Positions 1-64,000 of a DNA stretch of 64,000 nucleotides are shown piece by piece. A program made the translations under genes and the position numbers. The notes under the pieces are model-generated. The model saw nothing but the letters and a program-made list of their open reading frames with translations, made no database searches and was not told the DNA's origin. This stretch comes from Pseudoalteromonas carrageenovora IAM 12662. Its GTDB lineage: Bacteria > Pseudomonadota > Gammaproteobacteria > Enterobacterales > Alteromonadaceae. The number at the start of each line of letters is the position of its first letter. Position 1 is the stretch's first letter. The stretch covers positions 1,239,407 to 1,303,406 of the forward strand of contig NZ_LT965928.1 in NCBI RefSeq assembly GCF_900239935.1. Direction: 5' to 3'.

Positions 1-71
1 CATCGTCTAGAGGCCTAGGACACCGCCCTTTCACGGCGGTAACAGGGGTTCGAATCCCCTTGGGGACGCCA
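1..71 (+). tRNA. tRNA-Glu (TTC), 5' end cut by window edge
   Basis: Reads as a tRNA-Glu with anticodon TTC in a seven-base loop closed by a CCGCC/GGCGG stem, a canonical T arm and an encoded CCA 3' end. Only the first five bases (GTCCC in the intact second copy) lie outside the window. The remaining sequence is identical to the complete copy at 162-237, so this is a tandem duplicate. Confidence 0.95.
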
Positions 72-161
72 CTTACTTTTTTAATAGTTAGTGTAGTGTT
101 ATTAAGAAAGCTCGCCTGAAACGAGTTAAACCATTCAGTTGTCCTAGTGACACATTTATGT

Positions 162-237
162 GTCCCCATCGTCTAGAGGCCTAGGACACCGCCCTTTCAC
201 GGCGGTAACAGGGGTTCGAATCCCCTTGGGGACGCCA
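162..237 (+). tRNA. tRNA-Glu (TTC)
   Basis: A complete 76-nt tRNA-Glu. The acceptor stem starts GTCCCC, the anticodon TTC is at 196-198, the T loop is canonical, and the CCA is encoded at 235-237. It repeats the partial copy at 1-71 exactly and lies 90 nt downstream of it, so the two are probably co-transcribed. Confidence 0.97.
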
Positions 238-299
238 CTTACTTATTTTAAGTAATGTATTAGCAGTGTGACACCACACTCTACTATGCACGACGTTAT

Positions 300-326
300 T
301 AGAGTACTAATCTCTTTGAGGCGCCA
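300..326 (+). pseudogene. decayed 3' remnant of a third tRNA-Glu
   Basis: The segment contains AGAG-TACTAAT-CTCT, a T-arm-like hairpin with a seven-base loop, followed by TTGAGGCGCCA. This lines up with the T arm and 3' end of the two intact tRNA-Glu copies. The bases after it (TTTACTTATTCAA, then AGTGTTATTAG) also resemble the spacer that follows the first copy. No D arm or anticodon arm is recognisable. I infer a third tandem repeat unit that has largely decayed. Confidence 0.5.
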
Positions 327-514
327 TTTACTTATTCAATACGCAAGTGAAGTGTTATTAGGATATCCATAAATTTCCTCCTAAATTTTATCTTCTCGTA
401 AAGATTAAGTGTTTACACTTAGTTACAAAACCATAGCAATCTCATTCCGATACGACTTGTTGTAAGTCTACTTAGTCCTTAAACTCATTGAGTTAATTAA
501 AAATGGACTAAAAA

Positions 515-3382
515 ATGAAACTCTCAAAAATAGCACTTGCAGTATTATTAGCATCAGGGTTAGCTGCTTGTAATAGCTCAACCCAAGCAATTGATAAAAA
601 TACAGTAGCAGAGGTATCAATTCCAGGCGTTACACTCATAGAATCTGTTCAAGCTAATCCTAACGATATCAACATACCTTATAAAAAATATAAACTTGAT
701 AATGGTCTAACAGTTATAGTGCATGAAGATCATTCAGATCCACTTGTGCACGTTGATGTTACTTATCATGTTGGATCTGCTCGTGAAGAACTTGGTAAGT
801 CAGGTTTTGCTCATTTTTTTGAGCATATGATGTTTCAAGGATCTGAAAATGTTGCAGACGAAGAGCACTTTAAAATAATCTCAGAAGCAGGTGGTACTTT
901 AAATGGTACGACTAATTCAGACCGTACTAATTACTTTGAAACAGTGCCTGTAAATCAGTTAGAAAAGATGTTGTGGTTAGAGTCTGACAGAATGGGCTTT
1001 TTATTAGATGCTGTGACTCAAGAAAAATTTGAAGTACAACGAGAAACTGTAAAAAATGAACGAGGTCAACGTATCGATAATCGTCCTTATGGTCGTTTAG
1101 GTGAGCGTATGGCACAAGCAATGTACCCAGATGGACATCCGTATTCGTGGCCTGTTATTGGATTTATGGACGATCTAAATCGTGTGAATGTTAATGATTT
1201 AAAAGCATTCTTTTTAAAATGGTATGGTCCTAATAATGCAACTCTTACCATTGGTGGTGACATTAGTGCCAATGAAATATTGCCACTAGTAACTAAATAT
1301 TTTGGACCAATCCCTAAAGGACCTGAAATACCTAAAGTTGAAAAAACAGCAGTAACACTTGATGCAGATAGATATATATCGATGGAAGATAAAGTTCATT
1401 TACCTTTACTGGCAATGAGTTTTCCAACGACTTATGCTCGCTCTGAGGATGAAGCACCACTAGATATACTTGCCGAAATTTTAGGTGGTGGCAATAACTC
1501 ATTACTTTATAAAAACTTAGTAAAGACTCAACTTGCAGTTCAAGCCAGTGCCAATCACCCATGCCAAGAGTTATCATGCTCAATTAGTATTTATGCTTTA
1601 CCAAACCCCACATCAGGTAAAACGTTAGCTGATATGGAAAAAATTATACGTGATTCATTTACTGAATTTGAAAAGCGCGGTGTTAAACAAGATGATTTAG
1701 ACAAAGTAAAAGCAAAAATAGAATCAGGTGCAATATTTGGCTTACAAAGCGTATCTGGGAAGGTATCTCAACTTGCCGCATCAGAAACATTTACGGGCAA
1801 TCCAAACTCAACTAAGGCTGAAATTTCACGCTATAACAGTGTGACAAAAGCAGATGTTATGCGTGTATTTAATCAATACATTAAAGGTAAGTCAGCAGTT
1901 ATTATGAGTGTAGTACCAGAAGGGCAAACTCAGCTTATAGCCGCTCCAGATAATTTCACTCCTAAAAAGCATGACTTTGGCGGCCCATCTACAACCTCTG
2001 CTGATGATCTAGTCGCCCGAAGAGCTGTTGATACGTTTGATAGAAGTGTTCAGCCTGTAGCGGGTGTAAACCCTGCTGTAGACGTACCTGCGCTTTGGCA
2101 AACTAAGACCGACAACGGTATTAAAATATTAGGCACTCAAAGCACCGAAACACCCACTACGGCTGTATTTATTAAAGTACCGGGTGGCTTTTATAACGAG
2201 CAGAGCAGTAAAGTGGGTTTATCGTCAATGACGGCATCACTTATGAGTGAGTCCACACAAAACTATACAACGGAGCAAATGAGTAATGCACTAGAAAAGC
2301 TAGGAAGCCAAATTAGTATTTACTCAGACAAGACTCATACCAATATATATGTATCTAGTTTAACAAAGAATCTAGATGCAACTTTAAAATTAGTTGAAGA
2401 AAAGCTATTTAAACCAGCATTTAACAGTGAAGATTTTGAACGCAACAAACAACAAAGCATTCAAAATATTCAACATTCAATGAAAGATGCTGGCTATTTA
2501 GCCTCAAATACATATAGCAAGTTGCTATATGGTACCAGTATAGCTTCTTTGCCTAGCAGTGGCACTGTGCAAAGTATAGAAGCAATTACACTTGCTGATG
2601 TTAAAAGCTTTTATAAAGCCAACTTTAAACCACAAGGCGCTCAAGTCATTATAGTGTCAGATTTAAGTGAAGCTGCTGTCGAACCAAAAGTTAAATCAGC
2701 ACTTGCTAACTGGCAAGGTAAAGGCCAAAGTTTTGATGTAGACTTTACCGAGCCTAACGTTCAAACAAACGTAATTTATCTTGTAGATAAACCCGGTGCG
2801 CCGCAATCAGAAATTCGTATCGGTAAACGCGATATGGTTGAAGATATTACAGGTGAGTTTTTTAAAGCAAATTTAATGAACTTCGCTTTGGGTGGAACGT
2901 TTAATAGCCGTATTAACTTAAACCTTCGAGAGGATAAAGGCTATACATATGGTGCTCGTTCACGTTTTTGGGGTGATAAAACATCAGGTGGTTTTACAGC
3001 CTCTGCAGCAGTAAGAGCTGATTCGACTGCTGCGTCTATTACCGAGTTTACTAATGAGCTTAATAATTACGCTAAAAATGGCGTAACAGACGAAGAGCTT
3101 ATGTTTATGCGTAAAGCTATTAACCAAAAAGATGCCCTTAAATACGAAACGCCTAACGCAAAACTTGGCTTTTTGGCACAAATATTAGAGTTCGATTTAA
3201 AACCTAGCTTTGTAAAAGAAAGAAATAAGATTGTTAGTACTATTAGTAAAGAAGAAGTTAACGCCTTGGCTAAAAAACATTTAAATACTAAAGACATGAT
3301 TTATTTAGTAGTGGGTGATGCTAAAAAACTTCGTCCAGAGCTTGAAAAATTAGGTATGAAGGTTGTTGACTACAGCCTTTAA
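515..3382 (+). CDS. M16 family zinc metallopeptidase, outer-envelope lipoprotein
   Basis: This 955-residue insulinase/pitrilysin-type protease begins with a lipoprotein signal peptide whose lipobox is LAAC, with Cys19 as the lipidation site. The inverted zinc motif HFFEH sits at residues 100-104, and the likely third ligand is Glu182 in KNER, the usual distance downstream. The length and layout fit the two-half M16B arrangement: an active N-terminal half and a C-terminal half, from about residue 520, that lacks the HxxEH motif. It is expected to degrade peptides in the periplasm while anchored to the envelope. It stands alone between the tRNA-Glu genes and its own terminator at 3403-3428. The physiological substrate cannot be read from the sequence. 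Confidence 0.93.
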   Translation: MKLSKIALAVLLASGLAACNSSTQAIDKNTVAEVSIPGVTLIESVQANPNDINIPYKKYKLDNGLTVIVHEDHSDPLVHVDVTYHVGSAREELGKSGFAHFFEHMMFQGSENVADEEHFKIISEAGGTLNGTTNSDRTNYFETVPVNQLEKMLWLESDRMGFLLDAVTQEKFEVQRETVKNERGQRIDNRPYGRLGERMAQAMYPDGHPYSWPVIGFMDDLNRVNVNDLKAFFLKWYGPNNATLTIGGDISANEILPLVTKYFGPIPKGPEIPKVEKTAVTLDADRYISMEDKVHLPLLAMSFPTTYARSEDEAPLDILAEILGGGNNSLLYKNLVKTQLAVQASANHPCQELSCSISIYALPNPTSGKTLADMEKIIRDSFTEFEKRGVKQDDLDKVKAKIESGAIFGLQSVSGKVSQLAASETFTGNPNSTKAEISRYNSVTKADVMRVFNQYIKGKSAVIMSVVPEGQTQLIAAPDNFTPKKHDFGGPSTTSADDLVARRAVDTFDRSVQPVAGVNPAVDVPALWQTKTDNGIKILGTQSTETPTTAVFIKVPGGFYNEQSSKVGLSSMTASLMSESTQNYTTEQMSNALEKLGSQISIYSDKTHTNIYVSSLTKNLDATLKLVEEKLFKPAFNSEDFERNKQQSIQNIQHSMKDAGYLASNTYSKLLYGTSIASLPSSGTVQSIEAITLADVKSFYKANFKPQGAQVIIVSDLSEAAVEPKVKSALANWQGKGQSFDVDFTEPNVQTNVIYLVDKPGAPQSEIRIGKRDMVEDITGEFFKANLMNFALGGTFNSRINLNLREDKGYTYGARSRFWGDKTSGGFTASAAVRADSTAASITEFTNELNNYAKNGVTDEELMFMRKAINQKDALKYETPNAKLGFLAQILEFDLKPSFVKERNKIVSTISKEEVNALAKKHLNTKDMIYLVVGDAKKLRPELEKLGMKVVDYSL

Positions 3383-3402
3383 AATTGAATCATCGGTATG
3401 AT

Positions 3403-3428
3403 AAAGCAGCTTTTTAGCTGCTTTTTTT
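3403..3428 (+). terminator. rho-independent terminator after the M16 protease
   Basis: A nine-base perfect stem, AAAGCAGCT / AGCTGCTTT, closes a four-base loop and runs into a T tract, 20 bases after the stop codon. Confidence 0.85.
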
Positions 3429-3495
3429 ATTCAGCACTAATAAAGCATTCCATTGCTAGCATAAAACTAACCTATTACTATTTTAGGAGATAATT

Positions 3496-3762
3496 ATGGC
3501 CAGTGGTTGGGCGCGTGATGGCGCAATTCAAGATCAAATTGATGCGAGTGTCAATGATGCAGTGCAATATGCAAGGCAAAACTTAATATCTGGAGCCAGT
3601 GCTGAGTATTGTGATGAATGTGATTGTAAAATCCCTCAAGCGAGAAGATTAGCTTTGCCCGGGGTGAGGTATTGTGTTTCGTGCCAAAGCGAACTCGAAG
3701 CTCAGGGTAAAAAATTGAATGGCGTCAATCGTCGTGCCAGTAAAGATAGTCAATTACGGTAA
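3496..3762 (+). CDS. DksA/TraR-family C4 zinc finger protein
   Basis: This 88-residue protein carries a four-cysteine zinc finger, C39-x2-C42-x17-C60-x2-C63, in the arrangement of the DksA/TraR C-terminal domain. It lacks the long N-terminal coiled coil of full-length DksA, so it resembles the short TraR/YbiI subgroup. Known TraR-type proteins bind RNA polymerase in its secondary channel and alter promoter use, and I infer a related role. The start follows a clear AGGAGA ribosome-binding site. It is monocistronic, with a hairpin at 3762-3782 shared with the convergent gloA. Confidence 0.82.
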   Translation: MASGWARDGAIQDQIDASVNDAVQYARQNLISGASAEYCDECDCKIPQARRLALPGVRYCVSCQSELEAQGKKLNGVNRRASKDSQLR

Positions 3763-3782
3763 AAGGTGCCAAGGGCACCTTT
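3762..3782. terminator. bidirectional terminator between zinc finger gene and gloA
   Basis: A nine-base stem AAAGGTGCC / GGCACCTTT closes a three-base loop and overlaps the stop codon of the upstream gene. It lies between convergent genes. On the minus strand it is followed by a short T run, so it could serve both transcripts. Confidence 0.6.
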
Positions 3783-3798
3783 ACTTTTAAACAAATTA

Positions 3799-4200
3799 TT
3801 AAAACTCACTCATATTTTCTTTTTTCTGAATAAGCTCAATTGAATAGCCATCAGGGTCTTTAACAAAGGCAATTTCTGTTGTGCCGCCTTTTACAGGGCC
3901 TGGTTCGCGACTCACATTACCGCCAGCAGCTTTTATCGCATCACATGCTTTGTAAATATCATCAAATTCAATAGCTATATGTCCGTAAGCATTGCCTAGG
4001 TCGTAGCTATCCTTATCCCAATTATATGTAAGCTCTAAAACGGTATTACTTTCTTCTTTTCCATAACCAATAAAAGCGAGAGTGTAACGATACTCCTCGT
4101 TTTGAGAGCGGCGTAGCTCCTGCATACCTAATACTTGTGTATAAAAAGCAATCGACTTATCTAGGTCGGCTACACGTAACATGGTGTGTAATAAGCGCAT
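3799..4200 (-). CDS. gloA: lactoylglutathione lyase (glyoxalase I)
   Basis: This 133-residue metalloenzyme isomerises the hemithioacetal of methylglyoxal and glutathione to S-lactoylglutathione in the cytoplasm. It has the two beta-alpha-beta-beta-beta modules of the family. All four metal ligands sit at the same positions as in the E. coli enzyme: His5, Glu56, His74 and Glu122. The C-terminal motif [12 protein letters not shown] is typical. The gene stands alone and is convergent with the zinc finger gene. The gene on its other side (4951, alginate operon) is divergent, across a 750-bp intergenic region. Confidence 0.96.
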
Positions 4201-4950
4201 TTTAATTCCCTCGTTATTTTTAGTTTAAAGCCCTTCACTAAACAGTAGCTACTAAATAAAAGTGCTTCAGAAATTGCTGTAGAGGTATTTAAACCATTCT
4301 CATCAAACAGTGACGGCTGTTATATCGCACCTACTGGCACGTTATTTAATATAATAAGCGTACATTTTATTCTTTTTAAAGGCTTTTGTAATCTAAGTCG
4401 TGTGCTTAAATTAAATATAAATCGAAGTTTTAAAAGAGCCATAAATACAATCTTTAAAATAAAAATTGACCAAGAATAGCAACCTTAAATGACCAAACTT
4501 AAAGTCAGTTAACTAGGTTTTATATGTTTTGGTAATGAAAGGGTAAGTATTGGTCAACCCATTGGTATAAAAAAAGTAACAATATTGCTAACAAAAAATG
4601 ACCAGTAAAATAAGCTCCGTATTAAGTGTAAGTAATTGTATTTTAATTAAAATTACTTTTCATGTTAAAGCGGTTGCAAAATATACATATTTACGTGGTT
4701 AACTTATTGGTTGACAAAAAACATGTATGGTAATACAGTTTTTGCATACCAATTGGTAAGTTGCTTGGTTTGAGTGAATACAATGTATTGGTAATTAATC
4801 AGAGTTACATTTTTGCACAGGTTAATTAATAAAATAACTCAAGCTAAAATCTACTCTACAAATTGAAACAAAAGACACAGCGTATTTATTTATAGAGTAA
4901 CTTTTACTCGTACTCATAAAAGTATGCGCCAACATATTTAGGAGTTATTC
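4201..4950 (+). promoter_or_regulatory. alginate operon control region with TTGGTNNACCAA-type sites
   Basis: This 750-bp region has no gene. It holds several sites close to the palindrome TTGGTNNACCAA. These are TTGGTCAACCCA at 4550-4561, GTGGTTAACTTA at 4695-4706, TTGGTTGACAAA at 4707-4718, the spaced palindrome TACCAATTGGTA at 4747-4758, and half sites near 4468, 4491 and 4788. The site at 4707-4718 overlaps a candidate -35 TTGACA (4711-4716), with TACAGT 17 bases downstream (4734-4739). There is also an inverted repeat AAGTAATT/AATTACTT at 4630-4637 and 4651-4658. The motif is of the GntR/FadR operator type and I infer repression of the alginate operon until substrate appears. Confidence 0.65.
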
Positions 4951-5829
4951 ATGTCAAAACCTGTCATCGGTTTCATCGGCTTAGGCTTAATGGGCGGCAA
5001 TATGGCCGAAAATTTACAAAACAAAGGCTATGAGCTAATTGTTATGGACCTTAGCAAAGATGCGGTTGCAGCATGTGTTGCTAGAGGCGCAAAAACAGCA
5101 AGCACTGCAAAAGAGCTAGCTGAAGGTTCAGATATTGTTATGTTTTGTCTTACAACGTCAGCTGTTGTAGAAAAAATTGTTTACGCAGAAGACGGTATCT
5201 TAGCAGGTATTAAAGAAGGCGCCGTATTAGTTGATTTTGGTACTTCTATTCCATCATCTACTAAAAAAATTGGTGCTGATTTAGCAGCTAAAGGCGCAGG
5301 CATGATTGATGCTCCGCTTGGTCGTACACCTGCACACGCTAAAGATGGTCTATTAAACATCATGGCAGCTGGCGATATTGATACATTTAATAAAGTTAAA
5401 CCAGTACTTGAAGATCAAGGCGAAAATGTATTCCACCTTGGTGAACTAGGTGCAGGCCATACTACTAAGTTAATTAATAACTTTATGGGTATGACGACGG
5501 TATGTGCAATGTCACAAGCTTTTGCAGTAGCCGATCGTGCAGGCGTTGATCGTCAGCAACTTTTCGACATTATGTCTACTGGTCCTTCAAACTCACCATT
5601 TATGCAATTTTGTAAAAACTACGCGGTTGACGACGTAAGTGACCTTGGTTTTTCTATTGCTAATGCAAACAAAGATTTAGGTTACTTCCTTCAAATGGTT
5701 GAAGACCTAGGCACTGAATCAAAAATTGCTGAAGGTTCATCAGCTAACCTACAAGCTGCATTTGATGCGGGCATGGGTCAAGGCAACGTACCTGAAATCT
5801 TTGATTACTTTAAGCAATTAAATAAGTAA
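4951..5829 (+). CDS. dehR: DEH reductase, 3-hydroxyisobutyrate dehydrogenase family
   Basis: This 292-residue NAD(P)-dependent oxidoreductase starts with the nucleotide-binding motif GFIGLGLMG (residues 7-15). It has the substrate motif DAPLGRTPAHAKDG at 120-133 and the catalytic lysine region GAGHTTKLINN, with Lys173 and Asn177. The family includes 3-hydroxyisobutyrate dehydrogenase and tartronate semialdehyde reductase. Placed at the head of an alginate operon, it most likely reduces DEH, the spontaneous product of unsaturated monouronates, to 2-keto-3-deoxygluconate, like DehR of alginolytic vibrios. The start follows TTAGGAGT. A long hairpin follows the gene and separates it from the lyase genes by 142 bp. 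The cofactor preference cannot be settled by eye. Confidence 0.85.
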   Translation: MSKPVIGFIGLGLMGGNMAENLQNKGYELIVMDLSKDAVAACVARGAKTASTAKELAEGSDIVMFCLTTSAVVEKIVYAEDGILAGIKEGAVLVDFGTSIPSSTKKIGADLAAKGAGMIDAPLGRTPAHAKDGLLNIMAAGDIDTFNKVKPVLEDQGENVFHLGELGAGHTTKLINNFMGMTTVCAMSQAFAVADRAGVDRQQLFDIMSTGPSNSPFMQFCKNYAVDDVSDLGFSIANANKDLGYFLQMVEDLGTESKIAEGSSANLQAAFDAGMGQGNVPEIFDYFKQLNK

Positions 5830-5845
5830 TAAAGACTCAACATAT

Positions 5846-5872
5846 GGCGCTTAACTATATAGTTTAAGCGCC
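5846..5872 (+). promoter_or_regulatory. intercistronic hairpin after dehR, without a T tract
   Basis: The arms GGCGCTTAA (5846-5854) and TTAAGCGCC (5864-5872) are perfectly complementary, and the interior is itself palindromic (CTATATAG). The sequence that follows is CACACACA, not a T run. It is therefore a poor intrinsic terminator and a better candidate for an mRNA stability or processing element. Confidence 0.55.
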
Positions 5873-5971
5873 CACACACACACTATCGATTGACGAGATT
5901 TAGCCTGCTTTGTAAAAACATATTTAAATATTCATAGAGCCTAATTCGAGTCACAATATAAAGAGTTAACT

Positions 5972-8230
5972 ATGCGTTTGATTAACACAATAAAGCTAAG
6001 CTTAGTTCTCATTGGTTGTATATCTACACAATTAGCAGCCAAAGATTATTTTGTAGATGATAAGCAAGCTTTCAGTGATATTTCTTCTAACTTAGTCGCA
6101 GGCGACAAAGTAATCCTTAAAAATGGTACATGGTCTGACTTCGAAATCCTACTTGAAGGCCAAGGTACACAAAACTCTCCTATTTTATTAACCGCAGAAA
6201 CAAACGGCAAAGTAATTTTATCTGGACAATCAAACCTAAGACTTGCAGGTAAATACTTAGAGGTTTCGGGTTTAGTATTCAAAAATGGCTATACACCAAG
6301 TTCTGCGGTTATTGAATTTCGTAAAAATAAAAGTAAATTAGCTTATAACTCACGCGTAACTCAAGTCGTAATCGATAATTACAATAACCCAGACAAACGC
6401 GAGTCAGATTACTGGGTTGCGTTATATGGCCAGCACAACCAGTTTGACCACAGTCATTTAGTCGGTAAGCGTAATAAAGGAGTTACTGTTGCAGTTCGTT
6501 TAAATACAGAACAAAGCCAGCAAAATTACCACAAAATTGATAATAACTTTTTTGGTTACCGCCCTACATTTGGTTCAAACGGTGGCGAAACTCTTCGCAT
6601 TGGTACCAGCCATTACTCATTAACTGATTCACACACATTAGTAGAGAACAATTATTTTGAGCGTACTAACGGTGAAGTAGAAATTATTTCGGTTAAGTCA
6701 GGCAAAAATATTATTCGTAATAACGTATTTTTTGAAGCGCGCGGTACGTTAACGCTTCGACATGGTAACGGTAACCTTATTGAAGAAAACATTTTCTTGG
6801 GTAATGGGGTAGATCACACCGGTGGTATTCGCGTTATTAATAAAGACCAAATTGTTAAAAATAACTACTTAGAAGGTTTAACGGGTTACCGTTTTGGTAG
6901 TGGTTTTACAGTAATGAACGGTGTACCAAATTCATCGATAAATCGTTATCACCAAGTAGAAAACGCAACCATTGAAAACAATACATTTGTAAACGTTCAG
7001 CACATACAACTTGCTGCCGGCAGTGATGCTGAGCGAAGTGCTGCACCTAAAAATAGCGTTATGAAAAATAACCTTATTATTAACCAAAATAAGCAGCAGC
7101 CATTTACTACATTTGATGATGTAAGCGGTATTGCTTTTAGTAATAACGTTGCAAACACTAAAGTACTCGATGAGTTAGCTTATGGTGTAAAAACACACAC
7201 TATCGCTTTAAGTAAAGCGGATAATGGTTTGCTTTATCCAGAATCTACTAACATTAAAGCGGGTGCAAAACGAGGTCTAAAAGTACTTAAAAAAGAAGAT
7301 ACAGGTGTTAGCTGGTATCCAAAAGTACCTGCTTTAGTAAAGTTTGACTCAGGCAAAACTCATACGGTAACTGCCAGCGCAAGTGCTTTATTAACGGCTA
7401 TCGAAAACGCCCAATCAGGTGATGTTTTAGAGCTTGATAATGGGCAATATGATGTGTCTAAGCTTGTTAAGATTGATAAAGCGCTCACCATTAAAGCTAA
7501 AAATTTAGGCCAAGCTAAGCTTACTTTTCAACGTTCTACATTATTTGAAATTCACGATGGCGGTAGCTTAAAGCTCGATGGGCTTAGTATTTCCGGTGAA
7601 AATGCACCAGATGCGATAAATAATAGTGTTGTGCGTACTAAAAAGTGGGGCATGATTGAAAACTACCGCTTTGAAATGCATAACTCTAAAATCACACATT
7701 TAGATATTAATCATTCATTTCACTTTTTTGTTACTGGCAAAGGCGCGATGGCTGATGAAGTTGTGCTAACAAGTAATACATTCGATAACGTAACGGGTAA
7801 TGTAATTAGCCTAAATACCGAAATTGAAGACTTAGGCATTTATAATGCTGAGTACGTTATTGTAAAAAATAACACATTCGACAATGTGGATGGCGCTTTG
7901 CTTAAGCTTTATCGTGGCGGCAGTGATGAAAGTACTTTTGGTCCTCACCTTCAAATGAGCAACAACACATTAAACAATGTAGGCTTAGGTAAGCGAAATA
8001 AAGAGCAAGCGAGTGTTTATGTACATGGTGTTCAGGTTACGAATATCAAAAGCAATAAGTTTATTAAATCGGCTCCATTAGTAGTAGAGCACACCGTAGG
8101 TGAGCCTAAAACAGAAATTTCAAATAATACATTTAATGCAACTCAATCTCCAAGTGTGAAAGAGTTAAGAGTGGCGGGTCCGCATACTGCTGTAATTAAA
8201 AATAATAACGTTTTAAATAAGGCGGGGTAA
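5972..8230 (+). CDS. PL6 family alginate lyase, two beta-helix domains, secreted
   Basis: This 752-residue chondroitinase-B-like lyase has a Sec signal peptide of about 23 residues and two right-handed beta-helix domains (about 25-370 and 375-750), a layout known from two-domain PL6 enzymes. The catalytic lysine and arginine of the family are visible as Lys242 (EIISVKSGKN) and Arg263 (TLRHGNGN), 21 residues apart. The acidic calcium-site residues Glu206 (NGGET), Glu235 and Glu237 (NGEVEI) are also present. It should cleave alginate by beta-elimination in the periplasm. It is followed after only two bases by the PL17 gene, so the two enzymes are made together. Whether it is endo- or exolytic, and its M/G preference, cannot be read from sequence. 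Confidence 0.93.
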   Translation: MRLINTIKLSLVLIGCISTQLAAKDYFVDDKQAFSDISSNLVAGDKVILKNGTWSDFEILLEGQGTQNSPILLTAETNGKVILSGQSNLRLAGKYLEVSGLVFKNGYTPSSAVIEFRKNKSKLAYNSRVTQVVIDNYNNPDKRESDYWVALYGQHNQFDHSHLVGKRNKGVTVAVRLNTEQSQQNYHKIDNNFFGYRPTFGSNGGETLRIGTSHYSLTDSHTLVENNYFERTNGEVEIISVKSGKNIIRNNVFFEARGTLTLRHGNGNLIEENIFLGNGVDHTGGIRVINKDQIVKNNYLEGLTGYRFGSGFTVMNGVPNSSINRYHQVENATIENNTFVNVQHIQLAAGSDAERSAAPKNSVMKNNLIINQNKQQPFTTFDDVSGIAFSNNVANTKVLDELAYGVKTHTIALSKADNGLLYPESTNIKAGAKRGLKVLKKEDTGVSWYPKVPALVKFDSGKTHTVTASASALLTAIENAQSGDVLELDNGQYDVSKLVKIDKALTIKAKNLGQAKLTFQRSTLFEIHDGGSLKLDGLSISGENAPDAINNSVVRTKKWGMIENYRFEMHNSKITHLDINHSFHFFVTGKGAMADEVVLTSNTFDNVTGNVISLNTEIEDLGIYNAEYVIVKNNTFDNVDGALLKLYRGGSDESTFGPHLQMSNNTLNNVGLGKRNKEQASVYVHGVQVTNIKSNKFIKSAPLVVEHTVGEPKTEISNNTFNATQSPSVKELRVAGPHTAVIKNNNVLNKAG

Positions 8231-8232
8231 TA

Positions 8233-10455
8233 ATGATGAATTTATCTCGAAGCAAAACATATTTTAAAACAGCCGGCGTAACTGCAGCCTTGTTATTATC
8301 TTTAAATGCACATGCTGTGCATCCTAATTTGGTAATCACTAACGACGATGTACAACACATGCGTCAAGCTATTAGCACTAACAGCGAGAGCCAATTTGCT
8401 ACAGCGTTTGAGTCATTAAAAGCGCAGGTAGATGAGCAAATAGCACAACCTATCACTGTACCAGTTCCAAAAGATGGTGGTGGTGGTTATACCCATGAAC
8501 GCCATAAAAAAAATTACCAACTGATGTACAACGCGGGCGTTATTTATCAGCTAAGTAAAGATGAAAAATACGCAAATTATGTTCGCGATATGCTACTTGC
8601 ATACGCACAGTTATACCCAACGCTTGATGTACATCCAAAGCGTAAAGTGAAATCGCAAAACCCAGGTAAACTTTTTTGGCAAAGCCTGAATGAAGCTATG
8701 TGGCTTGTATACACTATTCAAGCATATGACCTAGTACATGACACGCTAAGCGCTGCGAATATAAAAACTATCGAAGATGATTTATTGCGCCCGGTTTCAT
8801 TATTTATGTCTGAAGGGCAACCTTCTACGTTTAATAAAGTACACAACCATGGGACATGGGCTACAGCTGGTGTTGGTATGGCTGGTTATGTATTAGACGA
8901 GCCAGAGTGGGTAGAGAAATCATTATTTGATTTAAAAAAGTCGGGTAAGGGTGGTTTTGTTAAGCAGCTCGAAATGCTGTTTTCTCCCCAAGGCTATTAC
9001 AATGAAGGGCCTTACTATCAACGTTTTGCATTATTACCATTTGTAACGTTTGCTAAAGCGATTGAAAACAACGAACCTCAAAGAAAGATATTTGAATACC
9101 GCGATGGCATATTATTAAAAGCAATCGATACGACTATTCAGCTTAGTTATAACGGTTTGTTTTTTCCTATAAACGATGCCATAAAAAGTAAAGGTATTGA
9201 CACTATAGAGCTTGTGCAAGGGGTTACTGCGGCTTACGGTTTAACAAATGATGCGGGCTATTTAGATGTAGCTAAAAAGCAAAATCAAATTGTTTTAACG
9301 GGTGATGGCTTAAAAGTTGCTCAAGCTTTGGATAAAAGCCAAGAAAAGCCATACGTATTTAAATCCGTTGCTTTTGGTGATGGTAACGATGGTAAGCAAG
9401 GCGCTTTGGTTGTTATGCGCAGTGACGTAGGTGGCGATCAAGCATTGCTATTTAAACCTGCCGCACAAGGTTTAGGCCATGGTCATTTTGATAAGCTTAC
9501 ATGGCAGTTTTACGATCATGGTAATGAAATCGTATCTGATTACGGCGCTGCACGCTTTTTAAATGTAGAAGCTAAATATGGTGGTCGTTACTTACCTGAA
9601 AACGAGACTTATGCAAAGCATACAGTTGCACACAACACCGTTGTTGTTGATGAAACCACGCACTTTAATGCAAATGTTGAAGTGGGTAATAATAACCACC
9701 CAACGCTTAATTTTTTCGAAACCAATCAATACGGTACAGTATCAAGTGGGCAAATAAAAACAGCTTATAAAGGTGTTGAGTTAGAGCGTACTTTAGCGCT
9801 TGTTAACCTGCCAGAGCTTGACAGTACCATTGCTGTAGATATGTTTAATGTAACTGCAAATAAGGCACATCAGCTTGATTTACCGCTACATTATAAAGGT
9901 CAGTTAATTGATACAAGTTTTGAATTAACAGGTAACGCTAAGCAGTTATCAGCATTGGGTGATAAAAACGGATACCAGCATTTATGGCTTAAGGCACAGG
10001 CAAAACCTGAGCAAGGGCTAGCTAAGGTAACGTGGTTAAATGATAACGGACGTTTTTATACACAAACTAGTTTAGTTAAAGGAGATGAGTCGTTCCTATT
10101 TACTCAAATAGGCGCAAACGACCCGCACTTTAATTTACGTAACGAAAACGGTTTTATTCGCCGAGTAGATAGCGCTAAACAGCATAAGTTTATATCTATT
10201 TTAGAGCCGCATGGCGAGTACAACCCAAGTAAAGAATATACGCTAGAAGCAAATAGCAGAGTAACGGCACTTAACTACAGCGAACAAGATACGCTTACAC
10301 TTGTTAATGTTGATATTAAGGGCAAATCTTATTTAGTTGCGATCAATAAAGCTGCACAAGCAAACCCTAGCAAGCACACTTTCACATATCAAAATAAAGC
10401 ATTCACCTTAAATGGCCGTCTTGGCGTTTATGCGTTGAAGAATACTCAGGAGTAA
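8233..10455 (+). CDS. PL17 family oligoalginate lyase (exolytic)
   Basis: This 740-residue enzyme has a Sec signal peptide ending near NAHA, an alpha/alpha-toroid domain (about 60-360) and a heparinase II/III-like beta-sandwich (about 380-600). The active-site motif NHGTW is at 205-209 (Asn205, His206) and Tyr262 lies in EGPYYQR. The second domain provides His416/His418 (GLGHGHFD) and a tyrosine in KYGGRY, matching the PL17 enzyme Alg17C. Such enzymes release unsaturated monouronate (DEH) from oligoalginate made by endolyases such as the upstream PL6. Two ATG codons stand in tandem at the start (8233 and 8236), and the ribosome-binding site is the G-rich AGGCGGGG. Confidence 0.93.
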   Translation: MMNLSRSKTYFKTAGVTAALLLSLNAHAVHPNLVITNDDVQHMRQAISTNSESQFATAFESLKAQVDEQIAQPITVPVPKDGGGGYTHERHKKNYQLMYNAGVIYQLSKDEKYANYVRDMLLAYAQLYPTLDVHPKRKVKSQNPGKLFWQSLNEAMWLVYTIQAYDLVHDTLSAANIKTIEDDLLRPVSLFMSEGQPSTFNKVHNHGTWATAGVGMAGYVLDEPEWVEKSLFDLKKSGKGGFVKQLEMLFSPQGYYNEGPYYQRFALLPFVTFAKAIENNEPQRKIFEYRDGILLKAIDTTIQLSYNGLFFPINDAIKSKGIDTIELVQGVTAAYGLTNDAGYLDVAKKQNQIVLTGDGLKVAQALDKSQEKPYVFKSVAFGDGNDGKQGALVVMRSDVGGDQALLFKPAAQGLGHGHFDKLTWQFYDHGNEIVSDYGAARFLNVEAKYGGRYLPENETYAKHTVAHNTVVVDETTHFNANVEVGNNNHPTLNFFETNQYGTVSSGQIKTAYKGVELERTLALVNLPELDSTIAVDMFNVTANKAHQLDLPLHYKGQLIDTSFELTGNAKQLSALGDKNGYQHLWLKAQAKPEQGLAKVTWLNDNGRFYTQTSLVKGDESFLFTQIGANDPHFNLRNENGFIRRVDSAKQHKFISILEPHGEYNPSKEYTLEANSRVTALNYSEQDTLTLVNVDIKGKSYLVAINKAAQANPSKHTFTYQNKAFTLNGRLGVYALKNTQE

Positions 10456-10460
10456 ACAGG

Positions 10461-10805
10461 ATGCAAAAGCAAAGCGCACATTTTTCATTTGGTAACGAAA
10501 CCGAAATTGAAGACTTAGGAAACGGTTTAAAACGCCAAATGCTTGGATATAACGAAGAGCTGATGGCCGTTAAAATCTGGTTTGAAAAAGGAGCTATTGG
10601 TTATAACCATGCTCACAGACACTCTCAAGTAACTTATGTAGTTGAAGGTGAGTTTCACTTTAACATTGATGGCGTAACCAAAATTTTAAAACCAGGTGAT
10701 AGCTGCCTAATTCCACCATTTGCAGATCATGGTGCTACTTGCCCAACTGGCGGTATTTTAATTGATACCTTTAGCCCGGCGCGTGAAGACTTTCTTGAGG
10801 ATTAA
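10461..10805 (+). CDS. kdgF: KdgF-type cupin, uronate ketonisation
   Basis: This is a 114-residue single-domain cupin. The metal site reads His50, His52, Gln56 (Gln in place of the common cupin Glu) and His90, and the functional pair Asp102 and Phe104 in LIDTFSP matches known KdgF proteins. KdgF speeds conversion of the 4,5-unsaturated monouronates released by lyases into linear ketonised DEH. This removes a slow spontaneous step between the PL17 enzyme and DehR. There is no signal peptide, so it acts in the cytoplasm. It is packed in the operon, 5 bases after the PL17 stop codon and 3 bases before the transporter start. Confidence 0.95.
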   Translation: MQKQSAHFSFGNETEIEDLGNGLKRQMLGYNEELMAVKIWFEKGAIGYNHAHRHSQVTYVVEGEFHFNIDGVTKILKPGDSCLIPPFADHGATCPTGGILIDTFSPAREDFLED

Positions 10806-10808
10806 CCT

Positions 10809-12116
10809 ATGAAAATTCAAGGCTTACGCTGGTGGGTTATAGTGCTAATTGCACTTGCTACCATTATTAACTACATAGACCGCCAAGCACTTAGTGTTTT
10901 ATGGCCTGATATTGTGGAAGAAATGTTTCCAGATGAATCGGCATTAGAACGTAAACAAATCTATGCGAACATTTCTATTGTATTTGTATTTGCTTACGCA
11001 TTTGGTCAAGCCATTTTCGGTAAAATATTCGACTGGGTGGGTACGCGCTTAGGTTTTGTATTGTCAATTGGTGTGTGGTCGCTAGCAACTGTGGCTCATG
11101 CTTTTGCACAAGGTGTTTTAAGCTTAAGTATATTCCGCGCTATTTTAGGCGTAGCAGAGGCGGGTAACTGGCCCGGTGCTGCTAAAGGAAATGCAGAGTG
11201 GTTTCCTACTAAAGAACGTGCGCTTGCACAGGGGATTTTTAACTCTGGTGCAGCCATAGGTGGCATTATTGCTATTCCTTTAATTGCCTATTTAACCGTG
11301 TATTTTAGCTGGCAGATGGTGTTTGTATTTGTGGGTGCTTTGGGCTTTTTATGGCTAGTACCGTGGATCATCCTAGTTAAAGCGCCACCAGGTGCTCACC
11401 CGTGGATCACCGAACAAGAGCGTGAATATATTTTAACAGGTCAAAGACGTGTTGATGATAATGGCGATGTCACTGGCGAAGATGAAGAAGAATACAATCC
11501 TTCGACTAAAGAGCTACTATCGCGTAAACAAAGCTGGGGTGTAATTATTGCCTCTGCAGCGATTGATCCTATTTGGTGGCTATTTGTATTTTGGATACCA
11601 ATTTACTTAAACGAAGTATATGCAATGGATGTTAAATCTATTGGTATATACGGTTGGGTACCTTATGTTGGCGCAATGTTTGGCGCGTGGTTTGGTGGTT
11701 TATTAGCGCAAAACCGCTTAAAAGCCGGTTGGAATACAGATAAAACACGTAAGCTTACGATTACCCTAGGTTGTTTAATTATGTTGCCATCGTTATTAGC
11801 AATGGCAAACCCAGGCGGTCCAACAACGGCTGTTCTTATTATGGCTTTTATCTTATTTGGCTTTCAAACAGCTATTGGTAACGTACAAACTCTTCCAAGC
11901 GATTTACTTGGCAAAAAAGCAGTGGGTACATTGTCTGGTTTCTCTGGCATGGCAGCTAAATTGGGTGCGGTAGGCCTTACTTCACTGGTACCAATTTTAA
12001 CAGCTGACGGCAATTACGCTCCTGCGTTTATTATTGGTGCTTCTCTTGCCATTATAGCTATGGCAGCAGTATGGTTACTGATCCCAAAAATAGAACCTCT
12101 TAAAAAGCCTGAATAA
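10809..12116 (+). CDS. MFS uronate (DEH) transporter, ExuT-like
   Basis: This 435-residue inner-membrane protein has about 12 hydrophobic segments and the signatures of the anion:cation symporter branch of the major facilitator superfamily. These include NYIDRQALS near the start, RAILGVAEAGNWPGAAKG around residues 100-117, and AEWFPTKERALAQGIFNSG. ExuT-type members carry hexuronates. The position between kdgF and kdgK suggests the substrate is DEH or a related monouronate released in the periplasm by the PL6/PL17 enzymes. The loop around residues 200-235 is acidic. The gene ends 72 bases before the kdgK start, in a gap holding a strong hairpin. Confidence 0.9.
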   Translation: MKIQGLRWWVIVLIALATIINYIDRQALSVLWPDIVEEMFPDESALERKQIYANISIVFVFAYAFGQAIFGKIFDWVGTRLGFVLSIGVWSLATVAHAFAQGVLSLSIFRAILGVAEAGNWPGAAKGNAEWFPTKERALAQGIFNSGAAIGGIIAIPLIAYLTVYFSWQMVFVFVGALGFLWLVPWIILVKAPPGAHPWITEQEREYILTGQRRVDDNGDVTGEDEEEYNPSTKELLSRKQSWGVIIASAAIDPIWWLFVFWIPIYLNEVYAMDVKSIGIYGWVPYVGAMFGAWFGGLLAQNRLKAGWNTDKTRKLTITLGCLIMLPSLLAMANPGGPTTAVLIMAFILFGFQTAIGNVQTLPSDLLGKKAVGTLSGFSGMAAKLGAVGLTSLVPILTADGNYAPAFIIGASLAIIAMAAVWLLIPKIEPLKKPE

Positions 12117-12125
12117 TCTGAAAGT

Positions 12126-12165
12126 AACTGCTATGCCAACACGACTGTGTCTGCGCATAGCAGTT
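12126..12165 (+). promoter_or_regulatory. intercistronic hairpin before kdgK
   Basis: The arms AACTGCTATGC (12126-12136) and GCATAGCAGTT (12155-12165) are perfectly complementary over 11 bases, with an 18-base loop. There is no T tract. It lies just upstream of the kdgK ribosome-binding site (AAAGGAT) and includes an in-frame GTG at 12147 that is therefore unlikely to be the kdgK start. An mRNA processing or stability role is the simplest reading. Confidence 0.55.
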
Positions 12166-12188
12166 TATTACAAAGGATAATTTCCCAA

Positions 12189-13121
12189 ATGAAAAATATT
12201 TACTTTATGGGTGAGTGTATGGTTGAGCTCAGAGCAATGAGCGCAGCAACGTTACACCAATCATTTGCAGGCGATGTTTATAATTCTGCCGTGTATTTAA
12301 AGCGTAGTTTTCCTCAAGTAGCGACCTCAGTAGTTACTGCTTTAGGGCAAGATAACTTAAGTAAAAAAATGTTAGAGCGCTTTGAAAGTGAACAGCTAGA
12401 TACTCAGTTTGTATTTGCTCACGATAGCAAAGTACCTGGTATGTACTACATAGAAACAGATGCTTTTGGAGAGCGTAGCTTTACTTATTGGCGCAGCGAC
12501 TCAGCAGCTAAAAAAGTAGTTAGTTTTTTAAATACAGACGTTGTGAAACAGCTTTCACAAGGTGATATGTTTTTCTTTTCAGGCATTTCACTTGCTGTAA
12601 TTGACGAAAACGCACGTGAAGATTTTTGGCGTGTAGTAAAACAACTTAAAAGTGCTGGCGTAAAAATAGTATTCGATCCTAATTACCGTGCTCGTTTGTG
12701 GAATAGTGTTGATGAGACTAAAACGCAGTACGACCTTGCATTTGGTCTTGCTGATGTAACACTGCCTGGCGTTGAAGATTTAACAACCCTTTACGATGTT
12801 CATAGTGTTGAAGACGTAATTGAATATTTAAAAATATATAACATAGACGAAATTATCGTTAAAAATGGCCCAGAGTCGGTTATTACTCAATTAGACAACA
12901 CACTTCAAAGTCACACAATAATACCAGTTACTAATGTTGTTGATACAACATCAGCAGGGGATGCATTTAACGGCGTTTACTTAGGCGCACGTTTATCTGG
13001 CAAATCTATCGCTGATGCAGTTCAACTTGGTGCTAAAGCAGCCGGTGCTGTTATTCAACAACCTGGCGCAATTGCACCAAAAGATGTTTTTCAGCTTGCT
13101 ATGGCTAAAGCTGGCATTTAA
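12189..13121 (+). CDS. kdgK: 2-keto-3-deoxygluconate kinase
   Basis: This 310-residue PfkB-family sugar kinase phosphorylates KDG to KDPG. The N terminus MKNIYFMGECMVELR and the C-terminal PfkB signature DTTSAGDAFNG, which carries the catalytic aspartate, are typical of KdgK. The second PfkB position is Ser where many relatives have Gly or Ala. I chose the ATG at 12189, behind AAAGGAT, and not the in-frame GTG at 12147, because that codon lies in the loop of a hairpin with no ribosome-binding site. The gene sits between the uronate transporter and the KDPG aldolase, matching its pathway position. Confidence 0.93.
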   Translation: MKNIYFMGECMVELRAMSAATLHQSFAGDVYNSAVYLKRSFPQVATSVVTALGQDNLSKKMLERFESEQLDTQFVFAHDSKVPGMYYIETDAFGERSFTYWRSDSAAKKVVSFLNTDVVKQLSQGDMFFFSGISLAVIDENAREDFWRVVKQLKSAGVKIVFDPNYRARLWNSVDETKTQYDLAFGLADVTLPGVEDLTTLYDVHSVEDVIEYLKIYNIDEIIVKNGPESVITQLDNTLQSHTIIPVTNVVDTTSAGDAFNGVYLGARLSGKSIADAVQLGAKAAGAVIQQPGAIAPKDVFQLAMAKAGI

Positions 13122-13177
13122 TAAATTTATAGGCCGCCATACCTCGGCCGCACTACTTAAAATAAAGGAACAACGTT

Positions 13178-13795
13178 ATGACTCGCTTTTCTGAACTTAT
13201 GTCAGGGCAAACACTGCTACCTATAATTCAAGCTGATACCCCAGAGCAAGGTGTACAAATTGCTAAAGCTATGGCTAATGCAGGTCTTACCCTGGTTGAG
13301 GTTGTGCTAAGAACAGAAGCATCTTTAGATGCGTTAAAAGCTATAAAAGAGCAAGTACCTGAGCTTAAAGTTGGTGCAGGAACAGTTATAAACGAAACTA
13401 TTTTACAGCAAGCAATAGATGCAGGTTCTGATTTTATTGTAACTCCAGCTGTATCTCCTAAACTATTAAGTGCACTTACAAAGTGTAACGTGCCTGTTTT
13501 ACCAGGTGTATCAAACACAGGTGATATTTTAATGGCTCTTGAATATGGGTTTAAAGAGCAAAAGTTATTCCCGGCATCGCTAGCTGGTGGTGCGTCGTTT
13601 GTTTCTGCTGTATCAAGTGTTTTTAGAGAAGTTAGTTTTTGCCCAACTGGTGGCGTAAGCGAGCAAAACAAAATGGACTACCTATCTTTAAACAACGTGT
13701 TTGCAGTAGGTGGGACATGGGTCGCTAAAAAAGAATGGGTTAAAGAGCAAAACTGGCAAGCAATTACTGACTCGTGTATAGAAGCTATAAAGTAA
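13178..13795 (+). CDS. eda: KDPG/KHG aldolase
   Basis: This 205-residue class I aldolase splits 2-keto-3-deoxy-6-phosphogluconate into pyruvate and glyceraldehyde-3-phosphate. The Schiff-base lysine is Lys129 (KLFPASLAGG), with Glu41 and Arg45 (VEVVLRTE) and Thr69 (GAGTV). All four are shifted by exactly four positions from the E. coli enzyme. The start follows AAAGGAACAACG. The 56-bp gap after kdgK has only a short GC stem (GGCCG/CGGCC near 13134-13151). The next gene begins 13 bases downstream, so the operon continues without a break. Confidence 0.95.
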   Translation: MTRFSELMSGQTLLPIIQADTPEQGVQIAKAMANAGLTLVEVVLRTEASLDALKAIKEQVPELKVGAGTVINETILQQAIDAGSDFIVTPAVSPKLLSALTKCNVPVLPGVSNTGDILMALEYGFKEQKLFPASLAGGASFVSAVSSVFREVSFCPTGGVSEQNKMDYLSLNNVFAVGGTWVAKKEWVKEQNWQAITDSCIEAIK

Positions 13796-13808
13796 GAAGG
13801 AACCTACA

Positions 13809-14888
13809 ATGGAACATTTAGCCCCGGCAATACTGCCAGGCGTAATAGTTGGTGACGAAGTAAGTGCGGTATACGAACATGCTCGTGCTAACCAATATGC
13901 TTTACCTGCAGTTAATGTTGTAAGTACAACCTCAATTAACGCAACCTTAGAAGCAGCCAAAAAAATGAGTTCGCCAGTCATCATTCAGTTATCTAATGGT
14001 GGCGCACAATTTTTTTGTGGTAAAGGCTTAGTGTTGCCAGATCAGCAAGGCGCTGTACTTGGCGCAGTTAGCGCAGCAAGGTATGTGCACGCAGTTGCTG
14101 CACATTACGAAGTACCCGTTATGCTGCATACCGATCATGCTGCTAAAAAGCTATTACCTTGGATAGATGGTTTACTCGATGAGGGCGAAAGGCATTTTGC
14201 TTTAACCGGTAAGCCGCTATTTAGTTCGCATATGATTGACCTTTCAGAAGAGCCTCTTGAGGAAAATATAGAAATATGTGAGCGCTACCTTACACGTATG
14301 GCTAAAATTGGAATGACGCTTGAGATAGAGTTAGGGTGTACTGGCGGTGAAGAAGATGGTGTTGATAACTCCCACCTAGATAGCTCGGCCTTATATACGC
14401 AACCCGAAGATATTGCTTTCGCTTATGAGCGATTAAGTAAAATTAGCCCTAACTTTATTATTGCCGCATCGTTTGGCAATGTTCATGGTGTGTATAAGCC
14501 TGGCAATGTTGTACTAACGCCAAGTATTTTAAAAGATTCTCAAGCTTACGTATCAGATAAGTTCAACTTGCCTAATAATTCAATTAACTTTGTGTTTCAT
14601 GGTGGTAGTGGCTCTGAATACAGTAAAATTGCAGAATCATTAACTTATGGCGTAGTAAAAATGAATATCGACACTGATACACAGTGGGCGTGTTGGAATG
14701 GTATTTTAGATTACTACAAAAATAAGCAAGCTTATCTACATGGACAGATTGGTAATCCTGATGGCGATGATAAGCCAAACAAAAAATACTATGATCCACG
14801 TGTATGGCTTCGTCATTCTGAGCAAAGTATGGTCACAAGACTCGAACAATGCTTTACCGATCTTAATTGTGTAAATAGGTACAATTAA
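13809..14888 (+). CDS. fbaA: class II fructose-bisphosphate aldolase
   Basis: This 359-residue class IIA aldolase is a zinc enzyme that interconverts fructose-1,6-bisphosphate with the two triose phosphates. The motif HTDH at residues 107-110 gives Asp109 (catalytic) and His110 (zinc), the same numbering as E. coli FbaA. The motifs IELGCTGGEEDGVDN and FVFHGGSGS are also diagnostic. In an alginate operon its useful direction is gluconeogenic, joining the glyceraldehyde-3-phosphate made by Eda with DHAP. Its stop codon overlaps the fbp start (TAATG), which couples translation of the two. Confidence 0.95.
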   Translation: MEHLAPAILPGVIVGDEVSAVYEHARANQYALPAVNVVSTTSINATLEAAKKMSSPVIIQLSNGGAQFFCGKGLVLPDQQGAVLGAVSAARYVHAVAAHYEVPVMLHTDHAAKKLLPWIDGLLDEGERHFALTGKPLFSSHMIDLSEEPLEENIEICERYLTRMAKIGMTLEIELGCTGGEEDGVDNSHLDSSALYTQPEDIAFAYERLSKISPNFIIAASFGNVHGVYKPGNVVLTPSILKDSQAYVSDKFNLPNNSINFVFHGGSGSEYSKIAESLTYGVVKMNIDTDTQWACWNGILDYYKNKQAYLHGQIGNPDGDDKPNKKYYDPRVWLRHSEQSMVTRLEQCFTDLNCVNRYN

Positions 14889-15850
14889 TGAAAAGATTAA
14901 ATACAGTTCTTAAAGAAGACGGTGTAGAAACCGACCTTATTTTACTTATACGTACTATTTTAGCGACATCAAAAGAAATTGCTTTCAGAGTAAGCCAAGG
15001 CGAACTTGCTGGCGTTTTAGGTTCAACGTTAAACGAAAATGTTCAGGGTGAAGTACAAAAAAAATTAGATGTGATTGCTAATCAACTTCTAAAAGATATA
15101 TTAATAGACGATACGTTAGTAAAGTCAGTAGCGTCGGAAGAAGAAGATCACGCAGTAGGTGCTCACCCAGATGGAAAATTTATAGTTGCTTTTGATCCGC
15201 TCGATGGTTCATCAAATATTGATGTGAATGGTCAAATTGGCACCATATTTACAATTTATCCAGCGCGAGATGATGTTGCTTATGACAGTGACGAGCAATT
15301 TAAGCAACCAGGTACTAATCAGGTTTGCGCAGGTTATGTTTTATATGGCCCGTCTTCATTACTTGTAATGAGTACTGGCGGCCCAACACGATGCTATACG
15401 TTAGATTGTACTCATGGCGGATATCTACTAACTAATAAACAGCTAAATGTACCAAAACAAAGCCGAGAATTTGCGGTTAACATGGCAAATTACCGCTACT
15501 GGGATGAGCCAACACAAGTATATTTTGATAAATTGCTTTATACCTGCGAGAGCTTTGAAAAAAGCTCAATGCGCTGGAATGCAGCAATGGTTGGTGATGT
15601 TCATCGAATATTATGTCGCGGAGGTTTATTTTTATATCCTCAAGATAAGCGCACCGGCAATGAAAACGGCAAAATTAGATTACTCTACGAGGCCAATCCA
15701 CTTGCATTATTAATGGAAAATGCCGGCGGCAGTGCCACCTCAAGAGGCAAGCGAATTTTAGATATTGCACCAAGCAGCTTACATCAACGAGTTCCAGTTG
15801 CTATGGGCTCTGATGAGCCCGTTGAGTTTTATAACAGTACACTAGCTTAA
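14888..15850 (+). CDS. fbp: class 1 fructose-1,6-bisphosphatase
   Basis: This 320-residue class 1 FBPase hydrolyses fructose-1,6-bisphosphate to fructose-6-phosphate, the committed gluconeogenic step. The metal-binding signature DPLDGSSN is at 103-110, preceded by the acidic SEEEDH. The phosphate/sugar region KSSMRWNAAMVGDVHRIL is present too. The start overlaps the fbaA stop by one base. A strong terminator follows, marking the end of the alginate operon. An FBPase in a sugar-acid catabolic operon makes sense because alginate carbon enters only as trioses. Whether the chromosome has another fbp copy cannot be seen here. Confidence 0.95.
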   Translation: MKRLNTVLKEDGVETDLILLIRTILATSKEIAFRVSQGELAGVLGSTLNENVQGEVQKKLDVIANQLLKDILIDDTLVKSVASEEEDHAVGAHPDGKFIVAFDPLDGSSNIDVNGQIGTIFTIYPARDDVAYDSDEQFKQPGTNQVCAGYVLYGPSSLLVMSTGGPTRCYTLDCTHGGYLLTNKQLNVPKQSREFAVNMANYRYWDEPTQVYFDKLLYTCESFEKSSMRWNAAMVGDVHRILCRGGLFLYPQDKRTGNENGKIRLLYEANPLALLMENAGGSATSRGKRILDIAPSSLHQRVPVAMGSDEPVEFYNSTLA

Positions 15851-15868
15851 AGCGACACTTTCTTCCGT

Positions 15869-15908
15869 TAAAGTAGGACAGTTATTTTCTTCCTACTTTA
15901 ACTTTTTA
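15869..15908 (+). terminator. terminator of the alginate operon
   Basis: The ten-base perfect stem TAAAGTAGGA / TCCTACTTTA (15869-15878 with 15891-15900) has a 12-base loop and is followed by ACTTTTTAC. It lies 18 bases after the fbp stop codon. Confidence 0.8.
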
Positions 15909-16090
15909 CAAACCCCAGTAAGCTCAGTAATTTTTAAACACCTTCCTCAAATACAGTCAGTAAACACCACCACAACTATAAATTCTCTTTATGCAATTCA
16001 GCGCTTATTTTTACGTTAAATACGTAAGTGAGCACATTGAATTATAAATATTTAAAAAGATGGAAATTTGACCACTAAATAAAAATTACA

Positions 16091-16240
16091 CTGGTTAATT
16101 AAATGTCCTCTTGTTGTAAATTAATTGGTCAACTTGCTGGTAAAAATTATTTTGTTATGGTTATATTACCAAGTTGGTTAACAATTTGTTTTAAAGTAGA
16201 AACTAGTTGGTAACAACTTTCGGGTTATTTGGTAACACAC
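16091..16240 (+). promoter_or_regulatory. TTGGTNNACCAA-type site cluster upstream of the PL6-like lipoprotein
   Basis: The 440-bp gap after fbp has no gene. Past the terminator it carries a cluster of the same motif as the region before dehR: CTGGTTAATTAA (16091-16102), TTGGTCAACTTG (16125-16136), TTGGTTAACAAT (16174-16185), TTGGTAACAACT (16207-16218) and TTGGTAACACAC (16229-16240). The last copies are within 60 bases of the start codon. I infer control by the same GntR/FadR-type regulator. No confident -35/-10 pair was assigned. Confidence 0.6.
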
Positions 16241-16291
16241 ACAATAATTAGCCAAATATTTGAACCATAAATTTGCTTAAAGAGAACCACC

Positions 16292-19027
16292 ATGAAATTA
16301 AAACACTTCGCACTTTGCGCTATTGCAGCAGCAATTGTTGGTTGTGATACAGATTCAAACAACAATGACAACAACTTGGGCTCTATAGCTCTAACAGGAA
16401 CCCCCACAAGTGGGCAAACATTAACCGTAGCAGTGAGCGATCCTGATGGTATATCAGGCGAAGTTACTTATTATTGGTATGCAGATGGAGAAGCCATTGT
16501 TGGTGCTAATAGCGCATCATTCATGTTAACCGACGAGCAAATAGGTTTACCTATTACAGCGCAGGGTCTATATACAGATGATGGTGGAGTGAACGAATCT
16601 CATATTACCGACCCAACAGCTGATGTGGCAGCCATGCTGTTTCCTGCAAGTGTGACTATTTCTGGTGATGCGTTAGTTGGTTCGCAATTGACCGCAAGTG
16701 TTGTAGATGACAATGGTTTTGATAGCGACACGGTTGTTTATCAATGGTTTGCTGATGATATTGCAATTGCAGATGAAGTACTATCGACGCTTTTGCTAAC
16801 TGAGGCGCAATTTGCAAGTGTGATCACTGTTTCCGCTACATTTGAAGATGACCGCGGATTTTCAGAATCTCCAACATCATTGCCCACTCAAGCGGTTGAT
16901 AGAACAAATACACAAGGTGAAGTAACAATTAGTGGTACACCTACAATTGGCAATACACTAACAGCTCAAATTAATGATGCTGATGGGGCTTCAGGCACTA
17001 TCGCCTATCAGTGGTTTGCAGATGGTGAAACTATTAATAATGCAACGCAAATTACCTACGTAGTTGAAGAAGCATTACTAGGTAAAAAACTCACCGTTCA
17101 AGTTACTTACACCGACGATAATGGTTTCTCTGAAGATAATATGTCTGAAGAAACGATTGCTGTTTCAGCCGTTGCTGTTGATGAGGCGGGAAGTATTGCG
17201 ATTATGGGCGTTGCTCCTTACTTAGCGGGTAATGAACTAAGCGCACAAATCACAGATAACAATGGTATTGAAGAGTCTAACGTAACATACACATGGTCCG
17301 CCGACGGTGTTGAAATTACAGATACTAATAGCAAAACATTTACACCAACTAATTATGCAGGCGCTATTATTTCGGTGTCAGCTACTTATACCGATAATGA
17401 TGGCTTTACAAGTACAGTAACCCAATCACTTGATAGTGTGATTTACAGTCAAACTGTGAGCAACCCTGAAGCATTATTAGGAGCTATTAGTTCTGGATTA
17501 GCCGATGGTTCTGTTATCGGTTTAAATACCGGTGTATACGCAGATATGGATGCAATTTTACTCACTAGTGCAGTGACATTGCGAGCAGTAGAAGGGCAAG
17601 TGCCGGTAATTAGCGGAGAATTATGTGTACACGTGGCTGATGGGGTCGATGGCGCTGGTTTAGAAGGTCTTACATTTAAAAACATTGATACAAAAGCAGG
17701 CGAGTTTTGTGAATCTGAGGAATCTGCCGTTATTTATTCAGAAGGCGATAATTTTACCTTTTCGCACAACACAATGGATGGAGAAGAAGATACACTTAAT
17801 AACTCTGAATACCATTGGCTGATGATAAAAGGTCAAAGTGCATTAGTAGAGAGAAATACCTTCTCTAATCGAATTGTAGCCGAAAAAGGCTCTGTGATTA
17901 AAATGTCATCTTCAAGTTCAGATCACGTAATTCAATATAATTTATTTAGTGATAGTAACAATCCAAACTTTGGGCAATCAAGTTTATATTTAATTAATGC
18001 AGGTAGTACAACAGGCTCAGGCGCCGCTGACGACGCAAATTTTACTATTCAATACAACCGGATAGAAAATTTTGTAACGGGTCGTCGTTTAATGCGTGTG
18101 CAAACGTCTGGTGCAACTATAAAAGGCAATACAATTGTAAATGCTAATGGCGGTATATCACTTGAAGATGGTGGCTTTAATGCAGTTACAGACAACATAG
18201 TTATTCGTACCACTGATATAGAAAGCTCAAGTGATAGGCCCGCTGGCGTGATGATGACACCGCTTGGTCATACTGTCAGTAATAACTATATTGCGGGAAT
18301 TCGCTCTGGCAACAAAGAAGCGGGTGGCATTGTATTTACAGCTAACCCATTCTCTCAAGCCGATGGCGGTGTGCCAAACTCTGGTAACCAATCTGTATTA
18401 GACGCTGCGGGTGATTTCACATTAACGGTAACAAACAACACCGTATTAAACTCACAGCAACCCATCGTATTTAGTACTGAGATTGGCTCTAAAGCACCGA
18501 CAGGGGATTGTGATGAATTAACCGCAGAAAATGCCCCTGTTTTATATGGCTTAACTAAAAATGCCTTTGTTATTAACTTTAACGGGAACCTAATTGCTAA
18601 TGGCCTAGGTGAAGAAGCTGTAGAAGACGCCCCGACTCCTGAAAGTGCGTTTTCTTTAGGGCTATTCTATCCAAATAGGCTAGATAGCGACCATGCATTT
18701 GAATACGACTGTGATTTAATTAACCACGACAGCTCTGTATTTAGCAATAACTTTGGCTATATGGATAGTCGAGTTTCAGGTGATGACAGCGATGATTGGG
18801 TAGCCATTAGAAACCTTAACGGTAATGGGTCATTCGATACCGACGGGGCAATTGATCAAGACCCTGTAGCGAATGATAAAGAGGTACTTGAGTACGTAAC
18901 CGTAGCAAGTACGTTGATTGAAACTGATCCAGCAGGTGCGCAAGCTGTTGCTGGCGCTAAAGGGCTTCATTACATACAAACCAGCCAAGTGGGCGCAGGC
19001 TCAACATGGGTAATTCAAAACGATTAA
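16292..19027 (+). CDS. Ig-like repeat lipoprotein with catalytically degenerate PL6-like domain
   Basis: This 911-residue lipoprotein has the lipobox IVGC (Cys18), an Asn/Asp-rich linker, and four Ig-like repeats of about 85-90 residues (about 30-115, 118-205, 208-295, 298-385) with recurring YxWxADG and YTDDxGF motifs. A PL6-type beta-helix domain follows from about 388 to 800. Aligning it with the PL6 enzyme encoded at 5972, the catalytic Lys falls on Gln604 (RVQTSG) and the catalytic Arg on Glu625 (SLEDGG), again 21 residues apart. The acidic calcium ligands are also missing. I infer a surface alginate-binding protein or a lyase with changed chemistry. It has its own promoter region with the shared operator and its own terminator. 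Confidence 0.85.
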   Translation: MKLKHFALCAIAAAIVGCDTDSNNNDNNLGSIALTGTPTSGQTLTVAVSDPDGISGEVTYYWYADGEAIVGANSASFMLTDEQIGLPITAQGLYTDDGGVNESHITDPTADVAAMLFPASVTISGDALVGSQLTASVVDDNGFDSDTVVYQWFADDIAIADEVLSTLLLTEAQFASVITVSATFEDDRGFSESPTSLPTQAVDRTNTQGEVTISGTPTIGNTLTAQINDADGASGTIAYQWFADGETINNATQITYVVEEALLGKKLTVQVTYTDDNGFSEDNMSEETIAVSAVAVDEAGSIAIMGVAPYLAGNELSAQITDNNGIEESNVTYTWSADGVEITDTNSKTFTPTNYAGAIISVSATYTDNDGFTSTVTQSLDSVIYSQTVSNPEALLGAISSGLADGSVIGLNTGVYADMDAILLTSAVTLRAVEGQVPVISGELCVHVADGVDGAGLEGLTFKNIDTKAGEFCESEESAVIYSEGDNFTFSHNTMDGEEDTLNNSEYHWLMIKGQSALVERNTFSNRIVAEKGSVIKMSSSSSDHVIQYNLFSDSNNPNFGQSSLYLINAGSTTGSGAADDANFTIQYNRIENFVTGRRLMRVQTSGATIKGNTIVNANGGISLEDGGFNAVTDNIVIRTTDIESSSDRPAGVMMTPLGHTVSNNYIAGIRSGNKEAGGIVFTANPFSQADGGVPNSGNQSVLDAAGDFTLTVTNNTVLNSQQPIVFSTEIGSKAPTGDCDELTAENAPVLYGLTKNAFVINFNGNLIANGLGEEAVEDAPTPESAFSLGLFYPNRLDSDHAFEYDCDLINHDSSVFSNNFGYMDSRVSGDDSDDWVAIRNLNGNGSFDTDGAIDQDPVANDKEVLEYVTVASTLIETDPAGAQAVAGAKGLHYIQTSQVGAGSTWVIQND

Positions 19028-19045
19028 TAGCTTTCTAGTAAAGTA

Positions 19046-19069
19046 AAAAGCCCCATATGGGGCTTTTTT
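19046..19069 (+). terminator. terminator after the PL6-like lipoprotein
   Basis: The stem AAAAGCCCC / GGGGCTTTT closes the loop ATAT and continues into a T tract, 18 bases after the stop codon. Confidence 0.9.
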
Positions 19070-19148
19070 GCTTTTAGTGCTTTACTAACACACCTATGAA
19101 TAACAGTTTAAACCTATCTGACATGTCGGTAATGCAGGTTATCTTTAA

Positions 19149-19194
19149 TTGGTATACCTTATGGTAATATTTAAAGCTTAAATTGGTTGATCAT
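19149..19194 (+). promoter_or_regulatory. TTGGTNNACCAA-type sites upstream of the first TonB-dependent receptor
   Basis: The sites TTGGTATACCTT (19149-19160) and TTGGTTGATCAT (19183-19194) lie about 105 to 150 bases before the receptor start. They match the motif found upstream of dehR and the PL6-like lipoprotein gene and suggest the same regulator. Confidence 0.55.
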
Positions 19195-19299
19195 GTATAA
19201 GTGTTTGAGTATATTAAGGCCAGTAGACACATTATATATACAAAAGCATAACAAGCTAACACACTTAAATCACACAACAACAACCAGCGGAGAATTCAA

Positions 19300-22200
19300 A
19301 TGTCGTTGAAGTCAATAAAGAATAATAATTCTATAACAGGGCAGTTTGCATTAAGACCTGTTGCCAAATGGGTAAGAACAGCGGTCATAGCAGGTATGGC
19401 AACTTCTTGTGCATTTTCGGCAAGCGCACAACAAGAGCAGGGAAAAACGACAGAAGTTGAAGAAGACGTAGAAATTATAAGTGTTACAGGTACCCGTAGA
19501 ACAATACAGGATCAAATTGCTATAAAGCGAGAAGCAACTACGGTTGTTGATGGTTTATCATCAGAAGATATTGGTGACTTACCTGCACTCTCTATTGGTG
19601 AAGCACTAGAATCAATCACTGGTGCTGCATCGCACCGTGAAAACGGTGGAGCAACAGAGATCACTATCCGTGGTCTTGGTCCGTTTTTAAGTGCAACGCA
19701 CATTAACGGTCGTGAAGCTACAAATGGTAGTGGTGACCGTTCAGTTAATTTTTCACAATTCCCATCAGAGCTTGTTAAAAAAGTAGCAATTTATAAAACG
19801 CAAGATGCATCAATGATTGAAGGTGGTGTTGCAGGTGTTATTGCGCTTGAAACTGTAACGCCATTGGATTACGGCAAACAACGTGTATCGGGTGAAGTTA
19901 AGTTAAACTATAACCCTGATGAAGGTAATGTTGATAATTCACTACAAAGTGATATGGGTTACCGTGGTACATTTAGTTATGTTGATCAATATGAGTTTGA
20001 TAATGGCCAAGCAGTTGGTGTGTCTTTTGGTGTACAGCGCCAAGAGGTTAGCTCGCCTGAAGCAGAATACAGAAGTTCAAGCCCATCAGGTTCTTCGCTT
20101 TGGGCATGTTTAAATGACCCAACTAATACCAATGAAGGTTTTTACCGCAGTAGTGCAGGTGACTGTGAAGACCAAGTTAATGGCAGTAGCAACCAAGGTT
20201 ATAACACTGATATAGATCCTGAAACAGGCAAAGCAGTGAGCGATGGTAGCCCATACGCATGGACAGGCAGTAGCCGTAGTTACCGTCAAAACGAAACATC
20301 TGACGAACGTGACGCTGTATTTTTTGCACTGCAATACCAACCTTCAGCTGATTGGGATATCAACTTTGATACGCAAATATCTGACCGTACTCAACAAGAA
20401 GCACGTCATGACCTAATCTTTTTACAAAAACGTGCAACGCCAGGTGTAACGGGCCCGACTCTTGTTACAAATGATGTAGGCGGTATTTTACATTGGGAAG
20501 GTGAAGAACGTATTGAATCAGCCGGTGAGCAATTTTCACGTGAAGAGAATTATCAAGGGTATGGTTTAAATATTGAGCACAATGTAACAGACCGACTAAC
20601 AGTGAGCCTTGATTTAGCATACTCAAAAACTGATCGTGAAGAGCTGCAAATATCTAACCGTGGTAGAACCTCTGATCGTAACTATTTTACATGGGATATG
20701 GGCGATGAAATTCCTCATTTCACATTAACTGATTTTGATGTAACAGATATTTCTAACTTTACTGATAGTTTAAGAACACGCTTAGATCGTGAAAACGTTC
20801 GCGAAAATGTTATTAAATCAGCGCGCTTAGATTTTGATTATGAATTAGATAGTGGCATGTTCACTAAAATTGAAGGTGGTATCAGAACATCTGAGCTTTC
20901 TTTCATACAATTTGGTGGTACTGGAAACGGTGGTAATGGCTCAAGAGTTGAGTACACAATAGGCGATGATACGGCACTTGAAATTCTTCAAGGTTGTCAA
21001 AGTGACTTCCCTGAATCAGGCTTTTTATCAAGCGTGTCTGATGGTGATATCGTAACTAATGTTGATAGTGACGGTAACGTAATTGCTAGCGGTACAGGTT
21101 CATCATGGGCGACGTACGATAATGTGTGTTTTTCTCAAGCAGTTGCTGCAACAGATTCTGATTACAACGGTGAGTTTGGCTACCCAGACGTAGAATACCA
21201 AAATACGGGTACTGTTGATGTAACTGAAAAGACAACTTCTGCTTATTTAATGGCTAGTTACGATACAGAAATGTTTGGTAAGTTTATTCGTGGTAACTTT
21301 GGTCTTCGTATAGTTGATACTGAAGTAACCTCAGTTGGCTTCAGAACAGATTACTCTATCGGTACTGATGCAGACACAGGATTTCTTAAACTAGTATCAG
21401 ATCCAACAACACTTGATAAAATAGAAAGCGGATCAAGCTATACAAAATACCTACCAAGCTTTAACCTAGTTGTGGATTACAGCGAAGATATACTAATGCG
21501 TGCAGGTATCTACCGTGGTATGTCTCGTGCAGACCCTTCAGATTTGAGCTATAACCGTCAATTTTCAACAAATAGTAATGATGATGGTGCAGCTACGTCA
21601 CTTTCTGATTTATTAGTTGGTGTTAATGGTTCGGGCAACCCATCAACGCAACCTTTAATGTCATGGAACTACGATGCGGCAGTTGAATGGTATCCTAACG
21701 AAGACTCTATTGTAGCGTTAAGCCTTTACTATAAGCAGTTCCAAGGTGGTTTTGAGCAACAGACTGTTCTAGAAGAATTTACTATAGACGGGGAAACGGT
21801 ATCTCTGCCTATTACTAACTCTGTTACATCAGACGATGAAAGCGAAATAGTAGGCCTTGAAGCATCGTTTTCATACCGTTGGGACAATGGACTTGGTATG
21901 AAGTTTGGTTATAACTTCGCAGATACTGACTTTGAATTTGAAGACAGTCTTTATGGTGACACGTTCACGACTGACTTAGACGGTAATACAACGCAATTAA
22001 CGCAAGGTATTGTTGAGTCTGGTTCAGTTCCTGGTTTCTCTAAGCATGTATTTAGTAGCCAACTTTACTACCAAATTGGCGACTTCGATACTGCAGTTAT
22101 TTACAAATACCGTAGTGAGTATTTCCAACCTTATACAAGCAATGGCACACGCTTACGTTATGTTGATGCTGTAGGTGTATGGGAAATGCGCGCATCGTAT

Positions 22201-22347
22201 AAAATTAATAAACACTTTAGAATCAAAGCTGAAGCAATTAACTTGTTCAGTGCACCTAAATCACAAGATTTCTTTGTGGAAGATAACTTAGGTGAAGTAA
22301 ATGATTACGGCCCACGCCTATTCTTAGGTATGAGTTTTAAGCTTTAG
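19300..22347 (+). CDS. TonB-dependent receptor, probable alginate oligosaccharide uptake
   Basis: This 1015-residue outer-membrane receptor has a signal sequence with an unusually long N-terminal extension (hydrophobic core about 27-40, cleavage near SASAQ). It has a TonB-box-like EIISVTGT at about 58-65 and a plug domain with IRGLGPF and GGVAGVIALET. The C-terminal barrel ends in an aromatic-rich strand (RLFLGMSFKL). It belongs to the large polysaccharide-type receptors common in Alteromonadales and Xanthomonadales. Location and the shared operator indicate import of alginate oligomers across the outer membrane, powered by TonB. It is monocistronic, with an unusually long perfect terminator hairpin. 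The ligand is inferred from context. Confidence 0.88.
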   Translation: MSLKSIKNNNSITGQFALRPVAKWVRTAVIAGMATSCAFSASAQQEQGKTTEVEEDVEIISVTGTRRTIQDQIAIKREATTVVDGLSSEDIGDLPALSIGEALESITGAASHRENGGATEITIRGLGPFLSATHINGREATNGSGDRSVNFSQFPSELVKKVAIYKTQDASMIEGGVAGVIALETVTPLDYGKQRVSGEVKLNYNPDEGNVDNSLQSDMGYRGTFSYVDQYEFDNGQAVGVSFGVQRQEVSSPEAEYRSSSPSGSSLWACLNDPTNTNEGFYRSSAGDCEDQVNGSSNQGYNTDIDPETGKAVSDGSPYAWTGSSRSYRQNETSDERDAVFFALQYQPSADWDINFDTQISDRTQQEARHDLIFLQKRATPGVTGPTLVTNDVGGILHWEGEERIESAGEQFSREENYQGYGLNIEHNVTDRLTVSLDLAYSKTDREELQISNRGRTSDRNYFTWDMGDEIPHFTLTDFDVTDISNFTDSLRTRLDRENVRENVIKSARLDFDYELDSGMFTKIEGGIRTSELSFIQFGGTGNGGNGSRVEYTIGDDTALEILQGCQSDFPESGFLSSVSDGDIVTNVDSDGNVIASGTGSSWATYDNVCFSQAVAATDSDYNGEFGYPDVEYQNTGTVDVTEKTTSAYLMASYDTEMFGKFIRGNFGLRIVDTEVTSVGFRTDYSIGTDADTGFLKLVSDPTTLDKIESGSSYTKYLPSFNLVVDYSEDILMRAGIYRGMSRADPSDLSYNRQFSTNSNDDGAATSLSDLLVGVNGSGNPSTQPLMSWNYDAAVEWYPNEDSIVALSLYYKQFQGGFEQQTVLEEFTIDGETVSLPITNSVTSDDESEIVGLEASFSYRWDNGLGMKFGYNFADTDFEFEDSLYGDTFTTDLDGNTTQLTQGIVESGSVPGFSKHVFSSQLYYQIGDFDTAVIYKYRSEYFQPYTSNGTRLRYVDAVGVWEMRASYKINKHFRIKAEAINLFSAPKSQDFFVEDNLGEVNDYGPRLFLGMSFKL

Positions 22348-22356
22348 TAAATGGCT

Positions 22357-22410
22357 AAATTGCAGGCATTAAAAAAGGCGGTTTACCGCCTTTTTTAATG
22401 CCTGCAATTT
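22357..22410. terminator. 25-bp perfect hairpin terminator
   Basis: Arms 22357-22381 and 22386-22410 are perfectly complementary over 25 bases around the loop TTTA. The stem includes A6/T6 tracts next to the GGCGG/CCGCC core, so the core is an ordinary terminator extended by a perfect outer stem. It begins nine bases after the stop codon. The symmetry makes it usable from both sides. Confidence 0.88.
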
Positions 22411-23143
22411 AAACTAGTTTTAACTACCGCGCGCTTATAAGTAAATCGCAATACCAAGTCACTTTTATCCTCCATTACTTAAGCTTGAGCATCCCCCCGT
22501 GTAAAACACGCCCTAAATACTCTCGATTTAAACCAGTGAAGTTTTACAGTCTTTTATTTTCAACACCCTAAACTTTGGTAATAAACCTATCTCAAGCGGA
22601 TTCTAGACGGTCATTGTGCTTATTTGAATGAGCGCTGCTTTTAACGTTTAAATTTTTAATGATGGCTTTATGCTAAGAAGAATTTATATAAATTTCATCG
22701 GGCAGAAAGGGTACATTTTTAAGCTGCACAGAGGTTATATAAAAAGATTTGTATGATAATGCACAAGCTTGGTTAACCAATTTTATGCGTTTATTTAATG
22801 AGCAGAAAGATTTTTATAGTTATTTTATATTTTATTTAAGGCTACTAATAATAAGAGTTTAAGCCTTCCCGAGTGGCTATTAAATATTTTTAGCTTTCTA
22901 ATTTTTATTTAAAAACATGTGTTTAGATTGTTTTTTGACCTGCCTTTTCTTTTATTAAAAACGACTGTATTTTATTTGGTAAGTTAGGTTTGGCGTAATA
23001 TGAAAAAATCTAACTTACCAGTGGGTTGACCTTTTTGTGATTTGGTGTAAATATTGAGTTAATGATTTGTAATATATAAAGGCTTTACCAAAGATAAGCG
23101 TAGCGAGTTAAACATAGCATTTCACACACACAGGAAAAAAACT
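22411..23143 (+). promoter_or_regulatory. control region of the second TonB-dependent receptor
   Basis: This stretch of more than 700 bp has no gene. It contains the only perfect TTGGTTAACCAA palindrome in the window (22769-22780) and TGGGTTGACCTT at 23022-23033. Just upstream of the second site are two 11-base arms, TGGTAAGTTAG (22977-22987) and CTAACTTACCA (23010-23020), forming a perfect inverted repeat 22 bases apart. The region between 22411 and 22760 is AT-rich with no feature I can support. Confidence 0.6.
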
Positions 23144-26104
23144 ATGAGTCACAAGTTATCTAAAATTACTCTGGCGGTTATATCTGCCACTGCACTGAAT
23201 TTTTCTTTGTCAACACAGGCACAAGAAGCTCAACCACAAGCAAAAGATGATCTTGAAGTCATTGAAGTTTCGGGGATCCGCCAATCATTAACTAATGCCC
23301 TTGCTGAAAAGCGTTCGGCAGACAGCCTAGTAGAAATTATCCAATCAGAAGATATTGGTAAACTACCTGATCAAAACTTAGCAGAAGTACTAGAAAACGT
23401 AACTGGTATACAAATTACACGCCAAGCAGGTGTGGGTACCGGTGTACAAATTCGTGGTACAGATGCAAACCGTACTGAAATAAACAGGGTATCTACAGTG
23501 GGCTCTGGCTCAGGTCGTAGTGGTATTAGCTTTGAAGATGTTTCTGCATCAATTATATCAAGTTTGGAAGTTATCAAGTCTCCAGAGGCTAAAACCATTG
23601 AAGGTTCTGTGGGTGGCACAATCAACCTTAAAACAATTCGTCCACTTCATTTAGGTGAGCAATTAGCCACTATTAGAGTACAAGGCGAAAATAGCAGCCT
23701 AAGTACAGACAGTGGTTTACAGCCTCGTTTTTCCGGTACGTTTGCTGATAACTGGGAAACTGATGATTACGGTAAATTTGGTGTACTGATAAGTGGCAGC
23801 TACGCAGAGCAAGACGTAACGGCATTTCGCCCACGTGCAGATAGAGATAACGTTATTACTTCTGATAGTGGTGTAGCCAGTGCACAGTCGTTTGACTATT
23901 TACCAATTCAATTTTTTGTTCAAGATTATGATAACTACGAATACGAAACTAAAAACTTTGTAGGTACTATTGAATGGGCACCAAACGATAACACTAAATT
24001 TTATTTTGACGCGGTGGTAAACGATCAAGAGCGTCGTCAAGAAAGCTCACGTGTTCAAGCTTCTGGTGTAAGTGCACTTAATGATATTTCTGTTCCAGAC
24101 GCTTTTGAAACTGTTAACTTAGGCTCACTTGGCGGAACTAACTTGGGTTCGATTCAAGCAGCACTTCGTGGTGTTATTCCTGTAAATTTAGATAACGATG
24201 ATGACGATCCAAATCTTCGTTTTTCAAGCGATACAAACTCGCGTGTTACCGACAGCGATATATTTAGATTAGGTGGTGAATGGCAAGGTGATAAATGGTT
24301 TGTAAGTGCTGAAATTGCATCATCATCTTCAGACACAACAACACCTAGCTTTAATACAACACTTAACTTTATTAATCCTAATGCGCCACTAGACGCTGGT
24401 GGCGGCAATGATAATAGTGTGCCATTTGAGTACGATTTATCAGGCGGTGCACTCGCTTTTGGTATTGCACAAGGGGCAGAATACGCACCTACGGTTGAGC
24501 AATTACTAGACCCTGCAAACGTAGTACTGCGTGATGTAAATATTGGCCAAGATACGGTTGAAAACTCAGAAGATGCGTTTCGTATCGACTCAACTTATTA
24601 CACAGATTCAATTATAACCTCTGTTGATTTTGGTTACCGTTACAGTAAATCACAAAGTAAGCAAAACGAAATTACATCAAGCGTTGGCCTAAGAACAATG
24701 GCAGATAGCCCAACAGGTGATTTATTTGCAGATTTATTAGTAGCTGGCCCAGATAACTTTAATGAAGCTGATGGGCGTTCTTTATACATTGCTGACTTTT
24801 TATTAATTGACCCAGAGCTTGTTGCATCAGACCCTGATGCTGTACTTGAAACATTACAAAACGCCATGACTGCTCATGGTTCAAGCAAAACATTAAATGC
24901 GCCAACATCAAGCTCTGCAGGCTTTTTTGATATAGAAGAAGTTACGCATGCATTTTACGCGCAAGCTAACTTTGAATACGAAATGATTCGCGGTAACTTT
25001 GGTGTGCGTTACATCCAAACAGACGTTGAGTCTACTGGTAACTCGATAACACAAGATGGCAGTGGTAATGAGCTTGTAACTCGTATTACTAATGAATCAG
25101 ACTATGACTTTATTTTACCACGATTAAACCTAGTAGCTGATGTATCAGAAGATGTGCTTGTACGCTTTGGTGTAGGTAAAGATATCCGTCGTCCAGATTA
25201 CAATGACTTATCTACTTCTGTTACTTATAGTACCAGCCCTAATGACGAAGTTGAGTTTGGTAACCCTGCATTAAAACCTGAAGAAGTGTTGTCATATGAC
25301 CTATCGGCAGAATGGTACTTTGCAGAAGCAAGTGTATTTAGTGTTGGTATATTCCATAAAACACGTAAAGAATTGCATGTTAATCAGTTAACGTCGCCAG
25401 TAGAGGACCCAGTTACAGGTTACCGCGATTTAACAGACCCATGTGAAGGCGGCGGCATATTTAATCCAATTGCAGACATTAACGTATTTGGCCCTGAAAA
25501 CGGCCGTGGTGTGTGTGTTGGTACAGAAACAAAAGTTAACGACAGCGGCGAAACAACTCAAAAAGGTATTGAGTTTGCGTTCCAGTATGACCTTGCAGGC
25601 TTTGAGAAAGACTTAGGTTGGGCCTCTGGTTTTGGTGTGTTAGCTAACTACATTATTCAAGAGTTCTCGGGTGGTGAAACAGTAAACACAGCAACTTCAA
25701 GAGCAGGTAATGTATTTGCAGCAAGCACAGGTACACCTGGTATTGAAGTAAGCGAAATTCAAGGGTTATTAAATCTATCTGAAAACGCATATAACTTTAC
25801 CCTATACTACGAAAAGTATGGTTTATCAGCGCGTATGCGTTACACATGGCGCGAAGGTTACCGCTCAAACGACTTTGGTAGTACGTCTAGCTTCCCTTGG
25901 GGTTTCCCTGTGGTTCAAGAAGACCGTGGACAGCTTAATGCAAGTATTAGCTACGATGTGAACGAGCAGCTAAATATTGGCTTAGAAGCTGTAAACATTA
26001 CTGAGTCTGAAATTAGCCAGTCTTGTGTAAACGAAAGTGCATTATTGTGTTTCCAAGGTCTAACAGACCGTCGTATAACACTAGGTGCTAGCTACCGTTT
26101 TTAA
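23144..26104 (+). CDS. TonB-dependent receptor, probable alginate oligosaccharide uptake
   Basis: This 986-residue outer-membrane receptor has a signal peptide of about 26 residues (cleavage after STQA), a TonB-box-like LEVIEVSGIR at 37-46 and a plug domain with QIRGTDANRTEINR and GSVGGTINLKT. The 22-stranded barrel region ends in the classical terminal Phe (RITLGASYRF). It is the second large receptor of the locus and is clearly different in sequence from the first. Having two receptors may allow uptake of different oligomer sizes or compositions. The start follows ACAGGA. Regulation probably uses the operator palindrome and inverted repeat upstream. Confidence 0.88.
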   Translation: MSHKLSKITLAVISATALNFSLSTQAQEAQPQAKDDLEVIEVSGIRQSLTNALAEKRSADSLVEIIQSEDIGKLPDQNLAEVLENVTGIQITRQAGVGTGVQIRGTDANRTEINRVSTVGSGSGRSGISFEDVSASIISSLEVIKSPEAKTIEGSVGGTINLKTIRPLHLGEQLATIRVQGENSSLSTDSGLQPRFSGTFADNWETDDYGKFGVLISGSYAEQDVTAFRPRADRDNVITSDSGVASAQSFDYLPIQFFVQDYDNYEYETKNFVGTIEWAPNDNTKFYFDAVVNDQERRQESSRVQASGVSALNDISVPDAFETVNLGSLGGTNLGSIQAALRGVIPVNLDNDDDDPNLRFSSDTNSRVTDSDIFRLGGEWQGDKWFVSAEIASSSSDTTTPSFNTTLNFINPNAPLDAGGGNDNSVPFEYDLSGGALAFGIAQGAEYAPTVEQLLDPANVVLRDVNIGQDTVENSEDAFRIDSTYYTDSIITSVDFGYRYSKSQSKQNEITSSVGLRTMADSPTGDLFADLLVAGPDNFNEADGRSLYIADFLLIDPELVASDPDAVLETLQNAMTAHGSSKTLNAPTSSSAGFFDIEEVTHAFYAQANFEYEMIRGNFGVRYIQTDVESTGNSITQDGSGNELVTRITNESDYDFILPRLNLVADVSEDVLVRFGVGKDIRRPDYNDLSTSVTYSTSPNDEVEFGNPALKPEEVLSYDLSAEWYFAEASVFSVGIFHKTRKELHVNQLTSPVEDPVTGYRDLTDPCEGGGIFNPIADINVFGPENGRGVCVGTETKVNDSGETTQKGIEFAFQYDLAGFEKDLGWASGFGVLANYIIQEFSGGETVNTATSRAGNVFAASTGTPGIEVSEIQGLLNLSENAYNFTLYYEKYGLSARMRYTWREGYRSNDFGSTSSFPWGFPVVQEDRGQLNASISYDVNEQLNIGLEAVNITESEISQSCVNESALLCFQGLTDRRITLGASYRF

Positions 26105-26142
26105 AAAGTAAAAATTGAGAGTGTGTTGCCTGTACGGGCAGT

Positions 26143-26172
26143 AAAAGCAAGCCGCATGGCTTGCTTTTTTTT
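26143..26172 (+). terminator. terminator after the second TonB-dependent receptor
   Basis: An 11-base stem AAAAGCAAGCC / GGCTTGCTTTT closes the loop GCAT and is followed by a T tract, 38 bases after the stop codon. Confidence 0.9.
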
Positions 26173-26841
26173 GTGTTAAAGCTAAGCAGCGATAATACAA
26201 TGCGGCTATTCTTTATAAATAACGCTGATGTAGCATAAACGCTAAACCTAGTCGACGTTAGGCGAAGGGCAAGAGCTGGAGACTTAGCTCTTTATTTTAC
26301 CAATACCTAGTAAGCAAATTTTACGTTACGAAGAATAACCCCTATATAAAACGAATTTAACTCTCAAAGACCAACAGCCTCTAATCACATTTTAAGCGAT
26401 AGAGCGTAGATTTGGTGATACTTAAAAATACGCAATCAGTCTTAAGCTAAAATCTATTAATGTTGGTACTTTACATAGTGTGGGATTCAAAATATCTAAA
26501 GTGTATTAAGTTAATACTAAAAATGGGGGTTATCTTCTTTATTCATGTATTTTATTAATTGCTACGACTGTTTTCGTGGCTGGTTATTCGTAATACTCGG
26601 TCAACTCAGCCAACTAAATCTCTTTTCTACTTAGTTTACTTTCTTAAGCCATTATTTTTTGAATAGTTGTGATTATTGCAGCGATACTGCGAATAACTAG
26701 ATAAGACGATTATGTGAGTTTTATCGTGCAGCTAAAATGTTTATATTTAAATGTGTACAGGCTGTGTTGCATTAGCCATAACGCTGCACCTTGTTGCTTT
26801 TAAAAACAGAAGCATTAGAAATTAAACACAATGAAACTGCG
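26173..26841. other. intergenic region, little structure
   Basis: About 670 bp between the alginate locus and the sigma factor gene. The only structure seen is a weak seven-base hairpin AAGAGCT/AGCTCTT at 26271-26292 followed by TATTTTA, possibly a second terminator. No coding region, operator of the alginate type or RNA gene could be supported. It presumably carries the promoter of the sigma factor operon. Confidence 0.5.
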
Positions 26842-26895
26842 ATGAGCCAACTACATGATGAGATTAATTTAGATGATGGATTTATGCGTAAATGA
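26842..26895 (+). CDS. possible 17-residue coupled micro-ORF before the sigma gene
   Basis: A short reading frame, MSQLHDEINLDDGFMRK, ends in TGA that overlaps the ATG of the sigma factor gene (ATGA). Such overlaps are typical of translational coupling, and the sigma gene itself lacks a strong ribosome-binding site. The frame is open for only about 15 further codons upstream before a stop. It may be a leader peptide, the tail of an eroded gene, or chance. There is no homology evidence. Confidence 0.3.
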   Translation: MSQLHDEINLDDGFMRK

Positions 26896-27398
26896 ACACC
26901 AATAAAAAAGCACTGTTTGCTCAAACAATGGAGCAGCATAAAGGCATTATTTATAAAATTGTTAACTCGTACTGTCAAAACCAACACGACAGGCAAGACC
27001 TAGCGCAAGAAATACTCACCACCATGTGGCTTGCTTATGATAATTACGACAAAGACTATAAGTTTTCTACGTGGATGTACCGAATAGCACTGAATGTGGC
27101 GATTTCATATTACCGCAAAGACAGTAAACGAGAAGATAAAGCCAATGAAAGTGAGCAGTGCATTGTGCACATAGCCGACCTATCAGCGCACAATGATAAA
27201 AGCGAAGAGGTTAAGCAGCTTTATGAATTTATAGCAAAGCTCGATAAGTTAAATAAAGCCATAGTATTGCTGTATTTAGAAGGCGAAACCCATCAAAGCA
27301 TAGCGACGAGTTTAGGCATAAGTAAAACCAACGTCGCTACGCGAATTGGCCGCATTAAAGAAACACTAAAAAATCAATTTGAAAAACAGGGGGCTTAA
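26892..27398 (+). CDS. RNA polymerase sigma factor, ECF subfamily
   Basis: This 168-residue protein has region 2 (about 12-75: DRQDLAQEILTTMWLAYDNY, then KFSTWMYRIALNVAISYYRK, the -10 recognition and core-binding part). It has region 4 (about 108-160) with the helix-turn-helix HQSIATSLGISKTNVATRIGR. There is no region 3, as expected for an ECF sigma factor. It should direct RNA polymerase to a small regulon under an envelope or stress signal. The start overlaps a micro-ORF stop, and the next gene begins one base after its stop codon, so the two are an operon. The partner is a membrane protein without the zinc motif of classical ZAS anti-sigma factors. Confidence 0.92.
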   Translation: MNTNKKALFAQTMEQHKGIIYKIVNSYCQNQHDRQDLAQEILTTMWLAYDNYDKDYKFSTWMYRIALNVAISYYRKDSKREDKANESEQCIVHIADLSAHNDKSEEVKQLYEFIAKLDKLNKAIVLLYLEGETHQSIATSLGISKTNVATRIGRIKETLKNQFEKQGA

Positions 27399-27399
27399 A

Positions 27400-28059
27400 A
27401 TGAATTTAGATAACATTAAAAACACATGGCAGCAGCAAAATAGTGTTAACGAATCGGCCATTACAATAAACCAATCACTGCTGAGCGAAACAAAAGTGAA
27501 TAAACAAATGAAAGAGCTTAATACTATGAAGTGGGCACGTATTATTGAAAGCGCAGCCTTCTTTTTTATTATTGTTTTATTGGGGCAGTATATTGCAAAT
27601 AACTTTAGTGTTTCAGCGCCTTCAATATCTGCGTTGATACTGAGTGTATTTTCCATTGTTGGCCTTGCGGGTAATATTGGCCAAATAGTGCATATTTCTA
27701 ACATTGATTATGCAAAACCAATTAGCCAGCTACAAAAAGACATTTACCGTCTTTGCTCACATAAATTACAACTAACTAAGTTGTTATTAATGTCTGCCCC
27801 TTTTTATATGGCTTATGTGTTTATTGGGTTTGATGTGTTATTTGAAATTGACCTATTTGCACACCTAGAGCAACACATGATCTGGTTTTACAGCGTATCA
27901 TCACTACTACTTTTAATAGTCACAAGCTGTGTATTAGCTAAACTAAACTACACAAATATTAAAGCGCCTTGGGTTAAACGCACCATTGCATTTATTGTCG
28001 GTGAGCGTTTAGTAAATATGGCTCAATTTATAAATAATGTAGAATCGACAGACAGCTAA
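27400..28059 (+). CDS. four-pass membrane protein partnered with the ECF sigma factor
   Basis: This 219-residue protein has a soluble N-terminal stretch of about 45 residues (MNLDNIKNTWQQQ...), then two hydrophobic pairs at about 49-65/72-92 and 125-145/160-182, and a basic C-terminal tail. I do not recognise the family by name. Tight coupling to the sigma gene, a cytoplasmic helical N terminus and membrane insertion suggest an anti-sigma-like role, but no HxxxCxxC zinc motif is present. I chose the ATG at 27400 behind AGGGGG over an in-frame TTG at 27379 that lies inside the sigma gene. Confidence 0.8.
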   Translation: MNLDNIKNTWQQQNSVNESAITINQSLLSETKVNKQMKELNTMKWARIIESAAFFFIIVLLGQYIANNFSVSAPSISALILSVFSIVGLAGNIGQIVHISNIDYAKPISQLQKDIYRLCSHKLQLTKLLLMSAPFYMAYVFIGFDVLFEIDLFAHLEQHMIWFYSVSSLLLLIVTSCVLAKLNYTNIKAPWVKRTIAFIVGERLVNMAQFINNVESTDS

Positions 28060-28108
28060 TTAATTAGCTGTCTAACTTTCAAAATACCCAAAATAGAGTT
28101 ATTCGAGG

Positions 28109-28741
28109 TTAGTCCGTTTTTTCTTTAAACTCACACAAGTCTTCAATAATACAACTACCGCACTTAGGTTTACGCGCTACGCAGGTGTAACGCCCGTGTA
28201 GTATTAACCAGTGGTGTACATCTACTTTAAATTCTTTTGGCACAACTTTTTCAAGCTTTTGTTCTACAGCTACAACATCTTTACCCATGGCGAGTTTAGT
28301 ACGATTTGAAACACGGAATATGTGTGTATCCACTGCAATTACCGGCCAACCAAAGGCTGTGTTGAGTACAACATTTGCGGTTTTTCGGCCAACACCGGGA
28401 AGGGCTTCGAGGGCTTCGCGGTTTTCGGGAACGATACCGTTGTGTTGATCCACCAGTATTTGGCACATTTTATACACGTTTGCGGCTTTTGAATTAAATA
28501 ACCCAATGGTTTTAATATAATCGCGCAGTGTATCGTGGCCAATATCTAAAATGGCTTGTGGCGTGTTAGCAACCGGAAATAATTTACGCGTGGCTTTATT
28601 AACACCTACATCGGTGGCTTGTGCAGAGAGTGTGACTGCTACAAGTAACTCAAACGGGCTTGAGTATTCAAGCTCGGTTTCTGGGTGTGGATTATCATCG
28701 CGTAGGCGAGAAAGTATTTGATGACGTTTTTCTTTATTCAT
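28109..28741 (-). CDS. nth: endonuclease III
   Basis: This 210-residue base-excision repair glycosylase/AP lyase removes oxidised pyrimidines. The helix-hairpin-helix LPGVGRKTA carries the catalytic Lys120, and Asp138 follows in VDTHIFR. The 4Fe-4S cluster is bound by Cys187, Cys194, Cys197 and Cys203 (C-x6-C-x2-C-x5-C). All of these positions are identical to the E. coli enzyme. It is the last gene of the rnf operon, 47 bases after rnfE, the arrangement seen in many gammaproteobacteria. Confidence 0.98.
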   Translation of the reverse strand: MNKEKRHQILSRLRDDNPHPETELEYSSPFELLVAVTLSAQATDVGVNKATRKLFPVANTPQAILDIGHDTLRDYIKTIGLFNSKAANVYKMCQILVDQHNGIVPENREALEALPGVGRKTANVVLNTAFGWPVIAVDTHIFRVSNRTKLAMGKDVVAVEQKLEKVVPKEFKVDVHHWLILHGRYTCVARKPKCGSCIIEDLCEFKEKTD

Positions 28742-28788
28742 GTAACTTAAAACGCATTAGCTTTTAAATAAGTTAATGCGTTTTCCCC

Positions 28789-29487
28789 TTAAGTTAAGCT
28801 AGTAACACGTGCGCGTGGACCTTTTTCGGCCTCAGGCGGCGTTACTTGTTTTGATTTTATTTGTGCGTCAATTACATTTTTTGCCGCAATAAGTAGGCCA
28901 AGCCCTAAAAAGGCGCCAGGCGGTAAAATGGCGAGTAAAAACTGGTTATCAAAACTAAACACTTCTATGCGCAGGCTTTGTGCCCATGGACCTAATAGTA
29001 AATCGGCGCCGTCGAATAATGTGCCTTGGCCTATTAGTTCGCGCATTGTACCTAACACTACAAGTACAGCCATAAAACCTAAGCCCATCATTAGGCCGTC
29101 GAATGCTGATAAATGCACAGGGTTTTTAGATGCGTATGCTTCGGCGCGGCCAATAATGGCGCAGTTTGTTACTATAAGCGGAATAAATATGCCAAGCGAT
29201 TGATACAAACCAAAGGTGTAAGCGTTCATAAGTAACTGAACTATAGTTACAAAGCCTGCAATAATCATTACAAATACAGGGATACGAATATCTTTAGGTA
29301 CCCAGTTACGTACAACCGATACAGTAATATTTGAGCCTACAAGCACTAATAAAGTAGCCAGTCCTAAGCCAAGTGCATTGGTTACTGTTGAGGTAACGGC
29401 AAGTAACGGGCATAACCCTAAAAGCTGAACAAGGGCTGGGTTATTTACCCAGACCCCTTCTTTGTATAGTGTTTTTAATTCGCTCAT
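28789..29487 (-). CDS. rnfE: electron transport complex subunit RnfE
   Basis: This 232-residue integral membrane protein of the Rnf complex has about six transmembrane helices and the NqrD/RnfE signatures [17 protein letters not shown] and [12 protein letters not shown]. With RnfA it forms the pair of inverted-topology membrane subunits that hold the intramembrane iron-sulfur centre. I chose the ATG at 29487, which overlaps the rnfG stop (ATGA) behind AGAGG, over an upstream in-frame ATG at 29505 that would add six residues inside rnfG. It is followed by nth. Confidence 0.96.
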
Positions 29488-30125
29488 TTTTTTACCTCTA
29501 CACATTCGGCATTTGGCGCTGCAAAAATATCGTCAAAATTGCGTTGTGCGAACAGAACTGCGTTTTTAACAGAGCCTACAACTGCACGCGGTGTGATTGT
29601 AGCGCCTGTGAATTGATCAAACTGGCCGCCATCTTTTTTAACTGCCCAGCGTGCATCATCTTCGCCATCAACGGTTAAATCATTAAAGGTTGTGATCCAC
29701 AGTGATTTTTTTACTTCTACTTTATCACCAAGGCCGGGTGTCTCTTCGTGTTTAGTTGTACGTACACCAGCTATAGAGCCATCACTTAAAACGGCTGTAA
29801 GTAAGTTAATATCCCCACTGTAACCATTTGGCGTAACGTGGCGAATAACGACGGCAACGGGTTTATTATTTTTACGAGCACGGTAAATAACTTGATTAGC
29901 GTATGGACCAAGCGTTTCATCAGTAAATATAACGCAATCTGTAGATAGTTCGTTGTCGTACGATTTTGGGTCGAGTACTTCTTGTAGTTGCGCTGTAAGT
30001 TGTAGCTGCTCTTGCTCTGCAATTTTATCTGCGGTGAGTGCATTTATCGAGGCAACCAAACCCGTTGTTACCAGTGCAAAAGCCGTTAAAATAGCGCCAT
30101 TTTTAGCCATTGATGAAATAATCAT
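29484..30125 (-). CDS. rnfG: electron transport complex subunit RnfG
   Basis: This 213-residue subunit has one N-terminal transmembrane helix (about 9-30) and a periplasmic FMN-binding domain. The covalent flavin attachment motif is [10 protein letters not shown] with Thr176. It passes electrons within the Rnf complex, which couples ferredoxin and NAD+ redox chemistry to ion movement and, in gammaproteobacteria, helps keep SoxR reduced. The start overlaps the rnfD stop and the stop overlaps the rnfE start, both as ATGA, so translation is coupled on both sides. Confidence 0.96.
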
Positions 30126-31180
30126 TTTACTGCTCCGTGGCCATAGGTACGTGGTTGCGTGTAGTAATCAATAAGCGGCACAGCAATATTAATTAATAAT
30201 ACGCTAAATGCGATTGCATCAGGAAAACCACCAAAAGTACGAATTAAATACACTAATAAGCCAATGAGAGCGCCATAAATTAAGCGACCTTTATTTGTGG
30301 TTGCAGCAGATACAGGGTCAGTGGCAATAAAAAATGCCCCCATCATGGTTGCGCCACTTAATAAGTGGAATACAGTACCAGGCTCGGTACCAGGCGCTGC
30401 AATGTAACCTATTGCACTACATATCGCTAAACTTACAATAAAACTAACAGGAATATGCCAGTTAATTATTTTGGTTTTTAAAAGGTATAAACCACCCGCT
30501 AAAAATCCTAAATTAACCCATATCCAACCAAGGCCTGCCCATTCATTAAATAGTGGCTTTTGCATACTCTCTGTAACGGTTAAACCGTGTGCTATATCTG
30601 TTTTAACAGTATCAAGAGGTGTGGCCATTGTTAGGCCATCAATCCCAGCACGCATTTGATCTAGGCTAAAACCTGAGGCCGTAAAATCGGTAAATATGAG
30701 CCTTAATTGATCAACAAATCCAATCGGCGTATTTATTAAATCACTGACAGGTAGCCAAGCTGTCATTTGCACTGGAAACGATACTAAAAGCAGAACATAT
30801 GCGGCCATTGCAGGGTTAAATAAATTAAAACCAAGCCCGCCATAAAGCTGTTTAACAATTATAATGGCAAATAAACAACCAATAATAATTACCCACCAAG
30901 GCGCTAGCGGCGGGATACTCAGTGCTATTAGCACACCAGTAAGCCAAGCACTACCATCACTCAATGCAGGCCAAACAGGGCGTTTACGCATTAACATTAT
31001 GGCAGCTTCAAATGCGCTTACAGCAACAAGTGCAAGCACTAACTGAATAAGTACACCAGTACCAAAAAAGAAAACTTGAGCAATGAGCCCAGGAATACAC
31101 GCAGCAATAACGGTTAGCATTAATCGTGTTAGCGATTTATGGCTATGATTATGCGGCGAACTGGCCATGGTTAATTTCAT
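30122..31180 (-). CDS. rnfD: electron transport complex subunit RnfD
   Basis: This 352-residue integral membrane flavoprotein is related to NqrB. It has about ten hydrophobic segments. The covalent FMN site is Thr187 in DGLTMATPL, the same residue number as in the Vibrio cholerae protein. The segment LLSGATMMGAFFIATDPVSA is also characteristic. The ATG overlaps the rnfC stop codon (ATGA) and its own stop overlaps the rnfG start. It acts in the inner membrane next to RnfC and RnfG. Confidence 0.96.
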   Translation of the reverse strand: MKLTMASSPHNHSHKSLTRLMLTVIAACIPGLIAQVFFFGTGVLIQLVLALVAVSAFEAAIMLMRKRPVWPALSDGSAWLTGVLIALSIPPLAPWWVIIIGCLFAIIIVKQLYGGLGFNLFNPAMAAYVLLLVSFPVQMTAWLPVSDLINTPIGFVDQLRLIFTDFTASGFSLDQMRAGIDGLTMATPLDTVKTDIAHGLTVTESMQKPLFNEWAGLGWIWVNLGFLAGGLYLLKTKIINWHIPVSFIVSLAICSAIGYIAAPGTEPGTVFHLLSGATMMGAFFIATDPVSAATTNKGRLIYGALIGLLVYLIRTFGGFPDAIAFSVLLINIAVPLIDYYTQPRTYGHGAVK

Positions 31181-33618
31181 GACTGATCATTTCCTTCTTT
31201 TTGTAACTTTTTGGCTTTGGCGCGAGCAATAGCTACGGCCACAGCGGCTTTTTTCTTTTGGGCGGCGGTTTGTTCTGGGCTAATTTCACTTGGCGTTTCA
31301 GGCTCTGCTGTCGTCACTTGCTCAGTATTTTCATCGCTTTGTGTTTGCTGTGCCTCTTTTGCCGCTTTTTTAGCTTTTGCACGGGCAATCGCAGCAGCTA
31401 CAGCCGCTTTTTTGTTATCTGATGGAGAGTCTGTTTGTGGCTCTTCAGATTTAACGTTATCGGCTGGTTTTTCGTTGATACTTGGCACATTCGGTTGATC
31501 AGTCTGCTCAGCAGCTTTAGCTGCTTTTTTAGCTTTTGCGCGGGCAATTGCGGCGGCTACAGCCGCTTTTTTATCATCAACAGGCGCTGCGGTATTGGCA
31601 TCATCTGTGTTAGTTTGCTCATCTTGTGCTTTGGCTGCTTTTTTAGCTTTAGCACGAGCAATTGCGGCGGCTACGGCCGCTTTTTTATCATCAACAGGCG
31701 CTGCTGTATCGGCATCATCAGTATTAACTTGCTCATCTTGTGCTTGCGCTGCTTTTTTAGCTTTGGCACGAGCAATTGCGGCGGCCACGGCTGATTTTTT
31801 ATCATCAGCTGGTGCAGTATTGGCATCATCTGTCTTAACTTGCTCATCTTGTGCTTGCGCTGCTTTTTTAGCTTTAGCACGAGCAATTGCAGCAGCTACA
31901 GCTGATTTTTTATCATCAACTGGTGCAGTATCACCTGAGTCATCTGTTTGTGACTTTTGCTCTTTATATTTGCGAGCTTGCTCTTTTCGAAGTGCGCGCT
32001 CTTTTGCTACTTCAGTATTATCCGGCTCTAACTCCTCGCCTTGTTGTTTTTTAGCTTTAGCGCGTGCAATAGCGGCAGCAACCGCTGATTTTTCGCCGCC
32101 GTTATCTGATTTGTTTTTAACACGAGCTAGTGCATCTGCTACTTTTTGTTTTTCATCGTCAGATTTAGCGGCCGGTTTACGTTTATGGCGGTTTTGACGC
32201 TCTTCTTGCTCTCGCTCTAAGCGCTCTTTACGGGCATCAAAACGCTCTTTTGCTCTATCTGCTTTAATTTTTTCGGCTTGTTGTTCTTTAATTTCAACCT
32301 TGGTCACGCGATAGTATTGTACAAGAGGGATTTCACTTGGGCACACGTAGGCACACGCACCACATTCTATACAATCAAATAAGTTATGTTCTTGTAGTTT
32401 GTCGTACTCTTTTGACTTGGCAAACCATTGCAATTGCTGCGGTAATAGCGAAGCAGGGCAGGCATCTGCACAGGCACTACAACGTATACAGGCTTTTTCG
32501 GGGCCAGGTTCTGCCAGCTCTTTATGATCAGGGGCTAAAATACAGTTAGTCGTTTTAACTACACCAATACGTACAGTGGGCAAGGTAAAGCCCATCATAG
32601 GGCCGCCCATTACAACGCGTTGTTGTGGCACTGGGGAAAACCCCTGGCAATCAAGTAAATGCTTTATTTCAGTGCCTAGTAATGCCCACACATTGCCGGG
32701 CTTATGAATAGTATTGCCCGTTACGGTAATTACTCGTTCAATAAGTGGTTTACCTTCGTATACAGCTTGCTGCACCGCAAATAAAGTACCCGTGTTATGC
32801 ACTAAAATACCAATGTCGGCCGGAATACCACTGCTTGGCACTTCTCGATTGGTGAGTAGTTTTATTAATTGTTTTTCACCACCTGAAGGGTAAACCGTTG
32901 GCACTGTTTGAATAACAATATTAGCATTATGCTCTGCTGCTTGTGTCATAGCGGCAATGGCTTCGGGTTTGTTGTCTTCAATACCGACAATACAAAGCGT
33001 TGGGTTTAATATTTGCTGCATTAGCTCTATGCCTTGCACAACTTGCTTGGCATGCTCACGCATTAATACGTCATCGGCGGTTATATACGGCTCGCACTCA
33101 ACAGCATTTACTATTAAAAACTCGATAGGTTGCTTAATATCGGCTTTTACATAAGTAGGAAAGCCCGCACCGCCCATACCGCTAATACCCGCTTGGTGAA
33201 TTATATCTACTAATTCATCGTGGCTAAGCTTAGCAGGGTTAATTGCTGGATTAAGACTACACCACTCATCGTTGCCATCAGGTTCAATAATAATGCTCAG
33301 CTCAGGGAGCGCTGAAGGGTGTGCAGATGGCATAGGTGCAATGTCGGTAATGGTTCCAGACGTTGGAGCATGAACGGGCACCGACCAATTAGCCGCAGGT
33401 GTTGTAAGCGGTTGACCTTTTAATACGTGTTGGCCTTTCTCAACGATTAATTTACCGTTAGCGCCAATATGTTGCTTAAGCGGGACTACCAGTTTGTCTG
33501 GAAGGGGCAAGCGAGCAATTTGGGCACTATTTGAAAGTGTTTTTTGCTGTGGTGGATGCACGCCGCCAGGAAATGCCCAAACGGTGCCTTTTTTAATTTG
33601 TTCAAGTAACTTTTCCAC
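31177..33618 (-). CDS. rnfC: electron transport complex subunit RnfC with long repeat tail
   Basis: This 813-residue subunit accepts electrons from NADH. The conserved core (about 1-440) holds the flavin/NADH-binding region (GMGGAGFPTYVK, ECEPYITADD, YPSGGEKQL). Two 4Fe-4S clusters follow: CIRCSACADACP and CIECGACAYVCP. From about residue 450 the protein becomes highly charged, then carries seven clear copies plus one degenerate copy of a unit with the core KKAAVAAAIARAKAKKAA, joined by acidic Asp/Glu/Thr-rich linkers. Such alanine/lysine tails occur in gammaproteobacterial RnfC and vary in copy number. Their function is not established. The DNA repeats span about 31200-32100. Confidence 0.95.
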   Translation of the reverse strand: MEKLLEQIKKGTVWAFPGGVHPPQQKTLSNSAQIARLPLPDKLVVPLKQHIGANGKLIVEKGQHVLKGQPLTTPAANWSVPVHAPTSGTITDIAPMPSAHPSALPELSIIIEPDGNDEWCSLNPAINPAKLSHDELVDIIHQAGISGMGGAGFPTYVKADIKQPIEFLIVNAVECEPYITADDVLMREHAKQVVQGIELMQQILNPTLCIVGIEDNKPEAIAAMTQAAEHNANIVIQTVPTVYPSGGEKQLIKLLTNREVPSSGIPADIGILVHNTGTLFAVQQAVYEGKPLIERVITVTGNTIHKPGNVWALLGTEIKHLLDCQGFSPVPQQRVVMGGPMMGFTLPTVRIGVVKTTNCILAPDHKELAEPGPEKACIRCSACADACPASLLPQQLQWFAKSKEYDKLQEHNLFDCIECGACAYVCPSEIPLVQYYRVTKVEIKEQQAEKIKADRAKERFDARKERLEREQEERQNRHKRKPAAKSDDEKQKVADALARVKNKSDNGGEKSAVAAAIARAKAKKQQGEELEPDNTEVAKERALRKEQARKYKEQKSQTDDSGDTAPVDDKKSAVAAAIARAKAKKAAQAQDEQVKTDDANTAPADDKKSAVAAAIARAKAKKAAQAQDEQVNTDDADTAAPVDDKKAAVAAAIARAKAKKAAKAQDEQTNTDDANTAAPVDDKKAAVAAAIARAKAKKAAKAAEQTDQPNVPSINEKPADNVKSEEPQTDSPSDNKKAAVAAAIARAKAKKAAKEAQQTQSDENTEQVTTAEPETPSEISPEQTAAQKKKAAVAVAIARAKAKKLQKEGNDQS
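31200..32105 (-). repeat. in-frame tandem repeat array inside rnfC
   Basis: The 3' part of rnfC is built from units of roughly 105-160 bp encoding (K)KxAVAAAIARAKAKK followed by an acidic linker. The three units with linkers containing AQDEQxxTDDAxT are nearly identical in protein sequence, which points to recent expansion by unequal recombination or slippage. All units keep the reading frame. Confidence 0.85.
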
Positions 33619-33626
33619 TCAAACCT

Positions 33627-34181
33627 CTAATCTATTTGCGTAACAGGAATAGCATCTAACTGCCATTTCCAGTTTTGTTTTGTTTCGGCAACCGGCAGCA
33701 TATCAATACAATCTACAGGGCAGGGCTCTACACATAAATCACAACCAGTACATTCATCAATAAGTACGGTGTGCATTTGGCGAGTAGCACCTACAATGGC
33801 ATCTACAGGGCATGCTTGAATACATTTAGTACAGCCAATACATTCGTCTTCTCGAATGTAGGCTACTGTTTTAATTGGGTCGGCTTGTTCTCCGCCAGCA
33901 AGCGGTTTAGCTTCCACGCCCATTAAATCAGCCAATTTTTTTACCGTCGCTTCGCCACCAGGAGGGCATTTATTTATTTCATCACCATTAGCAATGGCTT
34001 CTGCGTAAGGCTTACAGCCTGGGTAGCCACATTGACCACATTGAGTTTGCGGCAAAATAGTATCTATTTGCTCAACAATAGGGTTGCCTTCGACACGAAA
34101 ACGAATGGCAGCAAAACCTAAAATGAGTCCAAAAATCAGCGCTAGCGAGCCAAGCGCTATCAAGGCATAAAACAAGGTCAT
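33627..34181 (-). CDS. rnfB: electron transport complex subunit RnfB
   Basis: This 184-residue membrane-anchored ferredoxin-like subunit has an N-terminal transmembrane helix (about 3-24). A CxxCGYPGC four-iron motif domain follows (about 47-75), then two 4Fe-4S ferredoxin motifs, [12 protein letters not shown] and [12 protein letters not shown]. It is the electron entry or exit point for ferredoxin in the Rnf complex. The gene lies one base downstream of rnfA and eight bases upstream of rnfC on the same strand. Confidence 0.97.
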
Positions 34182-34182
34182 A

Positions 34183-34764
34183 TTAAAACTTCACTAATCC
34201 AGTAAAACCCATAAACGCCATCGACATTAAGCCTGCGGTTATCATAGCAATAGAGGCACCTTTAAAAGGTGTAGGAACATCAGCAGCAGCAAGGCGTTCG
34301 CGCAGCGCTGCAAATAATACAAGTACTAATGAAAAGCCAACCGCAGCACCAAAACCATACACTGCTGATTGTAAAAATGAGTGATCTTCTTTGATATTTA
34401 ACAAAGCAACGCCTAGCACTGCACAGTTTGTAGTGATAAGCGGTAAAAATATACCCAATAAACGATATAGTGTAGGGCTGGTTTTGCGCACCACCATTTC
34501 AGTAAATTGCACAACTACCGCAATTACCAAAATAAAGCTCATGGTACGTAAAAATTCGATATCTAGCGGGATTAAAATATATTGATTAACCAAATAGCTC
34601 GTCACTGAGGCAAGTGTAAGCACAAACGTAGTTGCCAAAGACATACCTATCGCTGTATCAAGCTTACCTGATACGCCCATAAACGGACATAAGCCTAAAA
34701 ATTGTACTAATACAAAGTTATTAACTAGAACGGTTCCAATCAATAACAAGACATATTCTGTCAT
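34183..34764 (-). CDS. rnfA: electron transport complex subunit RnfA
   Basis: This 193-residue integral membrane protein has about six transmembrane helices and the RnfA/NqrE signatures [18 protein letters not shown] and [12 protein letters not shown]. The conserved cysteines in these two segments are known to hold the intramembrane Fe-S centre with RnfE. It is the first gene of the rnfABCDGE-nth operon. The start follows GCGAGG. Confidence 0.97.
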
Positions 34765-34793
34765 GTGTGCCTCGCGCTATTAAAGTCCCGCGT

Positions 34794-34822
34794 ATTATCC
34801 TTTTTTCTGCCCCGATAAACAA
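34794..34822 (-). promoter_or_regulatory. candidate promoter of the rnf operon
   Basis: On the minus strand, GATAAT (34794-34799) could be the -10 and TTGTTT (34817-34822) a weak -35, with 17 bases between. It lies 30 bases before the rnfA start. The -10 matches the consensus at five of six positions and the -35 at only three. Confidence 0.4.
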
Positions 34823-34925
34823 CATATGCGAGTCGTTATCAGTTAAATAAACAGCGGAAAATAACGCTTCGATCACAAAGCTGTAAAATTTATGTGATTT
34901 TAAGGTTAGGATAAAATATTAAAAA

Positions 34926-34956
34926 CAAAAAAAGAGCAACATGTGCTCTTTTTTTG
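34926..34956. terminator. terminator after the GGDEF-EAL gene
   Basis: A 13-base perfect stem, A7 plus GAGCA core paired with TGCTC plus T7, closes a five-base loop. It lies 16 bases beyond the stop codon of the minus-strand GGDEF-EAL gene and its symmetry would also work from the plus side. Confidence 0.85.
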
Positions 34957-34971
34957 TTTTAGAAGGGGAGG

Positions 34972-36915
34972 TTAGATATCTTTAGGTTTTTCTATGTAAT
35001 AACCTTGAACGCCGTCTAAGCATAAGGTTTCAATGATGTGTTTTTCTTCTTGGCTCTCAACACCTTCAGCAAAAACACTCACTCCAATACGGTGCGCTAA
35101 ATCGACCATTAAGCGCATAAAGTACTGATTGTTTTTGTCATCTTCTAGGCCGCGGGTATAACTGGCGTCCATTTTAATAAAGTCAGGTTTTAAATCGCGG
35201 AAAAATTTAAACGATGTTAAACCAACACCAAAGCGCTCAACCGTTACACGAGCACCCACACGATGCACCATATCAATAAAACGCTTACTGGCTTTAATAT
35301 TTTGCTGAAGACCAAACTCGCTCACTTCAAATACTAATTTAGAGGCTATATGTGTATCTTTTAATAAGCGGCGCTCTAGCCAAATAACAAATTGGTCGTT
35401 ATGTGCACTTGAGGCCGTAACGTTTAAGCCAAAAAACTTTTCAGATAGGTTTCGGCTTTTTACTTTCTCAAGTGATGAGTCAATAATAAGGCGGTCAATC
35501 TCAATGGCCATATCAAGTTTTTCAGCCATAGCTAAAAAAGAGGCCGTTGGTAGCACTTGGTTATCTTCGGTTTTAAAACGTACTTGCACTTCGGCATACG
35601 CTTTAATACTTTTACCTAGTGGCATAATGTTTTGCATTACTAAATGTACGCGCTTAGATTCAATAACTTCGTTAATAACCTTACGCCAGTTTTGATTACC
35701 AAATCCTGCGCTTATATTATTTACTAAATCGGTTTCTCGTTGTACATGCCATGCGTTAACTTGTTTTGATTGCGCCATACTCATCGCGTTATCAACAACA
35801 GACAGCAATTCACCTAATGGTTTACCTTTTTCGTAACCCACAATACCGGTATTAGCAACTGAGCTTAGCTCTTGATTTTGTTGGTACTGTGTAAAGCGCG
35901 ATTGTAGGTTTTCACCAAAACGCTCGGCTTCTTTTAAAGGAGTGTGCGGCAATACAACAGCAAAGTCAGAGCTGTTTAATCTAAATACTTGGCTGCCAGT
36001 GTAGGTGCCACTTATGTGTTTAATTATATCAGCAACACCTTTTACGTATTCATCACCTTTTTGGTAGCCACGGCTTTGGTTAATTGCTTGTAATTCGCTA
36101 CAGCGGATCATGGCTAAAGAGCCAAAGGTACTTTGCTCGGTGTTTTCAATGTTTTTTTCGTAGTACTCAACAAACATATTTCTGTTACCAAGGGCGGTAA
36201 TTACATCTTTATATGCTTCATGTTTAATAGTCATTGCAGCGCTTTGTATATCTTCACCCTTGGTTTTTAGAAAGTGCGATAAGCGATTAAAGCTAGGTAC
36301 TAAATCTTTCCCTAAAGTTTTAAGCCTTGAACTATCAAGTGCAGTGTCTAGGTTTTCGTCTACCTGATTTTGGTTGATGTATATATCGATAATATCCGAA
36401 ACAGTAGTGCTGATATTTTTATTTAACTGATAAAAAATCGACTGCATCAAAATAATTGGAATAATTACCAAAATTGCTGAAATTGCAATCACGATAAATA
36501 AAGAAATTTGTAGCTGCTCAGCTAAGTGTTGAATATTTAGCGTAAACTCAACTTTTATATCTGCAGCGTCGTTTACCGCAAACTGAGGGCGAACAGAATT
36601 AAAACTAGATTGTACAAACTCAGCAAACATAGGTAAGCGAGTAGGGGAGTTTATGCTGAAAATTTCAGCACCTTGGTAGTCTCTTAAAGTAAAGCTTGAA
36701 AAGGTTTTACCATCTGCGATTGATTGTTTTACATTTTGAGCAGAGATTTCGTCTAAAGTGAGGCCATTAATATACTTAGTTACAGTAGTTTGTGCGTTTT
36801 TTTGGGCGTCACTTACTGCACTGTCAAAGCTTATAGATATGAAGTAGCTTCCTGCTGCAACACACAATAGCCATGAGATTATTTGTATAAAAATAAGTTT
36901 TTTAAATCCAGCCAT
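34972..36915 (-). CDS. CsrD/LapD-like membrane protein with degenerate GGDEF and EAL domains
   Basis: This 647-residue protein has two transmembrane helices (about 8-28 and 137-158) around a periplasmic domain, a HAMP-like linker, a GGDEF domain (about 235-390) and an EAL domain (about 405-645). The GGDEF motif reads NSSDF (314-318), EAL reads EVQ (442-444), and the metal motif DDFG reads ERFG (560-563). The protein should therefore neither make nor break cyclic-di-GMP. The segment SSDFAVVLPHTPLKEAE closely resembles CsrD, which targets CsrB-type RNAs for RNase E decay. The length also fits LapD, a c-di-GMP-binding receptor. I favour CsrD-like but cannot exclude LapD. Confidence 0.8.
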   Translation of the reverse strand: MAGFKKLIFIQIISWLLCVAAGSYFISISFDSAVSDAQKNAQTTVTKYINGLTLDEISAQNVKQSIADGKTFSSFTLRDYQGAEIFSINSPTRLPMFAEFVQSSFNSVRPQFAVNDAADIKVEFTLNIQHLAEQLQISLFIVIAISAILVIIPIILMQSIFYQLNKNISTTVSDIIDIYINQNQVDENLDTALDSSRLKTLGKDLVPSFNRLSHFLKTKGEDIQSAAMTIKHEAYKDVITALGNRNMFVEYYEKNIENTEQSTFGSLAMIRCSELQAINQSRGYQKGDEYVKGVADIIKHISGTYTGSQVFRLNSSDFAVVLPHTPLKEAERFGENLQSRFTQYQQNQELSSVANTGIVGYEKGKPLGELLSVVDNAMSMAQSKQVNAWHVQRETDLVNNISAGFGNQNWRKVINEVIESKRVHLVMQNIMPLGKSIKAYAEVQVRFKTEDNQVLPTASFLAMAEKLDMAIEIDRLIIDSSLEKVKSRNLSEKFFGLNVTASSAHNDQFVIWLERRLLKDTHIASKLVFEVSEFGLQQNIKASKRFIDMVHRVGARVTVERFGVGLTSFKFFRDLKPDFIKMDASYTRGLEDDKNNQYFMRLMVDLAHRIGVSVFAEGVESQEEKHIIETLCLDGVQGYYIEKPKDI

Positions 36916-37064
36916 GTTTTCAGTCTTTTAATAATTCAAAAGGGAAGGAATCAAGTCCTTGATTAATAAACTAAGTTACAGCGCATCAAAAACTTAATTA
37001 ATGCTTTAGTTATAAAAGGAAGAGTAGTGGAATTAAGCTTAGATGTCTATGAAATTCTTAGAAT

Positions 37065-37141
37065 TGGCTCCCCCTCCCCGACTCGAACGGGGGACCTGCG
37101 GATTAACAGTCCGTCGCTCTAACCAACTGAGCTAAGGGGGA
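37065..37141 (-). tRNA. tRNA-Asn (GTT), copy 4 of the transcript
   Basis: A 77-nt tRNA with acceptor stem TCCCCCT/AGGGGGA, anticodon GTT in the loop CTGTTAA, canonical T arm and encoded CCA. It is the most distal copy of a four-gene array read from the minus strand. Confidence 0.97.
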
Positions 37142-37162
37142 ACTACATCATATACATAAACT

Positions 37163-37239
37163 TGGCTCCCCCTCCCCGACTCGAACGGGGGACCTGCGGA
37201 TTAACAGTCCGTCGCTCTAACCAACTGAGCTAAGGGGGA
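37163..37239 (-). tRNA. tRNA-Asn (GTT), copy 3 of the transcript
   Basis: Identical in sequence to the other three tRNA-Asn genes of the array (77 nt, anticodon GTT, CCA encoded). It is separated by 21 bases from the next copy downstream. Confidence 0.97.
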
Positions 37240-37265
37240 ACTAAAATAGTGATATTATGATGATT

Positions 37266-37342
37266 TGGCTCCCCCTCCCCGACTCGAACGGGGGACCTGC
37301 GGATTAACAGTCCGTCGCTCTAACCAACTGAGCTAAGGGGGA
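37266..37342 (-). tRNA. tRNA-Asn (GTT), copy 2 of the transcript
   Basis: Identical 77-nt tRNA-Asn with anticodon GTT and encoded CCA, separated by 26 bases from the next copy downstream. Confidence 0.97.
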
Positions 37343-37363
37343 ATCGTTTATGGTTGAAAAACT

Positions 37364-37440
37364 TGGCTCCCCCTCCCCGACTCGAACGGGGGACCTGCGG
37401 ATTAACAGTCCGTCGCTCTAACCAACTGAGCTAAGGGGGA
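37364..37440 (-). tRNA. tRNA-Asn (GTT), copy 1 of the transcript
   Basis: Promoter-proximal copy of the four identical tRNA-Asn genes, 77 nt with anticodon GTT and encoded CCA. Its 5' end is 26 bases downstream of a strong -10 element. Confidence 0.97.
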
Positions 37441-37466
37441 AGCGTCTTGCCTTTCAACGGGGCGAA

Positions 37467-37495
37467 ATATTAATGATGGAGGTGCAAAGTGTCAA
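37467..37495 (-). promoter_or_regulatory. tRNA-Asn array promoter with GC-rich discriminator
   Basis: On the minus strand a consensus -35 TTGACA (37490-37495) is followed after 17 bases by TAATAT (37467-37472), then by TTCGCCCC. A GC-rich discriminator next to the -10 is the hallmark of stable-RNA promoters under stringent (ppGpp) control, which I infer here. Confidence 0.75.
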
Positions 37496-38504
37496 CATAT
37501 AAAAGTCATAATTTTAAAAAAGAGGTTTATTCGTTGTTTTTATGTTCGATCTGCGTGTTTTATAGCTCCATTAAAGTAATTTTTTAAAGATTTTAATAAT
37601 ATCATTGCGCATTTTATCGAAGCTTTAGGTTTTTAATTTATTAAATTGGTTAAATTAAACACGCCATAAAAGTACCTTGTTATTAAAAAGATGCCCAAAA
37701 ACATAAAAAAGCCATTTTTATAGCAGGATATTTTTTGCAGTTATTTGCATGGCTAGTTTTATTTTTTATAAATATGCCTGTAACTAAATTTTTTTAAATA
37801 TTTTCATTGGTAAATAACAAAGTAGTTAAATTGTATAAATAGGGCGTTTAATACGCTCGCTCAAAAATAGTGCAATCAATAACTTGGCTTAATATTGAAC
37901 GTTTATAGTTGTACATGAGTATAACTTTGTTAAGAGTAAAAATTAGCGGAAGATTGTTTTTAAGCCGAGTCTATAAAAATGTCACATATAAGATATACAC
38001 AAATGGTAAGACCTGATTAAAAACTGTGGCTCTCTCAAAGCCTTTATAAATGCGGGTTTGAATGAGTTATCCACGGTTTCTGTGGATAACTCTGTTTATG
38101 AAACTTTAAGAACATCAGCGGCACCAATGTTTTAGGGCGCTACAACGATTTCAAGCTTTTAAATCATTATTTTTAATTCATTATAAAACAATTGGTTATG
38201 ATTTGGAGCGGAATGGATGCAACTCGATGAGGGTTTTTTTTCGTAACGATAAATCAACCCTAGGCTTTGTGTAAAAAATCACCAGATACTGCGCGGTGTT
38301 TGTAATAAAAGTTACAAAAATGTGTTTTAATTGTTTTTTAGTGGCTTTAGGCTCTATTTTAACAAAAAGATGTAAAAACTCACCTTTACTATTTTTTAGA
38401 ATGTTTAGTTCTTTCATTAAGGCAATTGTATTGATAAATCCGTGGCTTGAAGTGCCTTGATGCTTTAAAATGTTCAGCTCAGTAAAAAGAGGCTTATTTA
38501 TTTC
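37496..38504. other. AT-rich intergenic region with paired DnaA-box-like sequences
   Basis: About 1 kb without a gene I can support. The one clear structure is the inverted repeat GAGTTATCCAC (38064-38074) / GTGGATAACTC (38082-38092), seven bases apart. Each arm holds a DnaA-box-like nonamer (TTATCCACG and, on the other strand, TTATCCACA). A 73-codon frame on the minus strand (38196-38417) has no ribosome-binding site or recognisable product. The rest is AT-rich and unremarkable. Confidence 0.6.
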
Positions 38505-39884
38505 ATGCGTGCAATTTCAAAAACTCCGACTCGCCCAGATTTACTAAACGATCCTATATTACCTACATTAAAAACGATGACCATCCCGATGATATTCGGC
38601 ATGATCACGTTAATGATGTTTAATATTGTAGATACTTTTTTCATTAGCTTATTAGGCACCGAGCCACTTGCGGCAGTAAGTTTTACCTTTCCTGTTACTT
38701 TTACCGTAATAAGTTTAGCGATAGGCTTAGGTATTGGTACGTCGGCTGTAATAGCAAAAGCACTGGGTAGTAACAAAATTGACGAAGCGCGTTTTGATGC
38801 CAGTGTGTCTTTAATGGTAGGCGTTGTACTGGTTATTGTGCTCTCGTTTATTGGTTATACATTAATTGACCCTATATTTACTTTGCTAGGCGCAGGCTCG
38901 CAGGTACTTCCGCTTATTCACGAATACATGAACATATGGTTTATAGGCAGTGTGTTTTTAATAACCCCAATGATTGGCAACTCAGTGTTACGTGCCAGTG
39001 GAGATACAAAAACACCGAGTATTGTAATGGGTGGAGCAGGGCTTATAAATGCGGTACTTGACCCCATACTTATATTTGGTTTTGGGCCTATTCCGGCCAT
39101 GGGTATTGAAGGCGCGGCCATTGCAAGTGTCATTGCATGGGCCGTTGCAGTGGTTATTATCTTGTATATATTAATGTTTAAAAAGCGTTTGTTGAGCCTC
39201 AAAGCGGGCAAGCAAACGGTTATAGGCGCAATTCGTAAAATATTAAAAATTGGCTTACCTGCTGCAGGTGCAAACATGCTAACACCCGTTGCAATGGCCG
39301 TAATGACCGCTATGGTTGCGCACCACGGACCAGAAGCTGTTGCAGCATTTGGAGTAGGGAGCAGAATAGAATCTATCGCGAGTATATTGGTGCTTGCGCT
39401 ATCTATGACATTACCGCCTTTTGTAAGTCAAAACTTTGGAGCGGGCAAATTGTGCCGCGTTAAAGAAGCCTACACAGGCACATTAAAATTTGTGATGCTA
39501 TGGCAGTTTGCAATTTACGTACTATTAATTGTATTTTCAGGCGTTATAAGTCAGTTATTTGGTAAAGAACAAGCCGTTATAGATGTAATTAAACTATTTA
39601 TTTATACAATCCCGCTAAGTTATGGCTTACAAGGGGTGATCATATTATCTAATTCATCGTTTAATGCATTACACAAGCCAATGAATGCGTTGGTACTAAG
39701 TGTCATTCGTTTATTTATATTTTATGTACCATTTGCTTATGTAGGCAACGAAATAGCCGGTTTATTTGGGTTATTTATTGGCGCTGCATTAGGTAATTTA
39801 TTTACCGCAATGGTCGCGTATAAATGGTTTAAGAAAGAGCTAGAAACGCTGAGCGGCAAATCGTTACAGGAGTGCAACAATTGA
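38505..39884 (+). CDS. MATE family multidrug/cation efflux transporter
   Basis: This 459-residue inner-membrane protein has about 12 transmembrane helices in two MatE halves. Family features include [21 protein letters not shown] near the N terminus, the conserved [12 protein letters not shown] after the first half, and the repeat of the pattern in the second half ([12 protein letters not shown]). MATE proteins export drugs or metabolites in exchange for Na+ or H+. The substrate is not predictable. The stop codon overlaps the probable uvrB start, so the two are likely co-transcribed. Confidence 0.92.
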
Positions 39885-41875
39885 GCGATCATTTTCAACT
39901 AGTATCACAGTTTAAGCCTGCAGGTGATCAACCTACGGCTATTAAACAACTTGAAGAAGGTTTAGAAGCAGGGCTTGCGCATCAAACACTTCTAGGCGCA
40001 ACAGGTACTGGTAAAACGTTTACTATGGCCAATATTATTAGCGATTTAAATCGCCCAACAATAATAATGGCACATAACAAAACACTGGCTGCGCAGCTGT
40101 ACGGAGAAATGAAAGAGTTTTTTCCTAATAACGCGGTTGAGTACTTTGTATCGTATTACGATTATTATCAGCCAGAGGCGTATGTTGTTTCTAGTGATAC
40201 GTTTATAGAAAAAGATGCATCAATCAATGAGCACATAGAGCAAATGCGTTTAAGTGCTACTAAAGCACTGCTTGAACGACGCGATACTATTATTGTTGCA
40301 TCAGTTTCGGCTATTTATGGCTTGGGCGATCCGCAGTCGTACATGAAAATGATGCTGCTTTTAAAAGTGGGCGAAAAAGTAGACCAACGCGACATGCTCC
40401 GCCGCCTTGCTGAAATTCAGTATACCCGTAACGATATAGACTTTGGCCGTGGTACGTATCGCGTGCGCGGTGAAGTGGTTGATATATTTCCCGCTGAATC
40501 AGACACATTTGCTGTACGCGTAGAAATGTTTGATGACGAAATAGAACGTCTAAGTATTTTTGATCCCCTCACTGGTGCAATTGAAAAACACATAGTACGC
40601 GCCACTATTTACCCTAAAACACACTACGTCACCCCGCGTGACAAAATTCTTGGCGCCATAGAAAAAATAAAAGAAGAGCTAAAAGAGCGTCGAGCGCAGT
40701 TACTTAGTGTAAATAAATTAGTGGAAGAGCAGCGCGTAGCGCAGCGCACCCAATACGATATAGAAATGATGACCGAACTTGGTTATTGCTCAGGCATAGA
40801 AAACTACAGCCGCTACTTGTCAGGGCGCACACCGGGCGATCCGCCGCCAACACTACTTGATTACCTGCCTGATGATGCATTAATGATTATTGATGAATCA
40901 CACGTTACCGTATCGCAAATTGGAGCTATGTATAAAGGCGATAGAAGCCGTAAAGAAAACCTCGTTGAATATGGCTTTAGAATGCCATCGGCTATGGATA
41001 ACCGCCCACTTCGGTTTGAAGAATTTGAAGCCATAGCGCCGCAAACTATTTATGTATCGGCAACGCCTGGCGATTTTGAACTTGAGCGCAGCGCAGGCGA
41101 AGTGGCAGAGCAAGTTATTCGTCCAACTGGATTACTAGACCCCTTAATAGAAGTACGCCCTGTAGGCGATCAGGTTGATGATTTACTCTCAGAAATATAC
41201 AAAAGTGTAGAAAAAGGCGAGCGCGTACTGGTAACAACACTTACTAAACGTATGTCTGAGGATTTAACCGACTATTTAAGCGAGCATAACGTAAAAGTAC
41301 GTTACCTTCACTCAGACATAGACACCGTTGAGCGCGTAGAAATAATACGCGACTTACGAGCGGGTGTGTTTGATGTGTTAGTAGGCATTAACTTATTACG
41401 AGAAGGCCTAGATATGCCAGAAGTGGCCTTAGTTGCCATACTTGATGCAGATAAAGAAGGCTTTTTACGTTCAGCACGCTCACTTATACAAACTATTGGC
41501 CGTGCTGCACGTCACCTAGATGGACGTGCTATTTTATATGGCGATAAAGTGACTAAATCAATGGCCAAAGCGATTGAAGAAACGCAGCGTAGACGCGAAA
41601 TACAACACGCTTACAATATTGAGCACGGAATTGAGCCACAAGCACTTATTAAAAAAATCACCGATATTATGGATGTTGGCGAAGAAGCCGCGCCTAAAGA
41701 TAACCTTAAACTTATTCGTAAAGAGTCTAAAAAGGTACTTAGCGCGAAAGAAATTGCCGTGCAAATTAAGCAGCTTGAAACCAAAATGCATGCCTACGCA
41801 AGCGATTTAGAATTTGAAAAAGCGGGCTCTGTTCGCGATGAAATACACGAACTACAACAACAGTTGATTAATTAA
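39881..41875 (+). CDS. uvrB: UvrABC system protein B
   Basis: This 664-residue helicase-like damage-verification subunit of nucleotide excision repair has Walker [11 protein letters not shown] near the N terminus and the beta-hairpin region [10 protein letters not shown]. The helicase motifs DESH and QTIGRAARH are present, and a C-terminal UVR motif ([16 protein letters not shown]) binds UvrC. I place the start at TTG 39881, because AGGAG (39868-39872) is spaced eight bases from it and the protein then begins [18 protein letters not shown] like other UvrB proteins. The in-frame GTG at 39872 overlaps that ribosome-binding site. The TTG overlaps the stop codon of the MATE gene. No LexA-type palindrome was noticed nearby. 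Confidence 0.97.
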
Positions 41876-41877
41876 AA

Positions 41878-42816
41878 ATGACAGCAAACTTTACTCCCCT
41901 TATCACGGCGCTTGAAGATGCGCCTATTGTAAATAATGAACTGTGTCGTGTTTTTCACGGGCGAGGTCACAGCGTAGAAGCGTTGAGCCATATTAATTTA
42001 GACTTTTACCCGCCTAGTTTATTTTTAGTATCGTACGACGAAATAGACGAAGCCACATTAAACCAGCTCACCAATACACTTTGGCAGTGGGCACAGCAGC
42101 ATCAACCTGAACTTATTACATCGCTTGTATATCAACAGCGTGCTGGCGTGCAAAGCCAAAATACGGTGGTTTATGGGCAATTGCCTAATCAGCATGTTGT
42201 AAGTGAAAACGGCATTAAGTTTTTAGTTGATTTGCAAAGCCGTCAAAATACCGGGATATTTCCTGATATGCGAAGCGGCCGTGAGTTCGTTGCTGCTAAT
42301 AGCAAGCATGCAAAAGTACTTAATTTGTTTTCGTATACCTGCGGGTTTTCGCTTGCAGCTATGCAAGGCGGGGCAGACCATGTGATGAACATGGATATGA
42401 GCAAAGGAGTACTTAAAGTCGGTAAGCAAAACCATCAGTTAAATGGTTTTGAGCGCGGCGTTAGTTTTTTACCTCATGATATTTTAAAATCTTTTGGTAA
42501 ATTAAAAAAAGCAGCCCCGTTTGATTTAATTATTGTTGATCCGCCAAGCTTTCAAAAAGGCAGCTTTATTCTTACCAAAGATTATCAAAAAGTATTGCGC
42601 AGATTACCTGAGCTACTTTGCGATACAACTCAACTTTTATTGTGCGCTAATAGCCCAGAGCTTAGCGAAGAAGACTTTAAAGCATTAATAAACGAGCACA
42701 CTCAAGGCGCAATAGAATTTGTAGAGCGCCTTGCTCCAACGGCGCGTTTTATTGAAGTTGATAGCAATAAAAGCTTAAAAGCACTGATATACAAAACGTC
42801 ACAATTAAACGATTAA
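41878..42816 (+). CDS. class I SAM-dependent methyltransferase, RlmI/RlmK-like
   Basis: This 312-residue Rossmann-fold methyltransferase carries RQNTGIFPDMRSGRE, then motif I VLNLFSYTCGFSLAAMQGGA, an acidic motif II (MDMSKGVL) and DPPSFQKGSF. This set resembles the 23S rRNA cytosine/guanine methyltransferases RlmI and the C-terminal half of RlmKL. It lacks the N-terminal PUA domain of RlmI, so the target may differ. It lies two bases after uvrB and is directly followed by a second methyltransferase, which suggests one transcript. A role in rRNA modification is inferred. Confidence 0.85.
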   Translation: MTANFTPLITALEDAPIVNNELCRVFHGRGHSVEALSHINLDFYPPSLFLVSYDEIDEATLNQLTNTLWQWAQQHQPELITSLVYQQRAGVQSQNTVVYGQLPNQHVVSENGIKFLVDLQSRQNTGIFPDMRSGREFVAANSKHAKVLNLFSYTCGFSLAAMQGGADHVMNMDMSKGVLKVGKQNHQLNGFERGVSFLPHDILKSFGKLKKAAPFDLIIVDPPSFQKGSFILTKDYQKVLRRLPELLCDTTQLLLCANSPELSEEDFKALINEHTQGAIEFVERLAPTARFIEVDSNKSLKALIYKTSQLND

Positions 42817-43497
42817 ATGAAGCTCAGTAAACGCCTAACCGCCATTGATACACTAATTTCGCAGCATCACGATATTATTTGGGATTGCTGCTGCGATCAT
42901 GGTTATTTAGGCATGGCATTATTAAAACGTGCAGCTGCAAATCAAGTCATATTTGTTGATATAGTCGCCACTTTAATGGACGTCTTAAGTGCGCAATTAT
43001 CATCTATTAATAAATTACAAAAAACCTGTGATAAAAAACCGCAGTGGCAGGTCTTATGTCAGGATGTAGGCAAAATTGAAATTGCCAAAAATAAAAGCCA
43101 AGTAGTTGTAATAGCAGGTATTGGCGGTGAGTTGTTGTTAAGTTTAATGCAGCAAATTATTGCTAATAATGCGTTAGATAACCTTGAGCATGTGCGCTTT
43201 ATTTTATGCCCTGTACATCATACTTATAAATTGCGAATAGGTTTAAAAACACTCGGCTTAGGCCTTATAAGTGAGCAAATAGTTTACGATAATAAGCGCT
43301 TTTATGAGGTCATTGAGGTTAGCTTTAACAGCCAAAATGAAATTAGCAATACAGGGCAAAGTATGTGGAATCTTAATCATGCACAGCACAAAGCGTATAA
43401 GCAGCAGCTAATAAATCATTATAATAAAATGCTCAATAAAGATGCGGTTTATTATCAAAAAGTTATAACGGACTATCAAGGACTCGGTGATAGTTAA
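42817..43497 (+). CDS. TrmK-like tRNA (adenine-N1) methyltransferase
   Basis: This 226-residue protein has the TrmK family motifs WDCCCDHGYLGMALL (SAM site), IAGIGGELLLSLM (catalytic loop region) and LCPVHHTYKLRIGLKTLGLGLISEQIV. TrmK methylates A22 of tRNA in Gram-positive bacteria, and gammaproteobacterial relatives such as this are less well characterised. The C terminus (from about 190) is a short charged extension. The ATG follows the stop codon of the upstream methyltransferase without a gap (TAAATG), so the genes are coupled. Confidence 0.82.
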   Translation: MKLSKRLTAIDTLISQHHDIIWDCCCDHGYLGMALLKRAAANQVIFVDIVATLMDVLSAQLSSINKLQKTCDKKPQWQVLCQDVGKIEIAKNKSQVVVIAGIGGELLLSLMQQIIANNALDNLEHVRFILCPVHHTYKLRIGLKTLGLGLISEQIVYDNKRFYEVIEVSFNSQNEISNTGQSMWNLNHAQHKAYKQQLINHYNKMLNKDAVYYQKVITDYQGLGDS

Positions 43498-43598
43498 AAA
43501 AGCCTTAAAGTGAGGCGTACATGTGATCTAATTACGACATTGACGACGTAATATGTTCATAGTTTATATCGCAATGCGCGAGTTTATTTGGTTTATTT

Positions 43599-44621
43599 AT
43601 GTCAGATAAAAAGAGTCACATTAATCACTTACTCAGTGATGAGCAAAAATGGCAACACAGTTACGAGCAACCTATTTCATATGCTCCATTAGTGCAATTA
43701 GCTAATAGTAACTGGGTAGTACCCCAGCATTTTTTACGCTACAAGCATACGCTTAAAAGCGTTAATGAAGTACTGGAAAGCATTGATTTTTCGGCTCACT
43801 TTAGAGTGCTTGCTGCACAAAAAGATGAACAAATTTATCTACAAGTGGCAGTACTCAGCCCCGACAACTACAAAACAAGTAGCTACCCAGGTGATAGTAA
43901 ATCTAAAAAACTATTATTTGGTAGGCGATGGCTTGTTGAAGAAAACTTACCTACTTCTGAGCTAATACAAACTGCTTTTCTAGCGCTAAAAATAGCCCGT
44001 GAGCACGAAGTAAGAGAGCTTTTTCAGTTAACGCAACACGATGCAACGAGTACACCTTTTAATAATCATCACGACTTACCTGTTATGGCGCAAAATCCAG
44101 AGCTTGTAAAAGGTAGCTGTGTACAAACATCAGTTAATGAGTTACTAAAACGTATTGTGTTCGCAGGTGCAAACGTTACATTACAAAGCCATCAGCAAAT
44201 AGCTGAGCAACACTTATACACCGTTGAACTGTTATGTAACGACTGCCAATTAAGCGAATTTAATAATAAAACGATTTCGTTTTTAACGCCTAACTCATCA
44301 AGTAATAGCTTTTTACATGGGTTTATTGCAGCCCTTGTTGCGACAAGCAATGAATACGTAAACGAGCAATTTAAGTACAAAGGATTCGCACGATTTAGCA
44401 AACATGTAAATGTTGAGCAAATAGGGGAGCTTAGTATTGCTATGCGCTCGCCAAAGACCGTTGCACTGTGTTCGATGGGTAAGCAACATGCTAATCAATT
44501 AAACTTTGAAATAGACAGCTCTCGTGCGCCACAAGGCTGCGGGCAAGCTATAGATGGGTTTTTAGCTGCTCACGGAATAAAGCAGCCAGAAAACGCACAT
44601 TTGTATCCAAATTACTTATAA
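43599..44621 (+). CDS. conserved-looking protein of unknown function, 340 aa
   Basis: I do not recognise the family. The protein is soluble with no signal peptide or membrane segment. Its middle part (about 165-175) contains KGSCVQTSVNELLKR and the C-terminal third has LHGFIAALVATSNEYVNEQF and ALCSMGKQHANQLNFEID, a mixed alpha/beta pattern. The C-terminal region SSRAPQGCGQAIDGFLAAHG is Gly/Ala/Pro-containing and may form a conserved patch. It stands between the TrmK-like gene and a convergent PspB-like gene. No function is claimed. Confidence 0.7.
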   Translation: MSDKKSHINHLLSDEQKWQHSYEQPISYAPLVQLANSNWVVPQHFLRYKHTLKSVNEVLESIDFSAHFRVLAAQKDEQIYLQVAVLSPDNYKTSSYPGDSKSKKLLFGRRWLVEENLPTSELIQTAFLALKIAREHEVRELFQLTQHDATSTPFNNHHDLPVMAQNPELVKGSCVQTSVNELLKRIVFAGANVTLQSHQQIAEQHLYTVELLCNDCQLSEFNNKTISFLTPNSSSNSFLHGFIAALVATSNEYVNEQFKYKGFARFSKHVNVEQIGELSIAMRSPKTVALCSMGKQHANQLNFEIDSSRAPQGCGQAIDGFLAAHGIKQPENAHLYPNYL

Positions 44622-44624
44622 CAA

Positions 44625-44867
44625 CTAAAGTTTATTAATTTCATCTTTAACATTAAAGCTTGAATCAGTAACAATAGCCTCAAGTGTTTGTACACGCTCT
44701 TTTAATGCAAGCACTTGTGCGTTTGTTTCAGCTAATTGTTTATGGGCATCACTATTGTTGTTTTGCATTTTATGCTTAAACTCAAGGTGCTTTTTATACA
44801 TATCATAAAGTACTCCTGAGCCAACTGAAATTAGCACAATAAGTACAATCATCGTAGTTCCAGACAT
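44625..44867 (-). CDS. PspB-like small membrane protein
   Basis: This 80-residue protein has one N-terminal transmembrane helix (about 5-23), a basic stretch and a C-terminal coiled coil. The coiled coil contains ALKERVQTLEAIVTDSSFNVKDEINKL, which closely resembles the C-terminal part of phage shock protein B. In the Psp system PspB and PspC release PspF/PspA under membrane stress. No psp partner is nearby, so this is an orphan paralog or a stand-alone relative. It is convergent with the 340-residue protein gene, with only three bases between the stop codons. Confidence 0.65.
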   Translation of the reverse strand: MSGTTMIVLIVLISVGSGVLYDMYKKHLEFKHKMQNNNSDAHKQLAETNAQVLALKERVQTLEAIVTDSSFNVKDEINKL

Positions 44868-45033
44868 AACCTCATTCCTTATTATTTATCATTTTATTAT
44901 TTGTTTATGGTTAAAGTATAACCTTTAAGTGCTCTTGATAAAGCTGACAATTGTAACTTAATTTGTATACTTTACTTAAGATAAGGTTTGAACATGTTCA
45001 TCATTTATACACTTAGGATATTGTTTAATAGCT
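44868..45033. other. upstream region of the PspB-like gene
   Basis: About 165 bp of AT-rich sequence between the PspB-like gene and the fold-back element. It presumably carries the promoter of the PspB-like gene on the minus strand. No confident promoter pair was assigned. Confidence 0.4.
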
Positions 45034-45347
45034 AGGGCGTGTTAATCTTTGTGGATTGAAATTTGTTCAATCTAGGGGCGATTAAATCGCGGCGCGAGGT
45101 TTGTAACCTAGTGGGCTCGGTAACTGCTCCTGCGTTACCCTACTGGCTTACATCCATGTAAGAATAAGTAAAAACCGAGAAACAAAGAGTTAATCGTCCC
45201 TAGAAAGAACCCAAAGTGCAGCGCATGTTTGGTCTTTATGCTGCGTTATCGCCTATTTATGGGGGATAACCACACTACACAGGCTCTGCCTAGCCTAAAA
45301 ACCAAACATACGGCTGCAAATTCAATCACCAAAGAACAACACGCCCT
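45034..45347. mobile_element. MITE-like fold-back repeat element, 314 bp
   Basis: The element is bounded by imperfect terminal inverted repeats. The left end begins AGGGCGTGTTAATCTTTG (45034 on) and the right end, read on the other strand, begins AGGGCGTGTTGTTCTTTG (from 45347). About 26 of 31 positions match. Nested inside are CTAGGGGCGATTAA (45072-45085) with TTAATCGTCCCTAG (45190-45203), and ATGTTTGGT (45225-45233) with ACCAAACAT (45301-45309), plus smaller stems. It has no coding capacity. The structure suggests a non-autonomous miniature element or a structured extragenic repeat. Target-site duplications are not obvious. Confidence 0.65.
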
Positions 45348-45392
45348 TGTCACCATATAATAAACATATTTTAAATAATACAGTGAGTTGCT

Positions 45393-45842
45393 ATGTTAAA
45401 TAATAAAATCCCTCCGGTTATTGTTGTGCTATTTTTTGCAGGCATTATGGCTTTAATCGCGCATTACAGTGTTATTGATTTTACAGCGTTTATTACCTAT
45501 TTAGCGGCAAGCTTGGTAATCATTGGCTGTGTTTTTTGTATTGCAGGGGTGGTGAGTTTTAAACTTGCGCGCACTACGGTAAACCCCAATAAGCCTGAGC
45601 AGGCATCAAAACTCGTAACCAGTGGTATTTATAAAATTTCACGCAACCCTATGTATGTTGGCTTTGCGTTTATTTTAGCAGGGTGGGGTATATGGCTGAG
45701 TTCGCTGTGGGCGCTTTTATGTATTATTGGCTTTATTGTGTATTTAACGCTTTTTCAGATAATTCCAGAGGAGCGAGCGCTTACTAAATTATTTGGTGAA
45801 GAATTTACAGAGTATAAAAATAAAGTAAAACGCTGGCTTTAA
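45393..45842 (+). CDS. ICMT-like membrane methyltransferase family protein
   Basis: This 149-residue protein has four hydrophobic segments. Its C-terminal motifs, LVTSGIYKISRNPMYVGFAFILAGWG and PEERALTKLFGEEFTEYKNKVKRWL, are diagnostic of the isoprenylcysteine carboxyl methyltransferase / phospholipid methyltransferase superfamily. Bacterial members methylate diverse lipids or small molecules at the membrane, and the substrate here is unknown. A terminator follows at 45858-45886. Confidence 0.85.
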   Translation: MLNNKIPPVIVVLFFAGIMALIAHYSVIDFTAFITYLAASLVIIGCVFCIAGVVSFKLARTTVNPNKPEQASKLVTSGIYKISRNPMYVGFAFILAGWGIWLSSLWALLCIIGFIVYLTLFQIIPEERALTKLFGEEFTEYKNKVKRWL

Positions 45843-45857
45843 CTTTTAGCAATTACA

Positions 45858-45886
45858 AAAAAGGCTATCGTGGTGATAGCCTTTTT
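45858..45886. terminator. bidirectional terminator between ICMT-like gene and queC
   Basis: A 12-base stem AAAAAGGCTATC / GATAGCCTTTTT closes the loop GTGGT. A and T tracts on the two sides allow it to serve both convergent genes. Confidence 0.85.
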
Positions 45887-45918
45887 GCGTTTAGCGCTAA
45901 AGTGTTAATAAATTAGCG

Positions 45919-46575
45919 TTATTCGTATTCTAACGGGTCAGTAACGTTATTAAGCTTAAATGCTTCTAAACGTTCTTGGCAAGCGCCACATTTACCACAG
46001 GCTTTTTCACGGCCGTTATAACAGGTCCATGTTTGGCTGTAGTCTAAGCCCATTTTTATACCATCGGTTAAAATATCAATTTTGGTATTATTTAAATACG
46101 GGCTAAAAATTTCTACTGCATCGTAGTTTGCAATACGACATACATCATCCATTTTTTGCACAAATTCAGGACGGCAATCGGGGTAAATAGCATGATCCCC
46201 AGAATGAGCACCGTAATAAACTTGGCTTGCTTTAAGTGATACTGCGTAACCAACTGCAAGCGAGAGCAAAATCATATTACGATTTGGCACAATCGTGCTC
46301 TTCATGCTCTCTTCTTCGTAATGGCCTTCAGGTACTTCAATATCATCAGTTAATGATGAGCCACCAATAAGTTGGTTAATTGCCGAAATATCCACAATTT
46401 TATGCGGAACATTAAGCTTTTCACATACTTGCGCAGCCACTTTAAGCTCTTTTACATGACGCTGACCATAGTCAAATGAGAGGGCATATACATCATGGCC
46501 TTGTTGCAGGGCTTTATTTAATACGGTAAATGAGTCCATACCGCCGGAATAAATAACAACTACTTTTTGCGTCAT
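45919..46575 (-). CDS. queC: 7-cyano-7-deazaguanine synthase
   Basis: This 218-residue ATP-dependent enzyme converts carboxydeazaguanine to preQ0 in queuosine biosynthesis. The PP-loop SGGMDS is at residues 10-15, and the zinc site is formed by Cys185, Cys193, Cys196 and Cys199 ([18 protein letters not shown]). It is divergent from queE across about 130 bp, so both steps of the pathway share one control region. Confidence 0.97.
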
Positions 46576-46707
46576 ATCTGTTTTGCTCTTAGTTTTAATA
46601 GAGGTTTATATCAGGGCGCGATATACTACACGGCCGCAGCTTAAATAACAATTTTTGCACAGCGCTTTTTCGTCTTTAATAGTAGCAATTTGGCTACTAG
46701 GTAGTAA

Positions 46708-47385
46708 GTGAGATCTCTTTTGTACAAAATTAATGAAGTGTTTGAAACCATCCAAGGTGAAGCAAGTTTTACTGGCACACCCTCAATATTTTTGCGCCTG
46801 CAAGGCTGCCCTGTAGGTTGCTCGTGGTGTGATACCAAACAAACCTGGGATGTAGACAACGTATATAAAGTATCACTTGATGAAACCGTAGAAAAAAAAG
46901 CCGACTCAGATCACTGGGCCGATGCCAGCGCAGAGCAAGTACTTGAGCTATTTAAATCACGTGGTTATACCGCAAAGCATGTTGTAATTACTGGCGGCGA
47001 GCCATGCATGTTCGATTTAAACCCAGTATGTAACCTATTACATGAACAAGGCTTTACTACGCAAATAGAAACCAGCGGCACGTTTGAAATACTCGCCCCT
47101 GAGCAAACATGGGTTACTGTATCGCCTAAAATAAACATGCGCGGTGGTTACGAAGTACTTACCAGCGCCATGAAGCGCGCAAACGAAATTAAACACCCAG
47201 TAGCAATGCAAAAGCACGTAGAAGAGTTAGAAGCGTTATTTGCTAAAACAGGTGTTAATCCTAAGCTTGTTTATTTACAGCCAATAAGCCAAAAAGTATC
47301 AGCAACTAAACTCGCAATCGACACCTGTATTGCCAAAAACTGGCGCCTATCAATACAAGTACATAAGTATTTAGGGATTAGCTAA
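46708..47385 (+). CDS. queE: 7-carboxy-7-deazaguanine synthase (radical SAM)
   Basis: This 225-residue radical SAM enzyme makes 7-carboxy-7-deazaguanine from 6-carboxytetrahydropterin. The cluster motif CPVGCSWC gives Cys34, Cys38 and Cys41 (C-x3-C-x2-C), preceded by EVFETIQGEASFTGTPSIFLRLQG split over the typical N terminus. The first codon is probably GTG 46708, six bases after AGG. A TTG at 46720, preceded by AAGTGAG, would give a shorter N terminus closer to E. coli QueE, so the start is uncertain by four residues. It is divergent from queC. Confidence 0.95.
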   Translation: MRSLLYKINEVFETIQGEASFTGTPSIFLRLQGCPVGCSWCDTKQTWDVDNVYKVSLDETVEKKADSDHWADASAEQVLELFKSRGYTAKHVVITGGEPCMFDLNPVCNLLHEQGFTTQIETSGTFEILAPEQTWVTVSPKINMRGGYEVLTSAMKRANEIKHPVAMQKHVEELEALFAKTGVNPKLVYLQPISQKVSATKLAIDTCIAKNWRLSIQVHKYLGIS

Positions 47386-47584
47386 AGCGCAAGAGCAGCT
47401 GTAAGTGGTTAGCTGTAAGCGATAAGCTGCTCGGCGTTAAGTTATATTACGTAGATATAAGATTGGGTTGAGTGTTACGAGAAACCCAAAGGGGTCAAAT
47501 CTTGACTTCATACATCAAAACTATTGACTGCCTATTCATACCTTGAGCATACTTTACTTAAACAAAGTATATAGCAGTTAACAC
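47386..47584. other. intergenic region downstream of queE
   Basis: About 200 bp with a hairpin GAGCAGCT (47393-47400) / AGCTGCTC (47425-47432). The loop carries two copies of AGCTGTAAG, the reverse complement of the heptamer array that lies 200 bp further on. It has no T tract. No gene was seen. Confidence 0.5.
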
Positions 47585-47615
47585 AAAAAAACGTTGCCCT
47601 AGAGCAACGCTTTTT
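47585..47615. terminator. terminator between queE and bcp
   Basis: The stem CGTTGC (47592-47597) / GCAACG (47604-47609) has A7 on the left and T5 on the right, so it can act on both converging transcripts. Confidence 0.75.
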
Positions 47616-47625
47616 GTATATTTTT

Positions 47626-47695
47626 ACAGCTTACAGCTTACAGCTTACAGCTTACAGCTTACAGCTTACAGCTTACAGCTTACAGCTTACAGCTT
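47626..47695. repeat. perfect 10-copy heptanucleotide tandem repeat
   Basis: Ten perfect copies of ACAGCTT run from 47626 to 47695 and stop three bases before the bcp stop codon (47698-47700 on the minus strand). The unit is not a multiple of three. The array lies outside the coding frame but in the 3' untranslated part of the bcp transcript. Confidence 0.95.
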
Positions 47696-47697
47696 AC

Positions 47698-48177
47698 TCA
47701 TTCTGCCGCTAAGTAATCTAACACTACTTGATGGTGATCTTTGGTTTTAAACTTATCAAATAAGTGTTTAATTTTACCGTCTTGGCCTACTAAAAATGTA
47801 AGGCGGTGAATACCATCGTATTCTTTACCCATAAATTTTTTGTAGCCCCATACGCCAAATGCTTCTGCAATGGCGTGGTCTTCATCGGCTAATAAATCAA
47901 AGTTAAGCTCTTTTTTAGTTTCAAAGTTTTTAAGGCGCTTAATTGGATCTGGGCTAATACCTACAACGCGGGTGTTAAATTTAGCAAGCTCTGCTTGTTG
48001 GTCACGTAAGTTTTCGGCTTGAACCGTACAACCCGGTGTTGATGCTTTAGGGTAAAAGTACACAAGTACCTGTTGCTCTTTTAACAGCTCGCTTAATGTG
48101 ACTGTTTCGTCGTTTTGGTTTTGTAGGCTAAAAGCGGGCGCGGTATCACCGGCTTGTAGTGGGCTAATTTTGTTCAT
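47698..48177 (-). CDS. bcp: thiol peroxidase of the Bcp/PrxQ family
   Basis: This 159-residue thioredoxin-fold peroxiredoxin reduces hydroperoxides. The peroxidatic cysteine is Cys50 in STPGCTVQA. The protein has no other cysteine. E. coli Bcp has a second one five residues later, where this protein has Glu (VQAENLRD), so it cannot form the usual intramolecular disulfide and should act as a 1-Cys enzyme. It lies 10 bases downstream of gcvR on the same strand, the same order as in E. coli. Confidence 0.95.
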   Translation of the reverse strand: MNKISPLQAGDTAPAFSLQNQNDETVTLSELLKEQQVLVYFYPKASTPGCTVQAENLRDQQAELAKFNTRVVGISPDPIKRLKNFETKKELNFDLLADEDHAIAEAFGVWGYKKFMGKEYDGIHRLTFLVGQDGKIKHLFDKFKTKDHHQVVLDYLAAE

Positions 48178-48187
48178 GCTTTGCTCC

Positions 48188-48724
48188 TTAGCGAATACGT
48201 TTAAAAATATAATCTACGTTAAGTGTGTGAGAAAGGTTTTCAAAACTAATTTTAAATTGGTCAATATCTACATCAACCGGAATATTAAATTCAATTTCAC
48301 AGCGCATTTTAGTATCGACTTCTTCATCATATGTATCTGACTTTAAAGAGCAAATGCTAATGTTATTGTCGGCAAAGTAGCGCGTTACTTTACTCAATGT
48401 GCCAGGGGTGTCTATCCCTGTGTATTCGAGCGTGTAACCGGCGCAAAATTCACTTTCGGTGTGGCGAGTTGTACTGCGCTTCATCATGGTCAGTAGGCCC
48501 AGCACCATGCCTTTAGTTGGCAAGGTGTGCTCTATGCGGCTAATGGCCGACATGTCGCCACTTAGCAGCATGGTAAAGGTAAACTCGCTGCCTAAAATGG
48601 CTATTCGGCTATCTACTATGTTGCAATGACAATCACTTACAAGTTGCGTAAGTTCACTTACAATTCCCGGCCTATCTTCGCCAATAGCAGTTAAAACAAT
48701 TTGATGATTTGAAAATGCAGTCAT
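48188..48724 (-). CDS. gcvR: glycine cleavage system transcriptional repressor, two ACT domains
   Basis: This 178-residue protein consists of two ACT domains (about 8-85 and 95-170). The first begins IVLTAIGEDRPGIVSELTQLVSDCHCNIVDSR and the second has YTGIDTPGTLSKVTRYFADNNISI. GcvR acts by binding GcvA and blocking activation of the glycine cleavage operon. The gene is directly upstream of bcp, and bamC is divergent on the other side, a conserved gammaproteobacterial neighbourhood. Confidence 0.93.
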   Translation of the reverse strand: MTAFSNHQIVLTAIGEDRPGIVSELTQLVSDCHCNIVDSRIAILGSEFTFTMLLSGDMSAISRIEHTLPTKGMVLGLLTMMKRSTTRHTESEFCAGYTLEYTGIDTPGTLSKVTRYFADNNISICSLKSDTYDEEVDTKMRCEIEFNIPVDVDIDQFKISFENLSHTLNVDYIFKRIR

Positions 48725-49083
48725 GAAGTTTAATACCTACGTTTTTTGAAATATAACAACCGAGTTGATATAGCCCGATGCACATACAATACGTTGCACG
48801 GCGGCGAAGTTTAACACAAAAAGTGCTCTAAACTACAATGCGGGCTAATTAAGCGCTTTTAAAGTGCGGTGTTTCTTGTTTTTACTGGCATGGGAAAGTA
48901 CCATAGCTAAAATTTGCTTAATTGCGCTTAGATTTTTTCTAATTCAAAGTGCTGAACTTTATTGCAATTAGGCAGCCAAATAATAAATGTAAAGTTAATA
49001 TTGATTTTACACTGAACCAAATCAGCATCACCCACTCATATACTTGTTAAAACAATTAAAGGGTATGCTAAGGAGAAATATCT
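48725..49083. other. divergent promoter region gcvR/bamC
   Basis: About 360 bp between divergent genes. The bamC side ends in the ribosome-binding site AAGGAG eight bases before the GTG start. No convincing -35/-10 pair, RNA gene or riboswitch could be supported. dapA, which precedes bamC in E. coli, is not here. Confidence 0.5.
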
Positions 49084-50145
49084 GTGCAGTATTGGATCCC
49101 AAAAGCACTTGCAGTAAGTGTATTGGTAAGTTTATCAGGGTGTAGTGTATTTATTAATGAAGCACATAATGAGCGTAATTACCGTACTCATGAGCCAGTA
49201 AAAGCACCTGAGTCGTTATCTCAACCAGCTCAAGACCCTGTTTATAAAATGGATGTAGGTCAATACGACAACAATCCAGAAGCAACAAATTATCGTCCAC
49301 CAGCACAAGTGCTTACTATCGCTAAAGGTAGCTGGGTTGAAGAAGGTGATAAAAAAGCACGTATTTACTTTGATAAAAACGACGGCATTGTTGATTTAGA
49401 CGAATTTCTTTGGGATACAATTAAATCAGTACTTGCTGAGAACAACGCAGCAGCTACTAAAGAAGACAAACTACTAGGTACAATTGAAACCGATTGGTAC
49501 TCAATTATAAAAACCGAAGAGAGCTTTTGGTGGTGGGGCGATGAAGTAAATGATGATTTAGAAAAATTCAGATTTACTATTGAAGAAAAATCGCACCAAC
49601 GTACTGCCTCTTTGCGTGTAGAGCTTATAGATTTTAAAGGCGATCACACTTTAACTGATTTATTAAAACAGCAGTTAGAAGTGCGTGCACTTAACCAAGT
49701 AGTGAGCGAGTTTGACTACCGTTATCGCCAACTTGAAGTTGATATGCGTAAACGCCAAGGTATTATTTCACTAGAAATGGGCTTTGATAATAAAGGCAAT
49801 GCAGCACTTGTTACTGAGCAATCGTACGACGCTGTATTTGACAGATTCTCAGGGTTTTTAGAGCGCCTATCGTTCACAATTGTTGAAATTAACCAAGATA
49901 CAGGTTTAATTACAGCCGATTATAAAGCGCCAGAAAGCAGTGTATGGGATTCTATTTGGGGCGACGAAGTTGCTCAGTTACCTATAGATGAAGGTCAGTA
50001 CCAAATTTTAGTTAGCAAAACTAAAGAAGGCGGTACTAGCTTAACGTGGATGGATGACAAAGGTGAAACGCTTGAGCCAGGTACTATGAATGGTTTACAA
50101 CAAGCATTAGAAGCAGCACTCATTCAGCGCGGCATTAAAATTTAA
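49084..50145 (+). CDS. bamC: outer membrane assembly lipoprotein BamC
   Basis: This 353-residue lipoprotein is a component of the BAM complex that inserts beta-barrel proteins. The signal peptide has the lipobox LSGC with Cys20. It is followed by an unstructured segment rich in Pro/Asn (about 25-75), known in BamC to contact BamD, and two helix-grip domains (about 80-210 and 225-350). The start is GTG behind AAGGAG. It is monocistronic, with a long terminator. Confidence 0.93.
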   Translation: MQYWIPKALAVSVLVSLSGCSVFINEAHNERNYRTHEPVKAPESLSQPAQDPVYKMDVGQYDNNPEATNYRPPAQVLTIAKGSWVEEGDKKARIYFDKNDGIVDLDEFLWDTIKSVLAENNAAATKEDKLLGTIETDWYSIIKTEESFWWWGDEVNDDLEKFRFTIEEKSHQRTASLRVELIDFKGDHTLTDLLKQQLEVRALNQVVSEFDYRYRQLEVDMRKRQGIISLEMGFDNKGNAALVTEQSYDAVFDRFSGFLERLSFTIVEINQDTGLITADYKAPESSVWDSIWGDEVAQLPIDEGQYQILVSKTKEGGTSLTWMDDKGETLEPGTMNGLQQALEAALIQRGIKI

Positions 50146-50161
50146 ATAATAATAAATTTTT

Positions 50162-50194
50162 ACTACAAAAAGAGCGCTAAGCTCTTTTTGTAGT
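50162..50194. terminator. terminator after bamC
   Basis: A 14-base perfect stem ACTACAAAAAGAGC / GCTCTTTTTGTAGT closes the loop GCTAA, 16 bases after the stop codon. Confidence 0.88.
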
Positions 50195-50212
50195 TTTTAT
50201 AGGTTAAAAAAT

Positions 50213-51583
50213 ATGTCTCAGTTACCTCATCGTTCACATTACACGTGGCGCACTTGGTTTACTTTTTTAGTACCGTCGTTAATTGGTGTGTTTTTATTTA
50301 TGACACCGATTTCTACCTCTCAGGGAATGACCATTCCTATTGCCGTTATGGCTAAAGCTTTACAAACCATGATGTTTGGTTCTGCTCAAGCTATTATTGC
50401 CTTAATTATTTGTATTACAGGGGTTATTTCTGTAATTACCAAAGCGTTTAAACCCGCAGCTATTTGTAACTCGCCTTTGTTAAAACATTTGTTTGATGTG
50501 AGCTGGACCTGGCTAGTTGTGCGCTTATTTGGTATGGCATTTGTTTTAATGACTCACTTAAGTGTGGGTAGCGAAATGATTACTTCTGCTAATACTGGTG
50601 CGCTGGTATTAAATGATTTACTCCCTGTGTTGTTTTCGGTGTTTATCTTAGCGGGTTTATTATTACCGCTATTAATTAATTTTGGCTTGTTAGAGCTTGC
50701 CGGCACCTTGATGACTAAAGTGATGCGCCCTGTATTTGGTGTGCCAGGTAGAAGTGCTGTTGACTGTACCGCTTCGTGGTTAGGTGATGGCAGTGTGGGT
50801 ATTTTGATGACGGCTAGGCAGTACGATCAAAAACACTACACACAACGTGAAGCTGCAATTATTGGTACTACGTTTTCAGCGGTATCAATTACGTTTAGTT
50901 TAGTGGTGCTTGGGCAAGTAAAGCTTGAGTACTTATTTGCGCCGTTTTACGCCACTGTGTGTTTAGCGGGTATAGTTGCCGCTATTATTGTGCCTCGTTT
51001 ACCGCCACTGCGCTTTAAAAAAGATGTACTTATTGATGGCAGTGAGCCCGACCGAGATGCAGAAACAATTCCTGGTAATAAAACCTTATTTGGCCATTCA
51101 CTTGATGTAGCACTTGCTAAAGCAGATAACTCAACAGGCGTTAAAGGCACAATTAAAGAGGGCGTACATAACGCACTTGATATGGTGTTTGGTGTGTTAC
51201 CTGTGGTTATGGCTGTAGGTACATTTGCGTTAATTATTGCTGAGCATACGCCAATATTTCAGTACCTTGGTATGCCGTTTGTGCCATTTTTAGAGCTACT
51301 ACAAGTACCCGAAGCCGCTGCTGCCTCGCAAACTATTATGGTTGGCTTTGCTGATATGTTTATTCCGTCAATATTGGCGGCTGGTACAATTGAAAGCGAC
51401 GTAACGCGCTTTATTATTGCTGCTATGAGTGTCACTCAGCTTATTTATATGTCTGAGGTAGGTGCGCTTATTTTAGGTAGTAAAATACCGGTAAATATTT
51501 TTGAGCTGTTCGTTATATTTATTTTACGAACGCTTATTACGCTGCCTGTTATTGCCCTTATGGCGCACTGGTTAGTAGGTTAA
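50213..51583 (+). CDS. YjiH family membrane protein with nucleoside-recognition (Gate) domains
   Basis: This 456-residue inner-membrane protein has about 10-11 transmembrane helices. The segments GRSAVDCTASWLGDGSVGILMTARQYDQKHYTQREAAIIGTTF (shown in part as SAVDCTASWLGD) and AASQTIMVGFADMFIPSILA are typical of YjiH and related Gate-domain proteins. These families are linked to nucleoside or small-molecule transport, but the YjiH substrate is unknown. It is monocistronic, with a terminator at 51609-51634. Confidence 0.83.
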   Translation: MSQLPHRSHYTWRTWFTFLVPSLIGVFLFMTPISTSQGMTIPIAVMAKALQTMMFGSAQAIIALIICITGVISVITKAFKPAAICNSPLLKHLFDVSWTWLVVRLFGMAFVLMTHLSVGSEMITSANTGALVLNDLLPVLFSVFILAGLLLPLLINFGLLELAGTLMTKVMRPVFGVPGRSAVDCTASWLGDGSVGILMTARQYDQKHYTQREAAIIGTTFSAVSITFSLVVLGQVKLEYLFAPFYATVCLAGIVAAIIVPRLPPLRFKKDVLIDGSEPDRDAETIPGNKTLFGHSLDVALAKADNSTGVKGTIKEGVHNALDMVFGVLPVVMAVGTFALIIAEHTPIFQYLGMPFVPFLELLQVPEAAAASQTIMVGFADMFIPSILAAGTIESDVTRFIIAAMSVTQLIYMSEVGALILGSKIPVNIFELFVIFILRTLITLPVIALMAHWLVG

Positions 51584-51608
51584 TACCGCAATATAAATTT
51601 TAATATTG

Positions 51609-51634
51609 AAAAGCCCTGATTATTCAGGGCTTTT
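51609..51634 (+). terminator. terminator after the YjiH-type gene
   Basis: An 11-base stem AAAAGCCCTGA / TCAGGGCTTTT closes a four-base loop and runs into a T tract, 25 bases beyond the stop codon. Confidence 0.88.
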
Positions 51635-51704
51635 TTTGTATTTATTACTTATTGATATTAATTTTAGATGTAGCACTATCTAAATACTCATATCAATTTG
51701 AGCC

Positions 51705-52241
51705 TTAAAAGCGCTTAGCTACCGAAAACGTTAAAAAGTTAAGGCCTGGATTTGGCTCTTTAAAACCGGCATTTGAATAGTGAATAACTCTCAGTGCTAC
51801 ATTGGTTTCACCAAAGTCGGCGCCAAGCCCTATACGGTCTTCAAACTGGTAATGGGTGCTAATGTTTTTACCCGCAAATTTAGTTTCATCAATAAGTGAT
51901 ACACCAATACCTGCCTCCACATAAAACGGGGTGTTGTTAAAGCTAAACGCCGGAAACTGGAGCACTGGCGACATAGCCAACACAACATTAGATTGTGTTT
52001 TATCGCCGTGACGGTATTCCCATATGTTTACACTGGTTTCAAAATAAAAGCGTGCGTCACCAATTAGGTTTTGCATACCAGGGGCATGATACTGATAAGC
52101 CAGCTTAACGCCGTTAACGTTCCCTTCGCCTTTAAGAAAATCAACAGCATAACCATGATCTGATTGTGCAAAAGCAGACTTCCCAAAGAGTGATATTACT
52201 AATACAAAAGAGATAAAAAATGTTTTAAGTGACGTTTTCAT
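51705..52241 (-). CDS. PagL/acyloxyacyl hydrolase-like outer membrane protein
   Basis: This 178-residue protein has a signal peptide (cleavage near AFAQ) and an eight-stranded beta-barrel pattern ending in Phe (FSVAKRF). The motif HYSNAGFKEPNPG gives His154 and Ser156 of the PagL catalytic site and Asn164 at the oxyanion position. PagL removes the 3-O-acyl chain from lipid A. The position of the third catalytic residue (Glu140 in Pseudomonas PagL, 12 residues after the Ser) is Asn168 here, so activity is uncertain. I chose the ATG at 52241 over an in-frame TTG nine bases upstream. Confidence 0.78.
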   Translation of the reverse strand: MKTSLKTFFISFVLVISLFGKSAFAQSDHGYAVDFLKGEGNVNGVKLAYQYHAPGMQNLIGDARFYFETSVNIWEYRHGDKTQSNVVLAMSPVLQFPAFSFNNTPFYVEAGIGVSLIDETKFAGKNISTHYQFEDRIGLGADFGETNVALRVIHYSNAGFKEPNPGLNFLTFSVAKRF

Positions 52242-52486
52242 AGGTGCCAAATGTTTGTCTGTTTGAAAATATTAAATAAATGATAAGGGCGACCTGTTAA
52301 CAATTACAATGAGGACAAAATGCCGGTTGTTTATGGGCTGTTAACCAGTATGAGTTAACATACTGAATTTAAATGCTTTACTCTATTGGTGCTGATTAGG
52401 CATTAATAAGTTGCCTATTTAATGCTTTTTATACTGGGGTAGATCACGTAAATTACAGTCATCTTAATCACACAGACATAACACTC

Positions 52487-53080
52487 ATGAAACTAATTAA
52501 ACTTTTACTTATTGCTACTGCATTTATAAGCAGTTCGGTTTTTGCACAGCAACAAGAAGCACCTGATCGACTCCTTGAATCTGTTGCTAATTCATTATTT
52601 GCAGATATTGGTAAAGTAAACTCGCAAGGTAATGCAAGCAAGGCAGCAATGTCGAAAATTGTTGAAACGCGTTTAATGCCGCATATTGATGTTAAATTTG
52701 TGTCGTTTAAATTACTTGGAAAGCACATTAAAGGTATAGAGCGCGAACAAGCAGTGCGCTTTATTGATGCAGTGGAGCATTATTTAACAGGCACTTACGC
52801 TGGTGCATTAATGAAATACACAGGCCAACAGGTTGTATTTGAGCATAACAATGCTAAAAGCGATTCTGAATATGCTACGGTAAATACACAAATTATTGAA
52901 CCAAATGCGCCAACTATCGATTTAAGTTTTAAGCTTCGTTTAGGTAAAAATAACGAGTGGAAAGTTTACGATATTGTAGCCGAAGGTATCTCGTTATTAA
53001 GTGCTAAACAAAAAGAGATTATCCAACGTATTTCTGAAGTAGGTTTGGAGCAAGTTATTAGCGAATTAAAAAGCAAATAA
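52487..53080 (+). CDS. MlaC-family phospholipid-binding periplasmic protein, orphan
   Basis: This 197-residue protein has a Sec signal peptide (MKLIKLLLIATAFISSSVFAQ, cleaved near residue 20). Its sequence pattern fits the MlaC/Ttg2D family: MPHIDVKFVSFKLLGKHI, EREQAVRFIDAVEHYLTGTYAGAL and LRLGKNNEWKVYDIVAEGISLL. MlaC carries phospholipid between the outer-membrane MlaA and the inner-membrane MlaFEDB transporter. None of those partners is beside it, so it is a stand-alone member, perhaps a second copy. A terminator follows at 53120-53155. Confidence 0.82.
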   Translation: MKLIKLLLIATAFISSSVFAQQQEAPDRLLESVANSLFADIGKVNSQGNASKAAMSKIVETRLMPHIDVKFVSFKLLGKHIKGIEREQAVRFIDAVEHYLTGTYAGALMKYTGQQVVFEHNNAKSDSEYATVNTQIIEPNAPTIDLSFKLRLGKNNEWKVYDIVAEGISLLSAKQKEIIQRISEVGLEQVISELKSK

Positions 53081-53119
53081 AATGTGTGTCTGGCTCTGAT
53101 TAAGCCCAACTCCAACCTC

Positions 53120-53155
53120 AAAAACGGCCAATTACTTATGTAGTTGGCCGTTTTT
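53120..53155 (+). terminator. terminator after the MlaC-like gene
   Basis: A 12-base stem AAAAACGGCCAA / TTGGCCGTTTTT closes a 12-base loop, 39 bases after the stop codon. Confidence 0.8.
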
Positions 53156-53310
53156 ATATATGCAAGTAAAGGATTGATGTTATTGAGCAACTTTAGGCTC
53201 GCAGCTAAATAAAGGTGTGCTAGAATATCGACACTTTGATTAAGCGTGGTGTCAGCTAAAAACTGATATAACTTACCACCCCCAAGCCACACTGGAGTTG
53301 TGTTGTTTTA

Positions 53311-54648
53311 ATGGAAAATGTACTGATTTGGCCAAAGGAATGCCCATTACTTATTAAAGGACTTGTAGAACAAAACGGTGCCTTTATTTTAGATGCTTTG
53401 GAAGCTTGGCCTGCTTGTCGTTCTACAAATGAAGATGATGGTGTATGCACCACCGTGTTGCCGCCTATTTATTATTTAGCATGGTTAACTCCGCTAGAAC
53501 CATTTGAAGAATGTTATTTTCAACATATTTGCGAATATGATGAAGACGCTCAAGCTTATATTGGTGCGGTTAAAAGCCATTATTACGATAATGAATACAC
53601 CCCAGAAAGCTTAGTGCTTATGCTATGTCAGCGCCTCGAAAAATATGCAAGTGTTGCCGCGCAAAGCACCATCAAAACACCGTTATCCTTAGTTGATTTA
53701 TTATTTAGCAAACGCTACTTTACGCTCATTGAGCATGCGTTAAATAATAAAAGTAAACTCTCTGCAGAGGATGCTTTAGCACTTTGGAAGGAAGTTGATT
53801 TTAGAGAGCGCTTAAGTGCTTTTATTCCAGAATCAATTGCTGATTTAGATAAGCTTTCTGAGCTTGCCAGCGAGAAGGTAGCATCTGGGAAAGACTACTT
53901 TACCTTACTAACTCAAGTATCGCCGGATGTTGACTCGGTTGTGCTGCTTGAAAAAGCCTTACTTACTCATTTACGTAAAAAAACAGCTAAACAAACTATG
54001 GCTATGCGCTTTATTGAGCAAGGCGCAACTGGTGTGCTGGCTGATGAAAACAATAAAACGGCTTTTATGTGGGCAGCTGAAAAAGGTTTTGTAAACGTAG
54101 TAGAAACCTTACTCGCAAAGCAAGATAAAAAAGCAGTCGATAACTTAGGAAACACAGCATTACATTACGCTGTACTCGCTAAAAATGAGTCGTTGATGGT
54201 GCTATTAATTAAAGCCGGATACGATTTTAGAGCTCGTAATAAAGAAGGCTTAAGCTGCTACAGGCTCGCGGTAAGTATTAAAGCTAATAACTTAGTTAAA
54301 TGCTTAGAGCGCGATTTTGGTATTAAAGAGCTTTCCCCAGAAGGGCAGTTTGACCGAATTAAAAAAGTTCACGTGTTGCACGCTGTGGTTACGTTGTTAT
54401 TTCCATTACAGTTGTTCTTCTTTTTTGATGAAACAATTACAATTAAAAGTGAATTAACGCTTGGTTTAACCATGATAGCCGTGATTTGTTTTTTCTTTGC
54501 GGCCAGTTTAAAACGCTGCGCGTTATACCCGCATATTAAGCACCCGTGGGGTTTGTTTGTACTCAGGGGGTTTTCGTTATTAAGCTTAGTGGCTCAAATT
54601 GGGCTTGCGAGTATAGTGGCACTAGCGGCCTTGAGTGATTTGGTTTAG
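53311..54648 (+). CDS. ankyrin-repeat protein with C-terminal membrane helices
   Basis: This 445-residue protein has an N-terminal globular domain (about 1-225) that I do not recognise. A block of about three ankyrin repeats (about 230-335) follows, with NKTAFMWAAEKGFVNVVETLLAK and GNTALHYAVLAKNESLMVLLIKAGYD as clear units. Three transmembrane helices end the protein (about 353-372, 382-401, 418-441). The layout points to a membrane-tethered cytoplasmic interaction module. The N-terminal part (WPACRSTNEDDGVCTTVLPP, then HICEYDEDAQAYIG) resembles DUF4123-type effector adaptors only faintly, and I do not claim that. It is monocistronic. Confidence 0.78.
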   Translation: MENVLIWPKECPLLIKGLVEQNGAFILDALEAWPACRSTNEDDGVCTTVLPPIYYLAWLTPLEPFEECYFQHICEYDEDAQAYIGAVKSHYYDNEYTPESLVLMLCQRLEKYASVAAQSTIKTPLSLVDLLFSKRYFTLIEHALNNKSKLSAEDALALWKEVDFRERLSAFIPESIADLDKLSELASEKVASGKDYFTLLTQVSPDVDSVVLLEKALLTHLRKKTAKQTMAMRFIEQGATGVLADENNKTAFMWAAEKGFVNVVETLLAKQDKKAVDNLGNTALHYAVLAKNESLMVLLIKAGYDFRARNKEGLSCYRLAVSIKANNLVKCLERDFGIKELSPEGQFDRIKKVHVLHAVVTLLFPLQLFFFFDETITIKSELTLGLTMIAVICFFFAASLKRCALYPHIKHPWGLFVLRGFSLLSLVAQIGLASIVALAALSDLV

Positions 54649-54667
54649 TCACTTTTAAAAAGTTAAT

Positions 54668-54703
54668 AAAAAACGCGCTTAAAGTAATTTAAGCGCGTTT
54701 TTT
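54668..54703. terminator. bidirectional terminator, 16-bp perfect stem
   Basis: Arms 54668-54683 and 54688-54703 (A6 + CGCGCTTAAA with its complement) close the loop GTAA. It lies between the converging ankyrin gene and the DUF2069 gene. Confidence 0.9.
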
Positions 54704-54733
54704 AATTTATGGTGCTTGATTGATATTTGTGCG

Positions 54734-55177
54734 TTATTTACCGTGCTCGTTTGCGGCTTTTTCTTCAGCAAGCTCTTCTTTAAGCTTGCGAATTTTTAAC
54801 CCCTGTTCTTGTCCGCGATGCCTTGCATAATACGTACAACCAATAAACATAGAAGATGCAAATATCAGTTCTAACAATACCCATATAAGCTCATTAGGCG
54901 CAGCCCAAAGCATGGTTAACCCGTGAATAAAGTAAAGCATTACAATAAAGTTAGCCCACGCATAGGTGTAGGTGTTGTCTTGAATTATGCCTCTTAACGG
55001 CAGTAATAAAGGAATAATGGGCACAAAGATTGACACTAAGCTCGCATTACCATTTAAAGGTGGTACAAAATACATCCACAATGGAATTAAAATTAGCAAA
55101 CCTACATAACCAAAGAGTGCGGCGCGCTGAAATTTTATAGTAATAGGCTTTTTAGCTGGGTTGTCAGCGGTATTCAT
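54734..55177 (-). CDS. DUF2069 membrane protein
   Basis: This 147-residue protein has four transmembrane helices and a charged C-terminal coiled-coil tail (KLKEELAEEKAANE). The motifs LLLPLRGIIQDNTYTYAWANFIVMLYFIHG and ALFGYVGLLILIPLW are typical of the DUF2069 family, whose function is unknown. Its ATG overlaps the wrbA stop codon, so it is co-translated with wrbA at the end of an arsC-wrbA operon. The linkage with wrbA recurs in gammaproteobacteria to my knowledge. Confidence 0.85.
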   Translation of the reverse strand: MNTADNPAKKPITIKFQRAALFGYVGLLILIPLWMYFVPPLNGNASLVSIFVPIIPLLLPLRGIIQDNTYTYAWANFIVMLYFIHGLTMLWAAPNELIWVLLELIFASSMFIGCTYYARHRGQEQGLKIRKLKEELAEEKAANEHGK

Positions 55178-55728
55178 TTAAGTTTTCTCGCAATGTGAGT
55201 AAGGCGTTTACCAACGCTTTGGCATATTTTAATTTCGTCTTTACTTAGCGTATTTGAATTACTACTACCTGCAACATGGCTTGCGCCATAAGGTGTGCCA
55301 CCCGTTTGCGTGGCAAGTAACTCAGGTACATCGTATGGTACGCCAAGTAGCATCATACCGTGGTGTAAAAGTGGTAAAGATAAATTAAGTAATGTGGCTT
55401 CATTGCCGCCATGCATACTGCTTGATGACGAAAACACACAAGCTGGCTTATCTATTAATTGCCCTTTTAGCCACAAGTCGCTGGTGGTTTCCCAAAAGCT
55501 TTTAGCCTGAGAGGCCATCATGCCAAATCGTGTGGGCGTGCCAAAGGCAAGGCCATCACAATTTATCAGCTCATCTTTTGAAATAACAATGTCGTGCGGA
55601 TTTTTAGCTACAAATGTACGCAGTAAGGCCGTTGCGCCTTGTTGCTCAATGGACTCAGCTATTTCGTGAGCCATAGCCTCTACAGAGCCATGGCTTGAGT
55701 GGTAAAGCACCACAATGGTTTCGCTCAT
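55174..55728 (-). CDS. wrbA: NAD(P)H:quinone oxidoreductase WrbA
   Basis: This 184-residue flavodoxin-fold FMN protein reduces quinones by two electrons, protecting against redox cycling. It has the phosphate-binding loop HSSHGSVEAMA near the N terminus, the GLAFGTPTRFGMM segment and the GGNEATLLNLSLPLLHHGMMLLGVPY region of WrbA. The start overlaps the arsC stop (TAATG) and the stop overlaps the next start (ATGA), making a tightly coupled three-gene operon. Confidence 0.94.
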   Translation of the reverse strand: MSETIVVLYHSSHGSVEAMAHEIAESIEQQGATALLRTFVAKNPHDIVISKDELINCDGLAFGTPTRFGMMASQAKSFWETTSDLWLKGQLIDKPACVFSSSSSMHGGNEATLLNLSLPLLHHGMMLLGVPYDVPELLATQTGGTPYGASHVAGSSNSNTLSKDEIKICQSVGKRLTHIARKLK

Positions 55729-56075
55729 TATAAAACGCTTAGTACGTTTTCTGGTGGGCGACCAATAGCTGCTTTATTGTTATTAACCACAATAGGGCGT
55801 TCAATTAGCTTTGGATTTTGTACCATGGCGTCGGTTAAAGCTTGCTCGCTGTTTTCATCTTTTAAGTTAAGCGCTTTGTAAGCGTCTTCTTTAGTGCGCA
55901 TAAGCTGGCGAACTGAATCAAAACCAAGCTGGCTTACAAGCGTTGTAATTTGCTCATGCGAAAGAGGTGTTTTTAAATACTCGACAATACTTGGCTCTAC
56001 ATTGTTATTTTGTAATAGGGCTAGCGTTTCGCGTGATTTAGAACAACGCGGGTTATGATAAATAGTAACAGACAT
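55728..56075 (-). CDS. arsC: arsenate reductase (glutaredoxin type) ArsC
   Basis: This 115-residue thioredoxin-fold protein has the catalytic Cys11 in HNPRCSKSR and the arginine region LIERPIVVNNNKAAIGRPPE, all typical of glutathione/glutaredoxin-linked ArsC. There is no arsB, arsR or acr3 nearby, and it heads an operon with wrbA and DUF2069. The physiological role may therefore be general thiol-redox chemistry and not arsenic resistance. It is the first gene of the operon. Confidence 0.93.
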   Translation of the reverse strand: MSVTIYHNPRCSKSRETLALLQNNNVEPSIVEYLKTPLSHEQITTLVSQLGFDSVRQLMRTKEDAYKALNLKDENSEQALTDAMVQNPKLIERPIVVNNNKAAIGRPPENVLSVL

Positions 56076-56128
56076 AAAATGTATCCAAAGTGTGAATTGC
56101 CTCTATTTTAGGGCAAGCGCTTGCAGAC

Positions 56129-57586
56129 TTAAAGTCTTGCAAGCTCTTTTTGTAAACGTCGGTATTGGGTAAGTAGTGCTTTTAAGCGTTGTTGCTTAAC
56201 AAGTTCTGTAGGCTCCACAAAGTTAAGTGTTTTTTGTACTTCGTCTGCGGCTTTAATATATGCGCCATATTGCGATAGTACATCGGCGTTTGCTTCGTGG
56301 TAGGCAGCAAGTTTGTCTTGCTTTTTATACGCATCAGCAAGTAATTGTTTACCTAAGTTATGGTTTGGCTTTTCTAGTAAAAAGCTTTTAAGTGTGTTTT
56401 CGGCAAGCTCATATTGCTCAGCTTCAAGTGCTGCATTTGCATAGTTAAGCGTAATAACTTGGTTATTAGGGCGGTATTGATTTAAATCGGCTAAAAACTT
56501 AACGGCTTCATCGGCCTTTTTTTGCGCTATTAATAAATCTGTATGGGTGTCGATATAAAATAAATTTTTAGGATCGTTTTTTAATAACTCATCAAGGATT
56601 GGCGCCGCTTCGTCTAACTTATCTTGATCGAGTAAACTTATGGCTAAACCGTACTTCAGGGCTGTATTGCTGTAGTTATTTTCGCGTAGTAGTTTTCTAA
56701 ATAAGTCTTCAGCTTTTTCTGGTTTGTTATCGTAGCGTGCAAGCACGCGGCTTTTGGCTAAATTAAACTCAAGGCTTGGGTTTATATGGCGCTTAGGGTA
56801 TTGCTCGGCGCGTAAACGCACATCTGATACACGGCTTTCAGGTAACGGGTGAGTCAGCAAAAATGCAGGTGGCTTATATTTGTAACGAATTTGTGCGGCG
56901 AGCTTTGTTAAAAATTCACTTGATGCGCGTGCATCAAAGCCTGCGTTGTTAAGTGTTTGCATGCCAATACGGTCGGCTTCTTGCTCTGCCGAGCGGCTAT
57001 GCGTTAGTTGGCTAAACGCAGATTGCGTTTGGCTTGCTGAAATAATAGCAATACCTGCATCCGGAGCTACAACGGTTGCTAATATACCGGCGATCATTCC
57101 GGCAATTGTCATTGCGCTATTATCTTGTTGTTGTTGAATTCTGCGTGCTAAATGGCGCTGCGTTACGTGGGCAATTTCGTGCCCAAGTACAGATGCAAAT
57201 TGGCTTTCGTTATCGGCTTGCGCTATTAACCCTGTGTGCACACCTACATGCCCACCATAAAACGCAAAGGCGTTTATTTCTGAGTTATTAATCCAAAAAA
57301 ACGAAAACGGAAAACGTACATCGTTAGCATTAGCGACTAGCTTTCGGCCAATAGTTGTTAGGTATTCGTCAAGCACGGGGTCGTTTATAACCGGCGACGA
57401 GCCGCGTATCTGCATCATCATGACTTCGCCAATGGCTTGCTCTTTTTCAAGTGGCAGTGCTTGTAATGCGGATGTTCCTAAATCAGGAAGCGTAAAGTTA
57501 GTTTGTGCCTTTAAAGGCTCGCTCACTAATAAGCTAAATGTGAGTGCGGCGCTACATAAAGTGATAAATGCTGATTTTAGCTGCAT
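56129..57586 (-). CDS. bepA: beta-barrel assembly-enhancing protease BepA
   Basis: This 485-residue periplasmic M48 zinc protease and chaperone helps outer-membrane protein folding and degrades stalled LptD. It has a signal peptide (cleavage near LKAQ), the zinc motif HEIAH at 136-140 with a downstream Glu in AEQEADRIG near residue 200, and a C-terminal TPR domain (about 300-470). The protease-plus-TPR layout and the motif SRSAEQEADRIGMQ identify BepA. It follows a gene of unknown function after one base on the same strand. Confidence 0.95.
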   Translation of the reverse strand: MQLKSAFITLCSAALTFSLLVSEPLKAQTNFTLPDLGTSALQALPLEKEQAIGEVMMMQIRGSSPVINDPVLDEYLTTIGRKLVANANDVRFPFSFFWINNSEINAFAFYGGHVGVHTGLIAQADNESQFASVLGHEIAHVTQRHLARRIQQQQDNSAMTIAGMIAGILATVVAPDAGIAIISASQTQSAFSQLTHSRSAEQEADRIGMQTLNNAGFDARASSEFLTKLAAQIRYKYKPPAFLLTHPLPESRVSDVRLRAEQYPKRHINPSLEFNLAKSRVLARYDNKPEKAEDLFRKLLRENNYSNTALKYGLAISLLDQDKLDEAAPILDELLKNDPKNLFYIDTHTDLLIAQKKADEAVKFLADLNQYRPNNQVITLNYANAALEAEQYELAENTLKSFLLEKPNHNLGKQLLADAYKKQDKLAAYHEANADVLSQYGAYIKAADEVQKTLNFVEPTELVKQQRLKALLTQYRRLQKELARL

Positions 57587-57587
57587 T

Positions 57588-58253
57588 TTATTCCTTGTTT
57601 ATTGGTTCGCCAATGGCAATTTTGGCAATATCTATTTCGTCACTGCTTGCGCGGCTGTCTTTTTCGCACAATTGGTAGAGTTCTTTTATTGTGACTCCAT
57701 CAAGCTTTACAACGTTCAATTCGCGCTGTAAAAAAGTAATAATTTTATGTACCACTTTATGTGCATGTAAAATAAGTGCTTTATCGGCTTTGTCACCGCG
57801 TTCAAAATAAAAACCTATAAATTTATGGAGTTGGTTTATTCTTATTAGGTTTTTCATTGAATGTGGGTCCCACACTCTAAATTCCATAAAACGGTTATCT
57901 TTAATGTATTGATCAACAATAACATCTTTTGCATAAGGCTGAGCCCACAGCTCAAAACCTCTATCGGTAAATACTTGGTGCAGTGCTATGCGTGGTTTGT
58001 GTTTTGTGTGTATTTCACCAAAGTTATCTTCGTAACCATCAAGTAAGTCTAAGTTCCAATTACGTTTATCGAGTAAGTTTTTTACTGCGTTATCAAATCC
58101 GTGTTCTAACACTCCCTCTGATTCACTAACAGAAGACGCAACTAAATGATAAAAAGGCGGTAGCTCCCCCCAATTAATCTGTTTTTTAAACCAATTAATC
58201 TCTTTGAGTGTTGGATTACTTGGTAGATGCGCTTTATTATGCGTTCCAGACAT
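57588..58253 (-). CDS. unknown protein co-transcribed with bepA
   Basis: I do not recognise the family. It is a 221-residue soluble protein with no signal peptide, rich in aromatic and charged residues (LPPFYHLVASSVSE, DGYEDNFGEIHTKHKPRIALHQVF, then RGFELWAQPYAKDVIVDQYIKDNRFMEF). The C-terminal third is helical. It is the first gene of the bepA operon, one base upstream of the protease, so a role linked to envelope assembly is possible. The promoter should lie in the divergent region 58254-58399. Confidence 0.65.
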   Translation of the reverse strand: MSGTHNKAHLPSNPTLKEINWFKKQINWGELPPFYHLVASSVSESEGVLEHGFDNAVKNLLDKRNWNLDLLDGYEDNFGEIHTKHKPRIALHQVFTDRGFELWAQPYAKDVIVDQYIKDNRFMEFRVWDPHSMKNLIRINQLHKFIGFYFERGDKADKALILHAHKVVHKIITFLQRELNVVKLDGVTIKELYQLCEKDSRASSDEIDIAKIAIGEPINKE

Positions 58254-58399
58254 TAACTTATCCTTACTGCTAACTATTTCATAAGGATAAACTATTGCAT
58301 GAATTGTTTTAAGAAAAAGTTACTGCTGTTCATGCTTTATAAGTATATTGACCAACAATATGCGACTTATTATTCATTTACTACGCGAGTAGAGGCGTT

Positions 58400-58618
58400 A
58401 TGTTAGAGCGCGATTTAAAAAAGTTTAAATGTCCGCAGCAATTTGTGCAGTTTAAACTTGCCCTAAAAAGTGCGCAGTCATCAAAACAGTGCATTATTTT
58501 TAGTATAAATAAAGGCGAAAGTGCGAACGACATAGAACGTTTTTTGCAAAAAAATGCTTACCGTTACAATTTTGATAAACAACGTGGGTTGTTATTAGTG
58601 GAGCCATTACATGTTTGA
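58400..58618 (+). CDS. TusA/SirA-family small protein
   Basis: This 72-residue protein has the TusA-type fold pattern: a CP motif (Cys11 in KKFKCPQQFVQFKLALKSA), a beta strand and a helix (SANDIERFLQKNAYRYNFD), and a final strand. TusA carries persulfide sulfur to tRNA thiolation and related pathways. Here the motif is CPQQ in place of the classical CPxP. Its stop codon overlaps the perM start, so the two proteins are made together. A large sulfur-handling fusion enzyme follows perM, which fits a sulfur context. Confidence 0.75.
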   Translation: MLERDLKKFKCPQQFVQFKLALKSAQSSKQCIIFSINKGESANDIERFLQKNAYRYNFDKQRGLLLVEPLHV

Positions 58619-59687
58619 ATACGTAAAAGCATGGTACGAAAGGAAGTTCTCGGATCCTCATTCGGTTACCTTATTATTTTTATTATTAGCCTCAGTTGCT
58701 TTACTTTACTTTTTTGGTTCGTTAATTGTGCCGGTACTAGTGGCATTGGTAATTGCTTATTTACTTGATTGGCCTGTAGTGCATTTAGAGCGCTTTGGTG
58801 TAAAGCGCTTTGGCGCTACAGTTATAGTAATGCTAATTTTTATAAGCATTATGCTGACTCTTATTTTAGTTATTGGGCCAGTGCTTTGGAAACAAACCAG
58901 TAACTTAGTGCAAGAAACCCCGCATATGCTAGAGCAAGGTAAGTCGTACTTAATTGCATTACCTGAGCGATACCCAAGTTTAATTAATATTGAACAAGTA
59001 CAGGCTATTGTGGCAACCGTTGAAGACAAAATAATTGAGTTTGGCCAAGTGGTTTTATCGTTTTCGCTTACGTCGTTAAAAGATGTTGTGGCTTGGCTTA
59101 TCTATTTGGTACTTGTGCCGTTACTGGTGTTTTTTATGCTTAAAGATAAGTTAGAGCTAACAGGTAGCGCCGCTAAACTTATACCACAGCAACGGCGTTT
59201 AATTTTGCAGGTTTGGAATGAAATGAATCAGCAAATAATGAACTACATTCGCGGTAAAGTGTTTGAAATTTTAATTGTTGGTGGTGTGTCGTTTATAGCG
59301 TTTACTGTTTTAGATTTACGTTATGCGGCACTTTTAGGTGTGCTAGTTGGCTTTTCGGTATTAATTCCATTTATTGGTGCCGCGCTTGTAACGATCCCGG
59401 TTGCCGCTGTGGCATTGTTTCAATTTGGCCTTGAAACGCAGTTTTGGACCATTTTAATAATTTACGGGATCATCCAAGCACTCGATGGCAATGTATTAGT
59501 GCCGCTGTTGTTTTCGGAAGCGGTTGACTTAAACCCGGTATTTATAATTGTTGCAGTGTTATTTTTTGGTGGCTTGTGGGGTTTTTGGGGCGTATTTTTT
59601 GCCATTCCATTAGCATCGCTTGTAAAAGCGTTAATAAATGCGTGGTCATCAACACATGAAGAAATAACCAAAGAGCTGGCGGAGTAA
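58611..59687 (+). CDS. perM: PerM/AI-2E family transporter
   Basis: This 358-residue membrane protein of the AI-2E exporter superfamily has about eight transmembrane helices. The motifs VPVLVALVIAYLLDWPVVHLERFG near the N terminus and the C-terminal GVLVGFSVLIPFIGAALVTIP ... PLLFSEAVDLNPVFIIVAVLFFGGLWGFWGVFFAIPLA are diagnostic. PerM is the usual name for the copy next to bepA and a TusA-like gene. The transported compound is not known with certainty. The start overlaps the upstream stop codon by eight bases. Confidence 0.85.
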   Translation: MFEYVKAWYERKFSDPHSVTLLFLLLASVALLYFFGSLIVPVLVALVIAYLLDWPVVHLERFGVKRFGATVIVMLIFISIMLTLILVIGPVLWKQTSNLVQETPHMLEQGKSYLIALPERYPSLINIEQVQAIVATVEDKIIEFGQVVLSFSLTSLKDVVAWLIYLVLVPLLVFFMLKDKLELTGSAAKLIPQQRRLILQVWNEMNQQIMNYIRGKVFEILIVGGVSFIAFTVLDLRYAALLGVLVGFSVLIPFIGAALVTIPVAAVALFQFGLETQFWTILIIYGIIQALDGNVLVPLLFSEAVDLNPVFIIVAVLFFGGLWGFWGVFFAIPLASLVKALINAWSSTHEEITKELAE

Positions 59688-59723
59688 CGCTACAAACAAA
59701 TTTTTAGTATAAAAAAGAATAGT

Positions 59724-59819
59724 AAACGCACCTAAGTTGCTAAAGAGTTATTACTCATTACCCATAAATTTATGTACTATTGGTAATAAGATATATTTTT
59801 TAGTAATAAAGGTGCGTTT
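59724..59819 (+). promoter_or_regulatory. leader with an inverted repeat enclosing the ribosome-binding site of the fusion gene
   Basis: The arm AAACGCACCT (59724-59733) is perfectly complementary to AGGTGCGTTT (59810-59819), which contains the ribosome-binding site (AAAGGTG at 59808-59814). The 76 bases between include a second inverted pair, TTATTAC and GTAATAA. In RNA this could fold so that the ribosome-binding site is hidden. As DNA it could equally be a long operator. Both readings are inferences. Confidence 0.5.
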
Positions 59820-59823
59820 TTTA

Positions 59824-62079
59824 ATGTCTGAGTTTTTATTGCCCGATGAACCACTAAAACAAGTTTACCTTGATGCAAATGCAACGACCCCAGTGTTGCC
59901 ATGCATTGCTGATGTGGTGTCCCATACTATGCAAATATGTTTTGGTAATCCTTCTAGCCCGCATATTAGTGGTATTCAAGCTAAACACTTATTAGAGCAA
60001 ACACGCGATAAAGCTCGCGCCGTCATTGGTGCTAAAAATGGCGATATTTTGTTTACCTCAGGTGCTACAGAAGGTATTCAAACAGCGGTGGTATCTACGC
60101 TTATCAATGCTAAAAAACACACTATTAAAAACCCAGTATTGCTATATGGTGCTACAGAGCACAAAGCCGTACCAAATACATTAAAACACTGGAATAACGT
60201 ACTTGAAATAAACGCCCAAGTGCTTGCTATTCCGGTAGATAGTAACGGTATTTTAGATTTAGATTTTATTGCAAAGCATATCAATAACGCATTGATGATC
60301 TGCACAATGGCGGTTAATAACGAAACTGGCGTGTATCAAAATTTAGCAGCAATTGAGCAAACAATTCGCAGCCGTAACAACAATGTATCGTGGATGGTTG
60401 ATTGCGTTCAAGCTCTTGGTAAGCAAGCGCTTGTGCTTAGCGATACAACGATAGATTACGCGCCGTTTTCTGGGCATAAACTTTATGCACCTAAAGGAAT
60501 TGGCCTACTTTACATTAAAAGTGGCAGTGCTTACACGCCATTTATAGCCGGTGGCGGGCAAGAAAGCGGTATGCGATCAGGCACCGAAAACCTGCCAGGT
60601 ATTGCTGGGTTAAATAAGCTTTTTAGCTTATTACTCGATAAAACCGACGATACTTTTAAATCATTAGATACATTAAATAGCTATCGCAGTGAGTTACACG
60701 AAGCATTAAAAAATACATTTGGCGATATAACGTTTAATCATAGTTTTGAGCATTCAGTGCCAACAACATTAAACTTTGCTGTAAACGATTTAACGTCAAA
60801 AGAAGTGATTGATTTGTTTGACGCGGCAGGTATTCGTGTAAGTGGGGGATCTGCGTGTAGTACAGGTGCTGCGCAAAGCTTTGTACTTGATGCAATGGGC
60901 GCAAGTAAATGGCAAAGCGAAAATGCAATTAGGCTCTCGTTTGGCCCAGCAGCCACGCAGCAAGATATAACTTATGCTTGTGAGCGTATTCGTGCTTTAA
61001 AACAAATACTGCAAGCAAACTGTTTAATCGTGTCTGACAGTACTACACCACAACAAGAAGTGTGCGCACTGGGATTAACTCAATTTAGGCATCAGGGCGC
61101 GTGTAGTTGGTTGTATGTGAGCGACGATAAGCACGCAGTTATTATCGACCCAATTATTGAGCTAATTCCTCGATTTGAAAAAATAGCGAATACTCAAAAC
61201 TTAAAGGTGGCTGCGGTACTTAATACTCATAAGCATCAAGAGCGAGAGTCTGCAACACAGCTACTAACGAGTGTATTAGCTCATAGAGTTGTAAAGGGTG
61301 AAGTTGATGCGCTTGGTTGGCCTATAAACCTAGCAACAATAACACTAACAAATGACGTGCTTGAAAAAGTAGCAACACCAGGGCACAGCAAAGACAGCGT
61401 CAGTTATTTACTAAAAAATAGCGCGGGTGAAACGCGGTACTGTTTTTGTGGCGATTTAATTTTACCTGCGGGGCTTGGCAACACATCGCTTAAAGGGGGC
61501 GATGCTAAAGCTATGGCGCAGTCTATTTTAACATTAAGCAAGCAGCTAACTAATAAGAGTATTATTTGTTCAGGGCACGACTACCAACAGTGTTTTGCTA
61601 TGAACTGGGCTGTACAGCAAAAGCAAACACCTTTATTAAGTGCTTTAAAAAATAACGATATTTCAATTGATGAGTTTGCATTGCAAAAGCAGCAATATGA
61701 TGCACTAAAACAAGTTAATAACACCCAGTTATGTGGTTATGTAAACGCGCTGCCAGAAATTGATACGCAACAACTGAGTTTTAAAGATGCAAAAGCAATG
61801 CTTAGCACGGATAGCACCTATTTAATTGATACACGAGAACCATACGAACACGGTGCTACCAACGTAGCTCACTTGTTTAACACTCCCAATGCAAACACGT
61901 TAAATATACCTCTTAGCAGAATGGCCAATGCGGTATTTGAAGGCCAGCTCAATAAAAACAATACATACATTTTATTGTGCCGAAGCGGAAACCGCTCAAA
62001 AATAGCGGCTAACAACTTAATGCAACTAGGGTATAAAACCGTTTATAACTTAAATGGTGGCTTGGCACTGAGCAATTAA
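59824..62079 (+). CDS. cysteine desulfurase / MBL persulfide dioxygenase-like / rhodanese fusion
   Basis: This 751-residue protein joins three sulfur-handling domains. Residues about 12-395 form an aminotransferase class V cysteine desulfurase with PLP Lys219 (FSGHKLYAPKG) and catalytic Cys345 (GGSACSTGA). Residues about 410-610 form a metallo-beta-lactamase domain with His469/His471 (NTHKHQER), His521 (TPGHSKDS), Asp544 (CGDLILPAG) and His585 (SGHDY). The usual HxHxDH is HxHxER here, keeping only the three ligands of mono-iron persulfide dioxygenases (ETHE1: His, His, Asp). Residues about 650-751 form a rhodanese with Cys719 (LLCRSGNRS). I chose ATG 59824 behind AAAGGTG over an in-frame ATG at 59737 lacking one. 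I infer sulfur mobilised from cysteine and processed in one polypeptide. Confidence 0.9.
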   Translation: MSEFLLPDEPLKQVYLDANATTPVLPCIADVVSHTMQICFGNPSSPHISGIQAKHLLEQTRDKARAVIGAKNGDILFTSGATEGIQTAVVSTLINAKKHTIKNPVLLYGATEHKAVPNTLKHWNNVLEINAQVLAIPVDSNGILDLDFIAKHINNALMICTMAVNNETGVYQNLAAIEQTIRSRNNNVSWMVDCVQALGKQALVLSDTTIDYAPFSGHKLYAPKGIGLLYIKSGSAYTPFIAGGGQESGMRSGTENLPGIAGLNKLFSLLLDKTDDTFKSLDTLNSYRSELHEALKNTFGDITFNHSFEHSVPTTLNFAVNDLTSKEVIDLFDAAGIRVSGGSACSTGAAQSFVLDAMGASKWQSENAIRLSFGPAATQQDITYACERIRALKQILQANCLIVSDSTTPQQEVCALGLTQFRHQGACSWLYVSDDKHAVIIDPIIELIPRFEKIANTQNLKVAAVLNTHKHQERESATQLLTSVLAHRVVKGEVDALGWPINLATITLTNDVLEKVATPGHSKDSVSYLLKNSAGETRYCFCGDLILPAGLGNTSLKGGDAKAMAQSILTLSKQLTNKSIICSGHDYQQCFAMNWAVQQKQTPLLSALKNNDISIDEFALQKQQYDALKQVNNTQLCGYVNALPEIDTQQLSFKDAKAMLSTDSTYLIDTREPYEHGATNVAHLFNTPNANTLNIPLSRMANAVFEGQLNKNNTYILLCRSGNRSKIAANNLMQLGYKTVYNLNGGLALSN

Positions 62080-62434
62080 CAGCAGCGGTTAATAATAAGT
62101 CGGCTTTAGGGCCGACTTTTTTATTTATGCATACTTATTAGATAATTATACAAACACCCGTTAAAAGTCATTAATATTTCATTTTTTGGGTTTAAGCTAT
62201 ATCAGTGCCTTTAAAATTAAGGGATAATTAATTTATAAAATTTTTATGATACCGGTGTCAAAAGCTAAAAATTGCGTTATCATCTGCACCTTAAATTATA
62301 AAAACAGCACTTTTTTTGCATTTTTAGTTATACTATTGACGTTTAATTTTAGTATGAAAAAGCAGTAATAAGAGTTTTGCTTTTATAAAAAGCATTTTAA
62401 AATCAATTGATTGAAAGAATTAGAGGGTACTTAC
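62080..62434. other. terminator and upstream region of pgi
   Basis: The fusion gene ends in a terminator: stem AAGTCGGC (62097-62104) / GCCGACTT (62111-62118) with a T tract to 62122. The rest of the 355-bp region is AT-rich and should hold the pgi promoter. TATACT at 62329-62334 is a reasonable -10, but I found no good -35 at the right distance. Confidence 0.7.
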
Positions 62435-64000
62435 ATGTCTAACCGAACGCAATTAGCAAGTTGGCAAGCATTATCGCTAAATGCTGCAAAGATGAAACAA
62501 ACACATCTTAAAACGTTATTTGCACAAGATGACACACGCTTTTCTCAATTTTCGACTCAAATACCAGGCGTATTATTCGATTACTCTAAACAACTTATTG
62601 ATAACGACGTTTTTGCCAACTTAATGTCACTTGCTAAAGAGTGTGATATTGCTTCATGGCGCGATAAAATGTTCAGCGGCGAAAAAATAAATATTACTGA
62701 AGATCGCTCAGTGCTTCACACTGCATTACGTAATCGTGCGCATACACCGTTAGTGGTTGATGGCGAAAACGTAACACAAGCAGTAGATGACGAATTAGCA
62801 AAAATTAAAGTATTTGTTGAAAAAGTTCGTAGTGGCCAGTGGTTAGGTTACACAGGTAAAGCAGTAAAAGACGTGGTAAGTATTGGTGTTGGCGGCTCAA
62901 ACTTGGGTCCGCAAATGGCAACAGAGGCGCTAAAAGCGCTTGCTGACGATACTCTAAACGTACATTACGTATCAAATGCAGATGGCGTACAAATTTCATC
63001 GGTATTAAAGGCAATTGACCCTGAAACAACATTATTTGTTATTTCGTCAAAAACATTTACTACCTCAGAAACCATGACAAACGCTAAAACAGCCGTTGAT
63101 TGGTTTTTACAAACAGCAAAAGATGACAGCACTATTGCTAAGCATTTTGTTGCGGTAAGTACAAATTTAGAAAAAACAGCCGCTTTTGGTATCGCGGATG
63201 AAAACGTATTCACTATGTGGGATTGGGTCGGTGGTCGCTTTTCACTTTGGAGTGCGATAGGCTTACCCATTGCTTTATATTTAGGTTATGACGCTTTTGA
63301 AGCCATTTTAGAAGGTGCTTTTGAAGTAGACGAGCACTTTAAATCGGCTCCTTTTGAACAAAATATACCACTTATAATGGCGTTGCTTAGTGTTTGGAAT
63401 ACCAGCTTTTTAGGGTATACAGCACAAGCTATTTTACCTTACGACCAAGCGCTTCATATGTTGCCTGCGTATTTGCAACAAGGTGAAATGGAAAGTAATG
63501 GTAAGCATGTTAATTTTGCAGGTGAAACCGTACCATATACAACAGTGCCAATTATTTGGGGCATGACAGGGATTAACGGACAGCACGCATTTTATCAATG
63601 TTTGCACCAAGGTAATGTAATTGTACCTGCTGATTTTATTGCATCTGTTAAGCCACAAGTAAATGTTGATAAACACCATGATATTTTACTATCTAACTTT
63701 TTAGCGCAAACAGAAGCGATGATGAGTGGTGTAGATGCAAAACAAGTGACAGCAGATTTAACCGCTAAGGGTAAATCGCAGGCGCAAATTGATGAATTAT
63801 TAAATCATAAAATTCATAAGGGTAATCGCCCAACTACGTCTATGCTGTTAGACACTGTAGATGCAAAAACAGTGGGTAGATTAATAGCCCTGTATGAGCA
63901 CAAGATATTTTGCCAAGGCATAATTTTAGAAATTTGTTCGTTTGATCAATGGGGTGTTGAACTAGGTAAAGGTTTAGCATCTAAAATTGAAAGCGAGCTT
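62435..64000 (+). CDS. pgi: glucose-6-phosphate isomerase, 3' end beyond the window
   Basis: The first 522 codons of pgi are present with no stop before the window edge. The usual length is near 549 residues, so about 27 are missing. Motifs include VVSIGVGGSNLGPQMA (sugar-phosphate site), MWDWVGGRFSLWSAIGLP (family signature 1 region) and FDQWGVELGKGLA near the end (signature 2). The enzyme interconverts glucose-6-phosphate and fructose-6-phosphate. It would continue the gluconeogenic path that fbaA and fbp begin at the other end of the window. The start at 62435 follows GAGGG. Confidence 0.97.
   Translation, partial: MSNRTQLASWQALSLNAAKMKQTHLKTLFAQDDTRFSQFSTQIPGVLFDYSKQLIDNDVFANLMSLAKECDIASWRDKMFSGEKINITEDRSVLHTALRNRAHTPLVVDGENVTQAVDDELAKIKVFVEKVRSGQWLGYTGKAVKDVVSIGVGGSNLGPQMATEALKALADDTLNVHYVSNADGVQISSVLKAIDPETTLFVISSKTFTTSETMTNAKTAVDWFLQTAKDDSTIAKHFVAVSTNLEKTAAFGIADENVFTMWDWVGGRFSLWSAIGLPIALYLGYDAFEAILEGAFEVDEHFKSAPFEQNIPLIMALLSVWNTSFLGYTAQAILPYDQALHMLPAYLQQGEMESNGKHVNFAGETVPYTTVPIIWGMTGINGQHAFYQCLHQGNVIVPADFIASVKPQVNVDKHHDILLSNFLAQTEAMMSGVDAKQVTADLTAKGKSQAQIDELLNHKIHKGNRPTTSMLLDTVDAKTVGRLIALYEHKIFCQGIILEICSFDQWGVELGKGLASKIESEL

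Follow-up and report, generated by a model that had tools for sequence, protein, structure and literature searches.

The 64,000-nucleotide stretch of Pseudoalteromonas carrageenovora DNA analysed here (the window) contains a gene for which a sequence-only reading had proposed a fusion of a cysteine desulfurase, an MBL domain resembling persulfide dioxygenases, and a rhodanese. The question raised by this locus is whether such a chain oxidises the sulfur that it mobilises, or whether its constant task is another one.

Overall architecture

The open reading frame of 751 residues opens with an ATG at 59824 on the forward strand and ends, stop codon included, at 62079; started from an upstream TTG, the same frame is listed as 59737-62079. 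Pfam matches to Aminotran_5 (residues 14-383, E = 1.4e-55), Lactamase_B (residues 499-585, E = 4.9e-07) and Rhodanese (residues 654-747, E = 1.2e-12) follow each other along the chain, which bears out the proposed single chain of three domains: a group-I cysteine desulfurase, a domain of persulfide-dioxygenase fold and a rhodanese. Lys219, Cys345 and Cys719, named earlier as the residues of the two sulfur-handling sites, are each present. A chance joining or an assembly error in the source genome (4.58 Mb in 3 contigs) is ruled out, because 80 further loci from other records carry the same near-full-length chain. The features of the region are summarized in Table 1.

Table 1. Features of the fusion gene and its surroundings (positions in the window)
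Feature	Position	Strand	Basis or remark
TusA-like gene, 72 aa, CPQQ motif; neighbour	58400..58618	+	TusA 23.8 bits vs Pfam cut-off 28.6
AI-2E/PerM-type membrane protein gene, overlaps TusA-like gene	58611..59687	+	ORF, Pfam
Desulfurase / MBL (persulfide-dioxygenase fold) / rhodanese protein, 751 residues	59824..62079, stop included	+	ORF, Pfam, 80 homologous loci
Cysteine desulfurase domain, NifS/IscS-like group I, residues about 12-395	59857..61008	+	
Lys219, PLP lysine	60478..60480	+	Aligned with IscS lysine; 128/128 distinct sequences
Cys345, desulfurase catalytic cysteine	60856..60858	+	Alignment; 128/128 distinct sequences
MBL domain, persulfide-dioxygenase fold, residues about 416-612	61069..61659	+	Pfam, alignment, fold matches
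THKHQER, residues 468-474: HxHxDH changed to HxHxER; His469 is first iron ligand position	61225..61245	+	Alignment
His521, second iron ligand position	61384..61386	+	Alignment to ETHE1 family
Asp544, third iron ligand position	61453..61455	+	Alignment to ETHE1 family
Asn553-Thr-Ser555 where dioxygenases have R-T-D	61480..61488	+	Alignment
His585-Asp-Tyr587, second-sphere and GSH-contact positions, retained	61576..61584	+	Alignment
Rhodanese domain, residues 654-747	61783..62064	+	
CRSGNRS rhodanese loop (719-725), Cys719	61978..61998	+	Cys719, Arg720, Arg724 each 128/128
Terminator-like hairpin, 9 pairs and T tail, 18 bases past stop	62097..62118	+	Pattern match

Desulfurase and rhodanese domains

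The N-terminal domain resembles the group-I desulfurases NifS and IscS (1ECX, 3LVJ) in fold, and alignment to both structures reveals that the PLP lysine, the substrate residues and the catalytic loop cysteine are all present. His113, Asp193, Gln196, Lys219, Cys345 and Arg370 each occur in all 128 distinct aligned sequences. In spite of these similarities, the window protein lies below the cut-offs of the curated families: its best NCBIfam desulfurase score is 270 bits to NifS against a cut-off of 530.75, and no named desulfurase family is reached at its cut-off among 25 of the 28 families listed. The relative L085 likewise stays below the curated cut-offs. Judged by these scores, the desulfurase part is an unnamed subfamily, below the cut-off of every curated family among those 25 of 28. 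The same genome encodes IscS and a SufS-family enzyme separately, both above their family cut-offs. The loop around Cys345 (residues 344-348) has a pLDDT under 50 in the structure model, and a fold search with the whole-chain model gave matches that were all taken up by the desulfurase.

The rhodanese at the other end of the chain contains the CRxGxR active loop of the rhodanese sulfurtransferases. Rhodaneses of persulfide reductases (3NTD, 3ICT and 8A56) are listed among the closest known systems; in those enzymes the rhodanese domain sits behind a flavoprotein.

Metal site of the middle domain

The C-terminal half was folded alone for a fold search of its own, in which persulfide dioxygenase-rhodanese fusions were the best matches. 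Like the ETHE1-type dioxygenases (4CHL, 4YSB, 8ZBD, 2GCU and the A. caldus PDO, AcPDO), the middle domain has the persulfide dioxygenase fold, the 2-His-1-Asp iron ligands (His469, His521 and Asp544, by alignment) and the His and Tyr of the HDY motif. Unlike these enzymes, it has Glu473 and Arg474 in place of the Asp-His of HxHxDH, and Asn553 and Ser555 in place of the Arg and Asp of GRTDF. The conversion of HxHxDH to HxHxER with retention of the three mono-iron ligands had been recognised correctly before; the replacement of the GRTDF residues is an addition to it.

The altered positions were mapped to AcPDO via alignment to ETHE1 and BpPRF, with the AcPDO numbering given in passages of PMC6060420; the ligand spacing is that of AcPDO from D130 onward and inside HxHxDH. 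AcPDO residues D61, H62, R139, D141, H171 and Y173 correspond to Glu473, Arg474, Asn553, Ser555, His585 and Tyr587, and four of the six are thus replaced in the window protein. According to the same passages, activity was undetectable in the AcPDO variants D61A, H62A and H171A and was 0.4% in R139A and 1.5% in D141A, and Type III dioxygenases are without the third His (PMC6060420). Glu473 is a conservative change relative to D61. By this yardstick, which consists of alanine variants of one enzyme, the middle domain of the window protein is unlikely to be an ordinary GSSH dioxygenase.

The window protein shares with BpPRF (5VE3-5VE5), 3TP9, 3R2U and CstB an MBL domain of dioxygenase fold ahead of a rhodanese, but differs from these fusions by the desulfurase in front and by the replaced catalytic residues. 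BpPRF retains both HxHxDH and GRTDF, whereas the window protein does not, and superposition of BpPRF on the window model over both domains gives 15.5-15.6 Å, pointing to a different arrangement in the predicted structure. When the source genome was searched for a second ETHE1-type protein with the middle domain of L085 (E ≤ 1e-6), one further match was obtained, a 229-aa ORF with HxHxDH that is 29% identical to the query. On inspection of its sequence this ORF was not accepted as another ETHE1-type dioxygenase and is probably YcbL/glyoxalase-II-like.

Distribution of the fusion

A scan of contigs yielded 284 relatives; the 80 best were retained, each spanning the chain from residue 14 or earlier to residue 746 or later. 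These best 80 of 284 come from Pseudoalteromonas, Colwellia, Thalassotalea, Shewanella, Rheinheimera, Paraglaciecola and kin, and Pseudoalteromonas supplies the closest relatives of the gene. With a whole-chain profile at a strict threshold, all 99 genomes of the genus that were searched gave one match each; 83 of these matches cover the whole profile, one lacks the N-terminal part, and 15 extend only over the desulfurase and into the beginning of the middle domain. At the strict threshold, matches were also found in 43 of 394 genomes of the order (two of them, in G748 and G757, partial) and in one of 369 genomes from a sample of the class, the window's own; these fractions and those below are unsuited to close comparison, as thresholds differ between the samples, and the absences are soft, two first-look candidates per genome having been scored in the order, class and phylum samples and three for the two-domain query.

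A sample of the phylum at a laxer threshold gave 10 matching genomes of 398, nine from the window's order, already among the order matches, and one new genome, G1006, from a distant family of the same class. In this family 27 of 116 genomes match. A two-domain query matched 177 of 392 genomes there, in a sample that overlaps the genomes of the former one, and at least 16 of the 177 give alignments that span the full length of the query, within open frames of 513-565 codons. G1491 and G1501, both from the distant family, each contain two matches to this query rather than a single one. The search over genomes for the same architecture thus found it not to be unique to the window.

Alteration and loss of the middle domain

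The alignment comprises 144 proteins, 128 of them distinct, namely the window protein, its best 80 relatives and loci from later genome searches; the duplicate copy of the window protein (L089) was dropped. Many short forms were fetched on purpose, and fractions among the 128 are therefore not population frequencies. While Lys219, Cys345 and Cys719 are kept in all 128, the triad His469/His521/Asp544 is whole in 93 (48 with and 45 without HxHxDH) and incomplete in 35; a middle region is still present in 31 of these, and four have almost nothing between the outer domains. HxHxER is a clade variant, as the Asp-His of HxHxDH is kept in 37 of the 81 aligned members formed by the window protein and its best 80 relatives. 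At positions 474 and 553 the 93 triad members have His/Arg (48), Arg/Asn (34), Arg/Ala (1) or Lys/Ser (1); both positions are exchanged in 36 of the 45 members without Asp-His, and only position 474 is changed in the other nine, one of which, L081 from Rheinheimera, has Arg at both. Among the 48 HxHxDH members, position 555 is Asp in 12 and Asn in 36, and this Asn in place of the second Asp may make the activity of most HxHxDH members doubtful as well.

A profile built from the 48 intact middle domains recognises, at E < 1e-3, all 45 altered members, 28 of the 31 ligandless members (L100, L133 and L134 are missed) and none of the four deleted members; none of 400 shuffled controls was recognised at E < 0.01. 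On a tree of the desulfurase columns, calculated by a quick method with SH-aLRT only and unsafe where the long branches of L099 and L100 meet, at least ten changes are required among the four states of the middle domain, at least five for the presence of the triad, and six for HxHxDH. Alignment and tree indicate repeated alteration and loss of the middle domain, with both sulfur cysteines retained throughout. Loss rather than gain would be the direction, because recognisable remnants of the domain persist.

Three of the four ligandless groups have a middle domain that is clearly freer to change. Values of dN/dS for desulfurase, middle domain and rhodanese are 0.053, 0.203 and 0.033 in the L133 group (one pair), 0.064, 0.214 and 0.084 in L137-143 (one pair), and 0.334, 0.695 and 0.438 in the distant family (91 pairs, with saturation or composition bias suspected). 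The exception is the P. rubra group, with 0.027, 0.049 and 0.047 (one pair). Members of this group (L042, L043 and L044) have a middle region of full length with a broken triad, of which one ligand is left in L042 and none in L043 and L044, and their desulfurase and rhodanese residues are intact.

Conservation of the altered site in the window clade

Within the window clade the altered site is maintained. In the 36 members with the triad, His469, His471, His521, Asp544, His585, Asp586 and Tyr587 are each invariant, position 473 is always Glu or Asp, position 474 is Arg in 35 and Lys in one, and position 553 is Asn in 34, Ala in one and Ser in one; position 555 is variable (Ala, Ser, Leu and others). 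For 43 close pairs of the clade, dN/dS is 0.041 in the desulfurase, 0.075 in the middle domain and 0.078 in the rhodanese, and the HxHxDH members (14 pairs) have 0.111, 0.162 and 0.221. Pairwise identities, taken within the window clade and among the intact members, show that middle domain and rhodanese diverge alike at most levels of divergence. The low dN/dS and the invariant site rule out a pseudogene-like decay of the window middle domain. Because it is conserved within its clade, the altered site looks re-specialised rather than dying, and its retention speaks for some function of the middle domain in the window clade.

Genomic neighbourhood

The region has five listed hairpins where chance would give 4.7, and the terminator-like hairpin of Table 1 is therefore supported only by its strength and place; the gap between perM and the fusion gene contains none of the five. 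Because this hairpin directly follows the fusion and none is listed between perM and the fusion, tusA, perM and the fusion gene may form one transcript in the window clade. The order tusA-perM-fusion occurs in 35 distinct loci of the 105 stretches in which the fusion gene was located (the window counted once), all from the window clade. Eleven genomes were tested for the tusA-perM pair (the source genome, seven other Pseudoalteromonas, and one each from Colwellia, Shewanella and Rheinheimera); it is present in ten, with the fusion adjoining in two, and the Rheinheimera genome is without a TusA match. The TusA-like neighbour, suggested earlier to strengthen the sulfur theme, gives weak support for a sulfur role; its TusA score is below the cut-off, and the tusA-perM pair also occurs without the fusion. 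The use of an operon partner as a clue to function is ruled out by the existence of the tusA-perM pair without the fusion and by neighbours that differ between clades.

The neighbour families of the other clades were named from L046, L099, L066 and L056, and those of the remaining loci were assigned by clustering. An IscX-type gene lies directly after the fusion in six loci (L046, positions 7519-7719, by family search; L045, L048, L086, L091 and L108 by clustering) and two genes further on in a seventh, L104 (clustering); the fusion proteins of L086 and L091 are identical. An NqrM-type gene directly precedes the fusion in L099 (Pfam) and L100 (clustering), and in L099 it could link the sulfur of the fusion to NQR maturation. 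In these two loci (L099:1-6334 and L100:3230-8814, in genomes of 2.5 and 2.7 Mb) the fusion is located downstream of genes that we take to be those of Na+-NQR. A FadR-type regulator and DsbB are found near the fusion in Rheinheimera and kin. In five Shewanella loci (L056, positions 4146-4712; L061, L071, L073 and L076) the fusion is preceded by a DSP-PTPase-like protein, a domain of the kind found in front of Blh dioxygenases.

Comparison with published fusions

A desulfurase followed by a rhodanese in one chain of 54 kDa has been described for Pseudorhodoferax sp. Leaf274 (CD-Rhd, WP_056898193.1; PMC8931425, PMC12319549), with Cys334 and Cys466 as catalytic residues (PMC12319549). In the passages of PMC8931425 used here, CD-Rhd is a PLP dimer with a kcat/KM of about 2e4 per M per s for L-cysteine, and its rate of cysteine desulfuration is the highest that its authors tabulate. 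Removal of the rhodanese Cys lowers kcat (about 7-fold with DTT, 9-fold with GSH, 11-fold with beta-mercaptoethanol) and makes transfer to a protein thiol much slower in vitro (PMC8931425); as kcat/KM with DTT is not lowered without this Cys (3.3e4 vs 2.2e4), not every acceptor requires the rhodanese. CD-Rhd and the window protein have in common a desulfurase and a rhodanese with both cysteines in one chain. Three of the four MBL-less relatives (511-518 aa, 52.6-53.7 kDa, Cys338-342 and Cys479-485) have the same domain order and nearly the same size as CD-Rhd. In the same passages of PMC8931425 a middle domain goes unmentioned and the word lactamase is absent. By analogy, the window family would be said to work like CD-Rhd, not to be a member of its family. 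A Pseudorhodoferax-like relative was sought in 215 genomes of the order of G1153, where only the starting genomes G1153 and G1006 matched.

Fusions of dioxygenase and rhodanese have been published and are the only ones in the passages of PMC9774590; desulfurase-rhodanese and desulfurase-TusA fusions are also on record (PMC11763069), as is a desulfurase fused to CysH in archaea, a different architecture (PMC11237513). The three-domain form is absent from the passages of these three sources and of PMC10135228, and neither this form nor its erosion did turn up in the literature searched, which covers few of the subscription journals. The view that a fusion with a desulfurase in front is undescribed thus holds for the three-domain form, which together with its erosion is apparently new, but not for the two-domain desulfurase-rhodanese, which is known.

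Proposed mechanism and alternatives

Since the residues of the outer domains are always kept, while the middle domain is altered, worn down or lost in relatives, the comparison suggests that moving sulfur, and not burning it, is the constant job of the enzyme. The best reading, which is held to be probable, is that of a desulfurase with a built-in sulfur acceptor that hands its persulfide to its own rhodanese, the middle domain being an optional add-on and in this protein probably no ordinary GSSH dioxygenase. To judge from its residues, the PLP enzyme would transfer the L-cysteine sulfur to Cys345, forming a persulfide, from which the sulfane sulfur would pass to the rhodanese Cys719, either in the same chain or in the partner chain of a dimer, as the in vitro behaviour of the two-domain analogue suggests. 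The rhodanese would then hand the sulfur to a thiol acceptor, with GSH, a protein thiol or a carrier as candidates. The middle domain probably descends from an iron persulfide dioxygenase, and in relatives with a whole or near-whole site it may convert some of the persulfide to sulfite by oxidation. The more likely role of the domain in the window clade is to bind a metal or thiol ligand for some other function, such as holding an acceptor, regulation or the oxidation of a different persulfide.

Two versions of the best reading differ from it only in the role of the middle domain. In the first, HxHQ[E/D]R and Asn553 would form a re-specialised site that oxidises or binds a persulfide delivered by Cys719 or a non-GSH thiol, with Arg474 standing in for the Arg lost at position 553, and the window-clade domain may be a dioxygenase acting on another substrate. 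This version, proposed tentatively, agrees with the low dN/dS and with the joint exchange of positions 474 and 553, although that exchange may be a single event inherited by the clade, and the nine members changed at position 474 only, including L081 with its two Arg residues, do not follow it. The second version, in which the window MBL serves only as linker or dimer scaffold while desulfurase and rhodanese act, appears rather unlikely: ligandless and domain-less relatives do persist with both sulfur cysteines, but a spacer would hardly keep seven ligand and second-sphere positions invariant in all 36 window-clade members.

A dedicated biosynthetic desulfurase feeding Fe-S assembly or thiolation beside IscS would be compatible with the best reading. 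The IscX-type and NqrM-type neighbours are in line with such a role, as are the IscS and SufS-family enzymes encoded separately, but these neighbours are not kept between clades and no IscX- or NqrM-type gene occurs within four genes on each side in the other loci, so that this role is considered improbable. There is equally little reason to favour the single-chain route from cysteine sulfur over persulfide to sulfite or thiosulfate that the sequence-only reading had envisaged, with the window MBL as a working mono-iron GSSH dioxygenase. Its structural premises stand, namely the fold and domains, the three iron ligands, His585 and Tyr587, a middle domain under purifying selection, and 48 of 128 distinct sequences with both HxHxDH and the Arg; against it, Glu473, Arg474, Asn553 and Ser555 occupy the catalytic positions at which the AcPDO alanine variants retained next to no activity, and only 12 of the 48 HxHxDH members keep Asp at position 555.

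These elements can be combined into a speculative history, put forward with reserve. Desulfurase, dioxygenase and rhodanese would once have been joined in an enzyme carrying cysteine sulfur to sulfite or to acceptors; in Pseudoalteromonas the site would have been remade (HxHQ[E/D]R, Asn replacing Arg) so that it acts on the persulfide passed on by the rhodanese of the same enzyme, giving a metal site of new specificity, and sister lineages would have worn down and cut out the domain, leaving a natural gradation between a three-step and a two-step enzyme.

Implications

The enzyme is encoded in all 99 genomes of the genus that were searched, yet lies outside the curated desulfurase families among 25 of the 28 listed. 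It also carries a warning that three retained ligands are insufficient for calling dioxygenase activity. If the proposed reading is true, the family shows how a desulfurase gains a private sulfur acceptor, and its members with whole, altered, ligandless and deleted oxygenase domains would form a graded natural series in which the worth of coupling the making of persulfide to its burning may be tested.
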